Assembly: GCA_025359915.1 (NCBI GenBank)
Contig: JANYDE010000137.1
Location: forward strand, 1-64,000
From: Chamaesiphon sp. 336R_metabinner_41
GTDB lineage: Bacteria; Cyanobacteriota; Cyanobacteriia; Cyanobacteriales; Chamaesiphonaceae
Length of the DNA stretch: 64,000 nucleotides
Direction: 5' to 3'
The first letter of the stretch is position 1. Every line of letters starts with the position of its first letter. A program made the position numbers and the translations under genes. Of the stretch, positions 1 to 64,000 are shown piece after piece. The notes under the pieces were generated by a model. The model had not been told where the DNA came from. It did not search any database and worked only from the letters and a program-made list of their open reading frames with translations.

Positions 1-2
1 GC

Positions 3-110
3 TGGTATGTTGAAGCTCTCAAGTACGTTAAAGCAAACCACGGTTTGTCTGGCGATGCTGCGGTAGAAGCTAATTCCTACATCGACTATGCAATTAACTC
101 CTTGAGCTAG
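3..110 (+). CDS. cpcA: Phycocyanin alpha subunit, C-terminal end (partial)
   Basis: The reading frame enters from the left edge and encodes the last 35 residues of a phycobiliprotein, beginning [14 protein letters not shown] and ending in NSLS before TAG. This is the conserved C-terminal helix of C-phycocyanin alpha, the rod pigment protein of the phycobilisome. The chromophore-binding cysteine lies upstream of the window. A strong terminator-like hairpin follows 10 bases after the stop, and cpcE, needed to attach bilin to this subunit, is the next gene on the same strand. No linker genes (cpcC, cpcD) lie between them. Identification is secure; only the 3' end is present. Confidence 0.95.
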
Positions 111-120
111 TTCATAGTTA

Positions 121-189
121 TTACCCGAAGTTATTTCTCAACTCTTGCGTTTTCGTTGGCGATGGGAAATAGCTTCGGGGTATTTTTTT
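121..189 (+). terminator. Hairpin terminator/attenuator after cpcA
   Basis: The left arm TTACCCGAAGTTATTTCTC pairs with GGGAAATAGCTTCGGGGTA across a loop of about 30 bases, followed directly by a run of seven T. This fits a rho-independent terminator. Because cpcE lies downstream on the same strand, it probably also acts as an attenuator that makes structural cpc mRNA far more abundant than lyase mRNA, as known for cpc operons. Confidence 0.8.
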
Positions 190-353
190 GGCTGTCAATA
201 ACAGTAAAATTAGGTAGGATTCGTCTGGGTTTGTTTATAAATATCTAGCACGAAGAAGGTTGCTTGCATAAACCCATCCCTACAGATTAATCACCCATTC
301 TGACAGATTGATGTTGGGTGTCAAATGTCAGTCTAATGTACTAACAAAAAATT

Positions 354-1169
354 ATGGATGATGAATCGGCAATTCAAGCTGGCGAAACACTAAATACAAT
401 ACAAGCGATCGAGAATCTTTATTGTGAAGATTTAGGTTTGCGTGCCTATGCAGCTTGGTGGTTGGGCAAATTTCGGGTAAACGATCCTGCTGCGATTGTG
501 GGATTAATTGCAGCTTTGAAAGATGAAGCAGATCGTACCCCCGAAGGCGGCTATCCACTGCGCCGAAATGCAGCTAGAGCTTTAGGTAAATTAAACGATC
601 TTCAAGCTGTTCCTGCACTGATTGAATGTCTAAATTGTTCCGATTTTTATGTGCGAGAAGCGGCGGTGCAATCGCTCGAAATGTTGGGAGATCCTAGTTG
701 TATTCCGCATTTGACTGAAATATTAGCTGCATCAGTTCGAGATGGAAAGCTCCTACCACAGGGCGAAGATTTTTCTCAGCCTTACGATTCGATCATCGAA
801 GCTTTAGGCACTTTGGGAGTGACAGCCGCAGTACCATTGATTCAACCATTTCTCGAACATCCAATTCCTCGGATTCAGTATGCGGGATTGAGATCGATGT
901 ACCAGTTGACTCAGGATACCGTCTATGGCGATCGATTGGTGCAATCCTTATCAAATGGCGATCTCCAACTTAGAAGGGCACTCCTGTCCGATTTAGGGGC
1001 AATTGGGTATCTTCCCGCCGCAATCCCGATCTCTCAAGCTCATGCTGAAAATAGTCTGAAGTTGATATCGCTCAAGGGCATATTAGAAACCCAGATTATG
1101 CTTTCGCCATTCGACAGGTTATCTGATGGTGCAGTTCAAGTAATGCAACTAATGGATGAATTGCTCTAG
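354..1169 (+). CDS. cpcE: Phycocyanobilin lyase subunit CpcE (HEAT repeats)
   Basis: This 271-residue protein is built of HEAT/armadillo-like repeats. Recognisable CpcE blocks are AYAAWWLGKFRV (31-42), YPLRRNAARALGKL (67-80) and DFYVREAAVQSLEMLGD (97-113). CpcE with CpcF forms the heterodimeric lyase that attaches phycocyanobilin to the alpha-phycocyanin cysteine. Length is normal for the family. It lies behind cpcA, as in many cpc operons, but no cpcF follows: the next genes are on the opposite strand. The partner must lie elsewhere. The start ATG at 354 gives the expected N-terminus. High confidence in family; moderate that the substrate is CpcA rather than another alpha subunit. Confidence 0.92.
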   Translation: MDDESAIQAGETLNTIQAIENLYCEDLGLRAYAAWWLGKFRVNDPAAIVGLIAALKDEADRTPEGGYPLRRNAARALGKLNDLQAVPALIECLNCSDFYVREAAVQSLEMLGDPSCIPHLTEILAASVRDGKLLPQGEDFSQPYDSIIEALGTLGVTAAVPLIQPFLEHPIPRIQYAGLRSMYQLTQDTVYGDRLVQSLSNGDLQLRRALLSDLGAIGYLPAAIPISQAHAENSLKLISLKGILETQIMLSPFDRLSDGAVQVMQLMDELL

Positions 1170-1213
1170 AAATGTCGGCACCGAGGATAGTCACACAGAT
1201 CGAAACATGGCTG

Positions 1214-1228
1214 GTGGGCACTGCCCAC
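1214..1228. repeat. Short palindrome GTGGGCA-C-TGCCCAC
   Basis: A 7-base-arm palindrome between the convergent cpcE and small membrane gene. The same element recurs at 49965-49981 with shared flanking bases (TGGTGGGCACTGCCCAC when read on the minus strand there). It is probably a dispersed intergenic repeat that can form a small hairpin. Confidence 0.6.
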
Positions 1229-1252
1229 ACTAAAGCCTAAACCCTAGTTCAG

Positions 1253-1441
1253 CTATTTAGAATTTTTAACAGCAGTCAAAAAGAAGACAACAGTCAGGGG
1301 AATAGCTGCGGCTAAAATACTCCCTGTTACTGCTACACCTAATTCAGGCGTACCCGAACTAAGTTCAAAGATGGAACCGACTGCGGCAATTGCGGAAATC
1401 GATGCACCAAGCAAACAGATACCAGTTAGAGGGGTGTACAT
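1253..1441 (-). CDS. Small two-segment membrane protein, function unknown
   Basis: A 62-residue hydrophobic protein with two predicted membrane segments (about residues 5-25 and 33-57) joined by a short polar loop (FELSSGTPE) and ending in Lys-Asn-Ser-Lys. I do not recognise the family. The ATG at 1441 lies 6 bases after the def stop codon on the same strand, so it is probably co-transcribed with def. Length and composition resemble small thylakoid or plasma-membrane proteins, but nothing indicates a role. Confidence 0.6.
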   Translation of the reverse strand: MYTPLTGICLLGASISAIAAVGSIFELSSGTPELGVAVTGSILAAAIPLTVVFFLTAVKNSK

Positions 1442-1447
1442 GGACGG

Positions 1448-2023
1448 TTATTTTGCTCCTGATGTGATGTGTTGGACGTGCTGAAGGGAGAAACCTTTTT
1501 TCTTGAGTTCCTCAGTGAGAGCGAGTTGATTTTCGACTCGATCGACAAATAATACTCCCGTCAGATGATCTAGTTCATGTTGAATGGCGCGGGCGAGTAA
1601 GCCGTCAGCCTTTAGCGTGCGCGGACGACCGGATTCATCTCGGTAAGCCAGTTCGATCGTTTCTGGACGTTCGACATCCAAATACACTCCAGGAATACTC
1701 AAACACCCTTCTTGGTCTTTGCAGAGGGTTTTACCATACTTTTTGATGGTAGGATTGATTAGAATTAACGGCGGAATTTCTGGTTTTTCCAGCTCGGTAT
1801 CTATAACGACTAATTGTTTATTAATGCCTACTTGTGGTGCGGCTAAACCTATACCATCCGCACTATACATAGTTTGCAGCATCGCCACGATCGTCCGGCG
1901 AATATCTTCATCCACGCTGGCAATCCGTTTGGCTGGTTGACGCAAAACTCGATCGCCGAGATAGTGAATATCTAATGGCGGTTTGGCTAATTTTTTCTTT
2001 TCAACGAGGATTGATATTGTCAT
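1448..2023 (-). CDS. def: Peptide deformylase
   Basis: This 191-residue metalloenzyme removes the N-formyl group from nascent proteins. All three active-site motifs are present: GIGLAAPQ (57-64), EGCLS (105-109, Cys metal ligand) and HELDH (149-153, two His ligands and catalytic Glu). An N-terminal stretch of about 17 residues precedes the conserved core (ILDIHYLGDRVLRQP-like start), a modest extension common in cyanobacterial enzymes. It is followed after 6 bases by a small membrane-protein gene on the same strand. Identification is secure. Confidence 0.97.
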   Translation of the reverse strand: MTISILVEKKKLAKPPLDIHYLGDRVLRQPAKRIASVDEDIRRTIVAMLQTMYSADGIGLAAPQVGINKQLVVIDTELEKPEIPPLILINPTIKKYGKTLCKDQEGCLSIPGVYLDVERPETIELAYRDESGRPRTLKADGLLARAIQHELDHLTGVLFVDRVENQLALTEELKKKGFSLQHVQHITSGAK

Positions 2024-2090
2024 GAACGAATCGTTACAGGCGATGATGTCTGAAAAATAGATCTCAGTGGTACTCTTATTTTAACAGGAT

Positions 2091-2651
2091 TTAGACATAC
2101 ACGATCGTCGCTTCCAATTTATGGCCTAATTGAGATAAATTCAAAACATGTCCTCCGGTAACTAAATACACCGTGCTGGAAATCGATCCAATTTGACGAG
2201 ATAGCATTCCCAACCTGTCGCGAAATAATCGCCCACTAGGATAAGCTGGTACTACACCCCAACCTGTTTCCTCTGCTACCAAAATTATGATTGCTAAACT
2301 CTTCGTTAATTCACTGAGTAATTCAGTCGTCAAATTTTCCCATTCAGAGTCAGATCGATCGAGTAAATTGGCTACCCATGTACCGATAGAATCGATGAGA
2401 AGGCAGTCCGAAGACTGAAATTGAGAAATGGTAGGAGAGAGATCTTCGATCGCGGCTACAGTCTGCCAGGTGGCGGGACGACGCTGTTGATGTCGCAAAA
2501 TTCTAGCTTGCCATTCTCGATCGCTTGGATCTATAGTTGCGGTAGCGATATAGCTGACAGCTTTGCCACTTTGCCTTGCAAGCGTCTCCGCCCATTCACT
2601 CTTCCCACATCGCGCTGCACCCGTAACTAAAATTAGTTGTTGCCCAATCAC
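2091..2651 (-). CDS. cobU: Adenosylcobinamide kinase/guanylyltransferase CobU
   Basis: This 186-residue bifunctional enzyme of the late corrinoid pathway phosphorylates adenosylcobinamide and transfers GMP to give adenosylcobinamide-GDP. The P-loop GAARCGKS lies at residues 11-18, and the HQQRRP block at 54-59 contains the histidine guanylylated in the family (equivalent to His46 of Salmonella CobU). DCLLIDSIGTWVANLL is the conserved Walker B region. It is transcribed away from the preceding + strand gene and stands alone. Cyanobacteria make pseudocobalamin, and the window also encodes a probable B12-binding radical SAM enzyme. Confidence 0.95.
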   Translation of the reverse strand: MIGQQLILVTGAARCGKSEWAETLARQSGKAVSYIATATIDPSDREWQARILRHQQRRPATWQTVAAIEDLSPTISQFQSSDCLLIDSIGTWVANLLDRSDSEWENLTTELLSELTKSLAIIILVAEETGWGVVPAYPSGRLFRDRLGMLSRQIGSISSTVYLVTGGHVLNLSQLGHKLEATIVYV

Positions 2652-2724
2652 TTCTATTTCCTCTGAATTATTGCGCTATCAACTATTCTCCCCTGGAGAT
2701 GCTATATCAACAACTATTAATTAG

Positions 2725-2774
2725 TATCAACTATCAACTATCAACTATCAACTATCAACTATCAACTATCAACT
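2725..2774. repeat. Heptamer tandem repeat (TATCAAC)x7
   Basis: Seven perfect copies of TATCAAC immediately upstream (8 bases) of the start codon at 2783. This is a typical cyanobacterial short tandemly repeated heptamer (STRR). Similar heptamers occur throughout the window next to gene starts or ends. Confidence 0.9.
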
Positions 2775-2782
2775 GACTGAGT

Positions 2783-3328
2783 ATGTCAATATCCATAGAC
2801 TGTAATTCAGATTTAAAGACTCAACTATTCTCAGCTCAGATTCCAAAATTTAGTAATCTTCGGCAAGATGCCAACCCAATTTTGGCAGCACATATGCTCC
2901 AAGAAATGTATAAAATGGTGATGGAGTGGCAGCAAGAATTACAAGAAATTGATAAGAACAGTTTTAACATCACTACTAGTGGTCCAGTTTTAGCTGCCTG
3001 GTTGGAATCGCGCACTTTCAAACCTGGATCTACAGGTGAAGCAATTCCTACTCCTTATACTACTGTTGAGGCGATTTCCATTCTGGAAGGCTACGCCAAC
3101 GATCTAACGGCTGTCGATCCAAAAGCGGGTTATCGTTTATGTGGATTGGATGAATACGGTCAACTCTGGACGCGTCCTTGTCACATGGCTGAAATCTTAA
3201 ATGTTAGCAGGGCAATTGCTCGATATCAACAGTTAAAAGATTTAACCGATCGAAAACAACAATTAGAGCAATATATTCGTCACGTGCTCGAAGATCTCGT
3301 TCATCTTCGACTCAAACTACAGGATTAG
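2783..3328 (+). CDS. Conserved hypothetical protein, coiled-coil C-terminus
   Basis: A 181-residue soluble protein with no signal peptide or membrane segment. Visible features are a helical N-terminal region (about 30-60), a central segment rich in aromatic and polar residues (YRLCGLDEYGQLWTRP, about 113-128), and a C-terminal amphipathic helix/coiled coil (about 145-181, rich in Lys, Gln and Leu). I do not recognise a catalytic motif or family. It stands alone between divergent cobU and a convergent DUF2939 gene. The ATG lies just behind the heptamer array, so its leader is made largely of repeat. The clear coding character supports a real gene. Confidence 0.7.
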   Translation: MSISIDCNSDLKTQLFSAQIPKFSNLRQDANPILAAHMLQEMYKMVMEWQQELQEIDKNSFNITTSGPVLAAWLESRTFKPGSTGEAIPTPYTTVEAISILEGYANDLTAVDPKAGYRLCGLDEYGQLWTRPCHMAEILNVSRAIARYQQLKDLTDRKQQLEQYIRHVLEDLVHLRLKLQD

Positions 3329-3373
3329 AATTGATTTAGTTGATAATTGATAGCAATGTTTCTAGAGTGGTAC

Positions 3374-3420
3374 CTAAATCCCCCTCCTGAAAACAATTCT
3401 CTTAAAGGAGGGGGCTTTAG
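3374..3420. terminator. Hairpin between convergent genes
   Basis: TAAATCCCCCTCC pairs with GGAGGGGGCTTTA (one mismatch) around a 21-base loop. It lies between two convergent genes (stop at 3328 and stop at 3457) and probably terminates one or both. The C/G-rich stem resembles a dispersed cyanobacterial hairpin repeat. Confidence 0.55.
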
Positions 3421-3456
3421 AACCATTGTTCTGCTTAATTCATCATCGCCATTCGC

Positions 3457-4002
3457 CTAACTTTCAACTAAATTGGAAATATCAATGCCAGCTAGTTTCC
3501 AAGCTAATCCATTACGCTTCAAGATCAGACTGACATCTTTGGATCGATCGTGCTTATCGGTAATATGAACGACAAAGCGATCGATTGATTCATAGCCCAT
3601 TTTAATGTCTGATTTAGCAATATCCCGATCCAAATTAGCCAGATCTATTTTAGCTCCAGGTACTTTATCGTGGATTAATTGGTCTAGTCCTTCTGGAGTG
3701 ATTAACTTGTCCACCATTGGACTCACCATTTTTTCTACTATTTCTGGAGTCATTTTCGGCGATATAGAGCCATCATCAGATCCAGCTATGTGTTTGAGGA
3801 CTTGAACTTTTACACTCTCTTTAATACTAACTCGTAATTCTGGAAAATTAATTTCTTTCGACAGAGCATCAACATTCTGATTTTCTGTCGCATTTTTCAT
3901 ATTATTGAGCGTTAGATAAGGAGAATAATAAATTCCTCCACCTGAGATCGCCGCAACTCCCACGATGGCACTAGTCCCAATAGCAACTGCTTTTACATCC
4001 AT
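3457..4002 (-). CDS. DUF2939-type exported/membrane-anchored protein
   Basis: I choose the ATG at 4002 (MDVKAVAIGTSAIVG), giving 181 residues; an upstream ATG at 4035 adds 11 residues (MIIKFLELRNI) unlike a family start. An N-terminal hydrophobic segment (about 3-24) serves as a signal anchor, followed by the YYSPYLTLNNMKNATENQNVDALSKEINFPELRVSIK stretch typical of DUF2939, where a membrane helix precedes an extracytoplasmic domain. No catalytic residues are evident. It stands alone, converging on the previous gene. Family assignment comes from recall of the characteristic N-terminal pattern and is fairly sure; function is unknown. Confidence 0.75.
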   Translation of the reverse strand: MDVKAVAIGTSAIVGVAAISGGGIYYSPYLTLNNMKNATENQNVDALSKEINFPELRVSIKESVKVQVLKHIAGSDDGSISPKMTPEIVEKMVSPMVDKLITPEGLDQLIHDKVPGAKIDLANLDRDIAKSDIKMGYESIDRFVVHITDKHDRSKDVSLILKRNGLAWKLAGIDISNLVES

Positions 4003-4104
4003 AATATTTCTCAGTTCTAGAAATTTAATTATCAACTATTCTCATCCGAATAGTCTTGTGATTAAGACAGACACTTTGCTAAAAACTAACAACTATCCAC
4101 TAAC

Positions 4105-5343
4105 TCAAGTTGTATATTCAGCGTTAATTTTTACATAGTCATAACTAAGATCGCAGCCCCAAGCAATTCCACACCCACTACCATTACCAACAGCTACCGA
4201 GATTAAAACTGTATCTGTTTTGAGGTATTCCCCTTGACTGGCAGCTTTGAGATAATTACTAGCAGCGACTCGATCGAATGTCAAAGGTTGTCCATTTGTC
4301 ATTAATTGAATATCGCCCAATCGCACCGCCAAATTATTTTGATCGAAGGGTACGCCAGCCTTCCCAGCCGCCATCGCAATTCTGCCCCAGTTGGGATCGT
4401 TGCCAAAAATTGCCGCTTTGAGGAGGGAAGATCCGGCGATTTCACGGGCAATTTGTCGGGCATCTCGATCGCTCAGAGTACCAGACACTCGCACTTCAAT
4501 CAAACAAGTAGCACCTTCACCATCACGGGCGATCGATCGAGCTAAATACTGACAGACAGCGGTGAGCATTGCTTCTAGTTTATCAGCTTCCGCTCCTGGA
4601 TGCACAATTGCGGGCGTGCGGGATTCGCCATTCGCCAAAGCAATCAACGTATCATTCGTACTCGTATCCCCATCTACCGTAACTTGATTGAAACTCTTAT
4701 CCGCAGCGCGACTGAGCATTTGTTGCCATAGCGTTGTCGATACCGCCGCATCACAAGTCACGAACGCCAACATCGTCGCCATATTCGGATGAATCATCCC
4801 CGAACCCTTAGCCATCCCGCCAATTCTTACGGCTCGATCGCCAATTGTAGTCTCTAATGCGATCGATTTGCTCACCAAATCGGTGGTCATAATCGCCTTC
4901 GCAGCAGTATCGCCACCCTCATGGGTAGCCGCTGCCACCAAACCAGGAATTCCGGCGATTAAGGCATTCATTTTGATGCGTTGACCGATTACCCCAGTTG
5001 AAGCCAGCAAGATCGCTTCTGGGGTGATATTTAGGGCACTAGCGAGCGCATTTGCACTGGCGACGGCATCATCCCAACCAGCTTCACCAGTCGCCGCATT
5101 TGCCTGTCCCGAATTGCAGAGAATCGCACGGGCACTAGGTTTGACAGCAAGCTGTTGACGACAATATTCGACGCAAGCAGCCCGAACCTGACTGGTGGTA
5201 AAGACTCCAGCCGCGATCGCATCTACATCAGATAATATCAATGCCAAATCGGGCAATCCAGACGCTTTCAATCCCGCTGTAATCCCCGCCGCTCTAAAGC
5301 CTCTCGGTGCCGTCACTCCCCCAGAAATCTCTTGCCAGTCCAT
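4105..5343 (-). CDS. argJ: Bifunctional ornithine acetyltransferase/N-acetylglutamate synthase ArgJ
   Basis: A 412-residue enzyme of arginine biosynthesis that recycles the acetyl group from N-acetylornithine to glutamate and may also make N-acetylglutamate from acetyl-CoA. It is a self-cleaving N-terminal-nucleophile enzyme: the conserved KGSGMIHPNMATML stretch (179-192) contains the Ala189-Thr190 cleavage site, Thr190 becoming the beta-chain nucleophile. NSGQANAATG (77-86) and the DPNWGRI block near the C-terminal third are also family hallmarks. Length is standard. Single gene, no other arg genes nearby. Bifunctionality is inferred from the family, not provable here. Confidence 0.96.
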   Translation of the reverse strand: MDWQEISGGVTAPRGFRAAGITAGLKASGLPDLALILSDVDAIAAGVFTTSQVRAACVEYCRQQLAVKPSARAILCNSGQANAATGEAGWDDAVASANALASALNITPEAILLASTGVIGQRIKMNALIAGIPGLVAAATHEGGDTAAKAIMTTDLVSKSIALETTIGDRAVRIGGMAKGSGMIHPNMATMLAFVTCDAAVSTTLWQQMLSRAADKSFNQVTVDGDTSTNDTLIALANGESRTPAIVHPGAEADKLEAMLTAVCQYLARSIARDGEGATCLIEVRVSGTLSDRDARQIAREIAGSSLLKAAIFGNDPNWGRIAMAAGKAGVPFDQNNLAVRLGDIQLMTNGQPLTFDRVAASNYLKAASQGEYLKTDTVLISVAVGNGSGCGIAWGCDLSYDYVKINAEYTT

Positions 5344-5523
5344 ATCCGTCTTTGGTCAATAAGTACTAGTTATCAGCATACTAGAATATAGGTCTTGGGT
5401 ATGCCGTAATTAATTCTTGCTCCGTCACGATCTGATCCTAATTAGATTAAACAATTCCATATTTGATTGGATTTTATATTGGTAAGCCCCTAAGTACATA
5501 CTATGCAGTAGTTTTCAGTCATT

Positions 5524-6252
5524 ATGGAATTTCCAGCCTACCTAACTATTGGGGCGTTAAAACTCCATCCCCATCCAGTATTTGAGAGCATCGCTTATTT
5601 TGTTTCTCTACGGTTGGCATTCCGACGATTTCGGAAAAGTACCGTCAAAGCAGAACAACGAGGGGTAGTAATTGCGGGGGGTTTAATTGGTGGGATGCTG
5701 GGAGCCAAGCTGTTGGCAATTGTTCAGCATTTAGATCTATTGTGGACGGCACAAATTAGTTTTGTAATGCTGTTAATTGGTGGTAAAACAATCGTCGGGG
5801 CGTTACTAGGCGCAGTTTTTGGGGTTGAAATCACCAAGAACTTTCTCAAGATTGAGACGGCGACGGGGGATGCTTTCGCCTATCCGCTAATTGTTGGCAC
5901 CGTCATTGGGCGTATTGGCTGCTTCTTAACCGGATTAAGCGACCAAACCTATGGTACACCAACATCGTTACCTTGGGGCGTGGATTTTGGCGATCGAATC
6001 CCTCGTCATCCCACTCAGCTCTATGAGGTGGTATTTATGATTGGTTTGCTAATCTTCCTCAAATATCGAGAGCGAAAACCATATCTACAAGGCGATCTAT
6101 TTAGATTTTATATGATTTGTTACTTAGCATTTCGATGGTCGATCGATTTTATCAAACCTGACTTTCATCCATTACTAGGCATGAGCGCGATTCAAATCAC
6201 TTGTCTGCTAGGATTGGTCTATTATCGCGCTGCAATTCGTCGGTTAATTTGA
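5524..6252 (+). CDS. lgt: Prolipoprotein diacylglyceryl transferase family protein (Lgt)
   Basis: A 242-residue polytopic membrane protein with about six or seven predicted membrane segments. Lgt moves diacylglycerol from phosphatidylglycerol to the lipobox cysteine of prolipoproteins. Family features are GRIGCFLTGLSDQ (129-141), the following G-PTSLPWGVDF segment and HPTQLYE (162-168). The signature differs from the enterobacterial GRIGNFxNxE: the Asn is Cys and no Glu occurs at the usual position. It is also about 50 residues shorter than E. coli Lgt. It is thus either a cyanobacterial variant or a relative with another lipid acceptor. Convergent with the Uma2 gene. Confidence 0.78.
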   Translation: MEFPAYLTIGALKLHPHPVFESIAYFVSLRLAFRRFRKSTVKAEQRGVVIAGGLIGGMLGAKLLAIVQHLDLLWTAQISFVMLLIGGKTIVGALLGAVFGVEITKNFLKIETATGDAFAYPLIVGTVIGRIGCFLTGLSDQTYGTPTSLPWGVDFGDRIPRHPTQLYEVVFMIGLLIFLKYRERKPYLQGDLFRFYMICYLAFRWSIDFIKPDFHPLLGMSAIQITCLLGLVYYRAAIRRLI

Positions 6253-6264
6253 ACAAGATTGCCA

Positions 6265-6834
6265 CTAACGCGCCTGTAGAACTCGTTCGACAGTCAAATC
6301 TAAATTAGCTAATATTGTTGACTCAATTTTATTATCTCCCATATACACCTTCTCCTCATAAAAACCTTCCACCCATTCCAAAATTGTGACTCGTGACTGA
6401 AGCGGATCGACGATCCAATATTCAGCAATTCCCCTCGCCGCATATTCACTCCGCTTGTAACGATAATCGCGTTTTTCTTGGTTAGGACTGACAACTTCTA
6501 CTACTAATAATGGTGGGGGCATATCCATCAACACGATCGATCTAGTTGCTCCATTCATTTCTGTTGCTAATTCTTCAGATAGCAATACCAAATCTGGTAT
6601 TCGTACCGATACCTTAGCCCCACTTACGGCTACTTCGATACCAATTCTCAGTCGATAGCTGGGAGTACCCAATCCGAGAAAAAAGGCAAACAAAAAAGAT
6701 GCAATTCTCTGGTTGATATCGCTCTCAGCAGGCATAGGAATCAATTCTCCATTTTCTAGTTCATATAATTTATCCGTGCCATCGTCGTAAGCAAGGAACT
6801 CTTCTAGCGTCATTTTCTCGATCGCAACTGTCAT
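6265..6834 (-). CDS. Uma2-family (DUF820) putative endonuclease
   Basis: I take the ATG at 6834 (MTVAIEKMTLEEFLAYDDG), giving 189 residues and matching the usual family N-terminus; an upstream ATG at 6927 would add 31 atypical residues. It has a PD-(D/E)XK restriction-like fold with catalytic elements RIPDLVLL, LLVVEVVSP (Asp and Glu positions) and YRYKRSEYAARGIAEYWIVDP. These genes are greatly expanded in cyanobacteria and are often linked to mobility or DNA processing, though the activity is mostly unproven. It stands alone, convergent with lgt. Confidence 0.85.
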   Translation of the reverse strand: MTVAIEKMTLEEFLAYDDGTDKLYELENGELIPMPAESDINQRIASFLFAFFLGLGTPSYRLRIGIEVAVSGAKVSVRIPDLVLLSEELATEMNGATRSIVLMDMPPPLLVVEVVSPNQEKRDYRYKRSEYAARGIAEYWIVDPLQSRVTILEWVEGFYEEKVYMGDNKIESTILANLDLTVERVLQAR

Positions 6835-6974
6835 CGCTACACTTCCTGCAAGAGTATATTCATTAATTCTAACATTTCGATCGATCTCAGAATTACCGCC
6901 GTTTGAACTATGATTTGTGGGATCCACAGATAGACTAAGATTGTCACATAGCGATCTTAACAGTTAGAACTATC

Positions 6975-7006
6975 AGATCTCCGACTGTCCAAGAAGTCGG
7001 GGATCT
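6975..7006. repeat. Family-2 palindrome (CCCCGACTTCT type), in the leader of a radical SAM gene
   Basis: AGATCTCCGACT pairs with AGTCGGGGATCT (one mismatch) over an 8-base loop. The right arm ends 11 bases before the ATG at 7018, where a ribosome binding site should lie, and no Shine-Dalgarno sequence is visible. Other copies are at 18552-18701, 29605-29637, 37056-37088 and 63283-63322. Confidence 0.8.
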
Positions 7007-7017
7007 AGCCTCACCAA

Positions 7018-8574
7018 ATGTCAACTAGTGTGGCGACTGCTATAGCAGCTCATCACATTAAAACGATCGACTACAACGATCGAACTAACCAAGATTGGTG
7101 GTTTGAGTGCCATTGTTTTTTAAAAGCTATCCCCTATTCCCCTAAATTTATGCCTACTCGCCCCTACTTATTTTACGGATTGACTAATAGCATTTGCTCC
7201 CAGTGTTTGGAGAAAGTCGAGGCGAAGATTGTCTTTCGGGATGAGGCGGTGTATCTCGTCAAACATTGTCTGACGCATGGGCGAGAAGAGGTGCTAATTG
7301 CTGACGATATTGAGTATTACAAGCTCTGTCAGGACTTTATCAAGCCTGGAGATATGCCACATCATTTTAATACTAACATCGAGCGTGGTTGCCCTTATGA
7401 CTGCGGATTGTGTCCAGATCACGAGCAGCATAGTTGCGTGACGTTGGTCGAAATTACCGATCGATGTAATTTGGACTGTCCGATTTGTTATGCTGATTCG
7501 GGTGCGGCGGAAGTGTCGGCTTTGACGGATACAGCGCGAAATCATCGCAGTTTAGCAGAAATTGAGCTGATGCTGGATGCAGTGGTGGCGAATGAGGGGG
7601 AGCCGGATATCGTGCAGTTGAGCGGTGGTGAGCCGACTATTCATCCTGAGTTTTTTCAGGTGTTGGATTTGGCGAAAATGAAGCCGATTAAGCATTTGAT
7701 GATCAATACTAACGGTGTAAGGATTGCGACCGATCGAGTATTCTGTGAGAGACTAGCGGCGTATCAGCCTGGGATTGAGGTTTATTTACAATTTGATAGT
7801 TTTGAAGAGAAAGCTTTGCGAGAGCTGCGCGGGGCAGATTTGCGGCAAATGCGGCAACGGGCGATCGATCATTTGAATGAATTTAATATTTCGACGACGC
7901 TAGTTGTGACGGTGAAAAAGGGATTGAATGATAGTGAGTTGGGTAAAATTATTGATTATGCTTTAGCCCAAAAATGTGTGCGCGGTGTCACTTTTCAACC
8001 AATTCAAGTAGCGGGAAGATTAGAAGGTTTCGATCCGAAAGTTGATCGATATCCATTAACCGCAGTCCGTCGATCGATCCTCGAACAAAGTCCTCATTTT
8101 AAGTCTGAAGATTTACTTCCCGTTCCCTGTCACCCCGATTGTTTGGCGATGGGATACGCGCTCAAAGTCGATGGTAAAGTGATTCCCCTGGCTGGATTAG
8201 TCGATCCGAGTACTTTCTTAAAATTGATGCCAAATTCGATCGTCTACGAGCAGAATGATACACTCAAAAAGAAACTATTCGATCTATTTTCGACAGGAAA
8301 TTCACCCACGATGTCCGCTGTCAAAATGGAACAGTTATTATGTTGCTTACCATTAGTTGCCGTTCCCCAAGGATTAACCTATGAAAATGTGTTTCGGATC
8401 TTAATTGTCCAGTTTCTCGATCCTTATAACTTCGACGTGCGATCTGTTAAACGATCTTGCATTCACATGGCGCAAACTAACGGTCAATTAATCCCTTTTG
8501 ATACCTTCAATATCTTCTATCGAGACGGCGCACCAGGAGCGCATTTAGTGGCAAAAGCTGAAGTTAAATCATGA
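7018..8574 (+). CDS. Cys-rich radical SAM protein of the MJ0619/Tes-like type
   Basis: A 518-residue radical SAM enzyme with the CxxxCxxC cluster motif CNLDCPIC (Cys150, 154, 157), followed by a GGEPT motif (LSGGEPTIHPEFF). Ahead of it lie further cysteines: Cys60/Cys63 and Cys84, then Cys125/Cys129/Cys132/Cys140 (GCPYDCGLC...HSC), suggesting extra metal sites. This layout, with a Cys-rich N-terminal region before the radical SAM core, is that of the MJ0619-like family, which includes archaeal tetraether synthase and proposed pterin methyltransferases. The substrate in this organism is unknown. Its stop codon overlaps the start of a membrane-protein gene (ATGA), so the pair is probably translated together. 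The leader holds a palindrome close to the start. Confidence 0.8.
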   Translation: MSTSVATAIAAHHIKTIDYNDRTNQDWWFECHCFLKAIPYSPKFMPTRPYLFYGLTNSICSQCLEKVEAKIVFRDEAVYLVKHCLTHGREEVLIADDIEYYKLCQDFIKPGDMPHHFNTNIERGCPYDCGLCPDHEQHSCVTLVEITDRCNLDCPICYADSGAAEVSALTDTARNHRSLAEIELMLDAVVANEGEPDIVQLSGGEPTIHPEFFQVLDLAKMKPIKHLMINTNGVRIATDRVFCERLAAYQPGIEVYLQFDSFEEKALRELRGADLRQMRQRAIDHLNEFNISTTLVVTVKKGLNDSELGKIIDYALAQKCVRGVTFQPIQVAGRLEGFDPKVDRYPLTAVRRSILEQSPHFKSEDLLPVPCHPDCLAMGYALKVDGKVIPLAGLVDPSTFLKLMPNSIVYEQNDTLKKKLFDLFSTGNSPTMSAVKMEQLLCCLPLVAVPQGLTYENVFRILIVQFLDPYNFDVRSVKRSCIHMAQTNGQLIPFDTFNIFYRDGAPGAHLVAKAEVKS

Positions 8575-9074
8575 ACGATATCATATCATTCAGAATTCGG
8601 CTACTAGCGGCTGGACTTTATGCGATTTTTGCAGTACCAATGGGAGCCTTTCTTTTATTTACTGTTTTTATCCTAATTAGTGAAAATAACCCTGCTAATC
8701 ACAATATGCTGGGATTAGTTGCAATAGAATTTTTGGTTGGATTGCCTATGACGATCGTTTTACCAGTAGTCCTTTTTATTATTTGGCAAATAACCAGAAG
8801 AATACATAGCTTTATCGATCTATCTGGTAAAGATGTGTTGAACTATAGTTTGAATAGTTTACTAGTAATCCTATGTTTTTCATTTGTGACTTGCACAACT
8901 TGTAGTGTTGTCTCTGTGATGAATCCTGCCGCAGGTACTATTTTCATAGTAGGCTTAGTTATTATAAATTGTACAGCACTCGCCTATACGATCGGTTCTA
9001 TAGTTGCAGGAATATATGCACTAAGAGGATACCGTTTTAAAAATCGGTTGATTTACTCTTTTATACCAGACTAA
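8571..9074 (+). CDS. Four-helix membrane protein coupled to the radical SAM gene
   Basis: A 167-residue integral membrane protein with four or more predicted membrane segments (about 10-34, 45-70, 90-115, 120-150). I do not recognise a family. The start overlaps the preceding stop by 4 bases (ATGA), strong evidence of translational coupling. If the radical SAM enzyme acts on a lipid or membrane substrate, this could be a membrane partner, but that is inference from position only. Cysteines cluster at VTCTTCSVV (about residues 104-112). Confidence 0.75.
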   Translation: MNDIISFRIRLLAAGLYAIFAVPMGAFLLFTVFILISENNPANHNMLGLVAIEFLVGLPMTIVLPVVLFIIWQITRRIHSFIDLSGKDVLNYSLNSLLVILCFSFVTCTTCSVVSVMNPAAGTIFIVGLVIINCTALAYTIGSIVAGIYALRGYRFKNRLIYSFIPD

Positions 9075-9273
9075 TATTATACTGCAATGAAAGATCGACA
9101 TTTAAATTCTAATATCCGTCGCAAAGCAGTCAGATGTCATCTAGTTGGGTTAATCTGGTTACCAATCTCGATCGAGCCATTGCAGCTTGGAAAGGGAAAA
9201 TTCCGAGCAATTCTCTGATGATTAAGTTCTTATCTGAAATATTATGATCGTTTTATCCAAGACGAATAGAACT

Positions 9274-10056
9274 TCAGCTCGAAGCACTAGTATAAAATCT
9301 CAGTGCAAATCGCCAAACTCGATCAGACAAAAATAACAACACTAAAGCCAAAGATCCACCACTCAAAATCCACAGCGGATCTCCTCGCCCTAACAGCGTC
9401 TCAGCAGGCACAGTAGTTAGAAATGCCACCGGAATAATAAAGGTAAAAAAGAAGCGATAGGTAGCCGGATACGCCGCAATTGGGAAACGTCCAGCAGCCA
9501 ATAAACCTTTCAATACCTCCGTAATATTATAAATCTTGGTAAACCAAATACTCGTCGCTCCGAGCATAAACCATAGACTATACATAATCACCAATCCAGA
9601 CAATAATGGAATCGCACTGAGCAAGTAAGCACTTACTCCTAAACCGAGCAAACTCCCCGCATAGAAGATAATAACTAATCCAAATAGTAGATCTGGAACC
9701 CCCCAAACTGAGAAACTATGAAAGGAGAGCCAAAACTGCGAACTAATTGGTTTGAGCAAGACAAAATCTAGTGTTCCATCTTGAATGTGTTTGACAATTC
9801 GATTGAGATTACTAGCGAGAAATGTACTAGAGAATCCTTCGAGAAATGTAAAAATACCGACCACGATTAAGGCTTCTTCCCATCGCCATCCTTGAAAGTT
9901 ATAACCTTTACGATAAAACAAAAATAGACTAAATAAACTTCCAGCCAGTCCACCCAAACTGCTTAAAGCTGCAAAGACAAAATTCAATCGATATTCTAAC
10001 TCAGATGCGATCGCTGTCTTCCAAAAAATCTGGATTAAATTTAAGTATCTATACAT
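9274..10056 (-). CDS. ABC-2 family permease (DUF990-like), subunit B
   Basis: A 260-residue membrane protein with about six predicted membrane segments and no ATPase domain. It belongs to the ABC-2/DUF990 permeases, which work as a two-permease pair with one ATPase. It lies 16 bases downstream of a second permease of the same type and near-identical length, on the same strand. No ATPase gene is adjacent. The NatA-like ATPase at 53349 is of the type that usually accompanies these permeases and is a candidate partner. Substrate unknown. Confidence 0.85.
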   Translation of the reverse strand: MYRYLNLIQIFWKTAIASELEYRLNFVFAALSSLGGLAGSLFSLFLFYRKGYNFQGWRWEEALIVVGIFTFLEGFSSTFLASNLNRIVKHIQDGTLDFVLLKPISSQFWLSFHSFSVWGVPDLLFGLVIIFYAGSLLGLGVSAYLLSAIPLLSGLVIMYSLWFMLGATSIWFTKIYNITEVLKGLLAAGRFPIAAYPATYRFFFTFIIPVAFLTTVPAETLLGRGDPLWILSGGSLALVLLFLSDRVWRFALRFYTSASS

Positions 10057-10072
10057 ATTACCTATTACCTAA

Positions 10073-10861
10073 CTAAGCTCCCATCCCTGAATATTGCTGT
10101 AAGCCTTTGCGCCAGAGCCAACGATTGAGCGCAAAGAATATAACGCCCCAAATAAACATCATGCCAAAATCATGAACAAGATCGACTTTTAAACCAGTTA
10201 AAATACTCGCGGGAAAGTTGATAATATATGGAAATGGAGTCCACCTGACGATCGATCTGATCTCAGCCGGAAATATTTCAATCGGGGCGATCGATCCTGA
10301 CAAAAATAGATGAATCAAAAACCAGACCTCTTGAATCGAACTAGCTTTCTCAGTCCAGAAGGCAAACATCGCTAACGTATATTGAATCAGAAATTGCAAT
10401 GCAAAGGCACAGATCCCTGAGATCGCAAATAGCACCATCGTACTCAAACTCGGCAACCAAAAAGCACCAGGATACAGCAAGAAAAATAGCACCACTAATC
10501 CAAAGATAAACGGTAATCTGGCAAATCGTTCGGCAATATGTGACGCGAGATGATGTCCAACTGGATCTACTGGCTGTAACAATAGAAACGACAACTTACC
10601 ATCGACAATCTGCCGCTCAAAATCCCAGATTACCCAAACAACCGTAAGTTGTCGCGCCAGATACACCGCCAGAAAATAACGGGAAAATTCGATCGACGAT
10701 AAACCGAAGTTTACCTTTTGAGCAGCCTCGCTCCACACGCCCATCAGAATGAACGGTAACGACCCCGAAAGTGCCCACAGGAGCAATTCAGCCCGATACT
10801 CCAGCATATAGGCGTAGTAGGTCACTAGCAGGGATTTGGAGACTCTGAGTAATTGTTTCAC
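10073..10861 (-). CDS. ABC-2 family permease (DUF990), subunit A
   Basis: I choose the GTG at 10861 (VKQLLRVSKSLLVTYYAYMLEYR), giving 262 residues like its partner. The open frame continues upstream to 11032, but that extension translates an intergenic Pro/Thr/His-rich repeat and is not believable protein. Six predicted membrane segments, with the ALEYRAELLLW-like start typical of DUF990 permeases. It probably forms a heterodimeric channel with the permease 16 bases downstream. The repeat array immediately before the start leaves little room for a normal leader. Confidence 0.85.
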   Translation of the reverse strand: MKQLLRVSKSLLVTYYAYMLEYRAELLLWALSGSLPFILMGVWSEAAQKVNFGLSSIEFSRYFLAVYLARQLTVVWVIWDFERQIVDGKLSFLLLQPVDPVGHHLASHIAERFARLPFIFGLVVLFFLLYPGAFWLPSLSTMVLFAISGICAFALQFLIQYTLAMFAFWTEKASSIQEVWFLIHLFLSGSIAPIEIFPAEIRSIVRWTPFPYIINFPASILTGLKVDLVHDFGMMFIWGVIFFALNRWLWRKGLQQYSGMGA

Positions 10862-10867
10862 AGTGTG

Positions 10868-10945
10868 AGGGTGTGTGGGAGTGGGGGAGTGGGGAAGTGG
10901 GGGAGTGAGGGAGTGTGGGAGTGGGGGGAGTGTGGGAGTGGGGGG
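10868..10945. repeat. Low-complexity G/T-rich repeat array
   Basis: Imperfect 7-9-base units of GGGAGTG(T) repeated about nine times just upstream of the permease start. It yields a long but meaningless open frame rich in Pro, Thr and His on the minus strand. Similar CCCACACT units occur at 30660-30727. Confidence 0.8.
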
Positions 10946-11106
10946 AGTTAAGGACGCTTGTGTTCTAACTCTTTCCTCCCCATCTCCCATCTCCCATCTC
11001 CAAAAATTGTAAAGATTTGCCAAAGATCCCACAGAGGTTTAATTGTGTCACCGAGAATAGCTAAACTACTCTAATAGAAGATCTGTAAAAAATCGATCGT
11101 AATAAT

Positions 11107-11592
11107 ATGAGCGTAGTTAGTCAAGTTATACTCAAAGCCGATGATGCTTTGCGCTACCCTAGTAGCGGAGAACTCCAAAATATCCAATCCTTCCTCAAAA
11201 CGGGCGAACAACGGATTCGGATCGTTACCACTCTAGCAGAGAGTGAAAAGAAAATCGTCGAAGCAGCTAGTAAAGAGTTGTGGAAGCTACATCCTGATTA
11301 TATTGCGCCTGGTGGTAATGCGTTCGGTCAAAAACAACGCACTCAGTGCTTGAGAGATTACGGTTGGTACCTACGCTTAGTTACCTATGGTGTACTCGCT
11401 GGTGACATCGCTCCGATCGAACAGATTGGTCTGATTGGCGTGCGGGACATGTATAATTCTCTTGGCGTTCCAGTTGCGGGGATGGCTGATTCGATTACTG
11501 CACTCAAAGCAGCAGCTCTCAATCTGCTCAATGATGAAGACGCAGCAGCAGCGGCTCCTTATTTTGACTACATCATTCAGGATCTTTCCTAA
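11107..11592 (+). CDS. apcD: Allophycocyanin-B alpha subunit ApcD
   Basis: A 161-residue phycobiliprotein with the chromophore Cys81 in [16 protein letters not shown]. The start [23 protein letters not shown] and end [11 protein letters not shown] match ApcD, a terminal emitter of the phycobilisome core involved in energy transfer to photosystem I and state transitions. It is distinguished from ApcA by the lower overall match and the ApcD-type [19 protein letters not shown] segment. It is monocistronic, as apcD normally is. A decayed ABC transporter fragment begins about 60 bases after its stop. Confidence 0.94.
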
Positions 11593-11649
11593 TCGATATT
11601 TGCTATTGGTATCTGCTCAATCTTATAAATCGCCCTCAGTGTTGCTGGG

Positions 11650-12088
11650 GGTTATTTATAACGATCTAAATCTCGAATTGTACCGCCAGTTATTTTCGAC
11701 GGTATTTGCCGACTTTTATCTATTCGACAGGCTTTTAGGTTTACAGTTAGCAGATGTAGATAGTCAGGCTCAGACTTATCTAGAGCAACTGCAACTCACC
11801 CATAAAGTTTCAGTCCAAAATGGTAAGCTGTCTACGACAGCACTATCCCAAGGTCAACGCAAACGGTTAGCACTCCTCACCGCTTACCTTGAAGATCGAC
11901 CAATTTATTTATTTGATGAATGGGCAGCAGATCAAGATCCATTTTTTCGGGAAATTTTTTATCAACAGCTTTTACCAGAACTAAAACAACGCGGTAAAGC
12001 ATTGCTAGTCATCAGTCATGACAATCGATACTTTCAGCTAGCCGATCGATTACTCAAGCTAGACTATGGGAAAATTATCATTAATTGA
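11650..12088 (+). pseudogene. C-terminal remnant of a cyclic-peptide-export-type ABC transporter (SyrD/PvdE-like)
   Basis: An open frame with homology from about 11657 to the TAA/TGA at 12088 encodes only the last 140 or so residues of an ABC ATPase domain. Present are the Q-loop region YRQLFSTVFADFYLFDRLLGL, the signature LSQGQRKRLALL, Walker B IYLFDEWAADQD and the switch His in LLVISHDNRYF. Missing are all membrane segments and the Walker A motif. LSQGQRKR and DEWAADQD are characteristic of the SyrD/PvdE/YojI group (exporters of cyclic peptides and siderophores). Upstream, the frame only overlaps apcD out of phase and has no plausible start. I read this as the 3' end of a deleted gene. Confidence 0.85.
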
Positions 12089-12673
12089 GGGGAGAGCTGG
12101 GAGCTAATTTCGGTGTAACAACAGATAATTAAACATCAGATCGCCATTCGCGCTCCCCCAGTCTTCGCCGTCGTATACCGTTGTTACTTCTGTCGTCAGA
12201 AATTTATGTTAATTCTGCTACTATTTAAGAGTATATTATAGCTAAGAATATTTGGGACTTAGAGGCAATCTCGGGTAATCGAGGGAAAACAGCAAGGTCT
12301 GTTGCTATGTCCCTAAATCACCGTAATAGTTGTATCGATTGTCACTGTTCACTCTCGAAGTAATACTTAAAATTTTCTTCAAGCCGGATAAATTCGATCG
12401 GAACAGAATAGTTGCAGCCTATAATAAAGGTCATCTTGACAATCCATTAGGTCAGCGAACTGTATCGAGATTATCAGTATTTAATCTGGCAAGACAATTA
12501 AGCTATTGTGTCGCTAGTGCTGAGGCTAGTGGAGTTACGCCCACGGTAGTTGTATTAGCCAAATCGATCGAGATTGCAAGATCCAATCTAAATTTGTCTA
12601 AAATCCAGCTACTCAAACCCAATCTATTTCAAGTTAAACACCTTTAAATCTAACTGTGAGGAGCACCACCCGA
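12089..12673. other. 585-base gap upstream of the SLH porin, with a structured segment
   Basis: No convincing gene. A TTG-started frame at 12330-12647 has no recognisable features and lies in what is probably the porin leader. The segment 12251-12317 can fold into a branched structure (see separate entry). The 3' end carries GAGGAG at 12657-12662, a good ribosome binding site for the porin ATG at 12674. Confidence 0.5.
12251..12317. other. Predicted three-stem RNA or branched palindrome
   Basis: A closing stem (GGGACTTAG with CTATGTCCC, one mismatch, extended by TTT/AAA) encloses two hairpins, CTCG-GGTAAT-CGAG and AGCAA-GGTCTG-TTGCT. This is a compact three-way-junction layout about 350 bases upstream of the porin start. 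It could be a leader RNA element or a dispersed branched repeat. I match it to no known riboswitch class. Confidence 0.45.
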
Positions 12674-14284
12674 ATGTCATCAGCATTTTGGAAATCTGTA
12701 TTAATTAGCCCTGTAGTTTTGGGCATCACTCTGTTATTATCCACTGGGGTAATGGCAGCACCGAAAAGCGATTCGATCGATAGTTTGACACCAATTAGGG
12801 AAAAAGCCAATGGTGTAACACCTGTTAAAGTTGCCGCCAGCGAAACTGCTCCAACTACCGAAGCTGAAGTTGCGACTAATACTGTTAAACCTGGAGACTG
12901 GCAATATACTGCCCTTCAAGGTGTTGCCGCGAAATATGGTTGTAACTCTAACCTGAACAATCAAGTTGTCTCGCAACTGGAATTCGCGCGTGGTTTGAAT
13001 AGCTGCTTGGCAAAACTAGAGCCGATCTTGGCTCAAAAGCCAACTACAACTACTCAGCCAACCACTCCTGCTGTCACTGCCGCCGATCTTGAAGTGATCA
13101 AGAGATTGACTCAAGAATATCGCGCCCAACTGACCGAAATTGATGGTCGTCTGACTAGTGCTGACAAGAAAGTAGCTCAAGCTCAAGCAAGCCAGTTTTC
13201 TACTACTACCAAGCTCAAAGGTGAAGTAATCTTCAACGTAACTGGTGCTGCTAGTGGTGCGACGTCTAATAATACTGTACTTGGCGATCGGGTTCGGTTA
13301 TTATTTGAAACTAGCTTCAACGGTCAAGACAGGCTTTGGACACGTTTGGCGACTGGAAACCAAGGTGGTGTCAATGGCGGCTTGAAAAATAGCACCGCTG
13401 AAGGTGGGCAAGTTTCTGAAGGTGTTCCGTTCACCAATCTTAACACTGTCGGTATCGACTGGTTAGCCTATCAATTTCCGGTTAGCAACACCAATGTCTA
13501 TGTAGCTGCATATAACGGAATTCATGCTGATTACGCTCCTACCTATGGGTCTAATTTTGATGACTTCACCGGAGGTAGTGGTGCCCTTTCCAACTTTGCC
13601 GAATCTAGCCCCATCTACAAAATCGGTGGTGGTTCTGGCGTTGGTACTAGTTTACCCTTTGGGGATACTGGGTTGAAGTCTTTGACAGTCGGTTACTTTG
13701 CCGGTCCTACCAGTGCGAACAAGCCTGCCGCTGGACAAGGTTTATTCAACGGTGACTATGCTCTATTAGGACAGTTGAATTTCAAACTTAGCGATAAGTT
13801 GGATGCTGGTTTAACCTATGTCAATAGCTATCATACTGCTACCAACCCCATTTATGCCTTTGGGGGTTCTGGTGGATTAACTGGTACAGGAATAGCAAAC
13901 CTCGCAACTGCTGGTACTACAGCCAATTCCTATGGTGCTGAGTTTGCTTTCAAAGCTAGTGATACTCTCGCATTCAATGGATTTGTACTAAATACTAGTG
14001 CAAACAAAGCTACTATCGGCAAACAAGATCTTTGGAGCTATGGTGCTGGACTTTCTTTACCAAACATCGATGGTAAAGGTAGTTTGGCTGGGTTGCTAGT
14101 TGGAGCTGAACCTTATGTTGGTGGTGTTGGCACCGTTCCTTATCACATCGAAGGTTTCTACAAGTACAAATTTAGTGACAACCTCAGCATTACACCTGGA
14201 TTGATCTATCTAACTGCTCCCAATCAAACTAGTAATGGTAATAGTGCCGTAATTGGTGTGGTCAGAAGTACTTTCACATTCTAA
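12674..14284 (+). CDS. SLH-OprB type outer-membrane porin
   Basis: A 536-residue exported porin. I prefer ATG 12674 (MSSAFWKSVLISP), with GAGGAG ten bases upstream, over a GTG at 12656 that overlaps that site. A signal peptide ends near VMAAP (about residue 30). An SLH-like segment (GDWQYTALQGVAAKYGC...ARGLNSCLAKLE, about 74-116) anchors such porins to peptidoglycan-linked glycan. A short coiled coil (about 125-170) is followed by the OprB barrel, starting LKGEVIFNVTGA and ending in aromatic VRSTFTF. Cyanobacterial members are proposed to admit iron and other inorganic ions. A diverged paralogue lies at 32523. Confidence 0.9.
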   Translation: MSSAFWKSVLISPVVLGITLLLSTGVMAAPKSDSIDSLTPIREKANGVTPVKVAASETAPTTEAEVATNTVKPGDWQYTALQGVAAKYGCNSNLNNQVVSQLEFARGLNSCLAKLEPILAQKPTTTTQPTTPAVTAADLEVIKRLTQEYRAQLTEIDGRLTSADKKVAQAQASQFSTTTKLKGEVIFNVTGAASGATSNNTVLGDRVRLLFETSFNGQDRLWTRLATGNQGGVNGGLKNSTAEGGQVSEGVPFTNLNTVGIDWLAYQFPVSNTNVYVAAYNGIHADYAPTYGSNFDDFTGGSGALSNFAESSPIYKIGGGSGVGTSLPFGDTGLKSLTVGYFAGPTSANKPAAGQGLFNGDYALLGQLNFKLSDKLDAGLTYVNSYHTATNPIYAFGGSGGLTGTGIANLATAGTTANSYGAEFAFKASDTLAFNGFVLNTSANKATIGKQDLWSYGAGLSLPNIDGKGSLAGLLVGAEPYVGGVGTVPYHIEGFYKYKFSDNLSITPGLIYLTAPNQTSNGNSAVIGVVRSTFTF

Positions 14285-14320
14285 ATTAGGATCGTGGATT
14301 AGATAACTTATCGCTTTTTA

Positions 14321-14372
14321 GCGATTACTAGAGTAGGGGCAATTCATGAATTGCCCCTACTCTAGTAATCGC
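14321..14372. repeat. Family-1 palindrome, perfect 26-base arms
   Basis: A perfect 52-base inverted repeat centred on ATTCATGAAT, with core GGGGCAATTCA and its complement and outer arm GCGATTACTAGAGTA. It lies 37 bases after the porin stop and probably acts as a bidirectional terminator. Other copies: 16752, 22357, 45584, 57995 and 62987. Confidence 0.92.
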
Positions 14373-14483
14373 GGGTATGATGACAATTCTGAATCTTATT
14401 AAATCCTCATTTCTTAATCAATTATTTAACTCATCCAGCCAGGAGTATTATTTTACTTCTGGCTGGTTATTTTTGAGTAGACT

Positions 14484-14999
14484 TTAACTATACAAATATT
14501 TAGGTGGGATCGAGCAGTGGAGTTGAGCGGTACCAATTGCAACTCTATAATCTGGAAATTTCAAACCAATCATCCCGCTCTTCTTGAGATTGAATTTGTG
14601 GTAGATTTTCCCAAAGAGAAGTAGTTCAGCCCACTCACTCAAATTAGGCTCATGTCCGACTACTGCGAGAGTAGAAATATCTATATCAGCAAAAGATCTG
14701 GCATTCCAATCCATCATCCAAGATGGTAGATTTCCCATTGGTTTTAAGTCTTGAGATACTTCTAATTTGGGACTAAGTTGCTTGTCCATGAGAATGTCCG
14801 CAGTTTGACGAGCGCGGACAAGCGGACTGGTGATGAGGAGATCGAAAGTTAACTCCAATCTTTGCAGTCTATCGGCAACTTGCGCAACTTTTCTGCGTCC
14901 TACTTTAGTAAGGCATCTTAACTCATCACTGGCGATTGAATCCAGATTGAGAGGATCTGGATCTTCAGCAATACCATGACGAATGAGATACAAATACAT
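14484..14999 (-). CDS. sixA: Phosphohistidine phosphatase SixA
   Basis: A 171-residue member of the histidine phosphatase superfamily. The catalytic RHG motif is at residues 8-10 (LIRHGIAEDPDPL), with the second conserved Arg region TSPLVRARQTADIL and the C-terminal VVGHEPNLSEW containing the second catalytic His. SixA removes phosphate from phosphohistidine on proteins; its partner in cyanobacteria is not established. Single gene, convergent with the porin. The start at 14999 gives the family-typical MYLYLIRHG. Confidence 0.93.
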   Translation of the reverse strand: MYLYLIRHGIAEDPDPLNLDSIASDELRCLTKVGRRKVAQVADRLQRLELTFDLLITSPLVRARQTADILMDKQLSPKLEVSQDLKPMGNLPSWMMDWNARSFADIDISTLAVVGHEPNLSEWAELLLFGKIYHKFNLKKSGMIGLKFPDYRVAIGTAQLHCSIPPKYLYS

Positions 15000-15149
15000 A
15001 TTTTTGTTAATTATGTGGTGCTGGTTGTCGATTGAGTAGATGATAGCTAGCGGGTAACTATTTATTGCTCATTGATACATATATCGATCGATGGGGAATT
15101 CTAAAATTGGGTAATCAATATCAAAGATACGATCTAGGGTGCAGTAGTT

Positions 15150-15812
15150 ATGACACAAAATATAGAAGAGTTTGCGAACCAGCGCAAGCGAAGATTTGAT
15201 TGGGCGGCTGTATTGCCCAAGCGCAAAGCTTGGATTCAGACACTGATTTTATTGCCTTTTGGTTTGCCTGTGGCAAACTTTTTGGGCGCGAGCTGGAATT
15301 TTTCAGTCAATTCAATCGTCGAAGAACAGCAATACCTGTTTGGGGTGCTCTCAATGGCGTTTAATTTAGTGCTGCCCAGCTTATTTTTTGCCTTTTTATT
15401 CCATTGGGGCTGGTTTATCTGGAAACAATCATCAGTTACATGGTATCCCAACCCGCAAGCATTATGGGCCGGAACTTATGCTACCCTAACGATCGCGGTA
15501 TCATTTGTGATCGTCGAACTATTCAACCAGCATTTGGGAGTCTGTGGTAGTAGGGGCTGGGATGACATCGGTCAAAATCTATTCTGCAATCTCAATGGCT
15601 ATGGCTTTGAATCCAAGTCCTGGTTTGGGGTATGGTTTATCCTCACGGCTTATTGCTATCAAGCGCAAGCCCTAATCAACTCCATCTATCGGCACTATTT
15701 CCCACAAGCTGATGTCAATGACTCTAACACCGTTGAGATCGATCTTGATGAGCCATCTCCTGATGATTTTGGATCCACTCCACTCGACACAATTGCCAAC
15801 GGTGAAGAATAG
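15150..15812 (+). CDS. Membrane protein of unknown function
   Basis: A 220-residue protein with four predicted membrane segments (about 28-48, 65-90, 105-127, 150-170) and an acidic C-terminal tail (about 187-220, rich in Asp and Glu). A positively charged N-terminus (QRKRRFDW, PKRKAW) suggests it starts in the cytoplasm. Two cysteines occur in the loop between segments three and four (LGVCGSRGWDDIGQNLFCNL). I do not recognise the family. It lies 30 bases upstream of an outer-membrane barrel gene and may share its transcript. Confidence 0.75.
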   Translation: MTQNIEEFANQRKRRFDWAAVLPKRKAWIQTLILLPFGLPVANFLGASWNFSVNSIVEEQQYLFGVLSMAFNLVLPSLFFAFLFHWGWFIWKQSSVTWYPNPQALWAGTYATLTIAVSFVIVELFNQHLGVCGSRGWDDIGQNLFCNLNGYGFESKSWFGVWFILTAYCYQAQALINSIYRHYFPQADVNDSNTVEIDLDEPSPDDFGSTPLDTIANGEE

Positions 15813-15842
15813 GCCTTTAACTTTTCGCCCCAATGGTAAAAT

Positions 15843-16676
15843 ATGACTAGATCGATTAGAGCGTATCAACGCACCCCCCAAAGGTGGTCGAACAAAGACA
15901 CTCAAGTAATTAAATTGCTCAACCGAAATTATCATAAATTTAGTCTGGGGAACCTGTCCCAAACCTTAATTTGGACAGCCATCGTCTGCTTAGGATCTTG
16001 GGGACAAGCCTTACCCACCGTTGCTAGTCCCCCCCCTCTAGTCGCCCAATATCTCTCTCCACCAGAGACACCTAATCATAATTCGATAGATATTAGTCCC
16101 GAAATTATTAATAGTAGCCCCGTCTTGCAAAAATGGCTCAAGGGGATTCCCGATGTGCTCAGTGACATCAAAACCGACCCCAGTTTTCGGACGCGCGTAA
16201 AAGTTGGTTATTCCCAATACCCCTCCACAAATCAAGCTGGGGGCTTTCATCTGGCAGTAGACGATCTCTTCTTCGGGCGTGGGGGACTCTCAGCCAGTGC
16301 TAATTATAATTCTTCCTCTACTGGCAATCGCACCGCTTATGGTGCCGATGCGCAATATTATCTCTTGCCTTTAGGCGGTTATGTAAATGTCACCCCACTA
16401 GTTGGATTTCGGCACCTCGAAACTGATAAATATAAACGAGACGGTTTGAATCTAGGCGTGAAAGTAATGGTCGTACCAGCTCGTGGTGGTGGTGCAGATT
16501 TAGCTCTCAGTCAAAGTTGGGTGGGTTTCGGGAGTGCGACGGAAACAGGTTTGACAACTTTCTCTGTTGGTTATGCACTTACCAATCATCTGCGGTTATC
16601 GACAGATATCCAACAGCAAAATGCCAAGGAAAACTACGACAGTCGTGTCGGATTTGGAGTTGAGTGGATGCCTTAA
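15843..16676 (+). CDS. Exported outer-membrane beta-barrel-like protein
   Basis: A 277-residue protein with a late N-terminal hydrophobic segment (about 39-58) ending near TVASPPP, consistent with a signal peptide preceded by a long basic leader. A later start is possible; I see no clear alternative. The mature part alternates polar and hydrophobic residues, is Gly-rich, and shows strand-like stretches such as RVKVGYSQYPS, LSASANYNSS and FSVGYALTNHLRLSTDI, ending in VGFGVEWMP, a C-terminal pattern seen in barrels. Function unknown. Probably in one unit with the upstream membrane protein. Confidence 0.7.
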   Translation: MTRSIRAYQRTPQRWSNKDTQVIKLLNRNYHKFSLGNLSQTLIWTAIVCLGSWGQALPTVASPPPLVAQYLSPPETPNHNSIDISPEIINSSPVLQKWLKGIPDVLSDIKTDPSFRTRVKVGYSQYPSTNQAGGFHLAVDDLFFGRGGLSASANYNSSSTGNRTAYGADAQYYLLPLGGYVNVTPLVGFRHLETDKYKRDGLNLGVKVMVVPARGGGADLALSQSWVGFGSATETGLTTFSVGYALTNHLRLSTDIQQQNAKENYDSRVGFGVEWMP

Positions 16677-16751
16677 ATTAATTGAGAATTGCGGATGCGC
16701 GTTCGTCGGGTTCCCCGACGGTTTAGCGCACCAAGCAGAGAATTGATACTG

Positions 16752-16777
16752 AAGGGGAAATCCATGAATTTCCCCTT
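16752..16777. repeat. Family-1 palindrome, diverged copy
   Basis: AAGGGGAAATCCA with TGAATTTCCCCTT (one mismatch). It shares the centre pattern of family 1 but replaces the GCAA core bases by GAAA, with a matching change on the other arm. It lies between convergent genes. Confidence 0.65.
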
Positions 16778-16802
16778 TGGGCATTTATTGCACTCCCAGT
16801 TT

Positions 16803-18413
16803 TCAGCCAACCGTTTCAGCCAAAGCGACCACTGGCTCTGCTGCCACTGCTGCCGCCTTCACCTTCGCCTCACCGACGAGGAACTCCGCAACTTGAATCT
16901 CAATCTCCCGCCGGACAATCCCTCTGTACTCTAGGAAATGTTCGATTTGGGCGCAGACACCCAAATAACTAGTCACCCCGCCTGGATTGAGCTGCAACAT
17001 GCTCCAGAGATTGCGCCAGAACTGCCAACGAGTAGAACGAACCACCCCTTGTCGCCAGCAGATAGTTAGAAACGCCTGAATTACAATCCAACTAATTGCT
17101 TTCTTGCGTCCCTCGCCTTTATCGGGATATGTCGCAGTACCGAGCGTCAGGAAATGTCGGTAGGTTCGATCGAGAAACTTCGATGGCTCGTATAATTCAT
17201 CAAAGGCATCCATATACTCGTAGGCGATTTCTTCGAGCGGACGAGTTGGGACAAAATTCATCAAGGTGGTTTGGTTGATATTGGCACCCTCAACCCGCAT
17301 TCGACCCTCTTTGGTCAACCGATGCCACAGAGCCGTATCGGGTAATGCTTGGAGCATACTAAATACCGCAGTTGGAATATTTGTCTGTTCGACAAATTTG
17401 ACGATTCTGTTTCCAGCACCTGTTTTCTCGCCATCAAAGCCGATAATAAACCCTGCCATCACCCGAATACCTGTGGCAGAAATTCTGTCAACTGCTTCAC
17501 TGAGGGAGCTACGAGTATTTTGGTGTTTTTGTGTGAGTGCGAGACTTTCTTCATCAGGGGTTTCAATGCCCAAAAAGACGGCTCCAAAGTTGCACTTGAC
17601 CATCTCATCCATCAGTTCTTGGTCATTTGCCAAATCGACTGAAGCTTCAGTTGCAAAGGAGAAGGGATACTTATGTTCGACCATCCACGGCAATAGTTCT
17701 TTCAAGAACAGTTTGACATTACGTTTATTGCCGATGAAATTGTCATCCACCATGAAAATACTCCGCCGCCAACCCAATTCGTAGAGATAATCGAGTTCTT
17801 TGAGTAGTTGTGCTGGTGCCTTAGTTCGGGGTTTACGACCGTATAAAACGATAATATCGCAGAACTCACATTGGAACGGACAACCGCGCGAAAACTGGAC
17901 AGACATCTCGGCATAAGCATCGAATTCCAGCAATTCAAATCGCGGTACGGGAGTCGTGGTGACATCGGGACGTTCGCCATTGGGAGCGCGGAAAGTACCT
18001 GATAGTTGTCCCTGTGCTACTGCCTCGACAAATAACGGGATCGTCAGTTCCCCTTCATCTAAAATTAAATAATCAGCGAATGCTGACACTTCATGGGGTA
18101 AGGCTGTCGGGTAAGGGCCACCAACGGCTACTCGTTTTCCACGGCGTTTCGCCTCTTGCATCTGGACAAGTAAATCTGGCTTTTGGACGATCATTGCCGA
18201 GCAAATCACCATTTCCGACCAATTCCATTCGGCTTCAGTTACCTCGCGAACGTTCAAATCGACCAGCTTATAGTTCCATTCTTGGGGAAGAATTGCCGCG
18301 ACGGTAATTAGTCCTAATGGCGGTAGCATCGCTTTCCGACCGAGCAATTCGATGGTTTTCTCAAACGACCAAAAACTTTTGGGGAAGCGAGGGTAGAGGA
18401 GTAGCACGTTCAT
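16803..18413 (-). CDS. B12-binding-domain radical SAM protein (DUF4070 type)
   Basis: Start ATG 18413 (MNVLLLYPRFPKSFWSFEKT), 536 residues; an ATG 24 bases upstream is less typical. The N-terminal third (about 1-150) resembles a cobalamin-binding domain without the classical DxHxxG motif. The radical SAM core has CxxxCxxC at Cys178, 182 and 185 (SRGCPFQCEFCDI), then YGRKPRTK and SIFMVDDNFIGN. The C-terminal domain is of DUF4070 type. Relatives include hopanoid methylase HpnP and several uncharacterised cyanobacterial paralogues; I cannot separate these by eye. The C-terminus is Ala/Val-rich (VKAAAVAAEPVVALAETVG), a low-complexity tail. Single gene. Confidence 0.85.
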   Translation of the reverse strand: MNVLLLYPRFPKSFWSFEKTIELLGRKAMLPPLGLITVAAILPQEWNYKLVDLNVREVTEAEWNWSEMVICSAMIVQKPDLLVQMQEAKRRGKRVAVGGPYPTALPHEVSAFADYLILDEGELTIPLFVEAVAQGQLSGTFRAPNGERPDVTTTPVPRFELLEFDAYAEMSVQFSRGCPFQCEFCDIIVLYGRKPRTKAPAQLLKELDYLYELGWRRSIFMVDDNFIGNKRNVKLFLKELLPWMVEHKYPFSFATEASVDLANDQELMDEMVKCNFGAVFLGIETPDEESLALTQKHQNTRSSLSEAVDRISATGIRVMAGFIIGFDGEKTGAGNRIVKFVEQTNIPTAVFSMLQALPDTALWHRLTKEGRMRVEGANINQTTLMNFVPTRPLEEIAYEYMDAFDELYEPSKFLDRTYRHFLTLGTATYPDKGEGRKKAISWIVIQAFLTICWRQGVVRSTRWQFWRNLWSMLQLNPGGVTSYLGVCAQIEHFLEYRGIVRREIEIQVAEFLVGEAKVKAAAVAAEPVVALAETVG

Positions 18414-18437
18414 AATATTATCTCCAAACAACGGCAT

Positions 18438-18733
18438 TCCTCGTTAGGTGGAATGATCGACGCATATAACTAATTGACTTTAGTTTAATCGGTTTTGTTT
18501 CGATCGGGTCTGATTATTACAGAAGTTTTCAGAAGTCGAAAATGTGGGATTCAGATCTTCGACTTCTTCTCTTCTCTTCTCTTCTCTTCTCTTCTCTTCT
18601 CTTCGAGAGGCTCCGCCAACGAGAGGCTCCGCCAACGAGAGGCTCCGCCAACGAGAGGCTCCGCCAACGAGAGGCTCCGCCAACGAGAAGTCGGGGATCT
18701 GGCATGGCTACAATCAACTTTAAATATTAATTA
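18438..18733. other. Repeat-filled gap between two minus-strand genes
   Basis: Contains no believable gene. The centre (18552-18701) is a hairpin filled with tandem repeats, described separately. Open frames on both strands here are translations of the repeats. Confidence 0.8.
18552..18701. repeat. Family-2 palindrome expanded by (TTCTC)7 and a 16-mer x5
   Basis: The arms CAGATCTTCGACTTCT (18552-18567) and AGAAGTCGGGGATCTG (18686-18701) pair at 14 of 16 positions, as in other family-2 hairpins. Between them lie seven perfect TTCTC pentamers (18567-18601) and five perfect copies of GAGAGGCTCCGCCAAC (18605-18684). The 16-mer contains a small GGC-TCC-GCC stem. Confidence 0.92.
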
Positions 18734-19222
18734 TCAACCTAAAAATTTGCGGAGATCGAATTCTACTGAATTGGGTTCTGTGATTGAAGCAGTTTCAGTG
18801 GGATCGAGTGATGCTGATAACATTAGTAAAATTCGCTCGGTATAATCTACTGCTCCGCACAATTCTTTTTCCAGTAGCTCCAAGCCCCCATTCGCATACT
18901 CTTCAAATATATTAATTCGCTGCTGTTCAAAATCAGATCGATCTGGTGAAATTACGTTAATATTTTCAGTAGCTGCGATCGCAATTAGTTTCATCACTGG
19001 ATCGTAACCACGGGAGATAAATATCTCCATACTAATTGGTCCTGGCTCTTTTTTGGATATTTCGCCGAGTGGGACACGTTGGTTGTGTTTAGCACCTAAT
19101 ACTGCAGCAAATAAAATCGCATCGGCATATGTTTGAAATGGACTATTGTTATCGGCTGATGCAATTAATGATTTGACCAATTCTGCTTTGTCTCTGGCTA
19201 CTCGAATCCGGTTTTCAGACAT
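18734..19222 (-). CDS. Dnd system-associated protein 4-like (DNA phosphorothioation-associated)
   Basis: Start ATG 19222 (MSENRIRVARDKAELV), 162 residues. Upstream in-frame sequence is translated heptamer repeat and should be discarded. The protein resembles the family called DNA phosphorothioation-associated protein 4: RVARDKAELVKSL, FQTYADAILFAAVLGAKH, RVPLGEISKKEPGPISMEIFISRGYD and IFEEYANGGLELLEKEL. That family accompanies dnd phosphorothioation loci, but no dndA-E or dpt genes are in this window. It is mostly helical, soluble, with no catalytic motif visible. Family identification is from recalled pattern and is moderately sure; the role of a solitary copy is unknown. Confidence 0.72.
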   Translation of the reverse strand: MSENRIRVARDKAELVKSLIASADNNSPFQTYADAILFAAVLGAKHNQRVPLGEISKKEPGPISMEIFISRGYDPVMKLIAIAATENINVISPDRSDFEQQRINIFEEYANGGLELLEKELCGAVDYTERILLMLSASLDPTETASITEPNSVEFDLRKFLG

Positions 19223-19230
19223 GGGTATAT

Positions 19231-19281
19231 TAATTAATAATTGATAATTGATAATTGATAATTGATAATTAATAATCATGG
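19231..19281. repeat. Heptamer repeat (TTGATAA)n
   Basis: About five units of the A/T-rich heptamer TTGATAA/ATTGATA immediately upstream of the Dnd-associated gene start. It is a degenerate STRR array like others in the window. Confidence 0.85.
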
Positions 19282-19372
19282 AGATAGGCGTAGTCGTAGT
19301 GTTGCCCACCAAATTATCTTCGATCGATTATAAGTATTTAGAAAGATAGTATTTATTGTTGATTTTTGGGGT

Positions 19373-19437
19373 GGGCGGGTTTGTTCTGTATTTTATTTTA
19401 TAGATACGTTGCTAAAAAAAATTAGCAAAACCCGCCC
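19373..19437 (-). terminator. Nested hairpin after actP
   Basis: The outer stem GGGCGGGTTT/AAACCCGCCC encloses an inner stem TTGCTAA/TTAGCAA. It begins 8 bases after the actP stop on the minus strand. The outer arms belong to the same repeat group as 37121-37455 and 48757-48819 (AAACCCGCCC motif). Probable terminator. Confidence 0.6.
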
Positions 19438-19444
19438 CTATAGG

Positions 19445-21001
19445 TTAATAATCTCCGGCGATTAGATGTTCAGTTTCGGCAAATTTTTCTTCCATTCCGA
19501 CTTCTGGTGTGAATAGAGAAACAATTATCCCTACCATAAATGAGAGCGGAATTGTCACCAAACCAGGATTTTTAAGTGGGAAAATCGCCGTGGTATGTTT
19601 GAGGATATCGACCTGAATTGTTGGCGATAAATAAATCAGAATCAAAGCCGAAAGTGTGCCGACTAAAATACTCGCAACAGCACCCTTTGTCGTGAACCCT
19701 CGCCATACCATTGACATTAATAGTGAAGGAAAATTGGCACTAGCGGCGATCGCAAATGCTAGCCCAACCATGTACGCTACATTTTGTCCTTTGAAGATAA
19801 TTCCTAATACCATTGCTACCACACCTAATAGTAGGGTTGCAATCCGCGCAACTTTTAATTGTTCGGTTTCACTGGAGTTTCCTTTCTTGATTACATTCAC
19901 CCATAAATCGTGGGATAAGGCTGCGGCACCAGAGAGAGTCAACCCAGCAACTACAGCTAAAATTGTCGCAAAAGATACGGCAGAAATAAAGCCTAAAAAG
20001 GGACTACCACCCAATACTTGAGCTAAGATGGGGGCTGCCATATTTCCAGATTTGTCGATCGCTCCAGTCGCGCCTAGAGGATGTAAAATTGTCTCTCTAC
20101 CGACTAATACCATTGCCCCAAATCCTAAGATAAATGTGAGCAGATAAAAGAAGCCAATTAGGATCGTGGCGTACATGACTGAAATGCGTGCTTCTTTGGC
20201 ATTTGGCACGGTATAAAACCGCATTAAGATGTGGGGTAAACCAGCAGTACCCAACATCAATGATAGACCTAATGAGAGGGCATCTAGGGGATTTGCGACT
20301 TCTTTTCCAGGTGCTAAAACTGCATCACCATATTTATTTGCAGCTTCTGCAAATAGGGTGAGTGGATTGAAGCCAAATCTAGAAAGTACGAGTAGTGCCA
20401 TCACAGTTGCACCACCTAATAATAGTACGGCTTTGATAATTTGAACCCAAGTAGTGGCGATCATCCCACCGAAAGTTACATAGGCAAGCATGACGCAACC
20501 AACGATGACAATTGCCAGATTATAATCCAACCCAAACAATAGTTGAATCAATCCACCAGCCCCAACCATTTGGGCGATCAAATAGAAGCTAACTACGACT
20601 AAAGTGCCGATCGAGGATGCAATTCTGACAGGTGTTTGTTGGAGTCTAAAAGCCACAACATCGGCGAAAGTATATTTGCCCAAATTCCGCATCGGTTCGG
20701 CAATCAAGAACATCACAATTGGCCAACCAACCAGAAATCCGATCGAGTAAATCAATCCATCGAAGCCATTTAAGGCAACTTTGCCCGCAATTCCCAGAAA
20801 ACTAGCCGCACTCATAAAGTCGCCAGCTAAAGCTAATCCATTCTGGAAACCGCTAATATTTCCGCCAGCAGTATAGTATTCAGCGGTACTTTTAGTTTGT
20901 TTTGCTGCCCAGTATGTGATGCCTAAAGTAAAAGTGATAAATACTAAGAAAAAGCCAATTGCGATCGGATTAAATTGTCCCAGGGACGTTGTTGAATTCA
21001 T
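19445..21001 (-). CDS. actP: Cation/acetate symporter ActP-like (sodium:solute symporter)
   Basis: A 518-residue member of the SSS family with about 13 membrane segments. The ActP-like pattern includes [32 protein letters not shown] (about 42-72) and [18 protein letters not shown]. ActP takes up acetate and related monocarboxylates with a cation. It is preceded 50 bases upstream by a DUF485 gene, the usual partner (yjcH-actP in E. coli), but acs is not adjacent. Substrate acetate is inferred from family and pairing. Confidence 0.9.
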
Positions 21002-21051
21002 GTTTTAGTTGTTGGTTATTAGTTTTTAGTTATTAGCAAGTTTAATTGTGC

Positions 21052-21330
21052 TTAGTTTCTATTACGTATTTTTTCTAATTGATCGTCGTAATTGTGATTC
21101 GTCCAGCGGACATACACAAAAATGAGCACCCAGGCAGTGACAATCGTTAGGGCACCTAATAAAATGCCGATACTTAGTCCAGGTACTAAAGTTTGCCCCA
21201 TCAACTTTTTATTAAAAGCAACCAGTAAAATAAAGCCAAAGTAAACAACCATCATCGCCGCTGTCAGCCATATCGAGACGCGCCAGCGTTGATTTGCCAG
21301 AGCGCGTAAAGATCTCAGTCGTTCGCTCAT
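21052..21330 (-). CDS. DUF485 small membrane protein (YjcH-like)
   Basis: Start ATG 21330 (MSERLRSLRALANQRWRVS), 92 residues; an in-frame ATG 18 bases upstream is less typical. Two predicted membrane segments (about 20-42 and 55-78) match DUF485 proteins, the small companions of ActP-type symporters. It lies directly upstream of actP on the same strand and probably forms one operon. The biochemical role is not settled. Confidence 0.88.
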   Translation of the reverse strand: MSERLRSLRALANQRWRVSIWLTAAMMVVYFGFILLVAFNKKLMGQTLVPGLSIGILLGALTIVTAWVLIFVYVRWTNHNYDDQLEKIRNRN

Positions 21331-21530
21331 AAAATCACCTATATACATTTAACTACGACATTTTAGAGTCAAAGGGGATTAATCGATCGTTAAATTAAGC
21401 ATCAATGATCTAAATTCTCTTTTGTCAGAGACTGCACCAATGAACTATAAGGAACTAAAATGAAAACAGCAGAGCCTAAATCTTCTCCTGAACTCTCAAC
21501 TAAACTTTACCCAGCCCGCTCCACCACAAC

Positions 21531-22352
21531 ATGAATATTCTCACCGACTTACTCAAGCCTCAAGCCACTCGCGAAAAGAAGCAATCAAAGGGGATCCAGA
21601 TTAAAACCGAGCGTGAAATTGGCATCATGCGCCAATCTTCGAGAATTGTCGCTACAGTTTTGAAAGAGATTTTGGCGATGGTGGAGCCAGGGATGACTAC
21701 GGCAGACTTAGATGCTTACGCTGAGAAACGGATTCGGGAGATGGGTGCAATCCCTAGTTTCAAGGGTTTATATGGGTTTCCGGCGACGATTTGTGCCAGC
21801 ATCAATGATGAAGCCGTACATGGTATTCCCAATCGCAAGAAAGTAATCAAGCAGGGTGATGTGCTCAAAGTCGATACGGGAGCTTTCTTTCAGGGCTTTC
21901 ACGGAGATTCTTGCATCACGATCGGCGTAGGGACAGTGACTCCCGCTGCTGCTAAACTAATCCAAGTAGCTGAAGAAGCTCTCTACAAGGGCATAGAACA
22001 GGTGAAAGAGGGTGCTTACCTGTTAGACCTCGCTGGCGCGATTCAAGACCATGTAGAGGGCAATGGCTTTAGTATCGTGGAAGATTTTACCGGACATGGA
22101 GTGGGGCGCAATCTCCATGAGGAACCATCGGTCTTTAATTTCCGCACGCGGGAGATGCCCAATGTCAAACTCAGAGCTGGCATGACGATCGCGATCGAGC
22201 CGATTATCAATGCTGGATCGAAGGTTACTCGAATGATGCCAGATAAGTGGACTGCTGTCACGATCGATAAATCTTTATCTGCTCAATTCGAGCATACTGT
22301 CTTGGTAACGAAGGATGGTTATGAGATTTTGACCGATCGTAATTTAGTTTAA
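21531..22352 (+). CDS. map: Methionine aminopeptidase
   Basis: A 273-residue type I enzyme that removes the initiator Met from proteins. The metal ligands are visible: Asp115 (VDTGAF), Asp126 (HGDSC), His189 ([13 protein letters not shown]), Glu223 (AIEPI) and Glu254 (QFEHTV); His97 (AVHGIP) is the substrate-side His. There is an N-terminal extension of about 22 residues before the usual [12 protein letters not shown] start. Cyanobacteria carry several map paralogues, and this extension may mark one of them. A long palindrome follows the stop by 4 bases. Confidence 0.95.
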
Positions 22353-22356
22353 TTTA

Positions 22357-22422
22357 GCACCTGATAAAAACCAAGGTAGGGGCAATTCATGAATTGCCCC
22401 TACCTTAGTTTTTGTGAGGTGC
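22357..22422. repeat. Family-1 palindrome with long arms, after map
   Basis: The core GGGGCAATTCA plus complement is extended to 33-base arms (GCACCTGATAAAAACCAAGGT with ACCTTAGTTTTTGTGAGGTGC), with four mismatches. It starts 4 bases after the map stop codon and most likely terminates map and the convergent TPR gene. Confidence 0.88.
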
Positions 22423-22518
22423 TGAAATTTTTAGCCCACACAAACCGTCCTCTTTTATTAGGAGTTAGAACCATCTTTTCTAAGAGGGTGGGGAGTAACA
22501 TATTCAATCCACAGCTAA

Positions 22519-23400
22519 TTACTTCACTGCTTGAGTTACTGGAATAGTAGTAGATTTGCTCGGTGCAATTGCAGGTGAAGATGTTGGTGTAGGAGTACTG
22601 AGATTTGGAGCAACCGAAATCTTCGGTGGTTGAGTCGCCTGAGCCAATTGCTTAATCTGATCCTTGTACTCAGCCGGAGCGAGATCTACCGCCGCCGTCA
22701 TCAGGGTTTGAGCATCAGAGAGATTGCCCATCTGCTTGAATACCAAGCCCTTGGCTAAGACAGGACGAAAATCTGCTTTATTAACCTCCATCAAAGCATC
22801 ATAAATACCCAACGCATCCGCATTGCGTTGTTGGGTGAGATAAACTTGGGCTAATAATAGTTTGAGCGGGGTCGCATCAACACCCACTATATTGGTCTTT
22901 AAAGCGGCTTGTACGGCACCCATTGCTGCCTCAGGACGTTTTGCGTCCAGGAGCAAACTAACGAGTCCCTGAAGGGCATTAATATTCTGCGGTTGAATGC
23001 TTAATACCGTCCGATAACTAGCTGTCGCACCTTCTCGATCGCCTAAATACTGTTTGGTTTGTGCTAAAAGCACGGTATAGTCAGAAGTCTGGGGATTTAG
23101 TGCCGCAATTTTTTCGAGCGGTAACAAGCTCCCTTTGATATCGCCCAATTGCAACCTAGCATTGAGCAGACCCTTGAGTGCGACTTGGTTTTCAGGCTCT
23201 CTTTGCAGCACCTGAGTATAACCCTGTGCCTGAGCTTGAATTTGAGTTGTTTGAGCGGTGGAAAGACTATTTGGTTCTGTGGCAACAGCAGCACCACCAT
23301 CTAGTACCAAGTTGACAAGTGGAAATAATGAGAATCCAGTTAAAGCCAGCAGAGACACAGCTACAACTAGATTGATGACCCAGCGATGACGTTTTAACAC
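22519..23400 (-). CDS. Membrane-anchored TPR protein
   Basis: A 293-residue protein with an N-terminal membrane segment (about 7-30, INLVVAVSLLALTGFSLFPLV) followed by five or so tetratricopeptide-like repeats (about 48-255; for example LLPLEKIAALNPQTSDYTVLLAQTKQYLGDREGATASYRTVLSIQPQNINALQGL). The C-terminal 35 residues are Pro/Thr/Ser-rich. Such proteins act as scaffolds on the outer or thylakoid face of the membrane. Specific role unknown. Single gene on the minus strand, upstream of DUF4335's end. Confidence 0.8.
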   Translation of the reverse strand: MLKRHRWVINLVVAVSLLALTGFSLFPLVNLVLDGGAAVATEPNSLSTAQTTQIQAQAQGYTQVLQREPENQVALKGLLNARLQLGDIKGSLLPLEKIAALNPQTSDYTVLLAQTKQYLGDREGATASYRTVLSIQPQNINALQGLVSLLLDAKRPEAAMGAVQAALKTNIVGVDATPLKLLLAQVYLTQQRNADALGIYDALMEVNKADFRPVLAKGLVFKQMGNLSDAQTLMTAAVDLAPAEYKDQIKQLAQATQPPKISVAPNLSTPTPTSSPAIAPSKSTTIPVTQAVK

Positions 23401-23501
23401 AGACTGCTTTCTAAAATGATGGACGATCGATATTGTTGATTCTAGTACAAAATCGATCGTCTCGCGAGCAACAAAAAAACTAGATCTAGTAACTTGAGTT
23501 A

Positions 23502-25883
23502 CTACGGTTCCATGAAAGTATCAACATTTCCGTCAGTTTGCAGTACAACCCGAATTTTTTGGTCAGCACCACCGGATGGAGACACCAGTTTTTGTCCAGC
23601 TTTAATTAATTTTGTTTGCTTGAGATAAGTTGTGGCTGCTTCACCTTGAGGCGAAACACTCCGCACAGTCCCACTTTTACCACTAACCTGGACTACGTAT
23701 TGCAAGGGGCTAGATTCCGTGTCAGTAGCTTTCCATTTGGATTGGAAGTAGCGTTTGGCTTCTTGCAATGAGGGGCTATTTTCAGCAGTATCTACAGGCC
23801 AGTCTCCCCCGTTATTGGCGGCGGGGAAAGGCTGCGGTTGGACGGCTGGGAGATTTTGATAATCAGCGATCTCATTCGTCGGTTGTGGTTGTTCGGGGTT
23901 GGTGAACTGGGGCTTGACGGGCATGGGAGCAGCTTGCTCGAACAATGGTTGACGAGCGACAGTGATGCCAGTCAGTTTGACTGCTTTGGGTTTGACTGCT
24001 TTTGCGGCTACTTTCAGCTTGGCTTTCTGCTTGGCAGCTTTGTTCGCAACGGGGCGAGTTGTGGCGGTTGAATTCATCTGCGTTGGATTCGACGGCATCT
24101 GTGACGAGTTGGACGGATTGATGCCAATACCTGGTAGATCTGATGGGAGTAAAATTGGTTGTGTAGATACCGATACGGTGCCAGGACTGATAACTGGGCT
24201 GTTCCCTGGGATCATCGGTGCAGCGGTAGAGTTGGTGATACTTCTGCTAGGCTTGGCTGTGATTTTTGGTGGCAGCTTGCTGGGGCGCGATTCAGTGTTC
24301 CCAACGATAGTCTTAGCTTCTGCGGGGGATATCTGGGAGTTCAGTGGGTTGGGTGCGATTCCAGCTTGCGATCCATTGCGAGGTAATACAGACAATACGC
24401 CTAATTGATTGCCGCTGGGAATTGCGGCTGCGGCTGGGAGATCTTTTCCTGGTGTCCCAACAAGTGACGCTGGTAGTGGCGCAGTCCCAATTTTAGAGAC
24501 TGTTTGTGGCGGTTGTGTCGCGGTGTTGACGGACGGAGTTTTGGATTGAGGCGGTTGAACTGTCTGTGCTTCCCAAGGTTTGGGTAAGTTGGGATTGGTA
24601 GTCGAGCTAGTTGGCTCTGGATCGATTACTGGTGGCGACATGGCGACGGTGACTGTTTTTTTCACAGTCTCCAGATCGGGCACTTTCACCTTGCTGGTAG
24701 CATCTTTGAGTGGATTCGGCTTGGGATCGAGCAATAGCAATGGCACACCAACGGCAACAGCGGCTGCGGCTGCCCAAGGTACTACGGACATAAACGAAAA
24801 ATTGGGCGCGTGGTTACTTCGACGAGTCCGATTGTAAACCTGACTATTCTGCACCCCAGTAGCTGGTTTTGGTAAGTTTGGTAATCTTGCAAGGGAGACA
24901 GTTGCGGGGTCTCCATCGGTAAATAGATCTTTATTAATTGGAATATTGGCAACACTAAGCGTGACGGCTGGAGTGGGGTTAATGGTTGTGGGCGTTTCTG
25001 CTGGGGGATTCTTGGTGGTATCTGCTGCGGCGTATTCATCTAATACGTTGGACAAATCGAATAGTTGAATTGGCGAGAGTGTAACTACTTCACCAGATGT
25101 TGGATTTGCTAAGTCGCCTAAATGGAGTTGACGATCGAGCGATCTTTCACTGCCAATCAGGTATGGTGTTGTGGGTGACTGTTCGCTACTGGCAGTATGC
25201 TCCTGCTTGGCTTTGGATGCCAATTTATCCTCGATTTGCCGTTTGCCAAAGCCAGATGTGACGGAGGCTGCGGCACCTAGTGGTGTGTTCTGTTGTTTAT
25301 TGTCTTCTGTGCGAGGGGTTTTGCCGTTATTGTACTTGTTCCAAACACCGAATAATTTGGAGATCCCAGTTGTCGTTACTACTGGATTCGGATGAGGAGT
25401 CTTGTTATTTGCGGTTGGAGATTTTGTTAAGTTATCGCGCAATCCAGGTAAATTGTTCATTAATCCAGATTGTGTGAATTGATTATCCTGGTTGGGATAC
25501 AGTTTATTGCCAATCGAATTTTCGGTCTCAATTTTTGGTGTTGACATATCTTGATTTCGATCGGTAGTCGAGCGAGCTTGGTCTGATGTAGTATTATTCA
25601 TATTTGGTAGTGGAAATTTTGCAATTAGTTCTGTTATGTATTTATTAACCACCTGCTGTAGCCGATCTAATTGATGGAACTGTCCCTTCAATACAATTCT
25701 TTCCAATTCCCCACGATCTGGATCGTCTAGATGGAGGGTAAAATCGACTGGAGTATCTCGATCCTGTTGGTGCGGGGACTTTGCTCGCAAGTCGAGATCG
25801 GCAATCTGGTTATCTTTGGTTGAGACAACCAATGTACAGGTAAGTGTCGTATATGTTCGTGTTGTTAAATTATTAGATTCCAT
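23502..25883 (-). CDS. DUF4335 protein with long disordered linker and membrane segment
   Basis: A 793-residue protein. The N-terminal 95 residues form the DUF4335 domain (RTYTTLTCTLVVSTKDN...LERIVLKGQFHQLDRLQQVVNKYI). Next comes a Ser/Thr/Pro/Asn-rich linker, one membrane segment near 370-392 (WAAAAAVAVGVPLLLLDPKP), another long Pro-rich stretch, and a folded C-terminal region (about 715-793) with QEAKRYFQSKWKAT and VQVSGKSGTVRSVSPQG. It follows a DUF3038 gene by 30 bases. The DUF3038-DUF4335 pair is conserved across cyanobacteria; function unknown. The middle is unusually Pro/Ala-rich, giving long open shadow frames. Confidence 0.88.
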   Translation of the reverse strand: MESNNLTTRTYTTLTCTLVVSTKDNQIADLDLRAKSPHQQDRDTPVDFTLHLDDPDRGELERIVLKGQFHQLDRLQQVVNKYITELIAKFPLPNMNNTTSDQARSTTDRNQDMSTPKIETENSIGNKLYPNQDNQFTQSGLMNNLPGLRDNLTKSPTANNKTPHPNPVVTTTGISKLFGVWNKYNNGKTPRTEDNKQQNTPLGAAASVTSGFGKRQIEDKLASKAKQEHTASSEQSPTTPYLIGSERSLDRQLHLGDLANPTSGEVVTLSPIQLFDLSNVLDEYAAADTTKNPPAETPTTINPTPAVTLSVANIPINKDLFTDGDPATVSLARLPNLPKPATGVQNSQVYNRTRRSNHAPNFSFMSVVPWAAAAAVAVGVPLLLLDPKPNPLKDATSKVKVPDLETVKKTVTVAMSPPVIDPEPTSSTTNPNLPKPWEAQTVQPPQSKTPSVNTATQPPQTVSKIGTAPLPASLVGTPGKDLPAAAAIPSGNQLGVLSVLPRNGSQAGIAPNPLNSQISPAEAKTIVGNTESRPSKLPPKITAKPSRSITNSTAAPMIPGNSPVISPGTVSVSTQPILLPSDLPGIGINPSNSSQMPSNPTQMNSTATTRPVANKAAKQKAKLKVAAKAVKPKAVKLTGITVARQPLFEQAAPMPVKPQFTNPEQPQPTNEIADYQNLPAVQPQPFPAANNGGDWPVDTAENSPSLQEAKRYFQSKWKATDTESSPLQYVVQVSGKSGTVRSVSPQGEAATTYLKQTKLIKAGQKLVSPSGGADQKIRVVLQTDGNVDTFMEP

Positions 25884-25913
25884 ATTAACCCTGATAGATA
25901 ATTAATCATTTGT

Positions 25914-26489
25914 TTAAGTGGGCTTCGGGGGTGTAGATGTTGAGTGAGACCTATGTAGCAATGCATTCCAAAGTCGTAGATGTCCGTTAGTACTACTGTA
26001 GAATAATAGTTCGATCAGTAGATTCAGTGCCGCTTGAGATAGTTCTTCAGTCGAATGTATTATCTCTCGATCGAGACGCGTTTGATAGATATTGATAAAG
26101 TTGTCGATATAGTCTGCCAATGCTGGAGATTCTACGGGTAATCGATTGAATTGGACGATCTGTTGCCAATAGTTCATATTTTGACGCACCACCGTTTGAT
26201 ACTTTTGAGCTAGATGATGGACGATCGATATCCGCGATCGAATCTGGGCAAGATCGATCTGTTGGGATGAGCTAATTTGACGATCTGGCCATTCATTGAG
26301 CCAATCGGCGATCGTTGATACCACTTGCAACTCCTGGGCAATTTGCTCGATCTCCACTCGATCAATCCGAGTAAGTGCAGCAATGGCAATTGTCACCAGC
26401 TCTAGCTCCAGACTAATCTGATGCAATTGGGATGAGTTGAGCGGTGATTCGATCGATAAATCGTCCCACTTAGCAGTTGATGCAGGCAT
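25914..26489 (-). CDS. DUF3038 protein
   Basis: A 191-residue helical protein matching DUF3038 (LELELVTIAIAALTRIDRVEIEQIAQEL, WLNEWPDRQISSSQQIDLAQIRSRISIVHHLAQ). I choose the second of two adjacent ATG codons (26489). No membrane segment and no catalytic motif. It lies 30 bases upstream of the DUF4335 gene, the standard cyanobacterial arrangement, so the two products probably act together. Confidence 0.88.
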   Translation of the reverse strand: MPASTAKWDDLSIESPLNSSQLHQISLELELVTIAIAALTRIDRVEIEQIAQELQVVSTIADWLNEWPDRQISSSQQIDLAQIRSRISIVHHLAQKYQTVVRQNMNYWQQIVQFNRLPVESPALADYIDNFINIYQTRLDREIIHSTEELSQAALNLLIELLFYSSTNGHLRLWNALLHRSHSTSTPPKPT

Positions 26490-26492
26490 CAT

Positions 26493-26930
26493 TTAATAGA
26501 CAAGGCGTAGGAGTACAAGGTTCGATAACAAGGTTTCCAGGTGTAACCAAAGTCGCGCCCAATCACCAAATTATCCAAGCGGCAAAGCACACCAGAACAT
26601 GAAAATGTCTAATACTGATCAAGAAGCATTTAAGCTTGGAAATGTTTCGAGGGTATTGCGACTTATTTGCTGGTGGTAGGTCTAAGCTATTTACCACGCA
26701 GCACCAACATTTTTTTTACATATGATACCAACAATTGTATCATAGTCGATTCTTTACCCGTAATTAGACCAGTCTCGATCAGCAATAAGTCGTAGTAGCT
26801 GATACCCTGATGGACGATACCAGCTTTTGGTAGAATAAAGGAGATAGACTGTCCACCAATCAAATCCCGACACAGCTAGTCATGTGACACGGGAAGGTTG
26901 AATTTTCCTAAACATTTAGAGCCAATTAAT
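26493..26930. other. Long divergent intergenic region
   Basis: About 400 bases between the divergent DUF3038 gene and the Tat-exported gene. No coding frame or RNA gene was recognised. It holds an 8-base-arm inverted repeat at 26721-26744 and a run of T at 26710-26717. Both flanking genes must have their promoters here. Confidence 0.6.
26721..26744. promoter_or_regulatory. Candidate operator, inverted repeat TATGATAC-N8-GTATCATA
   Basis: Perfect 8-base arms separated by CAACAATT, in the middle of a long divergent intergenic region. Spacing and size fit a dimeric regulator site. No regulator is identified. Confidence 0.4.
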
Positions 26931-27512
26931 ATGCGGGATAGTTGTCAGTGTTTTCAGCAGGATGGGATCGATTTGGTCAAGTCGTCTATTCCGAATCGCC
27001 GTCAATTTCTCCGTCATCTCGTTGGTACGGGAGTGCTGATTACCGCTAGTACGATCGCTCCGGCTGCTGCCAGAGCTGAAAAAAAAGTCCCCAAAGCTTT
27101 AGTGCTTAGTTGTATCGATTATCGAATTCTCGAAGCAGAACGCTATTTTCTTTCACTCCAAAACTTGGGCGGACAATACGACTTTGTGTCCCTCGCAGGG
27201 GCTTCTCTGGCTCTAAGTGGGATGCCACATCAATATGATGCTGACGCATTTTGGGATCAGTTGGATATCTCCTATCGCCTGCACCACATCAAAAAAGTCC
27301 TTATTCTCGATCACCAAGATTGTTCTGTCTACGAGTATAAGATCGATCCCAATCTCACCGCTAATCCCGACTTGGAACTCACCACCCATACGGAATACCT
27401 CAGTCGAGCATATTGGGCAATTCGCGATCGATATCCCGATCTCAATATCGAACTCTACTTCGTCAATCTCAATACTGAGGTGAAGCAAATTTCTCCCTTG
27501 GCGAAGGCGTAA
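26898..27512 (+). CDS. Tat-exported beta-carbonic-anhydrase-like protein
   Basis: A 204-residue protein from a TTG at 26898 with GGAAGG just upstream; an ATG at 26931 (MRDSCQCFQQDG) is a shorter alternative without a clear ribosome site. A twin-arginine signal (NRRQFLRHLVGTGVLITASTIAPAAARA, about 33-60) indicates folded export. The mature part carries SCIDYR (Cys72, Asp74, Arg76) and HQDC (His139, Cys142), the Zn-ligand and Asp-Arg dyad pattern of beta-carbonic anhydrases. It is shorter and more divergent than CcaA/IcfA enzymes, so activity is not certain. It may act in the periplasm or thylakoid lumen, which would be unusual for the beta class. Confidence 0.8.
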   Translation: MNFPKHLEPINMRDSCQCFQQDGIDLVKSSIPNRRQFLRHLVGTGVLITASTIAPAAARAEKKVPKALVLSCIDYRILEAERYFLSLQNLGGQYDFVSLAGASLALSGMPHQYDADAFWDQLDISYRLHHIKKVLILDHQDCSVYEYKIDPNLTANPDLELTTHTEYLSRAYWAIRDRYPDLNIELYFVNLNTEVKQISPLAKA

Positions 27513-27732
27513 GAGATGGGGGGATAACTTAACTAGCCACTATCCACTAGCCCCTAGCCCTAAAGAGTAATATCCGTCCATCCAAATGTTAATTCTGCTG
27601 TTAAATATGGCAATAATAAAACTGAAGCTACACTAGAAGATATATAAGTCTCCATTGCAGATTGTTGAAAGGACGAACTGCGACAGACAAACAGTCAGTA
27701 TCAGGTGCAGGTATAAAGACACAAAAAAATAT

Positions 27733-29589
27733 ATGCATAACAGTTCCCACATCAAGTCGAAGCGATTATCTAAGTCATTGTGGCGATTAGCGGCTGGCTT
27801 GCTAATCGCGCAGGGAGTTGTCTGGAGTAGCCCAGTTGTGGCGAAACCAAACGATCCCAATACACTTACCTATGGAGAACTATTCAAGGAAGTTGATCGC
27901 GGTACAGTATCCAAGGTAGAACTCGATCCCGCTACCAAAGTCGCCAAAGTTACTGTTACAGATGGATCCGCAGACAAAAAAGTGCGGAACAAAGAAGTAC
28001 TTTTATTAGAAGACAACTCAGAGCTGTTTAGCAAACTTAATACCAAGGGTGTTGAAATTAGTATTCAGCGATCTGCTGACAAAAATGCTATTTTTGGACT
28101 ACTTGGAAATGTCCTATTATTAGTATTCGTAATTACCGTACTGTCAGCAATTATCCGCCGCTCGGGTGGTGCTGGCGGACAGGCGATGAGTTTTGGGAAA
28201 TCCCGCGCTCGGTTTCAGATGCAAGCGAAAACGGGTGTGATGTTTGACGATGTAGCTGGCATTGAGGAAGCCAAAGAAGAACTCCAAGAAATCGTCACCT
28301 TCTTGCAACAACCAGAACGCTTTACCTCTGTCGGTGCCAAGATTCCCAAGGGTGTCCTGCTCGTCGGATCGCCAGGAACGGGTAAAACCCTGATGGCAAA
28401 AGCGATTGCTGGTGAAGCCGGCGTGCCATTCTTTAGTATTTCCGGTTCGGAATTTGTCGAAATGTTCGTTGGGGTGGGTGCCTCCCGCGTCCGCGATCTG
28501 TTCAAAAAAGCCAAAGAAAATGCACCTTGCTTGGTGTTCATCGATGAGATCGACGCAGTTGGTCGTCAGCGGGGCGTAGGCATCGGTGGCGGTAACGATG
28601 AGCGGGAACAGACGCTCAATCAATTGCTAACCGAGATGGACGGATTTGAGGGCAATAATGGCGTAATTATTATCGCTGCGACCAACAGGGCTGATGTCCT
28701 CGATACCGCACTGCTGCGTCCGGGGCGATTCGATCGACAGGTGCAAGTCGATCCGCCGGATTACAAGGGTCGATTGGCAATTCTCAATGTCCATATTCGG
28801 GACAAGAAAATCGACCCCAATCTCTCCCTCGAAGCCGTAGCGCGTCGGACGACGGGCTTTACTGGTGCAGATTTAGCCAACTTATTAAATGAAGCGGCAA
28901 TTTTCACCGCTCGTCGGCACAAATCAGCGATTACCATTACCGAAATTGATGATGCGATCGATCGGGTGATGGCTGGGATGGAAGGTAAGGTGGTGATGGA
29001 CGGTAAATTTAAGCGGATGACTGCTTATCATGAAATCGGTCATGCCTTACTAATTACTTTGCTCAAAGAACATGACCCACTCCAAAAAGTTACGGTCTTA
29101 CCTCGCGGGCAAGCTATTGGTCTCACTTGGTCGATGCCCAATGAAGAAAACGGTCTCGAAAGCCGTGCTAAACTCCGATCGATGATTACCGTCTGCCTTG
29201 GTGGTCGTGCGGCGGAAGAAATCGTCTTTGGCAAAGATGAGGTCGATTCTGGCGCGAGTAGCGATATCCAGAAATTAACCAATATTGCCCGATCGATGGT
29301 AACTCAGGTCGGCATGTCCGAGCTAGGTTTGGTCGCGATGAATACCGAGCGTCAAGAATACTCGGAAACCATTGCTGCCCAGATCGATCGAGAGGTGCGT
29401 AAAATCGTCAAGGAATGTTATCAGCAAGCCTTGGAGCTGCTCCAAACTCATCGCCCATTAATGGATCTGTTGGCAGATATCCTCGTCGATCGAGAAACAA
29501 TTGATGGCGAGGAGTTTCGTCAAATTGTCGATCGAGAAACTGGTCGCAAGGAAACACCCCAAACCAAACCTGTCCTCGCTGGATCCTAG
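27733..29589 (+). CDS. ftsH: ATP-dependent membrane metalloprotease FtsH
   Basis: Start ATG 27733 ([16 protein letters not shown]), 618 residues. Two N-terminal hydrophobic segments (about 17-38 and 117-140) flank a lumenal domain. The AAA domain has Walker A GSPGTGKT, Walker [12 protein letters not shown] and the SRH block [13 protein letters not shown]. The protease zinc motif is HEIGH ([10 protein letters not shown]), with Ile at the position usually Ala. Cyanobacterial FtsH proteins form hetero-hexamers that remove damaged photosystem II D1 and other membrane proteins. Which of the usual four paralogues this is cannot be decided by eye. A perfect terminator hairpin follows. Confidence 0.96.
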
Positions 29590-29604
29590 TTAATAGCCAG
29601 CATC

Positions 29605-29637
29605 AAATCCCCGACTTCTTCCAGAAGTCGGGGATTT
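29605..29637 (+). terminator. Family-2 palindrome acting as ftsH terminator
   Basis: The perfect 15-base stem AAATCCCCGACTTCT/AGAAGTCGGGGATTT with a TCC loop, followed by TT, lies 15 bases after the ftsH stop. It is both a member of the dispersed family-2 repeat and a good rho-independent terminator. Confidence 0.85.
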
Positions 29638-29784
29638 TTCCATATCCCTCGTCCAAATGCGAATAATTGTGAGCTATGTAACAACTATCTACCAATTGTT
29701 GGGTAAAATAGGATTAGTGGTGCAAATTAGATCTGCTGTTAGTTCAGAGGTCCGCATCAATATCGAGTTAAATACATTCATCAC

Positions 29785-29970
29785 ATGGAATCTAGTGTCC
29801 CCCCTGGCAAATCTAAAACCGAACCTCCTCCACATAAGTGGGGCGAGTTCTGGGGCAGTGCGATCGCAATTTTTACCCTGATCTTACCCGTTGCGGCGAT
29901 CGTGCATTACTCGCCAGCTAGTCAAGTTCAAGCTTTTCCAAATTTACCAGCCACAACGCAACCCGAATGA
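29785..29970 (+). CDS. Small single-span membrane protein
   Basis: A 61-residue protein with a Pro/Lys-rich N-terminus (SVPPGKSKTEPPPHKWGEFWG) and one membrane segment (about 24-43, SAIAIFTLILPVAAIVHYS), ending in an Ala/Pro-rich tail. This layout resembles small conserved cyanobacterial proteins, but I cannot name the family. It sits alone between ftsH and ppa, with about 110 bases to ppa. It is probably real given its clear N-in single-span design. Confidence 0.55.
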   Translation: MESSVPPGKSKTEPPPHKWGEFWGSAIAIFTLILPVAAIVHYSPASQVQAFPNLPATTQPE

Positions 29971-30081
29971 GATCGAGACAGATTCGGACGCGATTGACTA
30001 TATATCCAATTCCCAATCCCTAGTAAAATGCAAGTAGGGGAGATTCACTCCTCTAGTTTTTTTGAATTGGAGAATTTTGTT

Positions 30082-30594
30082 TTGGACTTATCCCTCATCC
30101 CCGCTCAACCCAAATACGGGATTATCAACGTTTTAATCGAAATTTCCGCTGGTAGCAAAAATAAATACGAATTTGACAAGGATCTGAATGCAATGGCACT
30201 TGATCGAGTGTTATCCTCCTCAGTACACTATCCCTGCGACTACGGTTTTATCCCCAATACCCTCGGTAATGATGGCGATCCCCTCGATGCGATGATCATT
30301 ATCGACGAACCTACTTTCCCTGGCTGCGTCATTGCTGCACGTCCGATTGGGATGCTAGAAATGATCGATGGTGGCGATCGAGATGAGAAAATTCTCTGTG
30401 TAGCTGACAAAGATCCCAACTATGCTCATGTAAAATCTCTCAAAGATATTCCCCAACATCGTTTGGATGAAATCTCGGAATTTTTCAAAACATATAAAAA
30501 TCTAGAGAAAAAAGTAACTGAAATCCTCGGCTGGAAAGATGTCGATGCTGTCATGCCCTTAGTTCAAGAATGCGTCGCCGCTGCGAAGAAATAG
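30082..30594 (+). CDS. ppa: Inorganic pyrophosphatase
   Basis: A family I soluble pyrophosphatase. I choose TTG 30082, preceded by GGAG 9 bases upstream, giving a 170-residue protein beginning [22 protein letters not shown], the standard cyanobacterial N-terminus. An in-frame ATG at 30028 would add 18 atypical residues. Active-site residues are in [24 protein letters not shown] and [13 protein letters not shown]. It hydrolyses PPi from biosynthetic reactions. Confidence 0.93.
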
Positions 30595-30727
30595 GGGATA
30601 GGGGATAGGGGATAGGGGATAGGTAATAGGTAATAGAGTTTATCCAATCTCCAATCCCCCACACTCCCACACTCCCACACTCCCACTCTCCCAATCCCCC
30701 ACTCTCCCAATCCCCCTTCCCCCCTCC
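30595..30727. repeat. Low-complexity repeats between ppa and panD
   Basis: Five GGGGATA heptamers (30595-30621) run into GGTAATA units, followed after a short unique piece by CCCACACT-type units (30660-30727) that reach to the panD start codon. The panD leader is thus almost wholly repeat and has no clear ribosome site. Confidence 0.85.
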
Positions 30728-31108
30728 ATGCACCGCACCTTATTGGCTGCAAAAATCCATAGTTGTACGATTACAGATGCTAACCTGCAATATATGGGTA
30801 GTATTAGTATCGATGAGCTGTTATTGACTGCTGTCGGTATAGTCCCCTACGAACAAGTGCAAGTAGTCAATATTAATAATGGCGAAAGATTTATCACTTA
30901 CGCGATTGCTGCTGCATCTGGTTCTGGATCGATCGAATTGAACGGTGCCGCCGCTAGGCTGGGTGTCAAAGGCGATAAATTGATTATCATGACCTACGCC
31001 CAATTTGATGACCTTGAAGCCCAAAATTACCGTCCTAGAGTAGTCCTGGTAGACGATCTCAACCATGTCACTGAAGTTAAATCGTATATTCCCACTGGCT
31101 TAGGCTAA
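30728..31108 (+). CDS. panD: Aspartate 1-decarboxylase
   Basis: A 126-residue pyruvoyl enzyme making beta-alanine for pantothenate and CoA. The autocleavage site Gly24-Ser25 is visible in QYMGSISID, and the Lys9/His11 region ([12 protein letters not shown]) and the [11 protein letters not shown] block match the family. Length is standard. It lies behind ppa but is separated from it by repeats, so joint transcription is uncertain. Confidence 0.97.
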
Positions 31109-31324
31109 TTGTTTCCCTCGCCTCTCAAATAGATATTGGCACGAGGATAGATCTCTGCTTTTCAAAAATAATTGCTAATAGTTGTCATTTGTCTCTCAGT
31201 ACTATATAGTATTTGAGTGGCATTAATGCATATCTTTATCAAAAACAACTTCTAATTGCCCATCAGTAGCTTTCGATAGCTCGATTCAGCAAAACCAAAA
31301 TTTTTCTTAGTCTAATTAGTAAAC

Positions 31325-31344
31325 AGAATTATTATCAATAGTTG
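31325..31344 (+). promoter_or_regulatory. Weak Fur-box-like site upstream of the iron-type genes
   Basis: Read on the minus strand, TTGATAATAATTCTG has one complete Fur half-site (TGATAAT) and a poor second half (ATTCTGT for ATTATCA). It lies about 15 bases upstream of the first gene of the ferredoxin/ferritin/porin group. The match is only partial. Confidence 0.28.
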
Positions 31345-31355
31345 TAGCAATTTGC

Positions 31356-32027
31356 ATGAAGCAGCAAAAACGAATCAGATCGTTAACAGGTCACTTTCTC
31401 GGTTGGGGTGACGATTGTCAGCCACATCGTCGGATTAAATTATCGACCACAGATGGGGAGCAATTAATCAAAGTTGCCAAAAGCCTCCGTCCGCAAATTC
31501 AGGGTTGGCAACCAGGACTATGGTTGACATTGCTGGGTTCAGAACGAATAGATCGAGCAACAGGCGAGACCAAAATCAAAGTCAAACAGTTATTAACTCC
31601 ATCGCAGATTCATTCGCCTAATCTTCGCGAGAGCGGATCTCCCGCGACAATCAATATTCCGGTTGAATCCACCAAAATTCGAGTTTGTCAGGGTTCTAGT
31701 TGTCGCAGGCAGGGGAGCGATCAGATTTGTCGATCGATGCAAGCATATCTCAATCTAAATGATTTAACCGATCGAGTGCAGATAGAAACTGTCAAATGTT
31801 TACATCAATGTAAAGCCGCGCCACATGCAATCGTCACAAGTCCAGTTGGCGAAATATTACCAGGAAAAACTCACTACCGCCAACTCCAGCCTAGTCAGGT
31901 ACAATTAATTTTAGCTAAACACTTCCCAATTGCAGTAGCACCAAAACTAATTGGTTCCACTTTAATTGAAAAAATCAGTAATTATCTCCAACAACATCGA
32001 ATTCAGACAGCTACTCCCCTCTCTTAA
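31356..32027 (+). CDS. Thioredoxin-like [2Fe-2S] ferredoxin-domain protein
   Basis: A 223-residue protein with an N-terminal domain of unknown type (about 1-80, basic) and a C-terminal thioredoxin-like [2Fe-2S] domain. Its four ligands are Cys111 and Cys116 (VCQGSSC) and Cys148 and Cys152 (CLHQC). Such domains occur alone as shethna-type ferredoxins or in NADH dehydrogenase NuoE. It lies 15 bases before a ferritin-like gene and on the same strand as a porin, suggesting electron delivery for iron release or reduction. That role is inferred from context. Confidence 0.82.
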   Translation: MKQQKRIRSLTGHFLGWGDDCQPHRRIKLSTTDGEQLIKVAKSLRPQIQGWQPGLWLTLLGSERIDRATGETKIKVKQLLTPSQIHSPNLRESGSPATINIPVESTKIRVCQGSSCRRQGSDQICRSMQAYLNLNDLTDRVQIETVKCLHQCKAAPHAIVTSPVGEILPGKTHYRQLQPSQVQLILAKHFPIAVAPKLIGSTLIEKISNYLQQHRIQTATPLS

Positions 32028-32042
32028 TTTTAACGACATATC

Positions 32043-32477
32043 ATGAAAGATTTAGACCAAGAAAAAGCGATCGATGTTCTTCGGATCATCATGGAAGTTG
32101 AGCTAGCTGGAGTCGTGCGATATACTCATTACGCCCTAATGGTGACAGGTCCGAACCGGATTCCAATCGTCGATTTCTTTAAAGCCCAGGCCACAGAATC
32201 ACTACTTCATGCCCAGCAAGTTGGAGAGATTTTAACCGGACTAGAAGGTCATCCATCGCTCCAAATCAGCCCGATGGAGGAAACTTATAAGCACTCAGTT
32301 AAAGACATCTTAGAAGAGAGTTTAGCTCACGAGAAAAATGCATTGCAAATGTACAAGAAGCTACTCGATATCGTCGAAGATGCGAGTGTTTATCTTGAAG
32401 AATTCGCTCGAACGATGATTGGTACTGAGGAATTGCATAATATCGAAATCAAAAAAATGCTACGCGATTTCAGCTAA
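32043..32477 (+). CDS. Bacterioferritin-like (ferritin superfamily) protein
   Basis: A 144-residue four-helix-bundle protein. Candidate di-iron ligands are spread as in ferritin-like folds: Glu19 (IIMEVELAGVVRYTHY), the TESLLHAQ segment, EESLAHEKNAL and the EELHN ExxH motif near residue 133. It resembles short cyanobacterial bacterioferritin-like proteins. No haem-binding Met can be assigned by eye. It sits between the [2Fe-2S] gene (15 bases) and a porin gene (45 bases), giving a compact iron uptake/storage set. Confidence 0.82.
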   Translation: MKDLDQEKAIDVLRIIMEVELAGVVRYTHYALMVTGPNRIPIVDFFKAQATESLLHAQQVGEILTGLEGHPSLQISPMEETYKHSVKDILEESLAHEKNALQMYKKLLDIVEDASVYLEEFARTMIGTEELHNIEIKKMLRDFS

Positions 32478-32522
32478 CCCCCTGAGACACCTTATTCTCC
32501 ACTTCTTTTAGGAATCTGTATT

Positions 32523-34007
32523 TTGAAAAAACAACTAAACTGGCTGACAATTACCGCAAGTGGCCTGTTTGCCACCTTGTTACTAATCTCCGGTACTCAA
32601 GCAGCCGAATCTTTTGTCAATACATCTACTGACGTTAGTTCAGAACTATTGGCGAACCAGACACCTCACGATAGTTCAAATCAGCTCCTCGCTGCCAGGA
32701 AAAAGAAACGCCTCAAGCAAAAAATTAGGTCGAAAGCAAAAACAACTGCGACGGTGCCAACTACTGCGCCCTCGACAGAATTACCAACAGATCTCACCCA
32801 AACAAATCCAACCCCAGTCCCTCCAACTCCTCCAACTCCTCCAACTCCTCCAGTCCCAACAGGAATAGCTCCACCATCACCAGTAGAAGCACCTACAGCA
32901 CCCATAGAACCACCCAAAGCCGCAGCTCCGGCTCCGAATCAATTTTCATTAAATACAAAGCTGCAAGGACAAGTAATTTTTGGGGTTACGGGAACTGTTG
33001 CTGGTGACTACAGCCGCAACTCAGCATTTGGACATCGGACTCGACTTGAACTCAAAACTGATATCAATGGTGGTACACTCACTACCCGACTTCAAGCCGT
33101 AGGATTGGGACTATCAAATCAAAGCCCGAAAGTGGGTACTACTGCCGTCAGCACTCCTGAGGGTAGCTTATCCTGGACAGACGGCACAACTACGAATAGT
33201 ATCGGCGTTGATGCGCTTAAATATGAATTTGCACTCTCACCTCAAACACAGGTAGTCGTTGCCGCAAATGCTGGTGCGTCAGATGACTTTACCGATACTA
33301 TCAATCCTTATTTTGATGGTGATGGTGCTAGCGGCTCAATTTCTGCTTTTGGTAATCGTCCCTCGATTTACTATACAGTTCAGGGTGCTGGAGTCGGAAT
33401 TCGCCACAAGTTAAGTGAAAACACTGAACTCAGCGTAGGCTATCTAGCACGTAGCGGTAGCAATCCAACCGCAGGGAATGGCTTATTCGGCGGCGGTTAT
33501 GGTGCTCTAGCTCAACTTACCTTCAAAACTGGAGCAAATTCTAAAGTTGGTGTAACTTATACTCGCACGCTAAATTCTGACACTGGTACAGGCAGTATCA
33601 ATGCTAATCCGGCAACTGGAAGTGGAAATAGTAATAACTTCGGACTGCAAAGTTCTTTCCAACTAAGCCCTGAGTTTGCATTGGGTGGTTGGGCTGGTTA
33701 TACCCAAAACCAAGCTACTGGTGGCGACAGACAAATCTGGAACTGGGCGGTAACTGCGGCTGCGCCGGATTTCGGTGGCAAAGGTAATTTAGCCGGGTTA
33801 TTAGTCGGACAAGAGCCACGAGTAGCTTCTTCTGATAATGGCACTACCGATCCTAAATCTGGGCTACATATTGAAGGATTTTATCAAATGAAAGTCAATG
33901 ATAGTCTGAGCATTACACCAGGTATTATTTATCTGACGGCACCGAATCAGGCGACAAATAGCAATGGTGCGGTGATTGGTGTTTTACGAACTACTTTTAG
34001 TTTCTAA
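32523..34007 (+). CDS. OprB-type porin lacking the SLH domain
   Basis: A 494-residue porin from a TTG start (MKKQLNWLTITASGLFATLLLISGTQAAES) with AGGA upstream and no usable ATG. A signal peptide is followed by a basic Lys/Arg cluster (60-73) and a Pro-rich linker (95-138, PTPPTPPTPP), and then directly by the OprB barrel (from LQGQVIFGVTG, 147). The barrel aligns with the porin at 12674, including the end GVLRTTFSF, but the SLH segment is replaced by the basic/Pro-rich linker. Its position after ferritin-like and [2Fe-2S] genes supports an iron-uptake porin. Confidence 0.87.
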   Translation: MKKQLNWLTITASGLFATLLLISGTQAAESFVNTSTDVSSELLANQTPHDSSNQLLAARKKKRLKQKIRSKAKTTATVPTTAPSTELPTDLTQTNPTPVPPTPPTPPTPPVPTGIAPPSPVEAPTAPIEPPKAAAPAPNQFSLNTKLQGQVIFGVTGTVAGDYSRNSAFGHRTRLELKTDINGGTLTTRLQAVGLGLSNQSPKVGTTAVSTPEGSLSWTDGTTTNSIGVDALKYEFALSPQTQVVVAANAGASDDFTDTINPYFDGDGASGSISAFGNRPSIYYTVQGAGVGIRHKLSENTELSVGYLARSGSNPTAGNGLFGGGYGALAQLTFKTGANSKVGVTYTRTLNSDTGTGSINANPATGSGNSNNFGLQSSFQLSPEFALGGWAGYTQNQATGGDRQIWNWAVTAAAPDFGGKGNLAGLLVGQEPRVASSDNGTTDPKSGLHIEGFYQMKVNDSLSITPGIIYLTAPNQATNSNGAVIGVLRTTFSF

Positions 34008-34119
34008 GGGATTAAGTAATTTTGCTATACTCAACATCCAAACTATACTTTTTATCAATAGTAGGATCGAAGAATAAAAGTCAGACTTTGTTGACTATTG
34101 TTGATAGATCTCAATATTT

Positions 34120-34626
34120 ATGCTCATAGCACTTTCTCTTTCAATTATCTCGGCTGGCGCAATTGTATTTTTTAGCCGTCGGCTATTGTGCTATTTACGT
34201 CATTTTCAAGAAGTTGATTATTGCAAAAAGAACTTTAAAAATTGGCTGCTAGAAAATGGAATCTATGACAAAAAAGGTAGTATGATTGCTGCTGGTGCAG
34301 CTTTATCGATCGAACTGACCAAGGAAAAAATATTGCTTTCTTTGCTAATTTCTGTGATTGCTTCTGCGGGACTAGTCTGGCTGAGTTTAGCCGAGAATGA
34401 CCCACGAAAGACTGGTTCATTCAAATTACAAGCAACTCAGAAATCAACCGGAATTTACAATATTGCCTTGGGTGTATATTCAATCTTGCTCGTAAGTTCT
34501 ATTCTATCTGTCTACCAACTGGGTGCTGATGACGATATTGCCTGTTACTGGCTGGTTGTGATTATTGCAATCCAATCTTCACCGATTTTACTCGTTCTTT
34601 CAAATAGCATTCACAAACGCATTTAG
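34120..34626 (+). CDS. Duplicated membrane protein, copy 1
   Basis: A 168-residue protein with a predicted N-terminal membrane segment (1-20), a soluble stretch (about 25-65), a second segment (about 70-90) and two C-terminal segments (about 110-130, 140-160). Hallmarks shared with copy 2 are [26 protein letters not shown] and [20 protein letters not shown] do not recognise the family. Copy 2 begins 120 bases downstream. The gap holds a decayed piece of the moaD-like gene, marking the duplication junction. Confidence 0.8.
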   Translation: MLIALSLSIISAGAIVFFSRRLLCYLRHFQEVDYCKKNFKNWLLENGIYDKKGSMIAAGAALSIELTKEKILLSLLISVIASAGLVWLSLAENDPRKTGSFKLQATQKSTGIYNIALGVYSILLVSSILSVYQLGADDDIACYWLVVIIAIQSSPILLVLSNSIHKRI

Positions 34627-34723
34627 CCGCCAGTCAACAATATGCCGTCATTGAGTCGTTGAGTGATGTATTTGTACCATCGAGACAGCGGATATCTTCA
34701 CCATTGATCTAGAAATTAAGAAA
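34624..34723 (-). pseudogene. Fragment of the 3' end of the MoaD/ThiS-like gene
   Basis: This gap aligns with the first 100 bases of the MoaD-like gene's 3' end at 35249-35345. Shared blocks include GTACCATCGAGA-AGCGGATATCTTC and the TGAGT-GTGATGTATT stretch. It has substitutions and a small deletion, which break the frame. It was evidently copied together with the neighbouring membrane gene and then decayed. Confidence 0.85.
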
Positions 34724-34745
34724 TTATCTAAAGATATCAATCTTC

Positions 34746-35252
34746 ATGCTTATAGCTCTCACCCTAGCAATTATTTCCGTTGGTACTATTGTTTTCTTTG
34801 GTCATCGCCTCTTATGCTACATGCGACACTTTCAAGAGCTTTCGTACTCTAAGTATGATTTCAACGCTTTTGTCTTAGAGCATAGTATCTATGATAAAAA
34901 AGGCAGCTTGATCTCTGCAATCGCAGCTCTGATGATCGAGCTAACAAAGGAAAAAATAGTGCTTTCTTTGATAATTTCGACAATTACTTCTGCTGGGCTG
35001 ATCCTGATCACTAGATGGGAAAATGATCCGCTTGAAATTGGACCTTACCAGCTACAATCAACCCACAAAGCAAGGGGAATTTATAATATAGCGTTGACTG
35101 TGTACTCAATTTTTTTGACAGTTTCGCTTATTATAGTCTACCTAATTGGTGCTGATGATGACATTGCCTGTTACTGGCTCGTCGTCATCATTGCTATCCA
35201 ATCTACCCCAATTTGGCTATCTCTATCAAGTAGTATTTTTAAGCGAATCTAA
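34746..35252 (+). CDS. Duplicated membrane protein, copy 2
   Basis: A 168-residue paralogue of copy 1, the same length and alignable end to end without gaps, with roughly half to two thirds of residues identical by eye. Strongest conservation is [19 protein letters not shown] and [21 protein letters not shown]; loops diverge. Its stop overlaps the stop of the convergent MoaD-like gene by 4 bases, the arrangement also preserved in decayed form behind copy 1. Function unknown. Confidence 0.82.
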
Positions 35253-35524
35253 CCCCCAGCAACAGCCGGAACGATACTTACTTGGTCGCCATCACTGAGT
35301 GGTGTATTAGTACCATCGAGAAAGCGGATATCTTCGTCATTGACATAAAAGTTGAGAAAGCGTCGCAATTGACCGCTGTCATCACAGAGTCTAGCTTTGA
35401 TGCCAGGACAGATTACTTCGATCGCATCTAATAATTCAGCGATACTATTTCCTTCACAGTCAATTGTAGCTCGATCGCTAGTGAATTTTTGCAGTGCAGT
35501 TGGAACGAGGACTTTGACGGTCAT
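35249..35524 (-). CDS. MoaD/ThiS-like sulfur carrier protein
   Basis: A 91-residue beta-grasp protein ending in Ala-Gly-Gly, the C-terminus adenylated and thiocarboxylated in sulfur carriers (MoaD, ThiS, CysO). The pattern [40 protein letters not shown] and [16 protein letters not shown] is typical of the cyanobacterial MoaD-like group. It lies 113 bases downstream of thrC on the same strand. Being next to a PLP enzyme rather than moa genes, a role in a threonine/cysteine-type sulfur pathway is possible but unproved. Confidence 0.9.
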
Positions 35525-35530
35525 TTTTGG

Positions 35531-35565
35531 AGTTGGGAGTTGGGAGTTGGGAGTTGGGAGTTGGG
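35531..35565. repeat. Heptamer repeat (AGTTGGG)x5
   Basis: Five perfect copies of AGTTGGG directly upstream of the MoaD-like start (35524), in the thrC-moaD gap. STRR type. Confidence 0.9.
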
Positions 35566-35604
35566 AGGAGATGCGGAGATCTACCCACCCCCCCCCTTCG
35601 GGTA

Positions 35605-35620
35605 CCCCTCCAGGGAGGGG
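35605..35620. repeat. C/G-rich hairpin CCCCTCC-AG-GGAGGGG
   Basis: A 7-base perfect stem followed by ATTTT on the + strand, with TACCCACCCC upstream. The same module (TACCCACCCC...CCCCTCC-TT-GGAGGGGATTTTT) occurs at 53245-53295, so it is a dispersed repeat. Confidence 0.65.
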
Positions 35621-35637
35621 ATTTTCTAGCCTAAAGC

Positions 35638-36936
35638 CTAAACTAACGTTTGTTGCCAGTCAAGGCGGTTTAGGGTCTGAGAACGCTCTAGGGCGCGTTC
35701 AAAGCTGTCTAATTTGGCTTCGATCGCAAAAGGCTCATTGATATAACCTTGGACTGATTCCTGGGTCTTTAAGCCGTTACCAGTGATGTAGACGACGGTG
35801 GTTTCATCGGGATGAATTTTACCCGCTTCGATCAGTTTTTTGAGGACGGCGACAGTAGTACCACCAGCGGTCTCGGTGAAGATACCTTCGGTTTCGGCGA
35901 GGAGTTTCATCCCTTCGATGATTTCGGCATCAGTGACAGATTCGATGTTTCCGTTGCTCTTGCGCGCGAGTTCGAGGGCGTAGATACCATCGGCTGGGTT
36001 GCCAATCGCGATCGATTTAGCGATCGTGTTAGGCTTGACTGGGACGACAAAATCACGACCTTCGGTGAATGCTTGAGCAATTGGTGAGCAGCCTTCAGCC
36101 TGCGCTCCACTAAACCTGACTGGTTTGTCTTCGACTAAGCCGATTTTGACAAATTCTTGGAAACCTTTATTAATCTTGGTAAATAGGGAACCAGATGCTA
36201 GCGGTGCGACGATATGATCTGGCAATTCCCAGCCGAGTTGTTCGGCGACTTCAAAACCGAGGGTTTTGGAGCCTTCGGAGTAGTAAGGGCGAAGATTGAT
36301 ATTCACAAATCCCCAACCATAGGTATTGGCGACTTCACAACACAAGCGGTTTACTTGGTCATAGTTACCTTGCACAGCCATTACCGTTGGGCCGTAAATT
36401 ACTGTACCTAACACTTTACCTGCTTCTAGGTCAGCAGGGATAAATACACAACAATCCAAGCCAGCATGAGCGGCGATGGCGGCGGTGGAGTTGGCTAAGT
36501 TGCCAGTACTCGCACAGGAGATAGTAGAGAAGCCAAATTCTTTCGCTTTGGACAGCGCAACTGATACTACCCGATCCTTGAAGCTCAAGGTAGGCATATT
36601 AACGGCATCATTTTTGATGTAGAGATTTTTGATGCCGAGGCGACGTGCTAGACGATTCGCTTTGAGTAATGGAGTCATTCCAGTGCCGACATCGACAATA
36701 TGCTCGTCGGGAACAGGAAGTAAATCTTTGTACCGCCAAATCGAGTTGGGGCCAGCTTTGATGCTTTCGCGAGTTACTTTAGTACGGAGGTAGTCATAGT
36801 CATACTGCACTTCCAATGGCCCAAAACACAGTTCGCAAATATGTGTCGCTTGAAGAGGGTACTCTTCTTTACATTCTTTGCAGACTAATCCTTTGGCGGC
36901 AGTAGTTCTGGTGCTGTTTAGGGTTGCTTGGGTCAT
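35638..36936 (-). CDS. thrC: Threonine synthase
   Basis: Start ATG 36936 ([27 protein letters not shown]), 432 residues; upstream in-frame residues to 37017 look non-coding. A PLP enzyme converting O-phosphohomoserine to threonine. The PLP lysine is in [11 protein letters not shown], and the phosphate-binding loop is [14 protein letters not shown]. The N-terminal CKEC...CELC forms a four-cysteine zinc-like motif common in this ThrC subgroup. A long palindrome about 75 bases upstream (37010-37046) could affect its expression. It is followed by a MoaD-like gene. Confidence 0.95.
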
Positions 36937-37009
36937 GGTTGGATGTCGGTATGAATTTTGATATCCGTTAACTTGTTGAAAATAACGATAACACGACTCG
37001 ATCGACCCG

Positions 37010-37046
37010 TCAAACATACCCGACTAATTTAGTCAGGTATGTTTGA
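37010..37046. promoter_or_regulatory. 18-base-arm palindrome in the thrC leader
   Basis: TCAAACATACCCGACTAA pairs with TTAGTCAGGTATGTTTGA around a single T, with one mismatch. It lies 74-110 bases upstream of thrC. It may be a cruciform, an operator or a terminator for incoming transcription. Confidence 0.5.
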
Positions 37047-37055
37047 AAACAAAAT

Positions 37056-37088
37056 ATAGCCACGACTTCTTGGAGAAGTCGCGGCTAT
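37056..37088. repeat. Family-2 palindrome variant
   Basis: ATAGCCACGACTTCT pairs with AGAAGTCGCGGCTAT (one mismatch, TGG loop). The centre matches family 2, while CCCC/GGGG has been replaced by CCGC-type bases on both arms. Confidence 0.82.
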
Positions 37089-37120
37089 TGAGATGCTTCC
37101 TTTAGCAGAAATTCCAAATT

Positions 37121-37327
37121 CAAACTCATTTCCACACGCCGTAGGGGCTGGTTTATGCTAGCCAGTATGGATTTGCAACAACAAATATCAACCAAAACCC
37201 GCCCAACCCCGCCAGCAACAATATTCAAACTCATTTCCACACGCCGTAGGGGCTGGTTTGTGCTAGCCAATATGGATTTGCAACAATAAATATCAACCAA
37301 AACCCGCCCAACCCCACCAACAACAAT
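37121..37327. repeat. Two direct copies of a 105-base repeat
   Basis: Unit 1 begins at 37121 and unit 2 at 37226 (CAAACTCATTTCCACACGCC...). They differ by only a few substitutions. Each contains GTAGGGGCTGGTTT and ATATCAACCAAAACCCGCCC, whose ends are partly complementary. Related modules occur at 217-282, 19373, 37392 (inverted) and 48757. Confidence 0.9.
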
Positions 37328-37391
37328 CGAGAATCGGCAAAATATTTGGAATTTGGAATTATTGTTCCTTTGGTGCGTTACTAGTGGGTTT

Positions 37392-37455
37392 GGGCGGGTT
37401 TTGGTTGATATTTGTTGGTAAAAGCGACGACTTCTAGCATAAACCCGCCCCTACG
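37392..37455. repeat. Inverted partial copy of the 105-base repeat
   Basis: GGGCGGGTTTTGGTTGATAT, continuing to TTTGTTG, is the reverse complement of the right end of the upstream units. AAACCCGCCCCTAC follows, so the block itself is hairpin-forming. It lies 12 bases from the lpxA stop and probably terminates lpxA. Confidence 0.75.
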
Positions 37456-37467
37456 GGTTCTTTTTGA

Positions 37468-38268
37468 TTAGTCTTCGCTCTGACGTTGACGCACATATCC
37501 GGCGATACCGCGCTGAGAATTTTTGATGAAGTCACAGATTTCGATGACTAATGGTGAGTCAAATTCAGTTTCTAATCTGGCTAAGGCTTCAGGAATGAGT
37601 AGGTTTGATTGATACAGAATTTTGAAAGCGCGTTTGAGCGTCAATCTTTCGGCTGAGGTGAATCCAGCGCGACGCAATCCCACGCTGTTTAATCCCATCA
37701 CTTTATTGAGCGTGGTACTCCGCGTCATGCAAAATGGGGGGATATCTTTATGCGCCGCAGAGCCTCCCGCCATCATTACCAATCGCCCGATTTTGGCAAA
37801 TTGATGAACTAAACAATTTCCACTTATAAATGCTCGATCTCCAACTTCGACGTAACCCGCTAATAGTGCGCCGTTGGCGACGATGACATCGTTACCGAGT
37901 TGGACATTGTGGGCGAGGTGACTGTATGCCATTAATAGACAGTTATTGCCGACAGTAGTTTTCGTACCTGCTTTGGTACCCCGATGAATGGTTACGCCTT
38001 CTCTGAGACTGCAATTATCACCGATTTTGACATAGCTCGGCTCATCCTTGAAGCCTACGTCTTGAGGAGTATCACCTAAGACGACATTACTATGAAGATG
38101 GCAATTTTGACCGATCGAAGTGTACGGTAACAGCGTGACATGAGCATCTAAAATACAATTATCGCCAATTTCTACATCATGTCGAATGTAGCAAAATGGA
38201 CCGATCGAGACATTAGTACCAATTTTAGCACCAGACTCGATCGCTGCTGTTGGATGGATCTGACTCAT
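37468..38268 (-). CDS. lpxA: UDP-N-acetylglucosamine acyltransferase LpxA
   Basis: Start ATG 38268 (MSQIHPTAAIESGAKIG), 266 residues; the in-frame upstream ATG (38316) lies inside the preceding gene. A left-handed beta helix of hexapeptide repeats occupies residues 3-190 (for example VSIGPFCYI, VEIGDNCIL). The catalytic His lies in LLMAYSHLAHNVQLG. It performs the first step of lipid A synthesis. It begins 4 bases after the PAM68-like gene, so rpsO-PAM68-lpxA is probably one operon. lpxB and lpxD are not adjacent. Confidence 0.95.
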   Translation of the reverse strand: MSQIHPTAAIESGAKIGTNVSIGPFCYIRHDVEIGDNCILDAHVTLLPYTSIGQNCHLHSNVVLGDTPQDVGFKDEPSYVKIGDNCSLREGVTIHRGTKAGTKTTVGNNCLLMAYSHLAHNVQLGNDVIVANGALLAGYVEVGDRAFISGNCLVHQFAKIGRLVMMAGGSAAHKDIPPFCMTRSTTLNKVMGLNSVGLRRAGFTSAERLTLKRAFKILYQSNLLIPEALARLETEFDSPLVIEICDFIKNSQRGIAGYVRQRQSED

Positions 38269-38272
38269 AAAA

Positions 38273-38746
38273 TTAGCGATTGCTAGCTTCGATTTCTTTG
38301 GAAGCGCGATAGGCATCTTTCATTCTGCCAAAGTTGATTTTAAACTCTGCTACACCGAGCAGACTACCCTTGCTATCCTCCTCCTCATCCCAACAGGAAG
38401 ACAAAATCCCATAAGTTAATCCCAATACACTCAAGCCCAAACAACCCATACTTGTCAGCAAGATTACTGTATTCGGAACTCTAAACCAGTGATTGATGAT
38501 CGCCAAATAACCGCCAATAAAGATCGACATACCCATGATCACCGGAATACCGCAGAATGCCAACACCCGCCGAATCATCCGTTGACTAACAACCTCAGGA
38601 ATAAAACCCGAACCCTGCTCCGTCATTGCTGGCGATGGAGTCTTGGGGTTAACAATTGGTGTTCCTTTTTTCGCGGCGGATTTCCGCTGCTTGTTGTTAT
38701 TTTTCGGTTCGAATGGTACTGATGGGCGGGGATTCTCAGCAGGCAT
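38273..38746 (-). CDS. PAM68-like photosystem II assembly protein (DUF3464)
   Basis: A 157-residue protein with a basic, disordered N-terminus (about 1-50, NNNKQRKSAAKKGTP) and two membrane segments (about 60-83 and 92-114). The C-terminal CWDEEEDSKGSLLGVAEFKINFGRMKDAYR is the PAM68 signature. PAM68 assists early photosystem II assembly and D1 insertion. It lies between rpsO and lpxA; the rpsO-PAM68 neighbourhood is common in cyanobacteria. Confidence 0.9.
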   Translation of the reverse strand: MPAENPRPSVPFEPKNNNKQRKSAAKKGTPIVNPKTPSPAMTEQGSGFIPEVVSQRMIRRVLAFCGIPVIMGMSIFIGGYLAIINHWFRVPNTVILLTSMGCLGLSVLGLTYGILSSCWDEEEDSKGSLLGVAEFKINFGRMKDAYRASKEIEASNR

Positions 38747-38865
38747 AATTATTCAGTTGTTGGCGATCGATTAAGTCTTGCGTATGAGCGTAAAATACTT
38801 TTAAGCTCCTAGCTACTAGTCACTACTTTTCAAGTCACTAGCCACTAGTTACTATTTTCCAGCCA

Positions 38866-39141
38866 CTATTTGACGCGACGAATACCGAGGCTATCAGCGA
38901 GATTTTGGTAACGTTGAACGCTTTCAGTGTTGATAAACGCCAATAAACGTTTGCGTTGTCCGATCATTTTCAATAAGCCTCGGCGAGAAGCATGATCGCT
39001 TTTGTTGGCTTTGAGGTGTTCGCTAAGACGATTGATTCTCTCAGTCAGCATCGCGACTTGAAGATCTGAGGAACCTGTATCGGTTGCGTGCAACTGATGC
39101 GCGGTCATGATTTCTTGTTTGCGTTCTTGAGTTAGGGTCAT
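38866..39141 (-). CDS. rpsO: Ribosomal protein S15
   Basis: A 91-residue small-subunit protein. The conserved core DTGSSDLQVAMLTERINRLSEHLKANKSDHASRRGLLKMIGQRKRLL contains the 16S-binding residues. Standard length and start (MTLTQERKQEI). First gene of the probable rpsO-PAM68-lpxA unit, separated by 119 bases from PAM68. Confidence 0.97.
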   Translation of the reverse strand: MTLTQERKQEIMTAHQLHATDTGSSDLQVAMLTERINRLSEHLKANKSDHASRRGLLKMIGQRKRLLAFINTESVQRYQNLADSLGIRRVK

Positions 39142-39317
39142 GAATACTGGAAATTTTGATTAAATTTTGCAACTTACTATTTTAGCATTTACAGTTCGAT
39201 TTGACTAGAGTCTGCTAACGATTAGCGGCTCTCACACTCGATCATCCATTCACTAGTTCCCCAGTCTCTCAATCGCCGATTAAAATAGGGATACTGTAGG
39301 TCAGAATAAGGGAAAAT

Positions 39318-40409
39318 ATGTCAACATTGGCAGCGATCGGCGTTTTAGCAATATTAATTTTTGTACATGAGCTGGGACACTTTTTGGCAGCCAGATTACA
39401 GGGAATTTATGCCAATAAATTTTCGATCGGCTTTGGGCCAGTATTATTAAAGTATCAAGGTAAGCAGACCGAATACGCGCTCCGTGCGCTACCTTTGGGT
39501 GGTTTTGTTGGCTTTCCCGATGACGATCCTGAGAGCGATATTCCACCTACGGATCCTAATTTACTTAGCAATCGACCGATTCTCGATCGAGCAATTGTGA
39601 TCAGTGCAGGAGTAATTGCCAATCTAATTTTCGCTTATTTCTTGCTCGTAGTCCAGGTCAGCGTGACGGGATTCCAACAAATTGATTATCATCCTGGCGT
39701 AGTCGTCGCTGGAATAGCTGACAGTTTGAGTACTGCGGCTGGGAAAGCGGGAATTCAGGCTAATGACGCGATTTTGGCGGTGAATCAAGAGCGATTAGGC
39801 GATGGTAAACCCGCAATTGTCAAATTGATGGCGGAGATCCAAAATCATCCCAATCAACCAATTACCTTTGAGATCAAACGCGGTGAAAAGACATTAGATA
39901 TTCAAGTTACGCCGGATGCTACCGCTGATGGTAAAGGACAAATCGGTGTTAAACTTGTGCCCAACGCTGATGTAATTGTGACTCGATCTCTAAATATCGG
40001 TGATGCACTTGCCAAGGGAGCTACCGAATTTGAACGAGTTATCATACTTACCGTTCAAGGTTTAGCTCAACTAGTTACTAATTTTGGTGAAACTGCAACT
40101 CAAATTGCGGGACCGATTAAAATTGTTGAAATTGGCTCGAATATTGCCGCAACAAATATCGCTGGATTGCTCCAATTCGGCGCACTAATCAGCATCAACT
40201 TAGCTGTAATGAACACTCTACCATTACCTGCTTTAGATGGCGGTCAACTGGCATTTCTATTGATTGAAGGATTGCTCGGTAAACCGTTACCCATGAAACT
40301 GCAAGAAACTGTGATGCAAACTGGTTTATTTTTACTGCTAGGATTGGGGGTATTTCTGGTAATCCGCGACACTGCGAATCTTTCCAGTGTTCAACAATTC
40401 TTTAAGTAG
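39318..40409 (+). CDS. rseP: Site-2 intramembrane metalloprotease RseP
   Basis: A 363-residue membrane protease. The zinc motif HELGH is at 17-21 in the first membrane segment, and the third ligand lies in the NTLPLPALDGGQL motif near residue 310. A PDZ domain (about 115-205) includes AGKAGIQANDAILAVNQ. It cleaves membrane-bound anti-sigma factors or signal-peptide remnants. It runs into a membrane-protein gene 4 bases downstream. Confidence 0.95.
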   Translation: MSTLAAIGVLAILIFVHELGHFLAARLQGIYANKFSIGFGPVLLKYQGKQTEYALRALPLGGFVGFPDDDPESDIPPTDPNLLSNRPILDRAIVISAGVIANLIFAYFLLVVQVSVTGFQQIDYHPGVVVAGIADSLSTAAGKAGIQANDAILAVNQERLGDGKPAIVKLMAEIQNHPNQPITFEIKRGEKTLDIQVTPDATADGKGQIGVKLVPNADVIVTRSLNIGDALAKGATEFERVIILTVQGLAQLVTNFGETATQIAGPIKIVEIGSNIAATNIAGLLQFGALISINLAVMNTLPLPALDGGQLAFLLIEGLLGKPLPMKLQETVMQTGLFLLLGLGVFLVIRDTANLSSVQQFFK

Positions 40410-40413
40410 ATAA

Positions 40414-41364
40414 ATGGCAAAAAATAATTACGATCCAGTTGGTACCCTGAGTATCGGTAATGTCATCACCACAGGTACCACTCTATATAAGTCCAACTTT
40501 AAACGTTATTTTCAGGTATCATTGCGAGCAACTGGTTGGTTGATCGCAATCGGGTTTTCTGCGGTGATTGGGATACTTATTGGTGGTGTTTTGTCTGGAG
40601 TAACAAAGTCCTGGCTACTAACTATTCCATTAGGATTGGGATGGATTGCGATCGTTCTATATTGTCTGGCTAAATATGCCACAAATCGAGCTGTAATTTG
40701 TCGTCTAGCCTATCAAGAAATCATCGATGCACCTGAAAGTGCTGAAGTTGCCACCAGACAATTGACACCACGTACCTGGAGCTTTCTGAGACTTTCCTGG
40801 TTGGTAGGCTTCTATCTGTGTTTAGTTGCCACGATTAGCTATATTGGCTTGGGAATATTGGTAGTTATGGCGATCGGGGTAGCAATATATGGATTAAACT
40901 TATCGATCGAGAATCCCTTCATAATTGTGGGTATCGCGTTATTGATAATTGGTGCCTTTTTAGTGTGGCTGGTAATTTTAATTCGCTACTATGCCTACTG
41001 GTTTATCGCCGAATTACCACTTGCGATCGAGCAAACTACATCAGCTAACTTTAGTATCAGTCGTAGCAATAAATTGAGTAGAACTGTGACCAGTAGGGTA
41101 GTATTAATTATCACAATCGCTTTTTTGATGACACTCCCGATTAGTGCGGTAGGTAGCGTACCTAGCTTCATCGGTCAAATTATGAGCAGTGTCAATATTT
41201 CTGGCGATCCATCAACACAAGCTATTGGGAAATCACTAGTTTCATTGGGATTATTACTGAATCTACTCTCTGAACTATTTGTGATGCCATTTTGGCAGGC
41301 GATCAAAGCAATTGTTTATGCCGATCTCCGAAATCGAAGAGAAGGTGGCGATTTAATCATTTAG
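40414..41364 (+). CDS. Polytopic membrane protein of unknown function
   Basis: A 316-residue protein with six to seven predicted membrane segments (for example 42-66, 72-92, 128-158, 168-193, 230-252, 285-302), of the general glycerophosphoryl diester phosphodiesterase membrane-domain or DUF975 type. It starts 4 bases after rseP and is followed 18 bases later by an RDD-family gene, so rseP, this gene and the RDD gene probably share an operon. No catalytic motif is evident. Confidence 0.8.
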   Translation: MAKNNYDPVGTLSIGNVITTGTTLYKSNFKRYFQVSLRATGWLIAIGFSAVIGILIGGVLSGVTKSWLLTIPLGLGWIAIVLYCLAKYATNRAVICRLAYQEIIDAPESAEVATRQLTPRTWSFLRLSWLVGFYLCLVATISYIGLGILVVMAIGVAIYGLNLSIENPFIIVGIALLIIGAFLVWLVILIRYYAYWFIAELPLAIEQTTSANFSISRSNKLSRTVTSRVVLIITIAFLMTLPISAVGSVPSFIGQIMSSVNISGDPSTQAIGKSLVSLGLLLNLLSELFVMPFWQAIKAIVYADLRNRREGGDLII

Positions 41365-41382
41365 GCATATTTGCTAACCAAA

Positions 41383-42153
41383 ATGAAATTCTTAAACCGA
41401 GTTAAATCCCAAACCCCAGAAAGTGTCGAACTAGAATTTGTCCTCGCTGGATTAGGCAATCGTATTTATGCCTTAAGTATCGATTACCTCATTTGGAGTT
41501 CGACATTATTGATCCTCTTGTTGGGGTGGGCTTTTATAATTAGTCAAATAAATTGGCTCCAATCAGAGCCGATTCGTCCGTGGGTTTCGGCAATCCAAAT
41601 CTTAATTTTATTTGGCGTATATATTGGTTATTTTATTATCTTTGAAACCTTGTGGCGCGGACAAACTCCAGGCAAAAGGTATGTTAAAATTAGGGTGATT
41701 CGAGAAGACGCGCGCAATGTGGGCATCCAGCAATCAATCCTGCGATCGTTGCTGCGTCCAGTTGACGATATTTTTTGTTTAGGCTTGTTATTAATTCTGT
41801 TCACAGCCCAAGAAAAACGGCTTGGTGATTGGGTAGCGGGAACGATTCTAGTCCAAGAAGGACAAGCTATTACCAATCAACAAATTACTCTCTCACCAGC
41901 AGCTTCAGATCTAGCAGTGCGACTAATCGAAACTGGGAAAATTGCAGCAATTACGCCGCATGAATTTGCCACTATTCGTAAATATCTCTATCGTTATATA
42001 GGATTAGATCCAGCCATGAGAAATGAAGTTAGCGACAGATTGGCTCATCAACTATTACAGCGAATCGAACTCGAAAATCGACCACTGACAATGGATTCTC
42101 ATCTGATGCTAGAATCAGTTTATCTCGCCTATCAACAGCAATTTAGGGAATAG
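41383..42153 (+). CDS. RDD-family membrane protein
   Basis: Start ATG 41383 (MKFLNRVKSQTPESVELEF), 256 residues; a TTG at 41371 would add four residues. The RDD domain (about 20-150) has LGNRIYALSIDYLIW with the conserved Arg and Asp, and ETLWRGQTPGKRYVKIRVIRED and EKRLGDWVAGTILV. The C-terminal 100 residues are soluble and helical. RDD proteins of this type often accompany SpoIIM/MoxR-type membrane genes; here only the upstream membrane protein is present. Transport function is only proposed for the family. Confidence 0.88.
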   Translation: MKFLNRVKSQTPESVELEFVLAGLGNRIYALSIDYLIWSSTLLILLLGWAFIISQINWLQSEPIRPWVSAIQILILFGVYIGYFIIFETLWRGQTPGKRYVKIRVIREDARNVGIQQSILRSLLRPVDDIFCLGLLLILFTAQEKRLGDWVAGTILVQEGQAITNQQITLSPAASDLAVRLIETGKIAAITPHEFATIRKYLYRYIGLDPAMRNEVSDRLAHQLLQRIELENRPLTMDSHLMLESVYLAYQQQFRE

Positions 42154-42215
42154 GGAATTAATTGATAATTGATAATGCCGGAAAAGATACATACATATAC
42201 ATAAAATATAAATAT

Positions 42216-42869
42216 ATGCAAGCGATCGAATCAGAAGTTTATCAAGGGCAGTTTGGGACATTTACCATTACAGATCGAGATCGTCAGAGTGTGGTAATTT
42301 ATCGCAGTGCTTTGATGGTGGCGGCGGTGAGTTTTGGGATTGGAACAATTGCCGCATTATCACAATTTGGTCAGACGGAGGTTGTGAATTCTAATGTGTT
42401 AGATTTAATCACATTTTTGTATATTACCTTCTCCATTGGATTGGGGATTGCGCTGGCGATGATTCATATTTACATGGTAGTTTTACACCGTGCATTGCAA
42501 TCATTTTTGGCAATTGGGAGTGTGAGTGCGATCGTTTGTTCGATATATTACCATCAACCAATTGGATCGATAGTTTATCAGCAGCCAATGACAATTTTAG
42601 GCGTGGGATTTACTTTCGCTGCACTAACGGGTATCTTTTTCAAGGAAGCCTTTTGTTTCAATCGCTTTGAAACGAAGATCCTCACATTTTTAGTTCCCAT
42701 CTTATTATTAGGACATCTCACCAATCTACTTCCTCAGACTATTGAAGCCATATTATTAGCAATGTGGGCGGGATTATTCTTGATATTTGCCATCCGCAAA
42801 GCCATTCAAGCAATCCCACCCGATCTCGGTGATAAATCAGTATTTGAGTACCTGAAAAAACAGAAATAG
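42216..42869 (+). CDS. DUF2301 membrane protein
   Basis: Start ATG 42216 (MQAIESEVYQGQFGTFTITDRD), 217 residues; upstream in-frame sequence to 42162 is A/T-rich leader with heptamer remnants. Six or so membrane segments (about 30-52, 62-85, 95-112, 125-142, 155-172, 178-200) and the GQFGTFTITDRDRQSVVIYRSAL start characterise DUF2301 proteins of cyanobacteria. Function unknown. Confidence 0.85.
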   Translation: MQAIESEVYQGQFGTFTITDRDRQSVVIYRSALMVAAVSFGIGTIAALSQFGQTEVVNSNVLDLITFLYITFSIGLGIALAMIHIYMVVLHRALQSFLAIGSVSAIVCSIYYHQPIGSIVYQQPMTILGVGFTFAALTGIFFKEAFCFNRFETKILTFLVPILLLGHLTNLLPQTIEAILLAMWAGLFLIFAIRKAIQAIPPDLGDKSVFEYLKKQK

Positions 42870-42960
42870 CCGAATAATTCAGCAATTTTAGATTAAAAAA
42901 TACAAGCATATAATCTAGATGCTAGGCTAATTCATATCAATTATTAATTATTAATTATCC

Positions 42961-43656
42961 ATGTACAGTTCTTTACCAATACAATCGCATGATTGGTCGA
43001 TTGAGATCGATCGAGTCAAACAAAGATTCGATCGAGAATTTAAACAAGAAGCCTTCGATTTGCCAGCAGAAGTAGAAGCAATGCCAATTTTTCGAGAGTG
43101 GATTGCTCATAATCTCACAGCAAAGATTACTTCACCATTTTGGGAATTAGCCGAATTCAAAAAGAATCACCGTTGCTTAGATATTGGCTGTGGCGTTAGC
43201 TTTTTAGTATATAATTGGCGGGAATGGGAAACCTATTTTTATGGACAAGAAATCAGCATCGTGTCACGTAATGCCCTCAACTCAAGAGGGCCACAATTAA
43301 ACTCTAAATTATTTAAAGGCGTGCAATCTGGAGCCGCCCATCAATTACACTATGAGGAGGGTATGTTCGATCGAGTAATTGCGACTGGATTTAGTTGTTA
43401 CTATCCACCAGAGTATTGGAAACTAGTACTTCAGGAAGTAAAAAGAGTCCTGAAACCAGATGGAATATTTATCTTTGATGCGATCGATCCAGATGCCGAA
43501 TTAGCTGAAAATTGGGCAATTTTAGAGATGTATTTAGGTGCTGAAGTATTTTTGTCATCTCTAGATCAGTTCACAGAGATAATCAAAGAAGTTGGTGGTC
43601 GAGTTTCATCCACCAAATCAGGAGAATTGTTTCAGATGTATCAAGTTAGCTTTTAA
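42961..43656 (+). CDS. Class I SAM-dependent methyltransferase
   Basis: A 231-residue enzyme with SAM-binding motif I CLDIGCGVSFL (about 72-82), the acidic EISIVSR in motif II and the post-motif LKPDGIFIFDAIDPD. The N-terminal 60 residues are helical. The substrate cannot be inferred. Single gene, preceded by ATTAATT-type repeats and convergent with the tmRNA gene. Confidence 0.85.
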   Translation: MYSSLPIQSHDWSIEIDRVKQRFDREFKQEAFDLPAEVEAMPIFREWIAHNLTAKITSPFWELAEFKKNHRCLDIGCGVSFLVYNWREWETYFYGQEISIVSRNALNSRGPQLNSKLFKGVQSGAAHQLHYEEGMFDRVIATGFSCYYPPEYWKLVLQEVKRVLKPDGIFIFDAIDPDAELAENWAILEMYLGAEVFLSSLDQFTEIIKEVGGRVSSTKSGELFQMYQVSF

Positions 43657-43720
43657 TCCAATCGGTCATTTACCACATTTAATTTGGTAGAAAACACTAC
43701 ATTTCCAACCAATTAAATTA

Positions 43721-43754
43721 AGAACCCGATCGAAACTAATCTCGATCGGGTTCT
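43721..43754 (-). terminator. Terminator between tmRNA gene and methyltransferase gene
   Basis: The perfect 12-base stem AGAACCCGATCG/CGATCGGGTTCT with a 10-base loop lies 10 bases beyond the tmRNA 3' end, followed by an A/T-rich stretch on the minus strand. It probably ends ssrA and perhaps also the convergent methyltransferase transcript. Confidence 0.8.
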
Positions 43755-43763
43755 AAGTTATTA

Positions 43764-44159
43764 TGGAGCTGGGCAGAGTCGAACTGCCGTCCGCCCTGGG
43801 TATTAACTTTCCGCTCATTCACAGGTATAGTCTATCTAATCCTCAAGACGGGAGTGACCAATTATCCCTGGTCGCAGGATTCTCTGATGAATCTTAGCTA
43901 TCGAACCTACCAGAGACGGTGAGATAGAGCATCCGTTGGGGGTTATCTATAGTAATTAACGGAGTCATACTATAAATGCTCGAACTTAGAAATTAATCTT
44001 AAGCGTTTTTTTAAGCAGCTACAGGAGCGGCTTTACGAGCGAAAGGTACAATGTTGTTTGCATCTATATTTATTTGAGCCGATATTAACGAGAGTGGACT
44101 CCCTCTCGACCTGCATCACAGTGCAGCTTTCGCCAACACGTCGAAACCTTTACAGCCCC
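43764..44159 (-). ncRNA. ssrA: Transfer-messenger RNA (tmRNA)
   Basis: Read on the minus strand, the RNA starts GGGGCTGTAAAGGTTTCGAC and ends in the tRNA-like arm GGCAGTTCGACTCTGCCCAG-CTCCA; CCA is not encoded. The two ends pair as the acceptor stem (GGGGCTG with CAGCTCC). The resume codon GCA is at 44061-44059, and the tag reads ANNIVPFARKAAPVAA followed by TAA (44013-44011), a typical cyanobacterial tag ending in hydrophobic Ala residues for proteolysis. tmRNA rescues stalled ribosomes with SmpB. Length is about 396 bases, one-piece. A strong promoter precedes it. Confidence 0.97.
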
Positions 44160-44169
44160 AAGTCTCTTT

Positions 44170-44198
44170 ATTATATAGTGTTTTGCGGGAATTGTCAT
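44170..44198 (-). promoter_or_regulatory. ssrA promoter
   Basis: On the minus strand, ATGACA (-35, 5 of 6, 44198-44193) and TATAAT (-10, perfect, 44175-44170) are separated by 17 bases, with the mature tmRNA 5' end 10 bases downstream. This is the clearest sigma-70 promoter in the window. Confidence 0.8.
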
Positions 44199-44242
44199 GA
44201 GGGGGCGAGGCGACTGGGAGACTGGGGGAGAAAATATATCCC

Positions 44243-44272
44243 CTATTACCTATTACCTATTACCTATCCCCC
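44243..44272. repeat. Heptamer repeat (CTATTAC)x3
   Basis: Three CTATTAC units flanked by CCCC on both sides lie directly before the ATG at 44278, another STRR in a gene leader. Confidence 0.75.
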
Positions 44273-44277
44273 TCCTC

Positions 44278-45597
44278 ATGAAACTCCTCTGTATCAGCAA
44301 CGGACATGGTGAAGATGCAATCGCCTTACCTGTCTTACAAGAATTGCGCAAACTATCCCCATCCGCAGAAATAGTCACATTGCCGATCGTGGGTGTGGGG
44401 AAGGCGTATAGTAATAATGGTTTCTCGATCGCAGGGAATGTCCAAACGATGCCGTCGGGGGGATTTCTGAATCAAGATAATCGCCAATTGGTGCGGGATT
44501 TGCGCGGGGGATTGGCGGGATTGACGATCGACCAAATTCGGACTGTTCGCAATTGGGCGAAGTCTGGTGGTAAAATTCTGGCGGTGGGTGATATTGTGCC
44601 GTTATTATTTGCCTGGATGAGTGGGGCTGATTATGCTTTTATCGGTACGGCAAAATCGGAGTATTATATTCGGGATAGTCAGGGACAGATTTTACCATCG
44701 CAGCAGGATTCGATCGAGGTAAAAACCGGATCTTATTATTTTCCGTGGGAGCGGTGGTTATTAAGTCGGGATAGATGTCAGGCGGTATTTCCAAGAGATA
44801 AATTAACTACTGAAAATCTGTGCCAATACCAGATTCCGGCTTTCGATTTGGGAAATCCGATGACGGATGGAGTATCGACAGATCCCAATCTACCAATATT
44901 TTATCCATCTAAATCAGCCAAGCAACCCCTCGTTGTCACATTACTTCCTGGCTCGCGTCCGCCAGAAGCTTATGGGAATTGGAAACAAATACTTATCGCT
45001 GTAAATAGCCTGATTCCGGTCTTTAACCAGCGGGAAATCATCTGTTTGGCTGCAATTACCCCGACCTTAGATTTAGATATCTTACAAGGCAATTTGGATG
45101 AATTGGGATGGATGCAAACGATTGCCGTTCGCGAAGCGTCTCGAAGAGAAGGCAGGTTTTCAACCAACGATCCTGCTGCTGAGTTAATTAGTCTCATTCC
45201 CGATGCGAGGGCGATTTATTATCGACGAGATCATTCGACGATCGTGATTAGCACTCAAGCTTATTCACAGTGTATGCGATCGGGGGACTGTGCGATCGCG
45301 ATGGCGGGTACGGCGACGGAACAGTTTATCGGATTGGGTAAACCTGCATTTATCATTCCAGGTGCTGGCCCTCAGTTTACACCAGCTTTTGCCGAAGCTC
45401 AAACTCGACTATTGGGTGAGTCGGTGATTCTAGTACCTCAGGCGCAGGATCTGGGGGTGGAAATGCAGCGATTATTAGCGCAACCCGATAAGTTAAGATC
45501 GATTTATCAGAATGGACTATTACGCATGGGTACGCCTGGTGCTGCGAAACGAATTGCAGCGTGTTTGATGGGAATAATGGGTAGGGGTAATTCATGA
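44278..45597 (+). CDS. Lipid-A-disaccharide synthase-related protein, copy 1
   Basis: Start ATG 44278 (MKLLCISNGHGEDAIALPVLQEL), 439 residues; upstream in-frame residues are repeat. It belongs to the cyanobacterial/plant LpxB-related family (GT-B fold), with SNGHGED, MPSGGF, AVGDIVPLL, TLLPGSRPPEA and the C-terminal AMAGTATEQFIGLGKPAFIIPGAGPQFT. The acceptor and donor sugars are unknown. A low-complexity insert VREASRREG (about 284-292) comes from a dispersed repeat. Its last residues and TGA are formed by a family-1 palindrome. A paralogue is at 47409. Confidence 0.88.
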   Translation: MKLLCISNGHGEDAIALPVLQELRKLSPSAEIVTLPIVGVGKAYSNNGFSIAGNVQTMPSGGFLNQDNRQLVRDLRGGLAGLTIDQIRTVRNWAKSGGKILAVGDIVPLLFAWMSGADYAFIGTAKSEYYIRDSQGQILPSQQDSIEVKTGSYYFPWERWLLSRDRCQAVFPRDKLTTENLCQYQIPAFDLGNPMTDGVSTDPNLPIFYPSKSAKQPLVVTLLPGSRPPEAYGNWKQILIAVNSLIPVFNQREIICLAAITPTLDLDILQGNLDELGWMQTIAVREASRREGRFSTNDPAAELISLIPDARAIYYRRDHSTIVISTQAYSQCMRSGDCAIAMAGTATEQFIGLGKPAFIIPGAGPQFTPAFAEAQTRLLGESVILVPQAQDLGVEMQRLLAQPDKLRSIYQNGLLRMGTPGAAKRIAACLMGIMGRGNS

Positions 45598-45605
45598 ATT
45601 ACCCC
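45584..45605. repeat. Family-1 palindrome forming a gene's stop codon
   Basis: GGGGTAATTCA plus its complement; the C of the family core is T here, with a matching A on the other arm. The TGA stop at 45595-45597 lies exactly at the centre of the palindrome. Confidence 0.88.
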
Positions 45606-45678
45606 ACCAATCCGTTGCGAACAAACCAAAAGCTGATAGCGTCTAATAAGTAAATCATTTAGCGATCGAGTAAGTCTT

Positions 45679-47406
45679 TTGAAGCAGCGTTCTAATTATT
45701 GGCAAATTCTCCCTTATCTTCGTCCCCATTGGCGGATGATTAGCGGCGGCTTAATATGTGTGATTATCTTTAGCCTATTTTCGCCACTGATGGCATCTTT
45801 GGCGGGGGATATTTCCAAGTATTTGGGAGATGGTAATGTCAAGTTATTAATTAAATTTGCTCTAATTGGTGGGTTGATTTATATCCTGCGGGGTATTGCT
45901 CAGTATGGGCAAGATTCACTGATGGCGAAGGTGGCATTTACTGTGACATTGGATTTACGAAAACGGGTATATGCTCATCTGTTAAAAGTGGGTTCAGCAT
46001 ATACCCAGACTGTCCAAACTGGCGATCTAGCTTATAGATTGACAGAAGATGTCGATCGAGTTGCGGAAGTTATCTATAAGATTTTTCATCAATTTATTCC
46101 CTGTGTTTTACAGCTAGTTCTAATCCTGGGATATTTGGTCTGTGTGAATTGGCAATTGACAATTTCGGTATTTATTCTGTTGCCAATTATCTCGATTATC
46201 GTCGGTTGGTTTGGCGATAAATTGCAGAAGTTTTCCCTCCGCAGTCAAAATCGCACATCCGATTTAGCTTCCCTAATTACTGAGTTTACTGGGAACATGC
46301 GATCGATCCAAGCATTTGCCGCTGAGGATTATGCTAATTATCGATTTGGACAGGAAGCCGAATTAAATTACTTAGCCAAATATGGGACGGAGCATCTCAA
46401 AGCTTTTCAATTTCCGATTATTAGTTTTATCCAAGTATCGAGTATTCTATTTCTATTTGTCTTAGCTGGTTGGCAGATTTCTCTGGGTAATTTAACTAGC
46501 AGTGTATTCGTCAGTTATATTATTGCCATTGCCTTATTAATCGATCCGATCGCGATTACTACTGGCAATTATAATGATATCAAGCAATCGGAAGCTTCTG
46601 TCGATCGAGTGTTTGAATTATTTCAGATTCCGGTGACAATTACCGAAAAAGCTGACGCGATCAAGTTGCCACGCATAACAGGTACGATTGACTATCATCG
46701 AGTCAGCTTTGGATATACGCCCGAACAACCAATTATCAAATCATTTGACCTTCAGATTCAACCAGGCGAAACCACTGCCCTGGTCGGGGCTTCTGGGGCA
46801 GGCAAAAGCACGATTCTGAGCTTATTAAACCGCTTCCACGATGTCTCATCTGGCAGCATCTCGATCGATGGCATCGATATCCGCGATGTCACTCTCAAAA
46901 GTCTGCGTTGTCAAATTGGGATCGTGCCTCAAGATACAGTTTTACTCTCTGGATCGATCGCTCAAAATATCGCATTCGGACAGACAGAATTCGATATTAA
47001 AGAAGTAGAAGAAGCAGCTAAAATCGCCAATGCCCATCAGTTTATCTCTCAACTTCCCCAAGGCTATTATACATACGTCGGCGAAAAGGGAACAACACTA
47101 TCAGGCGGACAAAAACAACGAATTGCGATCGCTAGAGCCGTATTATTTAATCCTCGGATTCTGATTTTAGATGAAGCAACTTCCGCGCTAGATTCTGAAT
47201 CAGAAGCCTTAGTCCAAGAAGCACTCGAACGCATCATGGCAGATCGTACAGTATTTATCATCGCTCATCGTCTGGCGACAGTGCGAAAAGCCGATCGAAT
47301 TTTAGTCATCGAAAATGGCGAAATTATCGAAGCTGGTACTCATCCCGAACTGCTCGATAAAACTGGGCGGTATGCAGAGTTTTATGCTCGACAATTTAGC
47401 GAGTAG
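45679..47406 (+). CDS. MsbA-like ABC exporter (fused membrane and ATPase domains)
   Basis: A 575-residue half-transporter from a TTG start (MKQRSNYWQILPYLRPHWRM). Six membrane segments lie in about 20-300. The ATPase has Walker A GASGAGKS (about 371-378), Q-loop GIVPQDTVLLSG, signature LSGGQKQRIAIARA and Walker B ILILDEATSALD. It works as a homodimer, or pairs with another half-transporter. Lying between two LpxB-related genes that flank it on opposite strands, it is a candidate lipid or glycolipid exporter. Its stop is 2 bases from the convergent paralogue's stop. Confidence 0.9.
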   Translation: MKQRSNYWQILPYLRPHWRMISGGLICVIIFSLFSPLMASLAGDISKYLGDGNVKLLIKFALIGGLIYILRGIAQYGQDSLMAKVAFTVTLDLRKRVYAHLLKVGSAYTQTVQTGDLAYRLTEDVDRVAEVIYKIFHQFIPCVLQLVLILGYLVCVNWQLTISVFILLPIISIIVGWFGDKLQKFSLRSQNRTSDLASLITEFTGNMRSIQAFAAEDYANYRFGQEAELNYLAKYGTEHLKAFQFPIISFIQVSSILFLFVLAGWQISLGNLTSSVFVSYIIAIALLIDPIAITTGNYNDIKQSEASVDRVFELFQIPVTITEKADAIKLPRITGTIDYHRVSFGYTPEQPIIKSFDLQIQPGETTALVGASGAGKSTILSLLNRFHDVSSGSISIDGIDIRDVTLKSLRCQIGIVPQDTVLLSGSIAQNIAFGQTEFDIKEVEEAAKIANAHQFISQLPQGYYTYVGEKGTTLSGGQKQRIAIARAVLFNPRILILDEATSALDSESEALVQEALERIMADRTVFIIAHRLATVRKADRILVIENGEIIEAGTHPELLDKTGRYAEFYARQFSE

Positions 47407-47408
47407 AA

Positions 47409-48641
47409 TTATGGATATGTATCGGTTTTCAAAAATAAATCGCTGAAAACCCGCGCCATTGCGTCGCCGCCACCAGAATTACCAATTCGCTCCAAGCCAT
47501 TTGCTCGACATTGAGCAAGGTATTCTTGATCCTCTAAGGTGCGATAGATGGCTTGCGCTGCTTCGGTAATTGTTGCGGCGGTAGCTGGTTTGGTACCGAT
47601 GGTTTGCACCGAAGATCCGAGTAAACGCATTTGCGCTTCGGCGAAAACATAGGTAAACTGAGGCCCAGCACTAGGAATCTGAATAATTGGTTTGCCTAAT
47701 CCGACTGCTTGTTCGATCGCAGTGCCAGCCATGCCCGCAACTAGATCGCACTGCTGTAAAATATCTGCAAAGGCATCATAAATGCACCGTAACCGCATCT
47801 GATGTTCGGGATGAGTTAAATCACCTGTGGGATAATACTCCCACCCCCTTTGCTCGGCTAGCTGTTGGAGCGGAATCATTCCGGTTGCATCGGGTAAACA
47901 TAAATTCGGGGTGACGGCGGCGCAAAATTGAATCCCATCGGGAAAGAGGGGAGTTGTCGCAATTGCTAGATCCAGCAGTAGCTGTAAATTAGTTCCGGCT
48001 TCGGGTAATCTACTCCCTGGTAATAATGCAACTAGGGGTATATTTGGTAATAACTGTAAGTCTTTCCCTGTCAATTCCAACGCATCCATCGCCGGAAAAC
48101 CAACAAAGATGGCTTTACTATACCCCTGATTATTCAACATCTGGGCTGTATATCGATCGCGTGTAAATATCTGCCGACATCGATCGGATTTTAGCAGCCA
48201 ATCGGTAAGGAGGGGAAATTTCATCCGATCTTCATAGTATGCGGAACTCGATACCATAAATGAGATATATGGTTTACCTGTGAGATAGGCACCTAATAAA
48301 ACGACGACATCGCCGACGGCTAAAATTGCGGTACAATCACGACCATATTTACGAATAGCCTGAATCTGTCGCCACAGCAAGGTAAATAAACCAGACTTCA
48401 CATCGTCTAGCAATTTCAACCTGTCGCTATACACAAATCCACCTGATGGTAAGGCTTCCGTTGGGCCGATAATATGTACATCTAAATTGCGATAAGCGTT
48501 ACCATATCCAACAATCGGCATTGCACCGATTTCTACTTGTGGTTGTTGTTGACGCAATGCTTTTAATATTTGAATGGCGTTAAGATCTTCTCCATGTCCA
48601 TTACTGAGGAATAAAATTTTTTTGGTTGCTTGGCTGCTCAT
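47409..48641 (-). CDS. Lipid-A-disaccharide synthase-related protein, copy 2
   Basis: Start ATG 48641 (MSSQATKKILFLSNGHGED), 410 residues; the longer frame to 48824 crosses repeat-rich non-coding DNA. The same LpxB-related family as the gene at 44278, with SNGHGED, LPSGGFV, LAVGDVVVLLGAY, ALLPGSRLPEA and GMAGTAIEQAVGLGKPIIQIPSAGPQFTYVFAEAQMRLLG. The two differ widely elsewhere, suggesting different substrates. It lacks the repeat insert of copy 1. It converges on the ABC exporter with a 2-base gap. Confidence 0.88.
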   Translation of the reverse strand: MSSQATKKILFLSNGHGEDLNAIQILKALRQQQPQVEIGAMPIVGYGNAYRNLDVHIIGPTEALPSGGFVYSDRLKLLDDVKSGLFTLLWRQIQAIRKYGRDCTAILAVGDVVVLLGAYLTGKPYISFMVSSSAYYEDRMKFPLLTDWLLKSDRCRQIFTRDRYTAQMLNNQGYSKAIFVGFPAMDALELTGKDLQLLPNIPLVALLPGSRLPEAGTNLQLLLDLAIATTPLFPDGIQFCAAVTPNLCLPDATGMIPLQQLAEQRGWEYYPTGDLTHPEHQMRLRCIYDAFADILQQCDLVAGMAGTAIEQAVGLGKPIIQIPSAGPQFTYVFAEAQMRLLGSSVQTIGTKPATAATITEAAQAIYRTLEDQEYLAQCRANGLERIGNSGGGDAMARVFSDLFLKTDTYP

Positions 48642-48756
48642 TTTTTTTAACCGCAGCGGTGCGCGCTTGCCTTTGTTCCCCGACAGTATAGCGCAACAAG
48701 ACAGAGGCGCAGAGGACGCAGAGAGAATACTAGTATGAATCACAGTTAAGATGCTG

Positions 48757-48819
48757 TAGGGGCAGGTTTGTGCGAGGGATTGCCTACCTGAAAATAAGTC
48801 TAAAACAAAACCTGCCCTA
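48757..48819. repeat. Hairpin repeat of the AAACCTGCCC type
   Basis: TAGGGGCAGGTTTGT pairs with ACAAAACCTGCCCTA with bulges. It belongs to the same broad group as the 105-base repeats at 37121. It lies between two minus-strand genes of the glycan cluster. Confidence 0.65.
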
Positions 48820-48844
48820 ACCACTCTAGTAAAGATGGTATGTT

Positions 48845-49954
48845 TTAAGCCAGGAGTTTAGAGTATAAGTTTTCGGTCTTAATTAACATTCGATCGACTG
48901 TAAAATTATCTTCATATCTTTTCCGTCCATTCTTCGCAAATTCATCAACTAATTCAGGTCGATCGAGTAAGTATTGCAATTTTTCGGCTAAACTATCTAC
49001 ATCTTGCGGTGGAATGATAAATCCAGTTTCACCATCGGCTACTTGTTCGACGATGCCGCCGATGCTGGTGCCAATCACTGCTTTCTGTTGAGCCATTGCT
49101 TCGGCACATGCAAGGCTACAGGCTTCTTGAAGAGAAGGCAAAACAAAGAAGTTAAATAAGCTCATCAATTCGGGTAGATTACTTACATATCCAGCAAAAA
49201 TCGTTTGATTCGCAATACCTAAATCTTCGGACTGTTGTTTGAGTTGTTGTTCTAATTCTCCCACGCCCGCGATAACTAATCGCAAATTTGGCTTATCTTT
49301 TGCTACTCGTGCAAATGCCTGCAATAGATAAGTTAATCCTTTTGCTTCAGATAGTCTAGCCGCTGTGCCGATAATAGTTTGGGTATTAGCATCTAGATCA
49401 AATTTTTTGGATAGAGAATCGACGATCGATCGATCGATTGTCGGTGTTGCTACACCATTATAAATCATCTCTAGCTTCGCCGGATTCATTCCCAGCTTAA
49501 CTAAAATATCGTATTCTGTTTGGCAAACACAAATTACTCTCGTTGCAAATAGATTGGCAAATATACAGGCTAATCGATAACTGATTTTGGCACTAGCTCC
49601 ATGATAGCCATGTACCGTAAATACGATCGGTAGCTTGGGAAAAAACAACCGTAGTGGTATCATCAATTCATGTGCGCCATGAACATGAATTAGATCGATC
49701 AATTGCCGTTGCTGAGACGCTTTAATCCCCGCAACTAATTCTCGTAAGCCACTAAAGAAATTTCGATCCCATGAGGTGAACTCATTATAATTAAGCTGCT
49801 TTGCTAGAAACAATGGTAAAGTTTTGCCAGTTGGTGCTAGTAGTGAGATCTGATAACGATCTTGAAATTCTTCAATCAAACTTAAAGCTTGTTTCTCGGT
49901 ACCACCCTGTTCTAGATAAGGCAAAATACAAACTAAATGTTTCCTACTTCCCAC
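48845..49954 (-). CDS. Glycosyltransferase family 4 protein
   Basis: A 369-residue GT-B enzyme from a GTG start (MGSRKHLVCILPYLEQGGTEKQ). N-terminal GGTEKQALSL and IDLIHVHGAHE, C-terminal IGTAARLSEAKGLTYLLQAFA, FAGYVSNLPELMSLFNFFVLPSLQEACSLACAEAMAQQKAVIGTSIGG: the E(x7)E retaining motif of GT4. It transfers a nucleotide sugar to an unknown acceptor. It lies 240 bases downstream of a phosphoglycosyl transferase on the same strand, suggesting a shared surface-glycan pathway. Confidence 0.9.
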   Translation of the reverse strand: MGSRKHLVCILPYLEQGGTEKQALSLIEEFQDRYQISLLAPTGKTLPLFLAKQLNYNEFTSWDRNFFSGLRELVAGIKASQQRQLIDLIHVHGAHELMIPLRLFFPKLPIVFTVHGYHGASAKISYRLACIFANLFATRVICVCQTEYDILVKLGMNPAKLEMIYNGVATPTIDRSIVDSLSKKFDLDANTQTIIGTAARLSEAKGLTYLLQAFARVAKDKPNLRLVIAGVGELEQQLKQQSEDLGIANQTIFAGYVSNLPELMSLFNFFVLPSLQEACSLACAEAMAQQKAVIGTSIGGIVEQVADGETGFIIPPQDVDSLAEKLQYLLDRPELVDEFAKNGRKRYEDNFTVDRMLIKTENLYSKLLA

Positions 49955-49964
49955 GCTGCTGTCG

Positions 49965-49981
49965 GGTGGGCAGTGCCCACC
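49965..49981. repeat. Short palindrome GGTGGGCA-G-TGCCCACC
   Basis: A second copy of the element at 1214-1228, 11 bases upstream of the GT4 start codon, so it lies in the leader. Confidence 0.6.
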
Positions 49982-50193
49982 ATCTAGGGTTTAATTAATA
50001 CTAATATAAGTGAATCAGGATCGAGATCGATCGGTTAGAAACTACCTAAAATGTAGATGATGGGACATGTTCACCATACGGCTAAATTCATCAAGATTAA
50101 ATGTGTTAGTGCGTCATCCTCTGAAGTAACGCACCCTACAACCGATTGCTAACAACCCAATTAATAATTATTAATTATTAATTATTAATTAAT

Positions 50194-50844
50194 TCAAGAT
50201 GGATCGTTACCCATAAAAGTAGGCATAGCGACAATATTATCATTCTGGCTGATCCCTTCTTGCCTAAAGACCTTCTTCACTGTCAATAGCAAAATCTTAA
50301 AATCGAGCCATAGGCTCCAATTATCTACATACCAAAGATCTAGTGCAAATTTTTCATCCCAGGTAAGAGCATTTCGCCCGTTAACCTGTGCCCAACCAGT
50401 AATCCCTGGTTGAACGTCATGACGACGTGCTTGCTCGGAATTGTACCGTTCTAGGTATTCTACCAACAATGGTCTCGGACCGACAAAACTCATATCACCC
50501 ATCAATACGTTCCAAAGCTGGGGTAGCTCATCTAAGCTAGCTTTTCGGAAAAATTGCCCCAAGGGAATTAACCGCTCTTCGTCAGAGAGTAAATTACCTT
50601 CAGCATCGCAATCGCTAGTCATTGTGCGAAACTTATATACAGTAAATATCTTACTATTTTTGCCGGGACGTGCTTGGGTAAAGACAATCGGGCTACCCAT
50701 GCGAACGCGAACCAGAACTGCTACTACTATTAAGATCGGAGAAAATAGCAACAGCAACAAGGCAGCCATCGATCGATCGCCGATTAGTTTGAGGACTAAG
50801 CTAAAATAGTTAGGCCGATTATCTGAATATTTTTTTTCTGTCAT
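50194..50844 (-). CDS. Short-form phosphoglycosyl transferase (bacterial sugar transferase)
   Basis: A 216-residue monotopic enzyme with one N-terminal hydrophobic segment (about 27-48) and a cytoplasmic catalytic domain. Hallmarks are YKFRTM, RKASLDELPQLWNVLMGDMSFVGPRPLL (Asp-Glu catalytic pair) and PGITGWAQVNGRNALTW. It loads the first sugar phosphate onto undecaprenyl phosphate, starting exopolysaccharide or lipopolysaccharide repeat units. It is the probable first gene of a minus-strand glycan unit with the GT4 gene. The A/T-rich ATTAATT repeats (50160-50190) lie just after its stop. Confidence 0.93.
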   Translation of the reverse strand: MTEKKYSDNRPNYFSLVLKLIGDRSMAALLLLLFSPILIVVAVLVRVRMGSPIVFTQARPGKNSKIFTVYKFRTMTSDCDAEGNLLSDEERLIPLGQFFRKASLDELPQLWNVLMGDMSFVGPRPLLVEYLERYNSEQARRHDVQPGITGWAQVNGRNALTWDEKFALDLWYVDNWSLWLDFKILLLTVKKVFRQEGISQNDNIVAMPTFMGNDPS

Positions 50845-51087
50845 TGTCGATCTCGATTCGGTAGTTATTATGAGAGCAATGGATATGGAATATAGCTCTA
50901 ACTAATCTTTATGTTTCCCATTAGCGGCATCAGCATTACCAAAGCAAAAGAATTCTTTCACTTTTGACCTGTGAGAGTCAAAAAGAGCTACCCTCTTTAG
51001 TTTATACAGCACTATCGCTCTGGACTGCAAATTATTTAAAATCGTTCGGTCAGCCTAGCTATACCCTCGAACATCAAAAGCCCCCTC

Positions 51088-51429
51088 ATGACTAAAATTA
51101 TCTCAGTATCCAGTCAACCAATTGTCAACTTATCAGCACAATCAGAGCGCAGTCAGCTTGATGCGGAGCGGATGCAAGAGGTCTTAACACTGCTCACAAG
51201 TTTAATTGCCAGAGAAGAGGCAACGATTAAATTAATCATCGGTTGTTTGTATGATATTGGAACTGTGAATGCCATTAATAAGAAAGTACGATTTCGAGCG
51301 ATCAATTCGGTGGCTAAATTTGCTGCTAAAAAATCTAAGCCAGTAGCCAAAGTATTTGCTTGGCGATGGTTTAATCAAAAATGTCCGCAGTTAATTGCTG
51401 GATGGCTGTATCGCAAGGTAAAATTTTAG
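51088..51429 (+). CDS. Small basic protein of unknown function
   Basis: A 113-residue protein with a polar N-terminus, a helical middle (LDAERMQEVLTLLTSLIAREEATIKLIIGCLYDIG, about 24-58) and a strongly basic C-terminal half (NKKVRFRAINSVAKFAAKKSKPVAKVFAWRW). I do not recognise it. The hydrophobic/basic alternation could suit membrane-surface or nucleic-acid binding. It is convergent with a serine protease gene. Confidence 0.6.
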   Translation: MTKIISVSSQPIVNLSAQSERSQLDAERMQEVLTLLTSLIAREEATIKLIIGCLYDIGTVNAINKKVRFRAINSVAKFAAKKSKPVAKVFAWRWFNQKCPQLIAGWLYRKVKF

Positions 51430-51462
51430 GGCGTTAGGCGACACCAACAATTATCAACTAAA

Positions 51463-52305
51463 TTAAAGCCTAGCGTATTCTTTGACAAATTCGATCGGAA
51501 TTGCCCAATTAGAATTCTTAATCTGTTCTTGGAGTACGTCGCTGACAGTGGAGCCATCTTCGAGGATTTCTGGACTATCCCAGAGGGGATGAGCATGAAC
51601 GCCATTAATCCCAATTAACTTGCCAGATCGATCGATCATTGGCCCCCCGCTCATACCTTTCTCGATCGATCGATCTGAGCCGATGCTATAGCCTCCAGCG
51701 ATGGGAATCGGTAAAATTTGAACAATTTGACCGCTAACGATATTCGGCTCCCAGATTTGCGTAGAGGTGTCATTGGATCGGTTCTCGCGTCCAGCAGAGG
51801 CTTCGCCAACGCCAACGAGGGGAAATCCAGATGACCAAACTCGATCGCCAGTTTTCGGTAGAGCTGTGGCTAATTTTGCAGTAAGATAAGTACGATCGGG
51901 ACTTTGAAAACGAAGGATACTTAAATCGCGATTTTGTCCGGTTGGGGGCGTAATTAAAGCGGCGGCGTAGACTTGCCCGTCATGAGTTTGGAGTTGAAAC
52001 GGCACACTCGCAGATTGAATCACATGGGCATTGGTAATCACAGTATAAACATGCTGTTGTTTGGCGAGTAGCACCCCAGAACCGATGGTTTCACCATGCG
52101 CCAATATTTTAATCGAGATCGATCGTAAGTGCTGCTGTAATTTCTGCTCTTGTGTCGCGCCCAACTCAGACACCACAAAAGATTGAGTCAAAATTTTCGG
52201 GAGCAAGAGTGTTAGGGTTGTGATATACAACATCGGGAACACTCTCGCAATCCAGTATTGCCATTGAGGAGATTCTAGCAGTTCAGAGGGAGTGAGCTTA
52301 GACAT
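51463..52305 (-). CDS. Membrane-anchored trypsin-like serine protease
   Basis: A 280-residue protein with an N-terminal membrane segment (about 22-44) and a trypsin-fold domain. The catalytic triad is readable: His in VITNAHVI, Asp in NRDLSILRF and Ser in GMSGGPMID. It lacks a PDZ domain, unlike DegP/HtrA. A short insert GEASAGRENRSND in the middle is coded by bases resembling the 16-mer repeat at 18605 (AGAGGCTTCGCCAACG). It probably acts outside the cytoplasmic membrane. Single gene. Confidence 0.88.
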   Translation of the reverse strand: MSKLTPSELLESPQWQYWIARVFPMLYITTLTLLLPKILTQSFVVSELGATQEQKLQQHLRSISIKILAHGETIGSGVLLAKQQHVYTVITNAHVIQSASVPFQLQTHDGQVYAAALITPPTGQNRDLSILRFQSPDRTYLTAKLATALPKTGDRVWSSGFPLVGVGEASAGRENRSNDTSTQIWEPNIVSGQIVQILPIPIAGGYSIGSDRSIEKGMSGGPMIDRSGKLIGINGVHAHPLWDSPEILEDGSTVSDVLQEQIKNSNWAIPIEFVKEYARL

Positions 52306-52414
52306 TAGAATTCAGATCGGCGTGAAAACCGTAGTCTTGTAAACATGCATTTCACTGAGGATGTTTTAGGATAAGTGGTAGTGCTGTTGTCAATTACAAT
52401 CGGGAAACAAAGAC

Positions 52415-53218
52415 ATGCTGGAACTATATCAATTTGAATTGTCGCATTTTTCGGAAAAAGTGAGATTGATTCTCGACTATAAAGGGTTAGCATACCGTAA
52501 AATCGAAGTTGTACCTGGAATGGGTCAACTGGACTTATTTCGGATGTCTGGACAAAGACAGGTACCCGTACTCAAAGATGGTGGTAAAATCATTTCTGAC
52601 TCTACGGCAATCGCGCTTTACTTAGACAAAACTTATCCAGATCGACCAATTATCCCGACGAATCCCCAGCAAAAAGCAAATTGCTTACTGCTCGAACAAT
52701 GGGCGGATAGCTCGATCGGGATCAAAGGACGTAGTATCTTATTAGAAAGTCTCAAAAATAGCAACCTTCGTACTTCTATTTTACCCGCTGGGACACCCGA
52801 TATACTTAGAAATTTAGTCGGTTCGATTCCTAGAGAAGCGATCGATGTACTAGGATTAGGCTTAGGCTTAACTCCAGACTCAATTAGAGCCGCCAAAGCC
52901 GAAATGCACCGCAGTCTCGAATCTATCTGCTTGCTCCTGGCTCAAAATTCTTGTGATTATCTCACGGGTGATACCCCTACCCTAGCAGACTTGACGGTAG
53001 CCGGATTGAGCCTCTTGATCAAAATACCTGATGGCCCGTACCTGAATATCGCCGATAATCTTAAAGGGAAAGGTATACCTGGTTTCGCTGATAATCCCGA
53101 CTACGATCTATTCTTCACCTGGCGCGATAAGCTCTACGCCGATTTCCGAAAACCTCACAAGCCAGACATGAATAATTCTGGCACCGCAACAGCTCCAACT
53201 ACAATTGCGATCGATTAA
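52415..53218 (+). CDS. Glutathione S-transferase family protein
   Basis: A 267-residue protein with an N-terminal thioredoxin-like domain (LYQFELSHFSEKVRLILDYKGLAYRKIEV) containing the cis-Pro region RQVPVLKDGG and DSTAIALYLDKTYP. The all-helical C-terminal domain follows. There is a Ser at the usual catalytic position (SHFS). The C-terminal 20 residues are Thr/Ala-rich and probably disordered. Substrate unknown. A double hairpin separates it from the ABC ATPase. Confidence 0.85.
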   Translation: MLELYQFELSHFSEKVRLILDYKGLAYRKIEVVPGMGQLDLFRMSGQRQVPVLKDGGKIISDSTAIALYLDKTYPDRPIIPTNPQQKANCLLLEQWADSSIGIKGRSILLESLKNSNLRTSILPAGTPDILRNLVGSIPREAIDVLGLGLGLTPDSIRAAKAEMHRSLESICLLLAQNSCDYLTGDTPTLADLTVAGLSLLIKIPDGPYLNIADNLKGKGIPGFADNPDYDLFFTWRDKLYADFRKPHKPDMNNSGTATAPTTIAID

Positions 53219-53252
53219 TTTAGGCTTTAGGGGAAAGGGGCTTACCCACCCC

Positions 53253-53295
53253 GATAGAGCCTACGGCTCTATCGCCCCTCCTTGGAGGGGATTTT
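53253..53295 (+). terminator. Double hairpin terminator after the GST gene
   Basis: GATAGAGCC-TAC-GGCTCTATC (perfect 9-base stem) is followed directly by CCCCTCC-TT-GGAGGGG and ATTTTT. The second part equals the repeat at 35605. It is placed between the GST gene and the ABC ATPase. Confidence 0.7.
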
Positions 53296-53348
53296 TCCAC
53301 ACATCTACTACCAACTCTCTCAGTCTCCCAGTCCCCCAGTCCCCACCG

Positions 53349-54341
53349 ATGCCTAGTATTATTGTCGATCGACTAAGCAAAGTATATCCTGTCGCGATCA
53401 AAGAGCCTGGATTGAAAGGGACGATCGATCATTTCTTCCAGCGTAAGTACAAGCAAATCGACGCTGTAAAGGACGTTTCCTTCCAAATTGAAGCTGGAGA
53501 GGTGGTCGGCTTTTTGGGGGCAAATGGGGCGGGTAAAACCACCACTCTGAAGATGCTCAGTGGTTTGATCCATCCCTCGACGGGGACGGTAAATGTCGCT
53601 GGGCAAATTCCGTTTAAGCGGGAGATTGCGTTTCTCAAGCAAATTACCCTGGTGATGGGGCAAAAGCAGCAGTTAATCTGGGATTTACCCGCCTTGGATT
53701 CGCTCAAAATGAATGCGGCTGTCTATGGTTTGAGCGACAAAACTGCTAATTTCCGCATCAATGAATTAGCTGAAATGCTATCTATTCAAGGCAAACTTAC
53801 CCAACCAGTGCGGAAGTTATCCCTGGGCGAACGGATGAAAGCCGAATTATTAGCCGCCTTAATTCACGAGCCAAAAGTGTTATTTCTCGACGAACCGACA
53901 TTAGGCTTGGATATCAATGCTCAGGTAGCAGTTCGTCAATTTCTGCGCGAATATAATCAGCAATATAAAGCGACAATCTTGCTGACGAGTCACTATATGA
54001 CCGATATTACCGCACTATGCGATCGAGTCTTGGTGATTCATCAGGGACAATTAATTTATGATGGTAGTCTCAATGGTTTAGTCGAAAGATTTTCACCCTG
54101 TCGTGAAGTTAAGGTAGAATTCGATCGAGTTTATGCGATCGACATATTAGCAAAATACGCCCAGGTAAAAGAAGTTGAAGGCGCATCCGCTAGCTTTTTA
54201 GTACCTCAAGAAATCCTGACTAAAACTGTCTCGCAAATGTTGGGAGAATTAGCCGTGGTAGATCTCAGTATTACAGATCCTCCGATCGATGATGTAATCG
54301 GTCAGATATTTCAATCGGGAAATGCTGAAAATCTAGCCTAA
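53349..54341 (+). CDS. ABC-2 transporter ATP-binding protein (NatA-like)
   Basis: Start ATG 53349 (MPSIIVDRLSKVYPVAIKEPG), 330 residues; the frame extends upstream through non-coding hairpins. Walker A GANGAGKTT, a signature variant KLSLGERMKAELLAAL, Walker B VLFLDEPTLGLD and a C-terminal regulatory region. The long N-terminal KEPGLKGTIDHFFQRKYKQIDAVKDVSF insert is typical of ATPases that serve DUF990-type permease pairs. Those permeases are at 9274-10861; no permease is adjacent here. Confidence 0.88.
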   Translation: MPSIIVDRLSKVYPVAIKEPGLKGTIDHFFQRKYKQIDAVKDVSFQIEAGEVVGFLGANGAGKTTTLKMLSGLIHPSTGTVNVAGQIPFKREIAFLKQITLVMGQKQQLIWDLPALDSLKMNAAVYGLSDKTANFRINELAEMLSIQGKLTQPVRKLSLGERMKAELLAALIHEPKVLFLDEPTLGLDINAQVAVRQFLREYNQQYKATILLTSHYMTDITALCDRVLVIHQGQLIYDGSLNGLVERFSPCREVKVEFDRVYAIDILAKYAQVKEVEGASASFLVPQEILTKTVSQMLGELAVVDLSITDPPIDDVIGQIFQSGNAENLA

Positions 54342-54430
54342 ACCAACAACACCTAGCGAGATATTGCACCTTTCCTTCCCCAAAAATTTTCACTAAGATC
54401 GAAGGATTAGTATTATTCCTATATTATTCC

Positions 54431-55336
54431 ATGACCACCACGCCATCCCTCGCACCGATCGACAAGACTGAGAAACTATCCTGGAACTGGCGCGGACACC
54501 AGATTAAATATACAATTAGAGGTGAAGGTCAACCGCTGTTGTTGATTCATGGTTTTGGTGCATCGATCGATCATTGGCGCAAAAATATCCCAGTATTAGC
54601 TGAAGGTGGATATCAAGTATACGCGATCGATCTACTCGGATTTGGCGGTTCGGACAAAGCCCCGATCGACTACAGTATGGAACTGTGGGAAGAATTAGTC
54701 GTAGACTTCTGGCACGAGTATATCAACCAACCGACGGTATTTGTCGGTAACTCGATCGGTGCTTTACTGAGTCTGATGTTGGTAGCCCATCACCCCGAAA
54801 TTAGTGCGGGTGGAGTCTTAATTAATTGCGCTGGTGGATTAAACCATCGCCCCGACGAATTGAATTTTATGCTGCGGAATGTGATGGGGATATTCACAAA
54901 TATTGTCGCATCTCCAGCCTTCGGTAAATTTATCTTCGATCGAGTTCGCCAGAAATCGCGCATCCGCACTAGCCTCTACCAAGTCTATACCCGCCGTGAA
55001 GCCGTCACCGACGAACTAATCGAGATTATCCACCAACCTGCTTGCGATCCAGGCGCACAGCAAGTTTTCGCCTCAATTCTCACCGCCTCACCAGGGCCGA
55101 CTCCCGAATCATTATTACCCGCAGTGACTAAACCGCTACTAGTATTATGGGGCGAAAATGACCCTTGGACACCGATCAAAGGTGCAACAGTCTATCAGGA
55201 ACTCGCCGCTGCCGGACAAACAATCAAGGTTGTTTCGATCCCCAATGCAGGGCATTGTCCCCACGATGAGCATCCCGAAGTTGTTAATCCAGCAATTTTA
55301 AATTGGTTGGAGACGATCGATAAAATATCCATCTAA
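54431..55336 (+). CDS. Alpha/beta hydrolase
   Basis: A 301-residue enzyme with the standard fold: oxyanion region LLLIHGFGASIDHWR, nucleophile elbow GNSIGA (Ser), catalytic Asp in LWGENDPWTP and His in PNAGHCPHDEHPE. The resemblance is to cyanobacterial/plastid alpha/beta hydrolases of unknown substrate. It starts 90 bases after the ABC ATPase and ends 15 bases before the ferredoxin-MBL gene, so co-transcription with the latter is likely. Confidence 0.88.
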   Translation: MTTTPSLAPIDKTEKLSWNWRGHQIKYTIRGEGQPLLLIHGFGASIDHWRKNIPVLAEGGYQVYAIDLLGFGGSDKAPIDYSMELWEELVVDFWHEYINQPTVFVGNSIGALLSLMLVAHHPEISAGGVLINCAGGLNHRPDELNFMLRNVMGIFTNIVASPAFGKFIFDRVRQKSRIRTSLYQVYTRREAVTDELIEIIHQPACDPGAQQVFASILTASPGPTPESLLPAVTKPLLVLWGENDPWTPIKGATVYQELAAAGQTIKVVSIPNAGHCPHDEHPEVVNPAILNWLETIDKISI

Positions 55337-55350
55337 ATCTCTTTAATTTT

Positions 55351-56223
55351 ATGGCACATTTAGCGCATCGACGAATTGAAAATATCGACGGTGATTTTTA
55401 CGTCGATAAAAGTTGTATTGACTGCGATACTTGTCGCTGGATGGCTCCGACGGTATTCAGTCGATCTGGTGATATGTCGGCAGTTTATCATCAACCGATC
55501 GATCCTGCTGAAAGATTGGTGGCGATGCAGGCATTATTATCATGTCCGACAGGATCGATCGGGACGCGAGAAAAGCCCTATGATATCAAGCAAGCTCAGG
55601 CATCATTCCCACTACTCATCACCGAAAATGTTTATCATTGCGGTTATCATTCTGAGAAATCTTATGGAGCCGCGAGTTATTTAATTCAGCATCCAGATGG
55701 CAATATTTTGATCGATTCACCCCGATTTACACCGCCATTAGTCAAACAGATTGAAGCAATGGGTGGCGTAAAATATCTCTATCTCACCCATCGCGATGAT
55801 GTCGCCGATCATCAGAAGTTTCACGAGCATTTTGGTTGCGATCGCATCCTGCATCAAGACGATATTACCACTGATACGCAATCGATCGAACATCAACTTC
55901 AAGGGATAGATTCGATTGAATTAACTCCTGATGTTCTAATTATCCCCGTCCCTGGACATAGTAAAGGACATACGGTTCTACTATACAAACACAAATTTCT
56001 ATTCACTGGCGATCATCTTGCTTTCAGTCGCCGCCTCGGACATCTGGGAGCCTTTCGAGATTTCTGTTGGTATTCCTGGGCGGAACAGCTTAAATCTATG
56101 CAAAAATTAGCAACGTATGATTTTGAATGGGTTCTACCAGGTCATGGCAGACGATATTATGCTGACGTAGAAATGATGCATGAGCAGATGCAGAAATGTG
56201 TCGATTGGATGGCTACTGTTTGA
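55351..56223 (+). CDS. Ferredoxin-metallo-beta-lactamase fusion protein
   Basis: A 290-residue fusion. The N-terminal [4Fe-4S]-type ferredoxin (about 1-75) has Cys22-x2-Cys25-x2-Cys28 and Cys65-Pro. It is followed by an MBL-fold hydrolase (about 88-285) with His147, Asp149, Asp150, Asp153, His154 (THRDDVADH), His203 (PGHSKGHT), Asp221 (TGD) and His265 (PGHG). The usual HxHxDH motif is replaced by HxDDxxDH. Redox coupling of the hydrolase is implied but unproved. It lies 15 bases after an alpha/beta hydrolase and 9 bases before an RNA ligase. Confidence 0.9.
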   Translation: MAHLAHRRIENIDGDFYVDKSCIDCDTCRWMAPTVFSRSGDMSAVYHQPIDPAERLVAMQALLSCPTGSIGTREKPYDIKQAQASFPLLITENVYHCGYHSEKSYGAASYLIQHPDGNILIDSPRFTPPLVKQIEAMGGVKYLYLTHRDDVADHQKFHEHFGCDRILHQDDITTDTQSIEHQLQGIDSIELTPDVLIIPVPGHSKGHTVLLYKHKFLFTGDHLAFSRRLGHLGAFRDFCWYSWAEQLKSMQKLATYDFEWVLPGHGRRYYADVEMMHEQMQKCVDWMATV

Positions 56224-56232
56224 AAATTAAAT

Positions 56233-57297
56233 ATGAGTACTATCAAAGTAGAAGTTTGCAAAATTCTAGAAATCAAGCCCCATAATAATGCTAATGCTTT
56301 GGAACTAGCCACCGTTCAAGGTTGGCAAATGTGTGTCAAAAAAGGTGTCCATCAATCAGGGGATTTGGTTGTTTATTTTGAGCAAGAAACCGTTCTGACA
56401 AAAGAAGTTGCAGATCGATTGAATGTTGGTGCATATCTAGTTGAAAAAACTGATATTAATGGCGATCGAGTCTTAGTAGTTCACCGGATTAAATTGCGTG
56501 GTGAGCCATCATTTGGACTGGTAGTTCAGCCGGAAGTGGGGATGGAATTAGGTGCTGATGTTGCCGAATTTTATGGTGCAACTAAATATTATCCACCAGT
56601 TAAAGCACAAGCTGGAGATAGTGCCAGTGACGATCCTGATTTTCCTAAATATACTAACCTGGAAAATATGCGCAGCTACCCCAAAATCTTAGAAGCAGGG
56701 GAATTAGTGATCGCGACAGAAAAAATTCACGGTACAAATGCTAGGGTTGGTTTTGTTTGGCATTCTGATGAAGAACAGCCGACAATGATGGCTGGATCAA
56801 GAGCTTTGCGGCGCAAAGAACCGGAAGATCCGATGGCAATGGTGGTGAATACTTACTGGTTTCCGCACACATTAATTAGTGTCAAAAAGTTACTAGAAGA
56901 TTTGCAAAGTCAAGGGCATAAACAAGCGATCTTATATGGCGAAGTTTATGGGCAAGGAATTCAGGCTTATACATATGGCGAGAAAAGAATGAATTTCCGC
57001 GCTTTTGATTTGATGTTGGATGGTAAGTATGTTGACTATCCAATCTTTAAATCTTTATGCGATAAACATCAAGTAGAGCAAGTACCATTAATCTATGAAG
57101 GTGCTTTTTCACTGAAATTTATCAAGGGATTATCTGATGGTGATTCCCTAATTGGTGGTAATCACGGTAGGGAAGGAGTCGTTGTCAAACCGATAGAGGA
57201 GAGGAACAATGCTAAATCAGGAAGGGTGATCTTAAAGTATATTGGCGATCGATACTTATTTGGCAAAGTCGCCGAACAAGATACCACCGATGTCTAA
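56233..57297 (+). CDS. ATP-dependent RNA ligase of the Rnl5 (DRB0094) family
   Basis: A 354-residue ligase. It has an N-terminal OB-like domain (about 1-130), then the nucleotidyltransferase core: motif I EKIHGTN with the adenylated Lys164, motif III ILYGEVYG (233-240), motif IV GREGVVVKP (312-320) and motif V LKYIGDRYL (334-342). The best-known member, Deinococcus DraRnl, seals 3'-OH/5'-phosphate nicks in RNA-containing duplexes. It begins 9 bases after the ferredoxin-MBL gene, so the two are likely co-expressed. The target RNA is unknown. Confidence 0.9.
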   Translation: MSTIKVEVCKILEIKPHNNANALELATVQGWQMCVKKGVHQSGDLVVYFEQETVLTKEVADRLNVGAYLVEKTDINGDRVLVVHRIKLRGEPSFGLVVQPEVGMELGADVAEFYGATKYYPPVKAQAGDSASDDPDFPKYTNLENMRSYPKILEAGELVIATEKIHGTNARVGFVWHSDEEQPTMMAGSRALRRKEPEDPMAMVVNTYWFPHTLISVKKLLEDLQSQGHKQAILYGEVYGQGIQAYTYGEKRMNFRAFDLMLDGKYVDYPIFKSLCDKHQVEQVPLIYEGAFSLKFIKGLSDGDSLIGGNHGREGVVVKPIEERNNAKSGRVILKYIGDRYLFGKVAEQDTTDV

Positions 57298-57348
57298 AAT
57301 GTCGATCGTAATCTACAATTAAGGTACAATCTAATCGGAAGCTCAACG

Positions 57349-57573
57349 ATGCAAGTATCTTTAATAGAAGCCGCAGCTAGCCTGAGTGACTTAGTTCAAG
57401 CTGCTATCAATGGTGAAGAAGTAATTTTACTCGATGGAGATCGACCTGCAATTAAATTTACTCCAATAACATCAGCCAAGCCTCGTCCAAAATTTGGCAG
57501 TGCTAAAGGACTAGTCTGGATGTCAGATGATTTTGATGAGCCTTTAGAAGAAATGAAGGAGTATATGGAGTGA
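57349..57573 (+). CDS. Antitoxin of the Phd/YefM type
   Basis: A 74-residue protein beginning MQVSLIEAAASLSDLVQAAINGEEVILLDGDRPAIKFTPI, the classic Phd-family N-terminal DNA-binding domain. The C-terminal half (GSAKGLVWMSDDFDEPLEEMKEYME) is acidic and serves to wrap the toxin. It overlaps the PIN toxin gene by 4 bases (GTGA). Confidence 0.9.
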   Translation: MQVSLIEAAASLSDLVQAAINGEEVILLDGDRPAIKFTPITSAKPRPKFGSAKGLVWMSDDFDEPLEEMKEYME

Positions 57574-57953
57574 AGCAATTACTCGATACGCATACGTTTT
57601 TGTGGTTTGTCATGGGAAATCCCAGAATTACGCCAAAATTGAGAGCGCAAATCGAAGATAATGAAAATTTTGTTAGCATTGTCAGTATCTGGGAAATAGC
57701 TATCAAAAATGGAATTGGTAAGTTAAATCTTGAGGTGTCTTTCGATAATTTTGTAGACCAACAAATAATTCCTAATGGAATTCAAATATTAGATATTAAA
57801 CTCGAACATCTCAAAGTCCTTACGACATTACCACTCTATCATCGAGATCCTTTTGACCGTATATTAATTGCTCAGGCAATAATGGAGGATATCGTACTTG
57901 TTAGTGCTGATAGTGTGTTTGCTCCATATCCAGTTCAAAGAGTTTGGGAATAA
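57570..57953 (+). CDS. PIN-domain toxin (VapC-like)
   Basis: A 127-residue ribonuclease from a GTG start overlapping the antitoxin stop. The acidic active-site residues are in LLDTHTFLWF (Asp), SIWEIAIK (Glu), RDPFDRILIAQA (Asp) and LVSADSVF (Asp). It is an intact toxin-antitoxin module following the RNA ligase by about 50 bases, which is suggestive of an RNA-damage and repair neighbourhood. It may, however, be a chance insertion. Confidence 0.92.
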   Translation: MKQLLDTHTFLWFVMGNPRITPKLRAQIEDNENFVSIVSIWEIAIKNGIGKLNLEVSFDNFVDQQIIPNGIQILDIKLEHLKVLTTLPLYHRDPFDRILIAQAIMEDIVLVSADSVFAPYPVQRVWE

Positions 57954-57994
57954 ATATACTAATATTATGCGTTAGTAGATTATCAATCTTTACC

Positions 57995-58042
57995 AAAACT
58001 GAGAGTAGGGGCAATTCATGAATTGCCCCTACTCTCAGTTTT
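57995..58042. repeat. Family-1 palindrome, perfect 24-base arms
   Basis: AAAACTGAGAGTAGGGGCAA and its complement around the shared centre. It lies after the toxin gene and before the convergent NFACT gene. The outer arm (ACTGAGAGTA) differs from other copies but is complementary to its partner. Confidence 0.92.
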
Positions 58043-58166
58043 AGGTTCGCATGAATTGAATTAGTAGTGATTCAGTAAGAATAAACTCAAATGAAGATAG
58101 AAGGAAATAAATTAATCTTTACAGAACGCGAATTTCATTGTGACGATTTTTTTGAAGGAGAGGACA

Positions 58167-59921
58167 CTAGCTCAACGATTGAGTTGAAGTAAGTGTCTGC
58201 GGATGTCCCCAGATGATTTGTTCGTGCTTGTAGATTACCATCCCTGGTTTGGCACCTTTGGGTTTATAGACGTGCTTTGTAGCGGTATACACGACGGGAA
58301 CGGCTTGGCTTTGTCTGGAGCGACTATAATAGGCGACAGCATTGGCGGTGAATTGTAAATCTGCTTCTTCGGCTACCGCGCCAGGTGTGATTCTTAATAA
58401 GCCATGACTTCCAGCGATTTCTTGGGCGTGAAACCAGAGATCGTATTCGGTGGCGGTTTTAAATGTTAGTTTATCGTTTTGACGATTATTTCTGCCAATT
58501 AATAGTTCAAATCCGCTGGGAGTTGTTAATGAGTGGGGTTTGGTTTCGGCTAGTTCAGCTTTGGCTAATCTATCGGCGTTGGGGAAGTAGCCAGTATCGA
58601 TTAATTCTTTCTTAATTTCTAGTAGAGTTTGAAGCATTTCTCGTACATCGTTTGCGCCATCTTCTTGGAGCTGGAGCACACTTTCTTCTACTTGTTCTAA
58701 ATAGTCGATCTCTGCTTGAACTGCTGCAAGTAAAGGATCTACTGCGAGTTTGGCGCGTTTTAATTTCTGGTGACGTTTGTAGAGAAATTGGGCATTTTGG
58801 ATCGCGTTCTTTTCGGGTTCGAGTTTGATTTTGACTGGTTCCCCTGTCTCGAAATCGTTTAGGATGATTTCCTTCATCCCTGGTTGCCATTCTTGGAGAT
58901 ATGACATCAATAAATCGGCGTTGGTGCGATATTCGTCTGCACCTGTAGATTCTTGGAGTTTTGCTTTGAAGGTATTCGCTTTAACTCGTAATTTGGCGAG
59001 GATGGTGCCTAATTTCTGGGTGAGTTGATGTTTGAGTTGGGTAAATGCTTCTCGATCGAGTATCCGGCTATAATAATTCTCGATCGCACTATTGACGCTA
59101 GCGACGGGAGTACCGATATTGCCCACTCCGATGACGCTGAAGCCGTTGTCAGTCAGATGAGGATTGAAGCTATATCCATCGACTTGAGTCAGGGTTCTCA
59201 GCCAGATTTGCCAGTATTCAAATAACTTTTCCCAGTCTGCGGGAGCTAATGTGTCAGTAGTCTGAAAGGGATCTAATCCGGCGGCGGTAATTAGCTCATT
59301 CATCAGGATCGTACTCAAACCGCGATAACTTCTGACGAGTCTTTGGTTGAGCTTATCGGGAATCAGACTAACACGATCGATCCACCGCTCGATCGATTCC
59401 TCGATATTGGGCATCGGATCTGTGAGCGATGGCGGTACCTCGTAAGGTCTACCAGTTTCGATCGTTCTGACGCTAGACTGTTTATTACTAACTTGATGAG
59501 CTGTGGTGATAATTAAATTATCCGCATCTGTGAGCGTGAGATTACTATATTTACCGATCGGTTCTACATATAAATAATATAATACTTCCCCCCCAGGTCT
59601 GGTTCCAAATGTCAGCCGCAGCAATCGTTCCCAGGGAGATACCATCTCCATCCCAATCATCGCCAATCCACCCAAAACAGAGCGTAATTGCTGGCTGAGT
59701 GTAAATGTATCGGGAATCCGTGGTGGGGGGTCTGTGAGAACGATTCTCGCGGCTTGGGGATGCCAGGAGATCGCAATCCAGCCGCGTTTGTCGAGGGTAC
59801 GGAGGCTCAAAGCGAGAGTATATCGATCGCGCTGATATACTGATTCTACTCGTGCAGGTATCCAGTCAGATTGTAACTCCCGTACTGCTGCTGTTAATGT
59901 CGTGAAGTCAACCTGTTGCAT
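58167..59921 (-). CDS. rqcH: NFACT-family protein (RqcH/Rqc2 homologue)
   Basis: A 584-residue protein with the NFACT-N domain (about 1-240), a helical/coiled-coil middle (about 290-440, FTQLKHQLTQKLGTILAKLRVKANTFKAKLQE) and the NFACT-R domain at the C-terminus (LLIGRNNRQNDKLTFKTATEYDLWFHAQEIAGSHGLLRI). Homologues bind stalled large ribosomal subunits and add Ala tails for degradation. It complements tmRNA-based rescue, also in this window. The leader is made of CCTAACC heptamers and is divergent from remA. The start ATG gives MQQVDFTTLTAAVREL. Confidence 0.93.
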   Translation of the reverse strand: MQQVDFTTLTAAVRELQSDWIPARVESVYQRDRYTLALSLRTLDKRGWIAISWHPQAARIVLTDPPPRIPDTFTLSQQLRSVLGGLAMIGMEMVSPWERLLRLTFGTRPGGEVLYYLYVEPIGKYSNLTLTDADNLIITTAHQVSNKQSSVRTIETGRPYEVPPSLTDPMPNIEESIERWIDRVSLIPDKLNQRLVRSYRGLSTILMNELITAAGLDPFQTTDTLAPADWEKLFEYWQIWLRTLTQVDGYSFNPHLTDNGFSVIGVGNIGTPVASVNSAIENYYSRILDREAFTQLKHQLTQKLGTILAKLRVKANTFKAKLQESTGADEYRTNADLLMSYLQEWQPGMKEIILNDFETGEPVKIKLEPEKNAIQNAQFLYKRHQKLKRAKLAVDPLLAAVQAEIDYLEQVEESVLQLQEDGANDVREMLQTLLEIKKELIDTGYFPNADRLAKAELAETKPHSLTTPSGFELLIGRNNRQNDKLTFKTATEYDLWFHAQEIAGSHGLLRITPGAVAEEADLQFTANAVAYYSRSRQSQAVPVVYTATKHVYKPKGAKPGMVIYKHEQIIWGHPQTLTSTQSLS

Positions 59922-59924
59922 GAT

Positions 59925-59956
59925 TTAGGGGTTAGGGGTTAGGGGATAGGGGATAG
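59925..59956. repeat. Heptamer repeat in the rqcH leader (TTAGGGG type)
   Basis: Three TTAGGGG and one ATAGGGG unit begin 4 bases upstream of the rqcH start. Together with the units at 60043-60083 they form a large inverted repeat that includes both start codons. Confidence 0.9.
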
Positions 59957-60042
59957 TTGCAAGCGTCAACCTGATTTGACTATTGGCGTAGAATCTGGAT
60001 TCATAGAAGGATGGAAAATTGAATTTTATAATAGTTCCTTAG

Positions 60043-60083
60043 CCTAACCCCTAACCCCTAACCCCTAACCCCTAACCCCTAAA
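60043..60083. repeat. Heptamer repeat in the remA leader (CCTAACC x5)
   Basis: Five CCTAACC heptamers and a final CCTAAA end 3 bases before the remA ATG. The last 27 bases including ATG (60062-60088) are identical, in inverted orientation, to the leader of rqcH (59945-59919). Confidence 0.92.
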
Positions 60084-60085
60084 TC

Positions 60086-60313
60086 ATGGTAAATGTTGGT
60101 TTTGGCAATATTGTCTCGACACAGCGGATTGTGGCGATAGTTAGTCCTGATTCGGCACCGATTAAACGTAATATTAGTGAAGCGAGGGAGCGTGGACAAT
60201 TAATCGATGGAACTTACGGTAGGCGGACTCGTGCGGTGATTATTATGGACTCTGGACATGTAATTTTATCAGCAATTCAACCAGAAACGATCGCTAGTCG
60301 CATTCAAGGTTAG
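60086..60313 (+). CDS. remA: RemA-like regulatory protein (DUF370)
   Basis: A 75-residue protein matching DUF370/RemA ([64 protein letters not shown]). RemA is a DNA-binding matrix regulator in Bacillus; cyanobacterial homologues often precede gmk. Here gmk is not next: a P-type ATPase gene follows. No Shine-Dalgarno is visible because the leader is heptamer repeat. Confidence 0.92.
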
Positions 60314-60371
60314 AGTGGAAATCTCTAGCAGAAACAAAGTCATCTACAGATCCTCCTCCCAATTTCCTCGC

Positions 60372-62948
60372 ATGGTTCAGACAAATCCAAATCAAAGCAT
60401 CATCGCCGAATCAGCTTCAAACACAATCGTTCTGGATATTGCGGGAATGAAATGTGCTGGATGTGTTGGTGCGGTGGAAAAACATCTCCTCGCCGAAACG
60501 GGGGTAAAGTCTGCATCTGTTAATTTGTTGACTGGGGTAGCGGCGATTTCGGTAGAGCGGGAGACAGTTACAGCCGATGCTCTCGCTACGAAATTGACGA
60601 CAAAAGGATTTCCGACTCAACCCCGAATCGTAGCACTGAATGAGAATCGATCGCACCAACGAAAGACTAAATACGCCCAAGCATCTAAACAAATTCTGTC
60701 GCAATTAGTCACTGCTGGTATTTTGTTAGGATTATCCGCTGTCGGACATTTTACTCAACCAGATAATACCCACATGCATCATGGGTATTCAGTATTAAAT
60801 AACTTTTGGTGGCATTGGGGTTTAGCGACACTAGCTATTATATTTCCAGGTAGAGCGATGCTCGTTGATGGTTGGCGAAGTCTGTGGTTTGGCAATCCGA
60901 ATATGAATACCCTGGTGGGTTTGGGAACGATTGCTTCTTATACAGCCAGCGTCGTTGCGCTACTATTGCCGAATTTAGGCTGGGAATGCTTTTTTGAAGA
61001 ACCCGTGATGATTATCGGGTTTATCACATTGGGGCGCACCCTCGAACAACAGGCGAAACATCGAGCGGCGAATGCATTTGACCGACTATTATCACTCCAG
61101 CCGACAATAGCACGGTTAGTTAGTCCAGATCCAGAGCGTCCCCAAGCGATCGAAATTCCGGTCGAACAGGTTAAAGTGGGTGAATATTTGCGGGTACTCC
61201 CAGGCGAAAAAATTCCGACTGATGGCGCGATTCGGTGGGGAGAGACGACGATTGATGAATCCTTGATTACGGGTGAATCGATTCCGGTGCTGAAGCAGTT
61301 GGGGGATGGGGTAATTGCAGGTACCGTGAATCAATCGGGGGCGATATCGATCGAAGTTACCCGCACGGGGGATGATACTACTCTGGCACGAATTATCGCC
61401 CTGGTGGAATCAGCCCAAACTCGCAAGGCTCCAGTCCAAAAATTCGCCGATACCGTCGCCGGATATTTTACCTATGGCGTAATTGCGATCGCAATTCTAA
61501 CATTTCTGTTCTGGTATTTGATCGGCACCCATAACCCCAATTTAGATCCGCCGATTTCCAGTTTAACGCCGCTCAAAGCTGCGATTGCGGTAATGGTGGT
61601 TGCTTGCCCCTGTGCATTGGGTTTAGCCACGCCTACGGCGATTCTCGTGGGGACAGGGATTGGCGCAGAATCAGGGTTATTGATCAAGGGTGGCGACGTA
61701 CTGGAAACGGTGCATCGATTGGATACGGTGGTATTCGACAAAACAGGTACTCTAACCGAAGGGAAGCCGCAAGTTACCGATATTATTACGGCTGATGCTT
61801 TTCAAGATCATTCGGTTAGTCAGCGACTAAAGTCGCCGCTAGTGATGCAAAGTCTGCCTACGCAGACTAAGATTGTTAGTTCGACAGAATTACTCCAACT
61901 TGCGGCGGCGGCGGAAAGTGTTACCAATCATCCTCTGGCGGTGGCTATTTGTCAGGAAGCTGCACGATTGGGTTTAACTATTCCAGTGGTGCTCAATTCC
62001 CATACTGAAGCTGGTTTAGGTGTCTATGCAGAGGTTCAAATTACAGGAGATGGGGAGACGCGGGGACTGGGAGACGGGGAGACTGGGATAATTGTGGGGA
62101 ATCAAAACTGGTTAACTGCAAAGGGAATTGATATTAGCGATGAGTGGTTAGATGCGGCTGAAAAGTTGACAGTTGCTGGAAAAACAGTGATGTATGTCGC
62201 GATCGCCGAGAATTTACCATTATTCAGTAAAATCATAGGTATAATTGGTGTGACCGATCGATTGCGAGTAGATGCGATCGAAACTATCACGCAGCTACAG
62301 CGCAAAGGTTTGCAGGTAGTCTTGCTCACAGGTGACAGAAAACCAGTCGCAGATCTCATCGCCCAGAAATTAGGAATTGTCGATATCTACGCCGAAATCT
62401 TACCCCAAGATAAAGCCCGAATAATTCAATCATTACAACAAAATCAGAATAGATCGAGTCAAAAAAGTGAATATTCTCAACATCCCGAAAACAGCGATAC
62501 CTTTCCCCTTTCCCCTTTCCCCTTTCCCCTAGCAACAACACCATCAACGAAGTTACTCAACACCAAAAAAGTAGCCATGATTGGGGATGGAATCAATGAT
62601 GCTCCCGCTCTAGCTCAAGCCGATGTGGGAATTGCGATGAATGCTGGTACTGATGTCGCGATCGAAGTAGCTGATATTATCTTAGTACGCGATCGACTAC
62701 TAGACGTGGTTTACTCGATCGAATTATCCACCAAAACCTTCACCAAGATTCGTCAAAATCTCTTCTGGGCGGCTATTTATAACATCATTGGTATTCCCGC
62801 CGCTGCGGGATTGCTCTACTGGTTTGGTTGGGGTGCAATGCTCAGTCCATCCGCCGCTGGCGCGATGATGGCACTAAGTTCGGTAAGTGTCGTTACTAAT
62901 TCATTATTACTGCGATTGGGCAGAACAAAGAATAAGATAATTGCGTGA
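60372..62948 (+). CDS. Copper-transporting P1B-type ATPase (CtaA/PacS-like)
   Basis: Start ATG 60372 (MVQTNPNQSIIAES), 858 residues; a GTG at 60315 is less likely. The N-terminal heavy-metal domain has GMKCAGC. Transport motif CPCALG, phosphorylation DKTGTLTEG, ESVTNHPLA with the HP dipeptide, and GDGINDAPAL are all present, which fits Cu(I). In cyanobacteria CtaA and PacS deliver copper to plastocyanin. The protein carries three low-complexity inserts absent from typical family members (61823-61873, 62044-62098, 62440-62565), all coded by repeats. They lie in loops of the actuator-distal P/N domains. Confidence 0.92.
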   Translation: MVQTNPNQSIIAESASNTIVLDIAGMKCAGCVGAVEKHLLAETGVKSASVNLLTGVAAISVERETVTADALATKLTTKGFPTQPRIVALNENRSHQRKTKYAQASKQILSQLVTAGILLGLSAVGHFTQPDNTHMHHGYSVLNNFWWHWGLATLAIIFPGRAMLVDGWRSLWFGNPNMNTLVGLGTIASYTASVVALLLPNLGWECFFEEPVMIIGFITLGRTLEQQAKHRAANAFDRLLSLQPTIARLVSPDPERPQAIEIPVEQVKVGEYLRVLPGEKIPTDGAIRWGETTIDESLITGESIPVLKQLGDGVIAGTVNQSGAISIEVTRTGDDTTLARIIALVESAQTRKAPVQKFADTVAGYFTYGVIAIAILTFLFWYLIGTHNPNLDPPISSLTPLKAAIAVMVVACPCALGLATPTAILVGTGIGAESGLLIKGGDVLETVHRLDTVVFDKTGTLTEGKPQVTDIITADAFQDHSVSQRLKSPLVMQSLPTQTKIVSSTELLQLAAAAESVTNHPLAVAICQEAARLGLTIPVVLNSHTEAGLGVYAEVQITGDGETRGLGDGETGIIVGNQNWLTAKGIDISDEWLDAAEKLTVAGKTVMYVAIAENLPLFSKIIGIIGVTDRLRVDAIETITQLQRKGLQVVLLTGDRKPVADLIAQKLGIVDIYAEILPQDKARIIQSLQQNQNRSSQKSEYSQHPENSDTFPLSPFPFPLATTPSTKLLNTKKVAMIGDGINDAPALAQADVGIAMNAGTDVAIEVADIILVRDRLLDVVYSIELSTKTFTKIRQNLFWAAIYNIIGIPAAAGLLYWFGWGAMLSPSAAGAMMALSSVSVVTNSLLLRLGRTKNKIIA

Positions 62949-62977
62949 GGATCGTTAATTAAATATATTGGTGGGTT

Positions 62978-63274
62978 TTAGCGATTTCGTGGTAGGGGCA
63001 ATTCATGAATTGCCCCTACCACGAGATAGCTAGCCAACTGTTGATAAATAACATCGCCAACGGCTGCTTTCAGAGATTTACCTAGCCTGTTTTTTTTCTG
63101 TGCTAGTTGGAGACAGTCAGCGTTTGGACATAGATAAACCGAACGTCCTTGAATGAATTTATCGCCAAGATCGATCGTGACTTCTCGTGTAGGATGGCAT
63201 CTTACCACCCGCCAAAACTGACTTCTCAGGGCAACTTTTCGACAACTTACACACCGACGAATATCTTTAGTCAT
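62978..63274 (-). CDS. ylxR: YlxR (RnpM/DUF448) RNA-binding protein with repeat-encoded C-terminus
   Basis: A 98-residue protein with RRCVSCRKVALRSQFWRVVR, GRSVYLCPNADCLQLAQKKNRLGKSLKA, the YlxR core. YlxR proteins bind nucleic acid and modulate RNase P in Bacillus. It lies downstream of nusA, as usual. Residues 84-96 (VVGAIHELPLPR) are translated from a family-1 palindrome. A family-2 hairpin ends 8 bases before the ATG. infB, the usual next gene, is absent; a convergent ATPase gene follows. No Shine-Dalgarno is seen. Confidence 0.9.
   Translation of the reverse strand: MTKDIRRCVSCRKVALRSQFWRVVRCHPTREVTIDLGDKFIQGRSVYLCPNADCLQLAQKKNRLGKSLKAAVGDVIYQQLASYLVVGAIHELPLPRNR
62987..63024. repeat. 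Family-1 palindrome inside the ylxR coding end
   Basis: TCGTGGTAGGGGCAATTCA and its complement, perfect over 19-base arms, extended with mismatches through TTTAGCGAT. It overlaps codons 84-96 of ylxR on the minus strand. Confidence 0.92.
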
Positions 63275-63282
63275 AATCTAAG

Positions 63283-63322
63283 GATAGATCCCCGACTTCT
63301 GGCTAGAAGTCGGGGATCTATC
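63283..63322. repeat. Family-2 palindrome between nusA and ylxR
   Basis: The perfect 18-base stem GATAGATCCCCGACTTCT/AGAAGTCGGGGATCTATC with a GGCT loop. It ends 8 bases upstream of the ylxR start and within the nusA-ylxR transcript. It could terminate, process or repress translation. Confidence 0.9.
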
Positions 63323-63431
63323 GTAATAAAAACACCGATCTAACCAAGTTGCTACCAATAACTCCAGCGGTTTCAATCGTAGGCATTCTATCGATAGCAA
63401 CTTAGATTATCTACTAACACTATCAACTAAA

Positions 63432-64000
63432 TTAGTAGCTGTCGCCAGTATATCCAGCGTCTTGATAGTCAGGTTGATAATGAGACTGATATTCCGAGTC
63501 AGAGCGGCGTTGAGATTCAACTTCCGCCATTGCTGCGACAGGATCGTATTTATCAGTATCTTTGATATCGATTTTCCAACCAGTCAACCTGGCGGCGAGC
63601 CGGACATTTTGCCCTTCCTTGCCGATGGCTAAACTCAACTGATCCACAGGTACCAATACGTGCGCCTGACGACCTTCTGGATTAACTAATCTTACCTCAT
63701 CAATTCGCGCTGGACTGAGAGCATTCGAGATATATGTAGCCGGATCTGGCGACCACCGAATTACATCGATTTTCTCGCCTTGCAATTCACCGACGACTAC
63801 TTGAATCCGCGAACCCCGTGCGCCGATACACGCGCCTACGGGGTCTACGTCGCCTTCTAAGGTGTCTACGGCGATTTTTGTGCGGGGACCAACGTGACGG
63901 GAGGTCGGGGTGGCTTCACGCGCCACTGCGACGATTCTGACTAGTTCTTCTTCGATTTCGGGAACTTCGTTGGCGAAGAGTTCGACGACTAATCCGGCGG
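63432..64000 (-). CDS. nusA: Transcription termination/antitermination factor NusA (3' part, partial)
   Basis: The frame continues to the right edge, giving the last 189 or so residues. Visible are the second half of the S1/KH region: [31 protein letters not shown] (KH1 with the GARGSR loop) and [30 protein letters not shown] (KH2). The C-terminus after [17 protein letters not shown] is a short acidic/Tyr-rich tail ([21 protein letters not shown]), as cyanobacterial NusA lacks the long C-terminal repeats. It is the first gene in this window of the nusA-ylxR unit. Confidence 0.95.

Follow-up and report, generated by a model that had tools for sequence, protein, structure and literature searches.

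A double-foot REP palindrome read in frame at the C-terminus of YlxR in a Chamaesiphon genome

Results

The ylxR locus and its palindrome

The window, i.e. the whole stretch of 64,000 nt from Chamaesiphon sp. 336R_metabinner_41 that was analysed, contains a ylxR gene whose frame runs from 63274 down to 62978 over 98 codons and which converges with a heavy-metal P-type ATPase gene (Table 1). Both the match to PF04296 and the position beside nusA, with NusA KH domains encoded upstream, place the product in the YlxR/DUF448 family. The usual neighbour of nusA-ylxR is infB; here (60315-63274) it is the convergent ATPase, not infB, that follows ylxR. Scanning a collection of genome contigs with YlxR returned three distant relatives only, and a PDB sequence search with the protein gave no true match, just weak ones to designed barrels.

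Table 1. Features of the ylxR 3' end and other copies of the same palindrome in the window
Feature	Position	Strand	Remarks
ylxR (DUF448)	62978..63274	minus	98 aa ORF; PF04296 E=2.6e-21, residues 6-81; downstream of nusA
ylxR stop codon TAA	62978..62980	minus	two bases inside the palindrome, one outside
Far outer hairpin arm	62979..62991		encodes RNR and first two bases of ylxR stop; arms 93% complementary
28-nt perfect-palindrome core GTAGGGGCAATTCATGAATTGCCCCTAC	62992..63019		GTAG double-foot REP; encodes VGAIHELPL in ylxR frame; same core upstream of RAYT genes
Near outer hairpin arm	63020..63032		within ylxR ASYLV codons; from arm pairing and RNA fold
Heavy-metal P-type ATPase	60315..62948	plus	PF00122, PF00702, PF00403; convergent, 3' end faces ylxR across palindrome
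Same REP core, other copy	14332..14361		arms perfectly complementary, 26 nt each
Same REP core, other copy	22375..22404		from repeat and copy comparison
Same REP, variant core GGGGTAATTCATGAATTACCCC	45580..45609		from repeat and copy comparison
Same REP core, other copy	58004..58033		from repeat and copy comparison

The 98-aa minus-strand ORF ends in VVGAIHELPLPRNR, the terminal stretch of the gene being IYQQLASYLVVGAIHELPLPRNR, and this end is read from a palindrome, GGTAGGGGCAATTCATGAATTGCCCCTACC, at 62991-63020; the window has six such related copies in all. The earlier note had described an in-frame palindrome here, and both the palindrome and its peptide are real; the codons it numbered 84-96 correspond to residues 85-96 (VVGAIHELPLPR), followed by RNR and the stop, and the translation it assigned to the minus strand is identical from either strand. 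Being self-complementary, the palindrome has the same frames on both strands (GRGNS*, VGAIHELPL and *GQFM), two of which hit a stop, leaving VGAIHELPLP as the sole open frame of GGTAGGGGCAATTCATGAATTGCCCCTACC. The palindrome supplies the last dozen amino acids of YlxR and most of its stop codon, of which the T and the first A lie in the far arm and the final A beyond the palindrome.

The full hairpin is longer than previously noted, with 93% complementary arms of 27 nt each (62979-63005 and 63006-63032), and its RNA is predicted to fold with -38 to -40 kcal/mol, at a z-score of about -9 to -10 relative to shuffled sequences. A standard intrinsic terminator was rejected, as no T-run follows the palindrome on either strand. 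Rfam gave just sub-threshold chance matches to hairpin models, and a literature search for the peptide GAIHELP found no paper.

Another perfect hairpin, TAGATCCCCGACTTCT GGCT AGAAGTCGGGGATCTA, is found at 63285-63320, 10 nt before the start of ylxR, and could affect the ribosome site of the gene; it belongs to a different repeated family, with further copies at 6992 and 18686. Elsewhere in the window, 16-nt units are arranged head-to-tail at 18604-18704 (CGAGAGGCTCCGCCAA), and a 105-nt tandem duplication with 95% identity spans 37118-37327.

The palindrome-derived tail is peculiar to this genome

YlxR is present in 145 of the 147 genomes of the order. The palindrome peptide was absent from all 28 relatives with readable tails, same-genus proteins included; no palindrome-free homologue among them carries the same C-terminal residues, supporting the view that these residues derive from the repeat. 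The notion that YlxR normally ends near IYQQL does not hold in general: past the IY..L position the 28 tails extend by a median of 16.5 residues (range 4-58), and same-genus proteins, which end in IYQQLVSLNLTKIKE, IYQALSFRI, IYQALGFRL, IYQQLESIAID, IYQQLGLLK and IYQQLQLLITSRSELTD, extend by 4-12, compared with 18 here. The peptide is thus peculiar to this genome and the tail length is ordinary.

That the insertion removed the native stop and so extended the protein, as the earlier note held, seems likely, with the qualification that no unfilled ylxR site could be aligned at the nucleotide level among relatives; as the peptide is absent from them and tail lengths vary, the ancestral stop cannot be placed. 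In three same-genus relatives (L010, L011 and L013) the ylxR stop falls at the beginning of heptanucleotide tandem arrays or next to them, a hairpin with a T-run is found at the ylxR 3' end in L009, and in G004 a different hairpin comes right after the stop, suggesting that the ylxR 3' end collects repeats.

Copy number, spread and position

Genome-wide, 68 places match the 22-nt core with at most three mismatches and none matches the reversed control pattern, so the palindrome occurs far beyond chance. Allowing up to two mismatches to the 26-mer, we counted 54 copies in this genome, 7-51 in each of eight other genomes of the genus and 0 in two genomes of a sister genus. The exact 26-mer has a patchy spread, occurring in 41 of the 390 genomes of the class with a maximum of 84 copies (G242).

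Most copies in this genome are intergenic. Hand-counting from ORF-based calls placed 26 of 52 copies in convergent, 22 in co-directional and 1 in divergent positions (49 classified, 3 unclassified). Measured against the intergenic space of the window, copies are strongly enriched in convergent and depleted in divergent gaps, and they concentrate after the 3' ends of genes. The same bias has been published for GTAG REPs, which are also reported inside ORFs, some of them at coding ends, and as suppliers of stop codons (PMC3733652). In G242 we also observed a MITE (L085-L119) with ends TTAGGACTTACGCAAAA, in which many copies, symmetric and asymmetric, have the same REP core near the centre.

A GTAG/CTAC double-foot REP and an associated RAYT

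We assign the palindrome to the GTAG/CTAC double-foot REPs, a kind that is served in cyanobacteria by TnpA-REP (RAYT) subclass 2.4 (RAYT group 4). It has GTAG at the 5' foot and CTAC at the 3' foot of a long stem (core GTAGGGGCAATTCATGAATTGCCCCTAC), it is dispersed in 54-68 mostly extragenic copies, depending on the threshold, and it accompanies RAYT genes: L243 (G003) and L256/L258 (G000) each have two cores upstream, spaced alike in both genomes. Among the Y1_Tnp genes of the family we found an intact 176-aa RAYT in G003 (L243) and, in this genome (G000, contig C155), its 90% identical ortholog, which is broken by an internal TGA; at the other 29 Y1_Tnp loci fetched there was no core closer than about 1.5 kb. 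In G000 there is a further RAYT-like gene (contig C15, L257), with a core some 700 nt upstream (region L038) and another ORF in between. Both proteins match NCBIfam REP_Tyr_transpos below its curated cut-off (E=1.5e-18; score 67.1, cut-off 80), and L243 contains NHFH, LWQRNYYE (WQ) and YIINNP, which fit the NH[IFV]H, WQ, YIxNNP pattern tabulated for subclass 2.4 (PMC6006769). This subclass goes with GTAG and CTAC double-foot REPs, which are abundant in cyanobacteria and also insert in frame into tnpA-REP (PMC6006769).

Across the class, RAYT relatives were found in 100 of 390 genomes (E<=1e-15), and 14 of the 30 best related loci have GTAG...CTAC palindromes of 28-33 nt, with centres of their own, beside the gene or in frame within it, the RAYT of G379 containing VEIIHELSLP in this way. 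At the same threshold, RAYTs are present in 24 of the 41 core-bearing and 76 of the 349 other genomes, an odds ratio of 5.1 that is uncorrected for kinship, and are absent from G242, with its 84 copies, and from G256 and G393. Loss of the RAYT with REPs remaining is reported for known REPs (PMC6006769). Since the G000 gene is broken, G242 has no RAYT of this family at that threshold and kinship is uncorrected, the RAYT is a mover that we infer from association. Between G000 and G003, the unit of the RAYT with its two REPs is 91% identical (L256 370-1227, L243 1463-2319) and lies in different gene surroundings; homology breaks off within the outer palindrome, as would be expected had the unit moved.

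In-frame insertions in other proteins

Comparison of predicted proteins indicates that the REP enters coding sequences in frame elsewhere as well. In a response regulator of this genome, G000, with Response_reg and Trans_reg_C domains and a sub-threshold Hpt, the peptide VGTIHELPLP occupies the linker that follows Trans_reg_C. The corresponding proteins of G007 and G008 (85-88% identical) have no insert, amounting to a net in-frame difference of 45 nt, and in G004 this linker contains half a core. The second case is an ArgRS-like protein (Arg_tRNA_synt_N, DALR_1) of another cyanobacterial genus: four species have VGAIHELPLH, a fifth has VGAIHELLLH, and at least four other species have a different linker. 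Four further in-frame ORFs (L046, L059, L075 and L078), all short, were left out of the count of proteins; the Pfam scan covered L046 and L078 and matched neither. The response-regulator and ArgRS-like cases, the former with true empty sites, demonstrate in-frame entry of the REP into proteins, aided by a single open frame that reads alike both ways. The ylxR case is weaker than these two because its empty state is unseen.

Most copies are nested in copy-specific outer arms

Beyond the constant 28 nt, flanks of different copies share a mean identity of only 34%, and yet within a copy they pair with each other: positions 15-27 are paired across the centre in 70.3% of cases, compared with 34.3% (sd 2.0) when partners are shuffled. 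This complementarity reaches about 27 nt from the centre, and in a minority of copies pairing ends at the core. Of the 18 two-mismatch copies listed for G001, 12 have changes that mirror each other, falling into six kinds; the chance of this would be about 5e-19 if copies were independent, a figure inflated because copies of one common type share descent. In the genus of G242, orthologous sites differ by symmetric stem changes (L098/L140, L111/L127/L153 and L115/L144), and at one site (L099, L122 and L123) the same outer arms enclose different cores.

Discussion

We consider it probable that a mobile, RAYT-linked REP entered the gap between ylxR and the ATPase gene, was read through, left YlxR with a tolerated tail and later came to lie between complementary arms. 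The element would have been moved, probably by a RAYT working on single-stranded DNA as in the IS200/IS605 family, and inserted between the convergent genes at or before a presumed older ylxR stop. Translation would then have continued through VGAIHELPLP, the core being open in one frame on either strand, until the edge of the far arm provided a stop. The complementarity of the outer arms most likely came later, when template switching at the perfect palindrome copied one flank onto the other.

The compensatory arm changes and core swaps at orthologous sites suggest either such arm copying or insertion into existing hairpins. We favour the first, i.e. that one arm is copied onto the other by template switching in the manner described for quasipalindromes (PMC8794818, PMC7202029), the second being a serious rival; both may act. 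Tentatively, and with less than even confidence, we propose that a mobile perfect palindrome may act as a seed for the rewriting of its flanks: once it is in place, replication template switching would copy one neighbouring sequence onto the other as an inverted repeat, and each copy would grow a private hairpin. If so, the ylxR stop and the last residues would have been made from an inverted copy of the preceding codons of the gene, or the reverse.

The rival explanation, which we regard as possible if somewhat doubtful, is that the element inserts into the loops of hairpins already standing at gene 3' ends, so that both arms would be older than the core and the ylxR hairpin would have pre-existed. 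It would account for the L099 site, where G242 and G174 have the core and G119 and G236 have homologous arms around GTAGGGCGCGAAGCGCCCTAC and GTGGGGCGCAATGCACCCCAC, and it agrees with REPs inside larger palindromes in Anabaena variabilis and T. roseum (PMC3733652) and with the different hairpin behind ylxR in G004. It sits less well with the MITE copies, of which L102, L093 and L119 have asymmetric flanks, L101 is fully symmetric and made from one side, and L103 has one side rewritten. Nor does it readily explain the site shared by L106 and L130, where just one arm is conserved and the core of the relative has decayed, or the inner palindrome of the RAYT unit, whose outer arms in G000 and G003 are distinguished by a mirrored double change. 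The copy-specific arms provide a large body of natural data for asking whether a palindrome grows through template switching or selects a hairpin that is already there.

A further reading is that the hairpin itself, as RNA or DNA, is retained for a job at 3' ends, such as stabilising mRNAs, ending transcripts or marking the boundary between convergent genes, the overlap with ylxR being incidental. We think this unlikely. The strong convergent and downstream bias, the very stable fold and the compensatory changes between orthologs would all fit; however, avoidance of promoters would yield the same bias, the lack of a U-run after the stem does not suit a standard intrinsic terminator, and copy number varies widely among species.

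True domestication, with the added tail selected for a role such as RNA or protein binding, we regard as very improbable: the reading frame stays open across the palindrome and past its end, and an analogous ArgRS-like insert is kept in five species, but the YlxR tail is found in just one genome and lies beyond the Pfam domain, which ends at residue 81, the tails of the family are conserved neither in sequence nor in length, and peptide conservation is no evidence of selection on the protein because the core, as a palindromic repeat, stays uniform in any case. The tail, whose translation is predicted, is most likely a tolerated, neutral C-terminal addition without a function. The earlier note spotted the feature correctly and over-interpreted it as domesticated.

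Our analysis links a common cyanobacterial palindrome to a RAYT family. Like the double-foot REPs of TnpA-REP subclass 2.4 / RAYT group 4 (PMC6006769), it has a GTAG foot at one end and the reverse-complementary CTAC foot at the other, a long stem, a RAYT nearby, cyanobacterial abundance and frame-keeping insertions; it differs in lying at the C-terminus of YlxR and in the complementary outer arms, specific to each copy, that enclose most copies. We found no description of such arms in the literature searched. GTAG REPs in general (PMC3733652) share the 3'-end and convergent bias, insertions in ORFs, some of them at coding ends, termini that supply stops and, in some cases, a place within larger palindromes, but those palindromes have a shared consensus per species, whereas the outer arms here vary from copy to copy. 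Rickettsia palindromic elements (cited in PMC3733652) are similar in being read as a peptide inside or at the end of proteins; they differ in sequence and host, and no dedicated transposase is known for the CGTC elements among them. Quasipalindrome template-switch mutation (PMC8794818, PMC7202029) predicts an arm copied onto an arm and multi-base compensatory changes, as seen here, where the process would be seeded by a mobile element and we infer it from sequence comparison. Within REP biology, the end of ylxR is a clear example of a known and ordinary phenomenon, raised somewhat by its copy-specific concentric arms.
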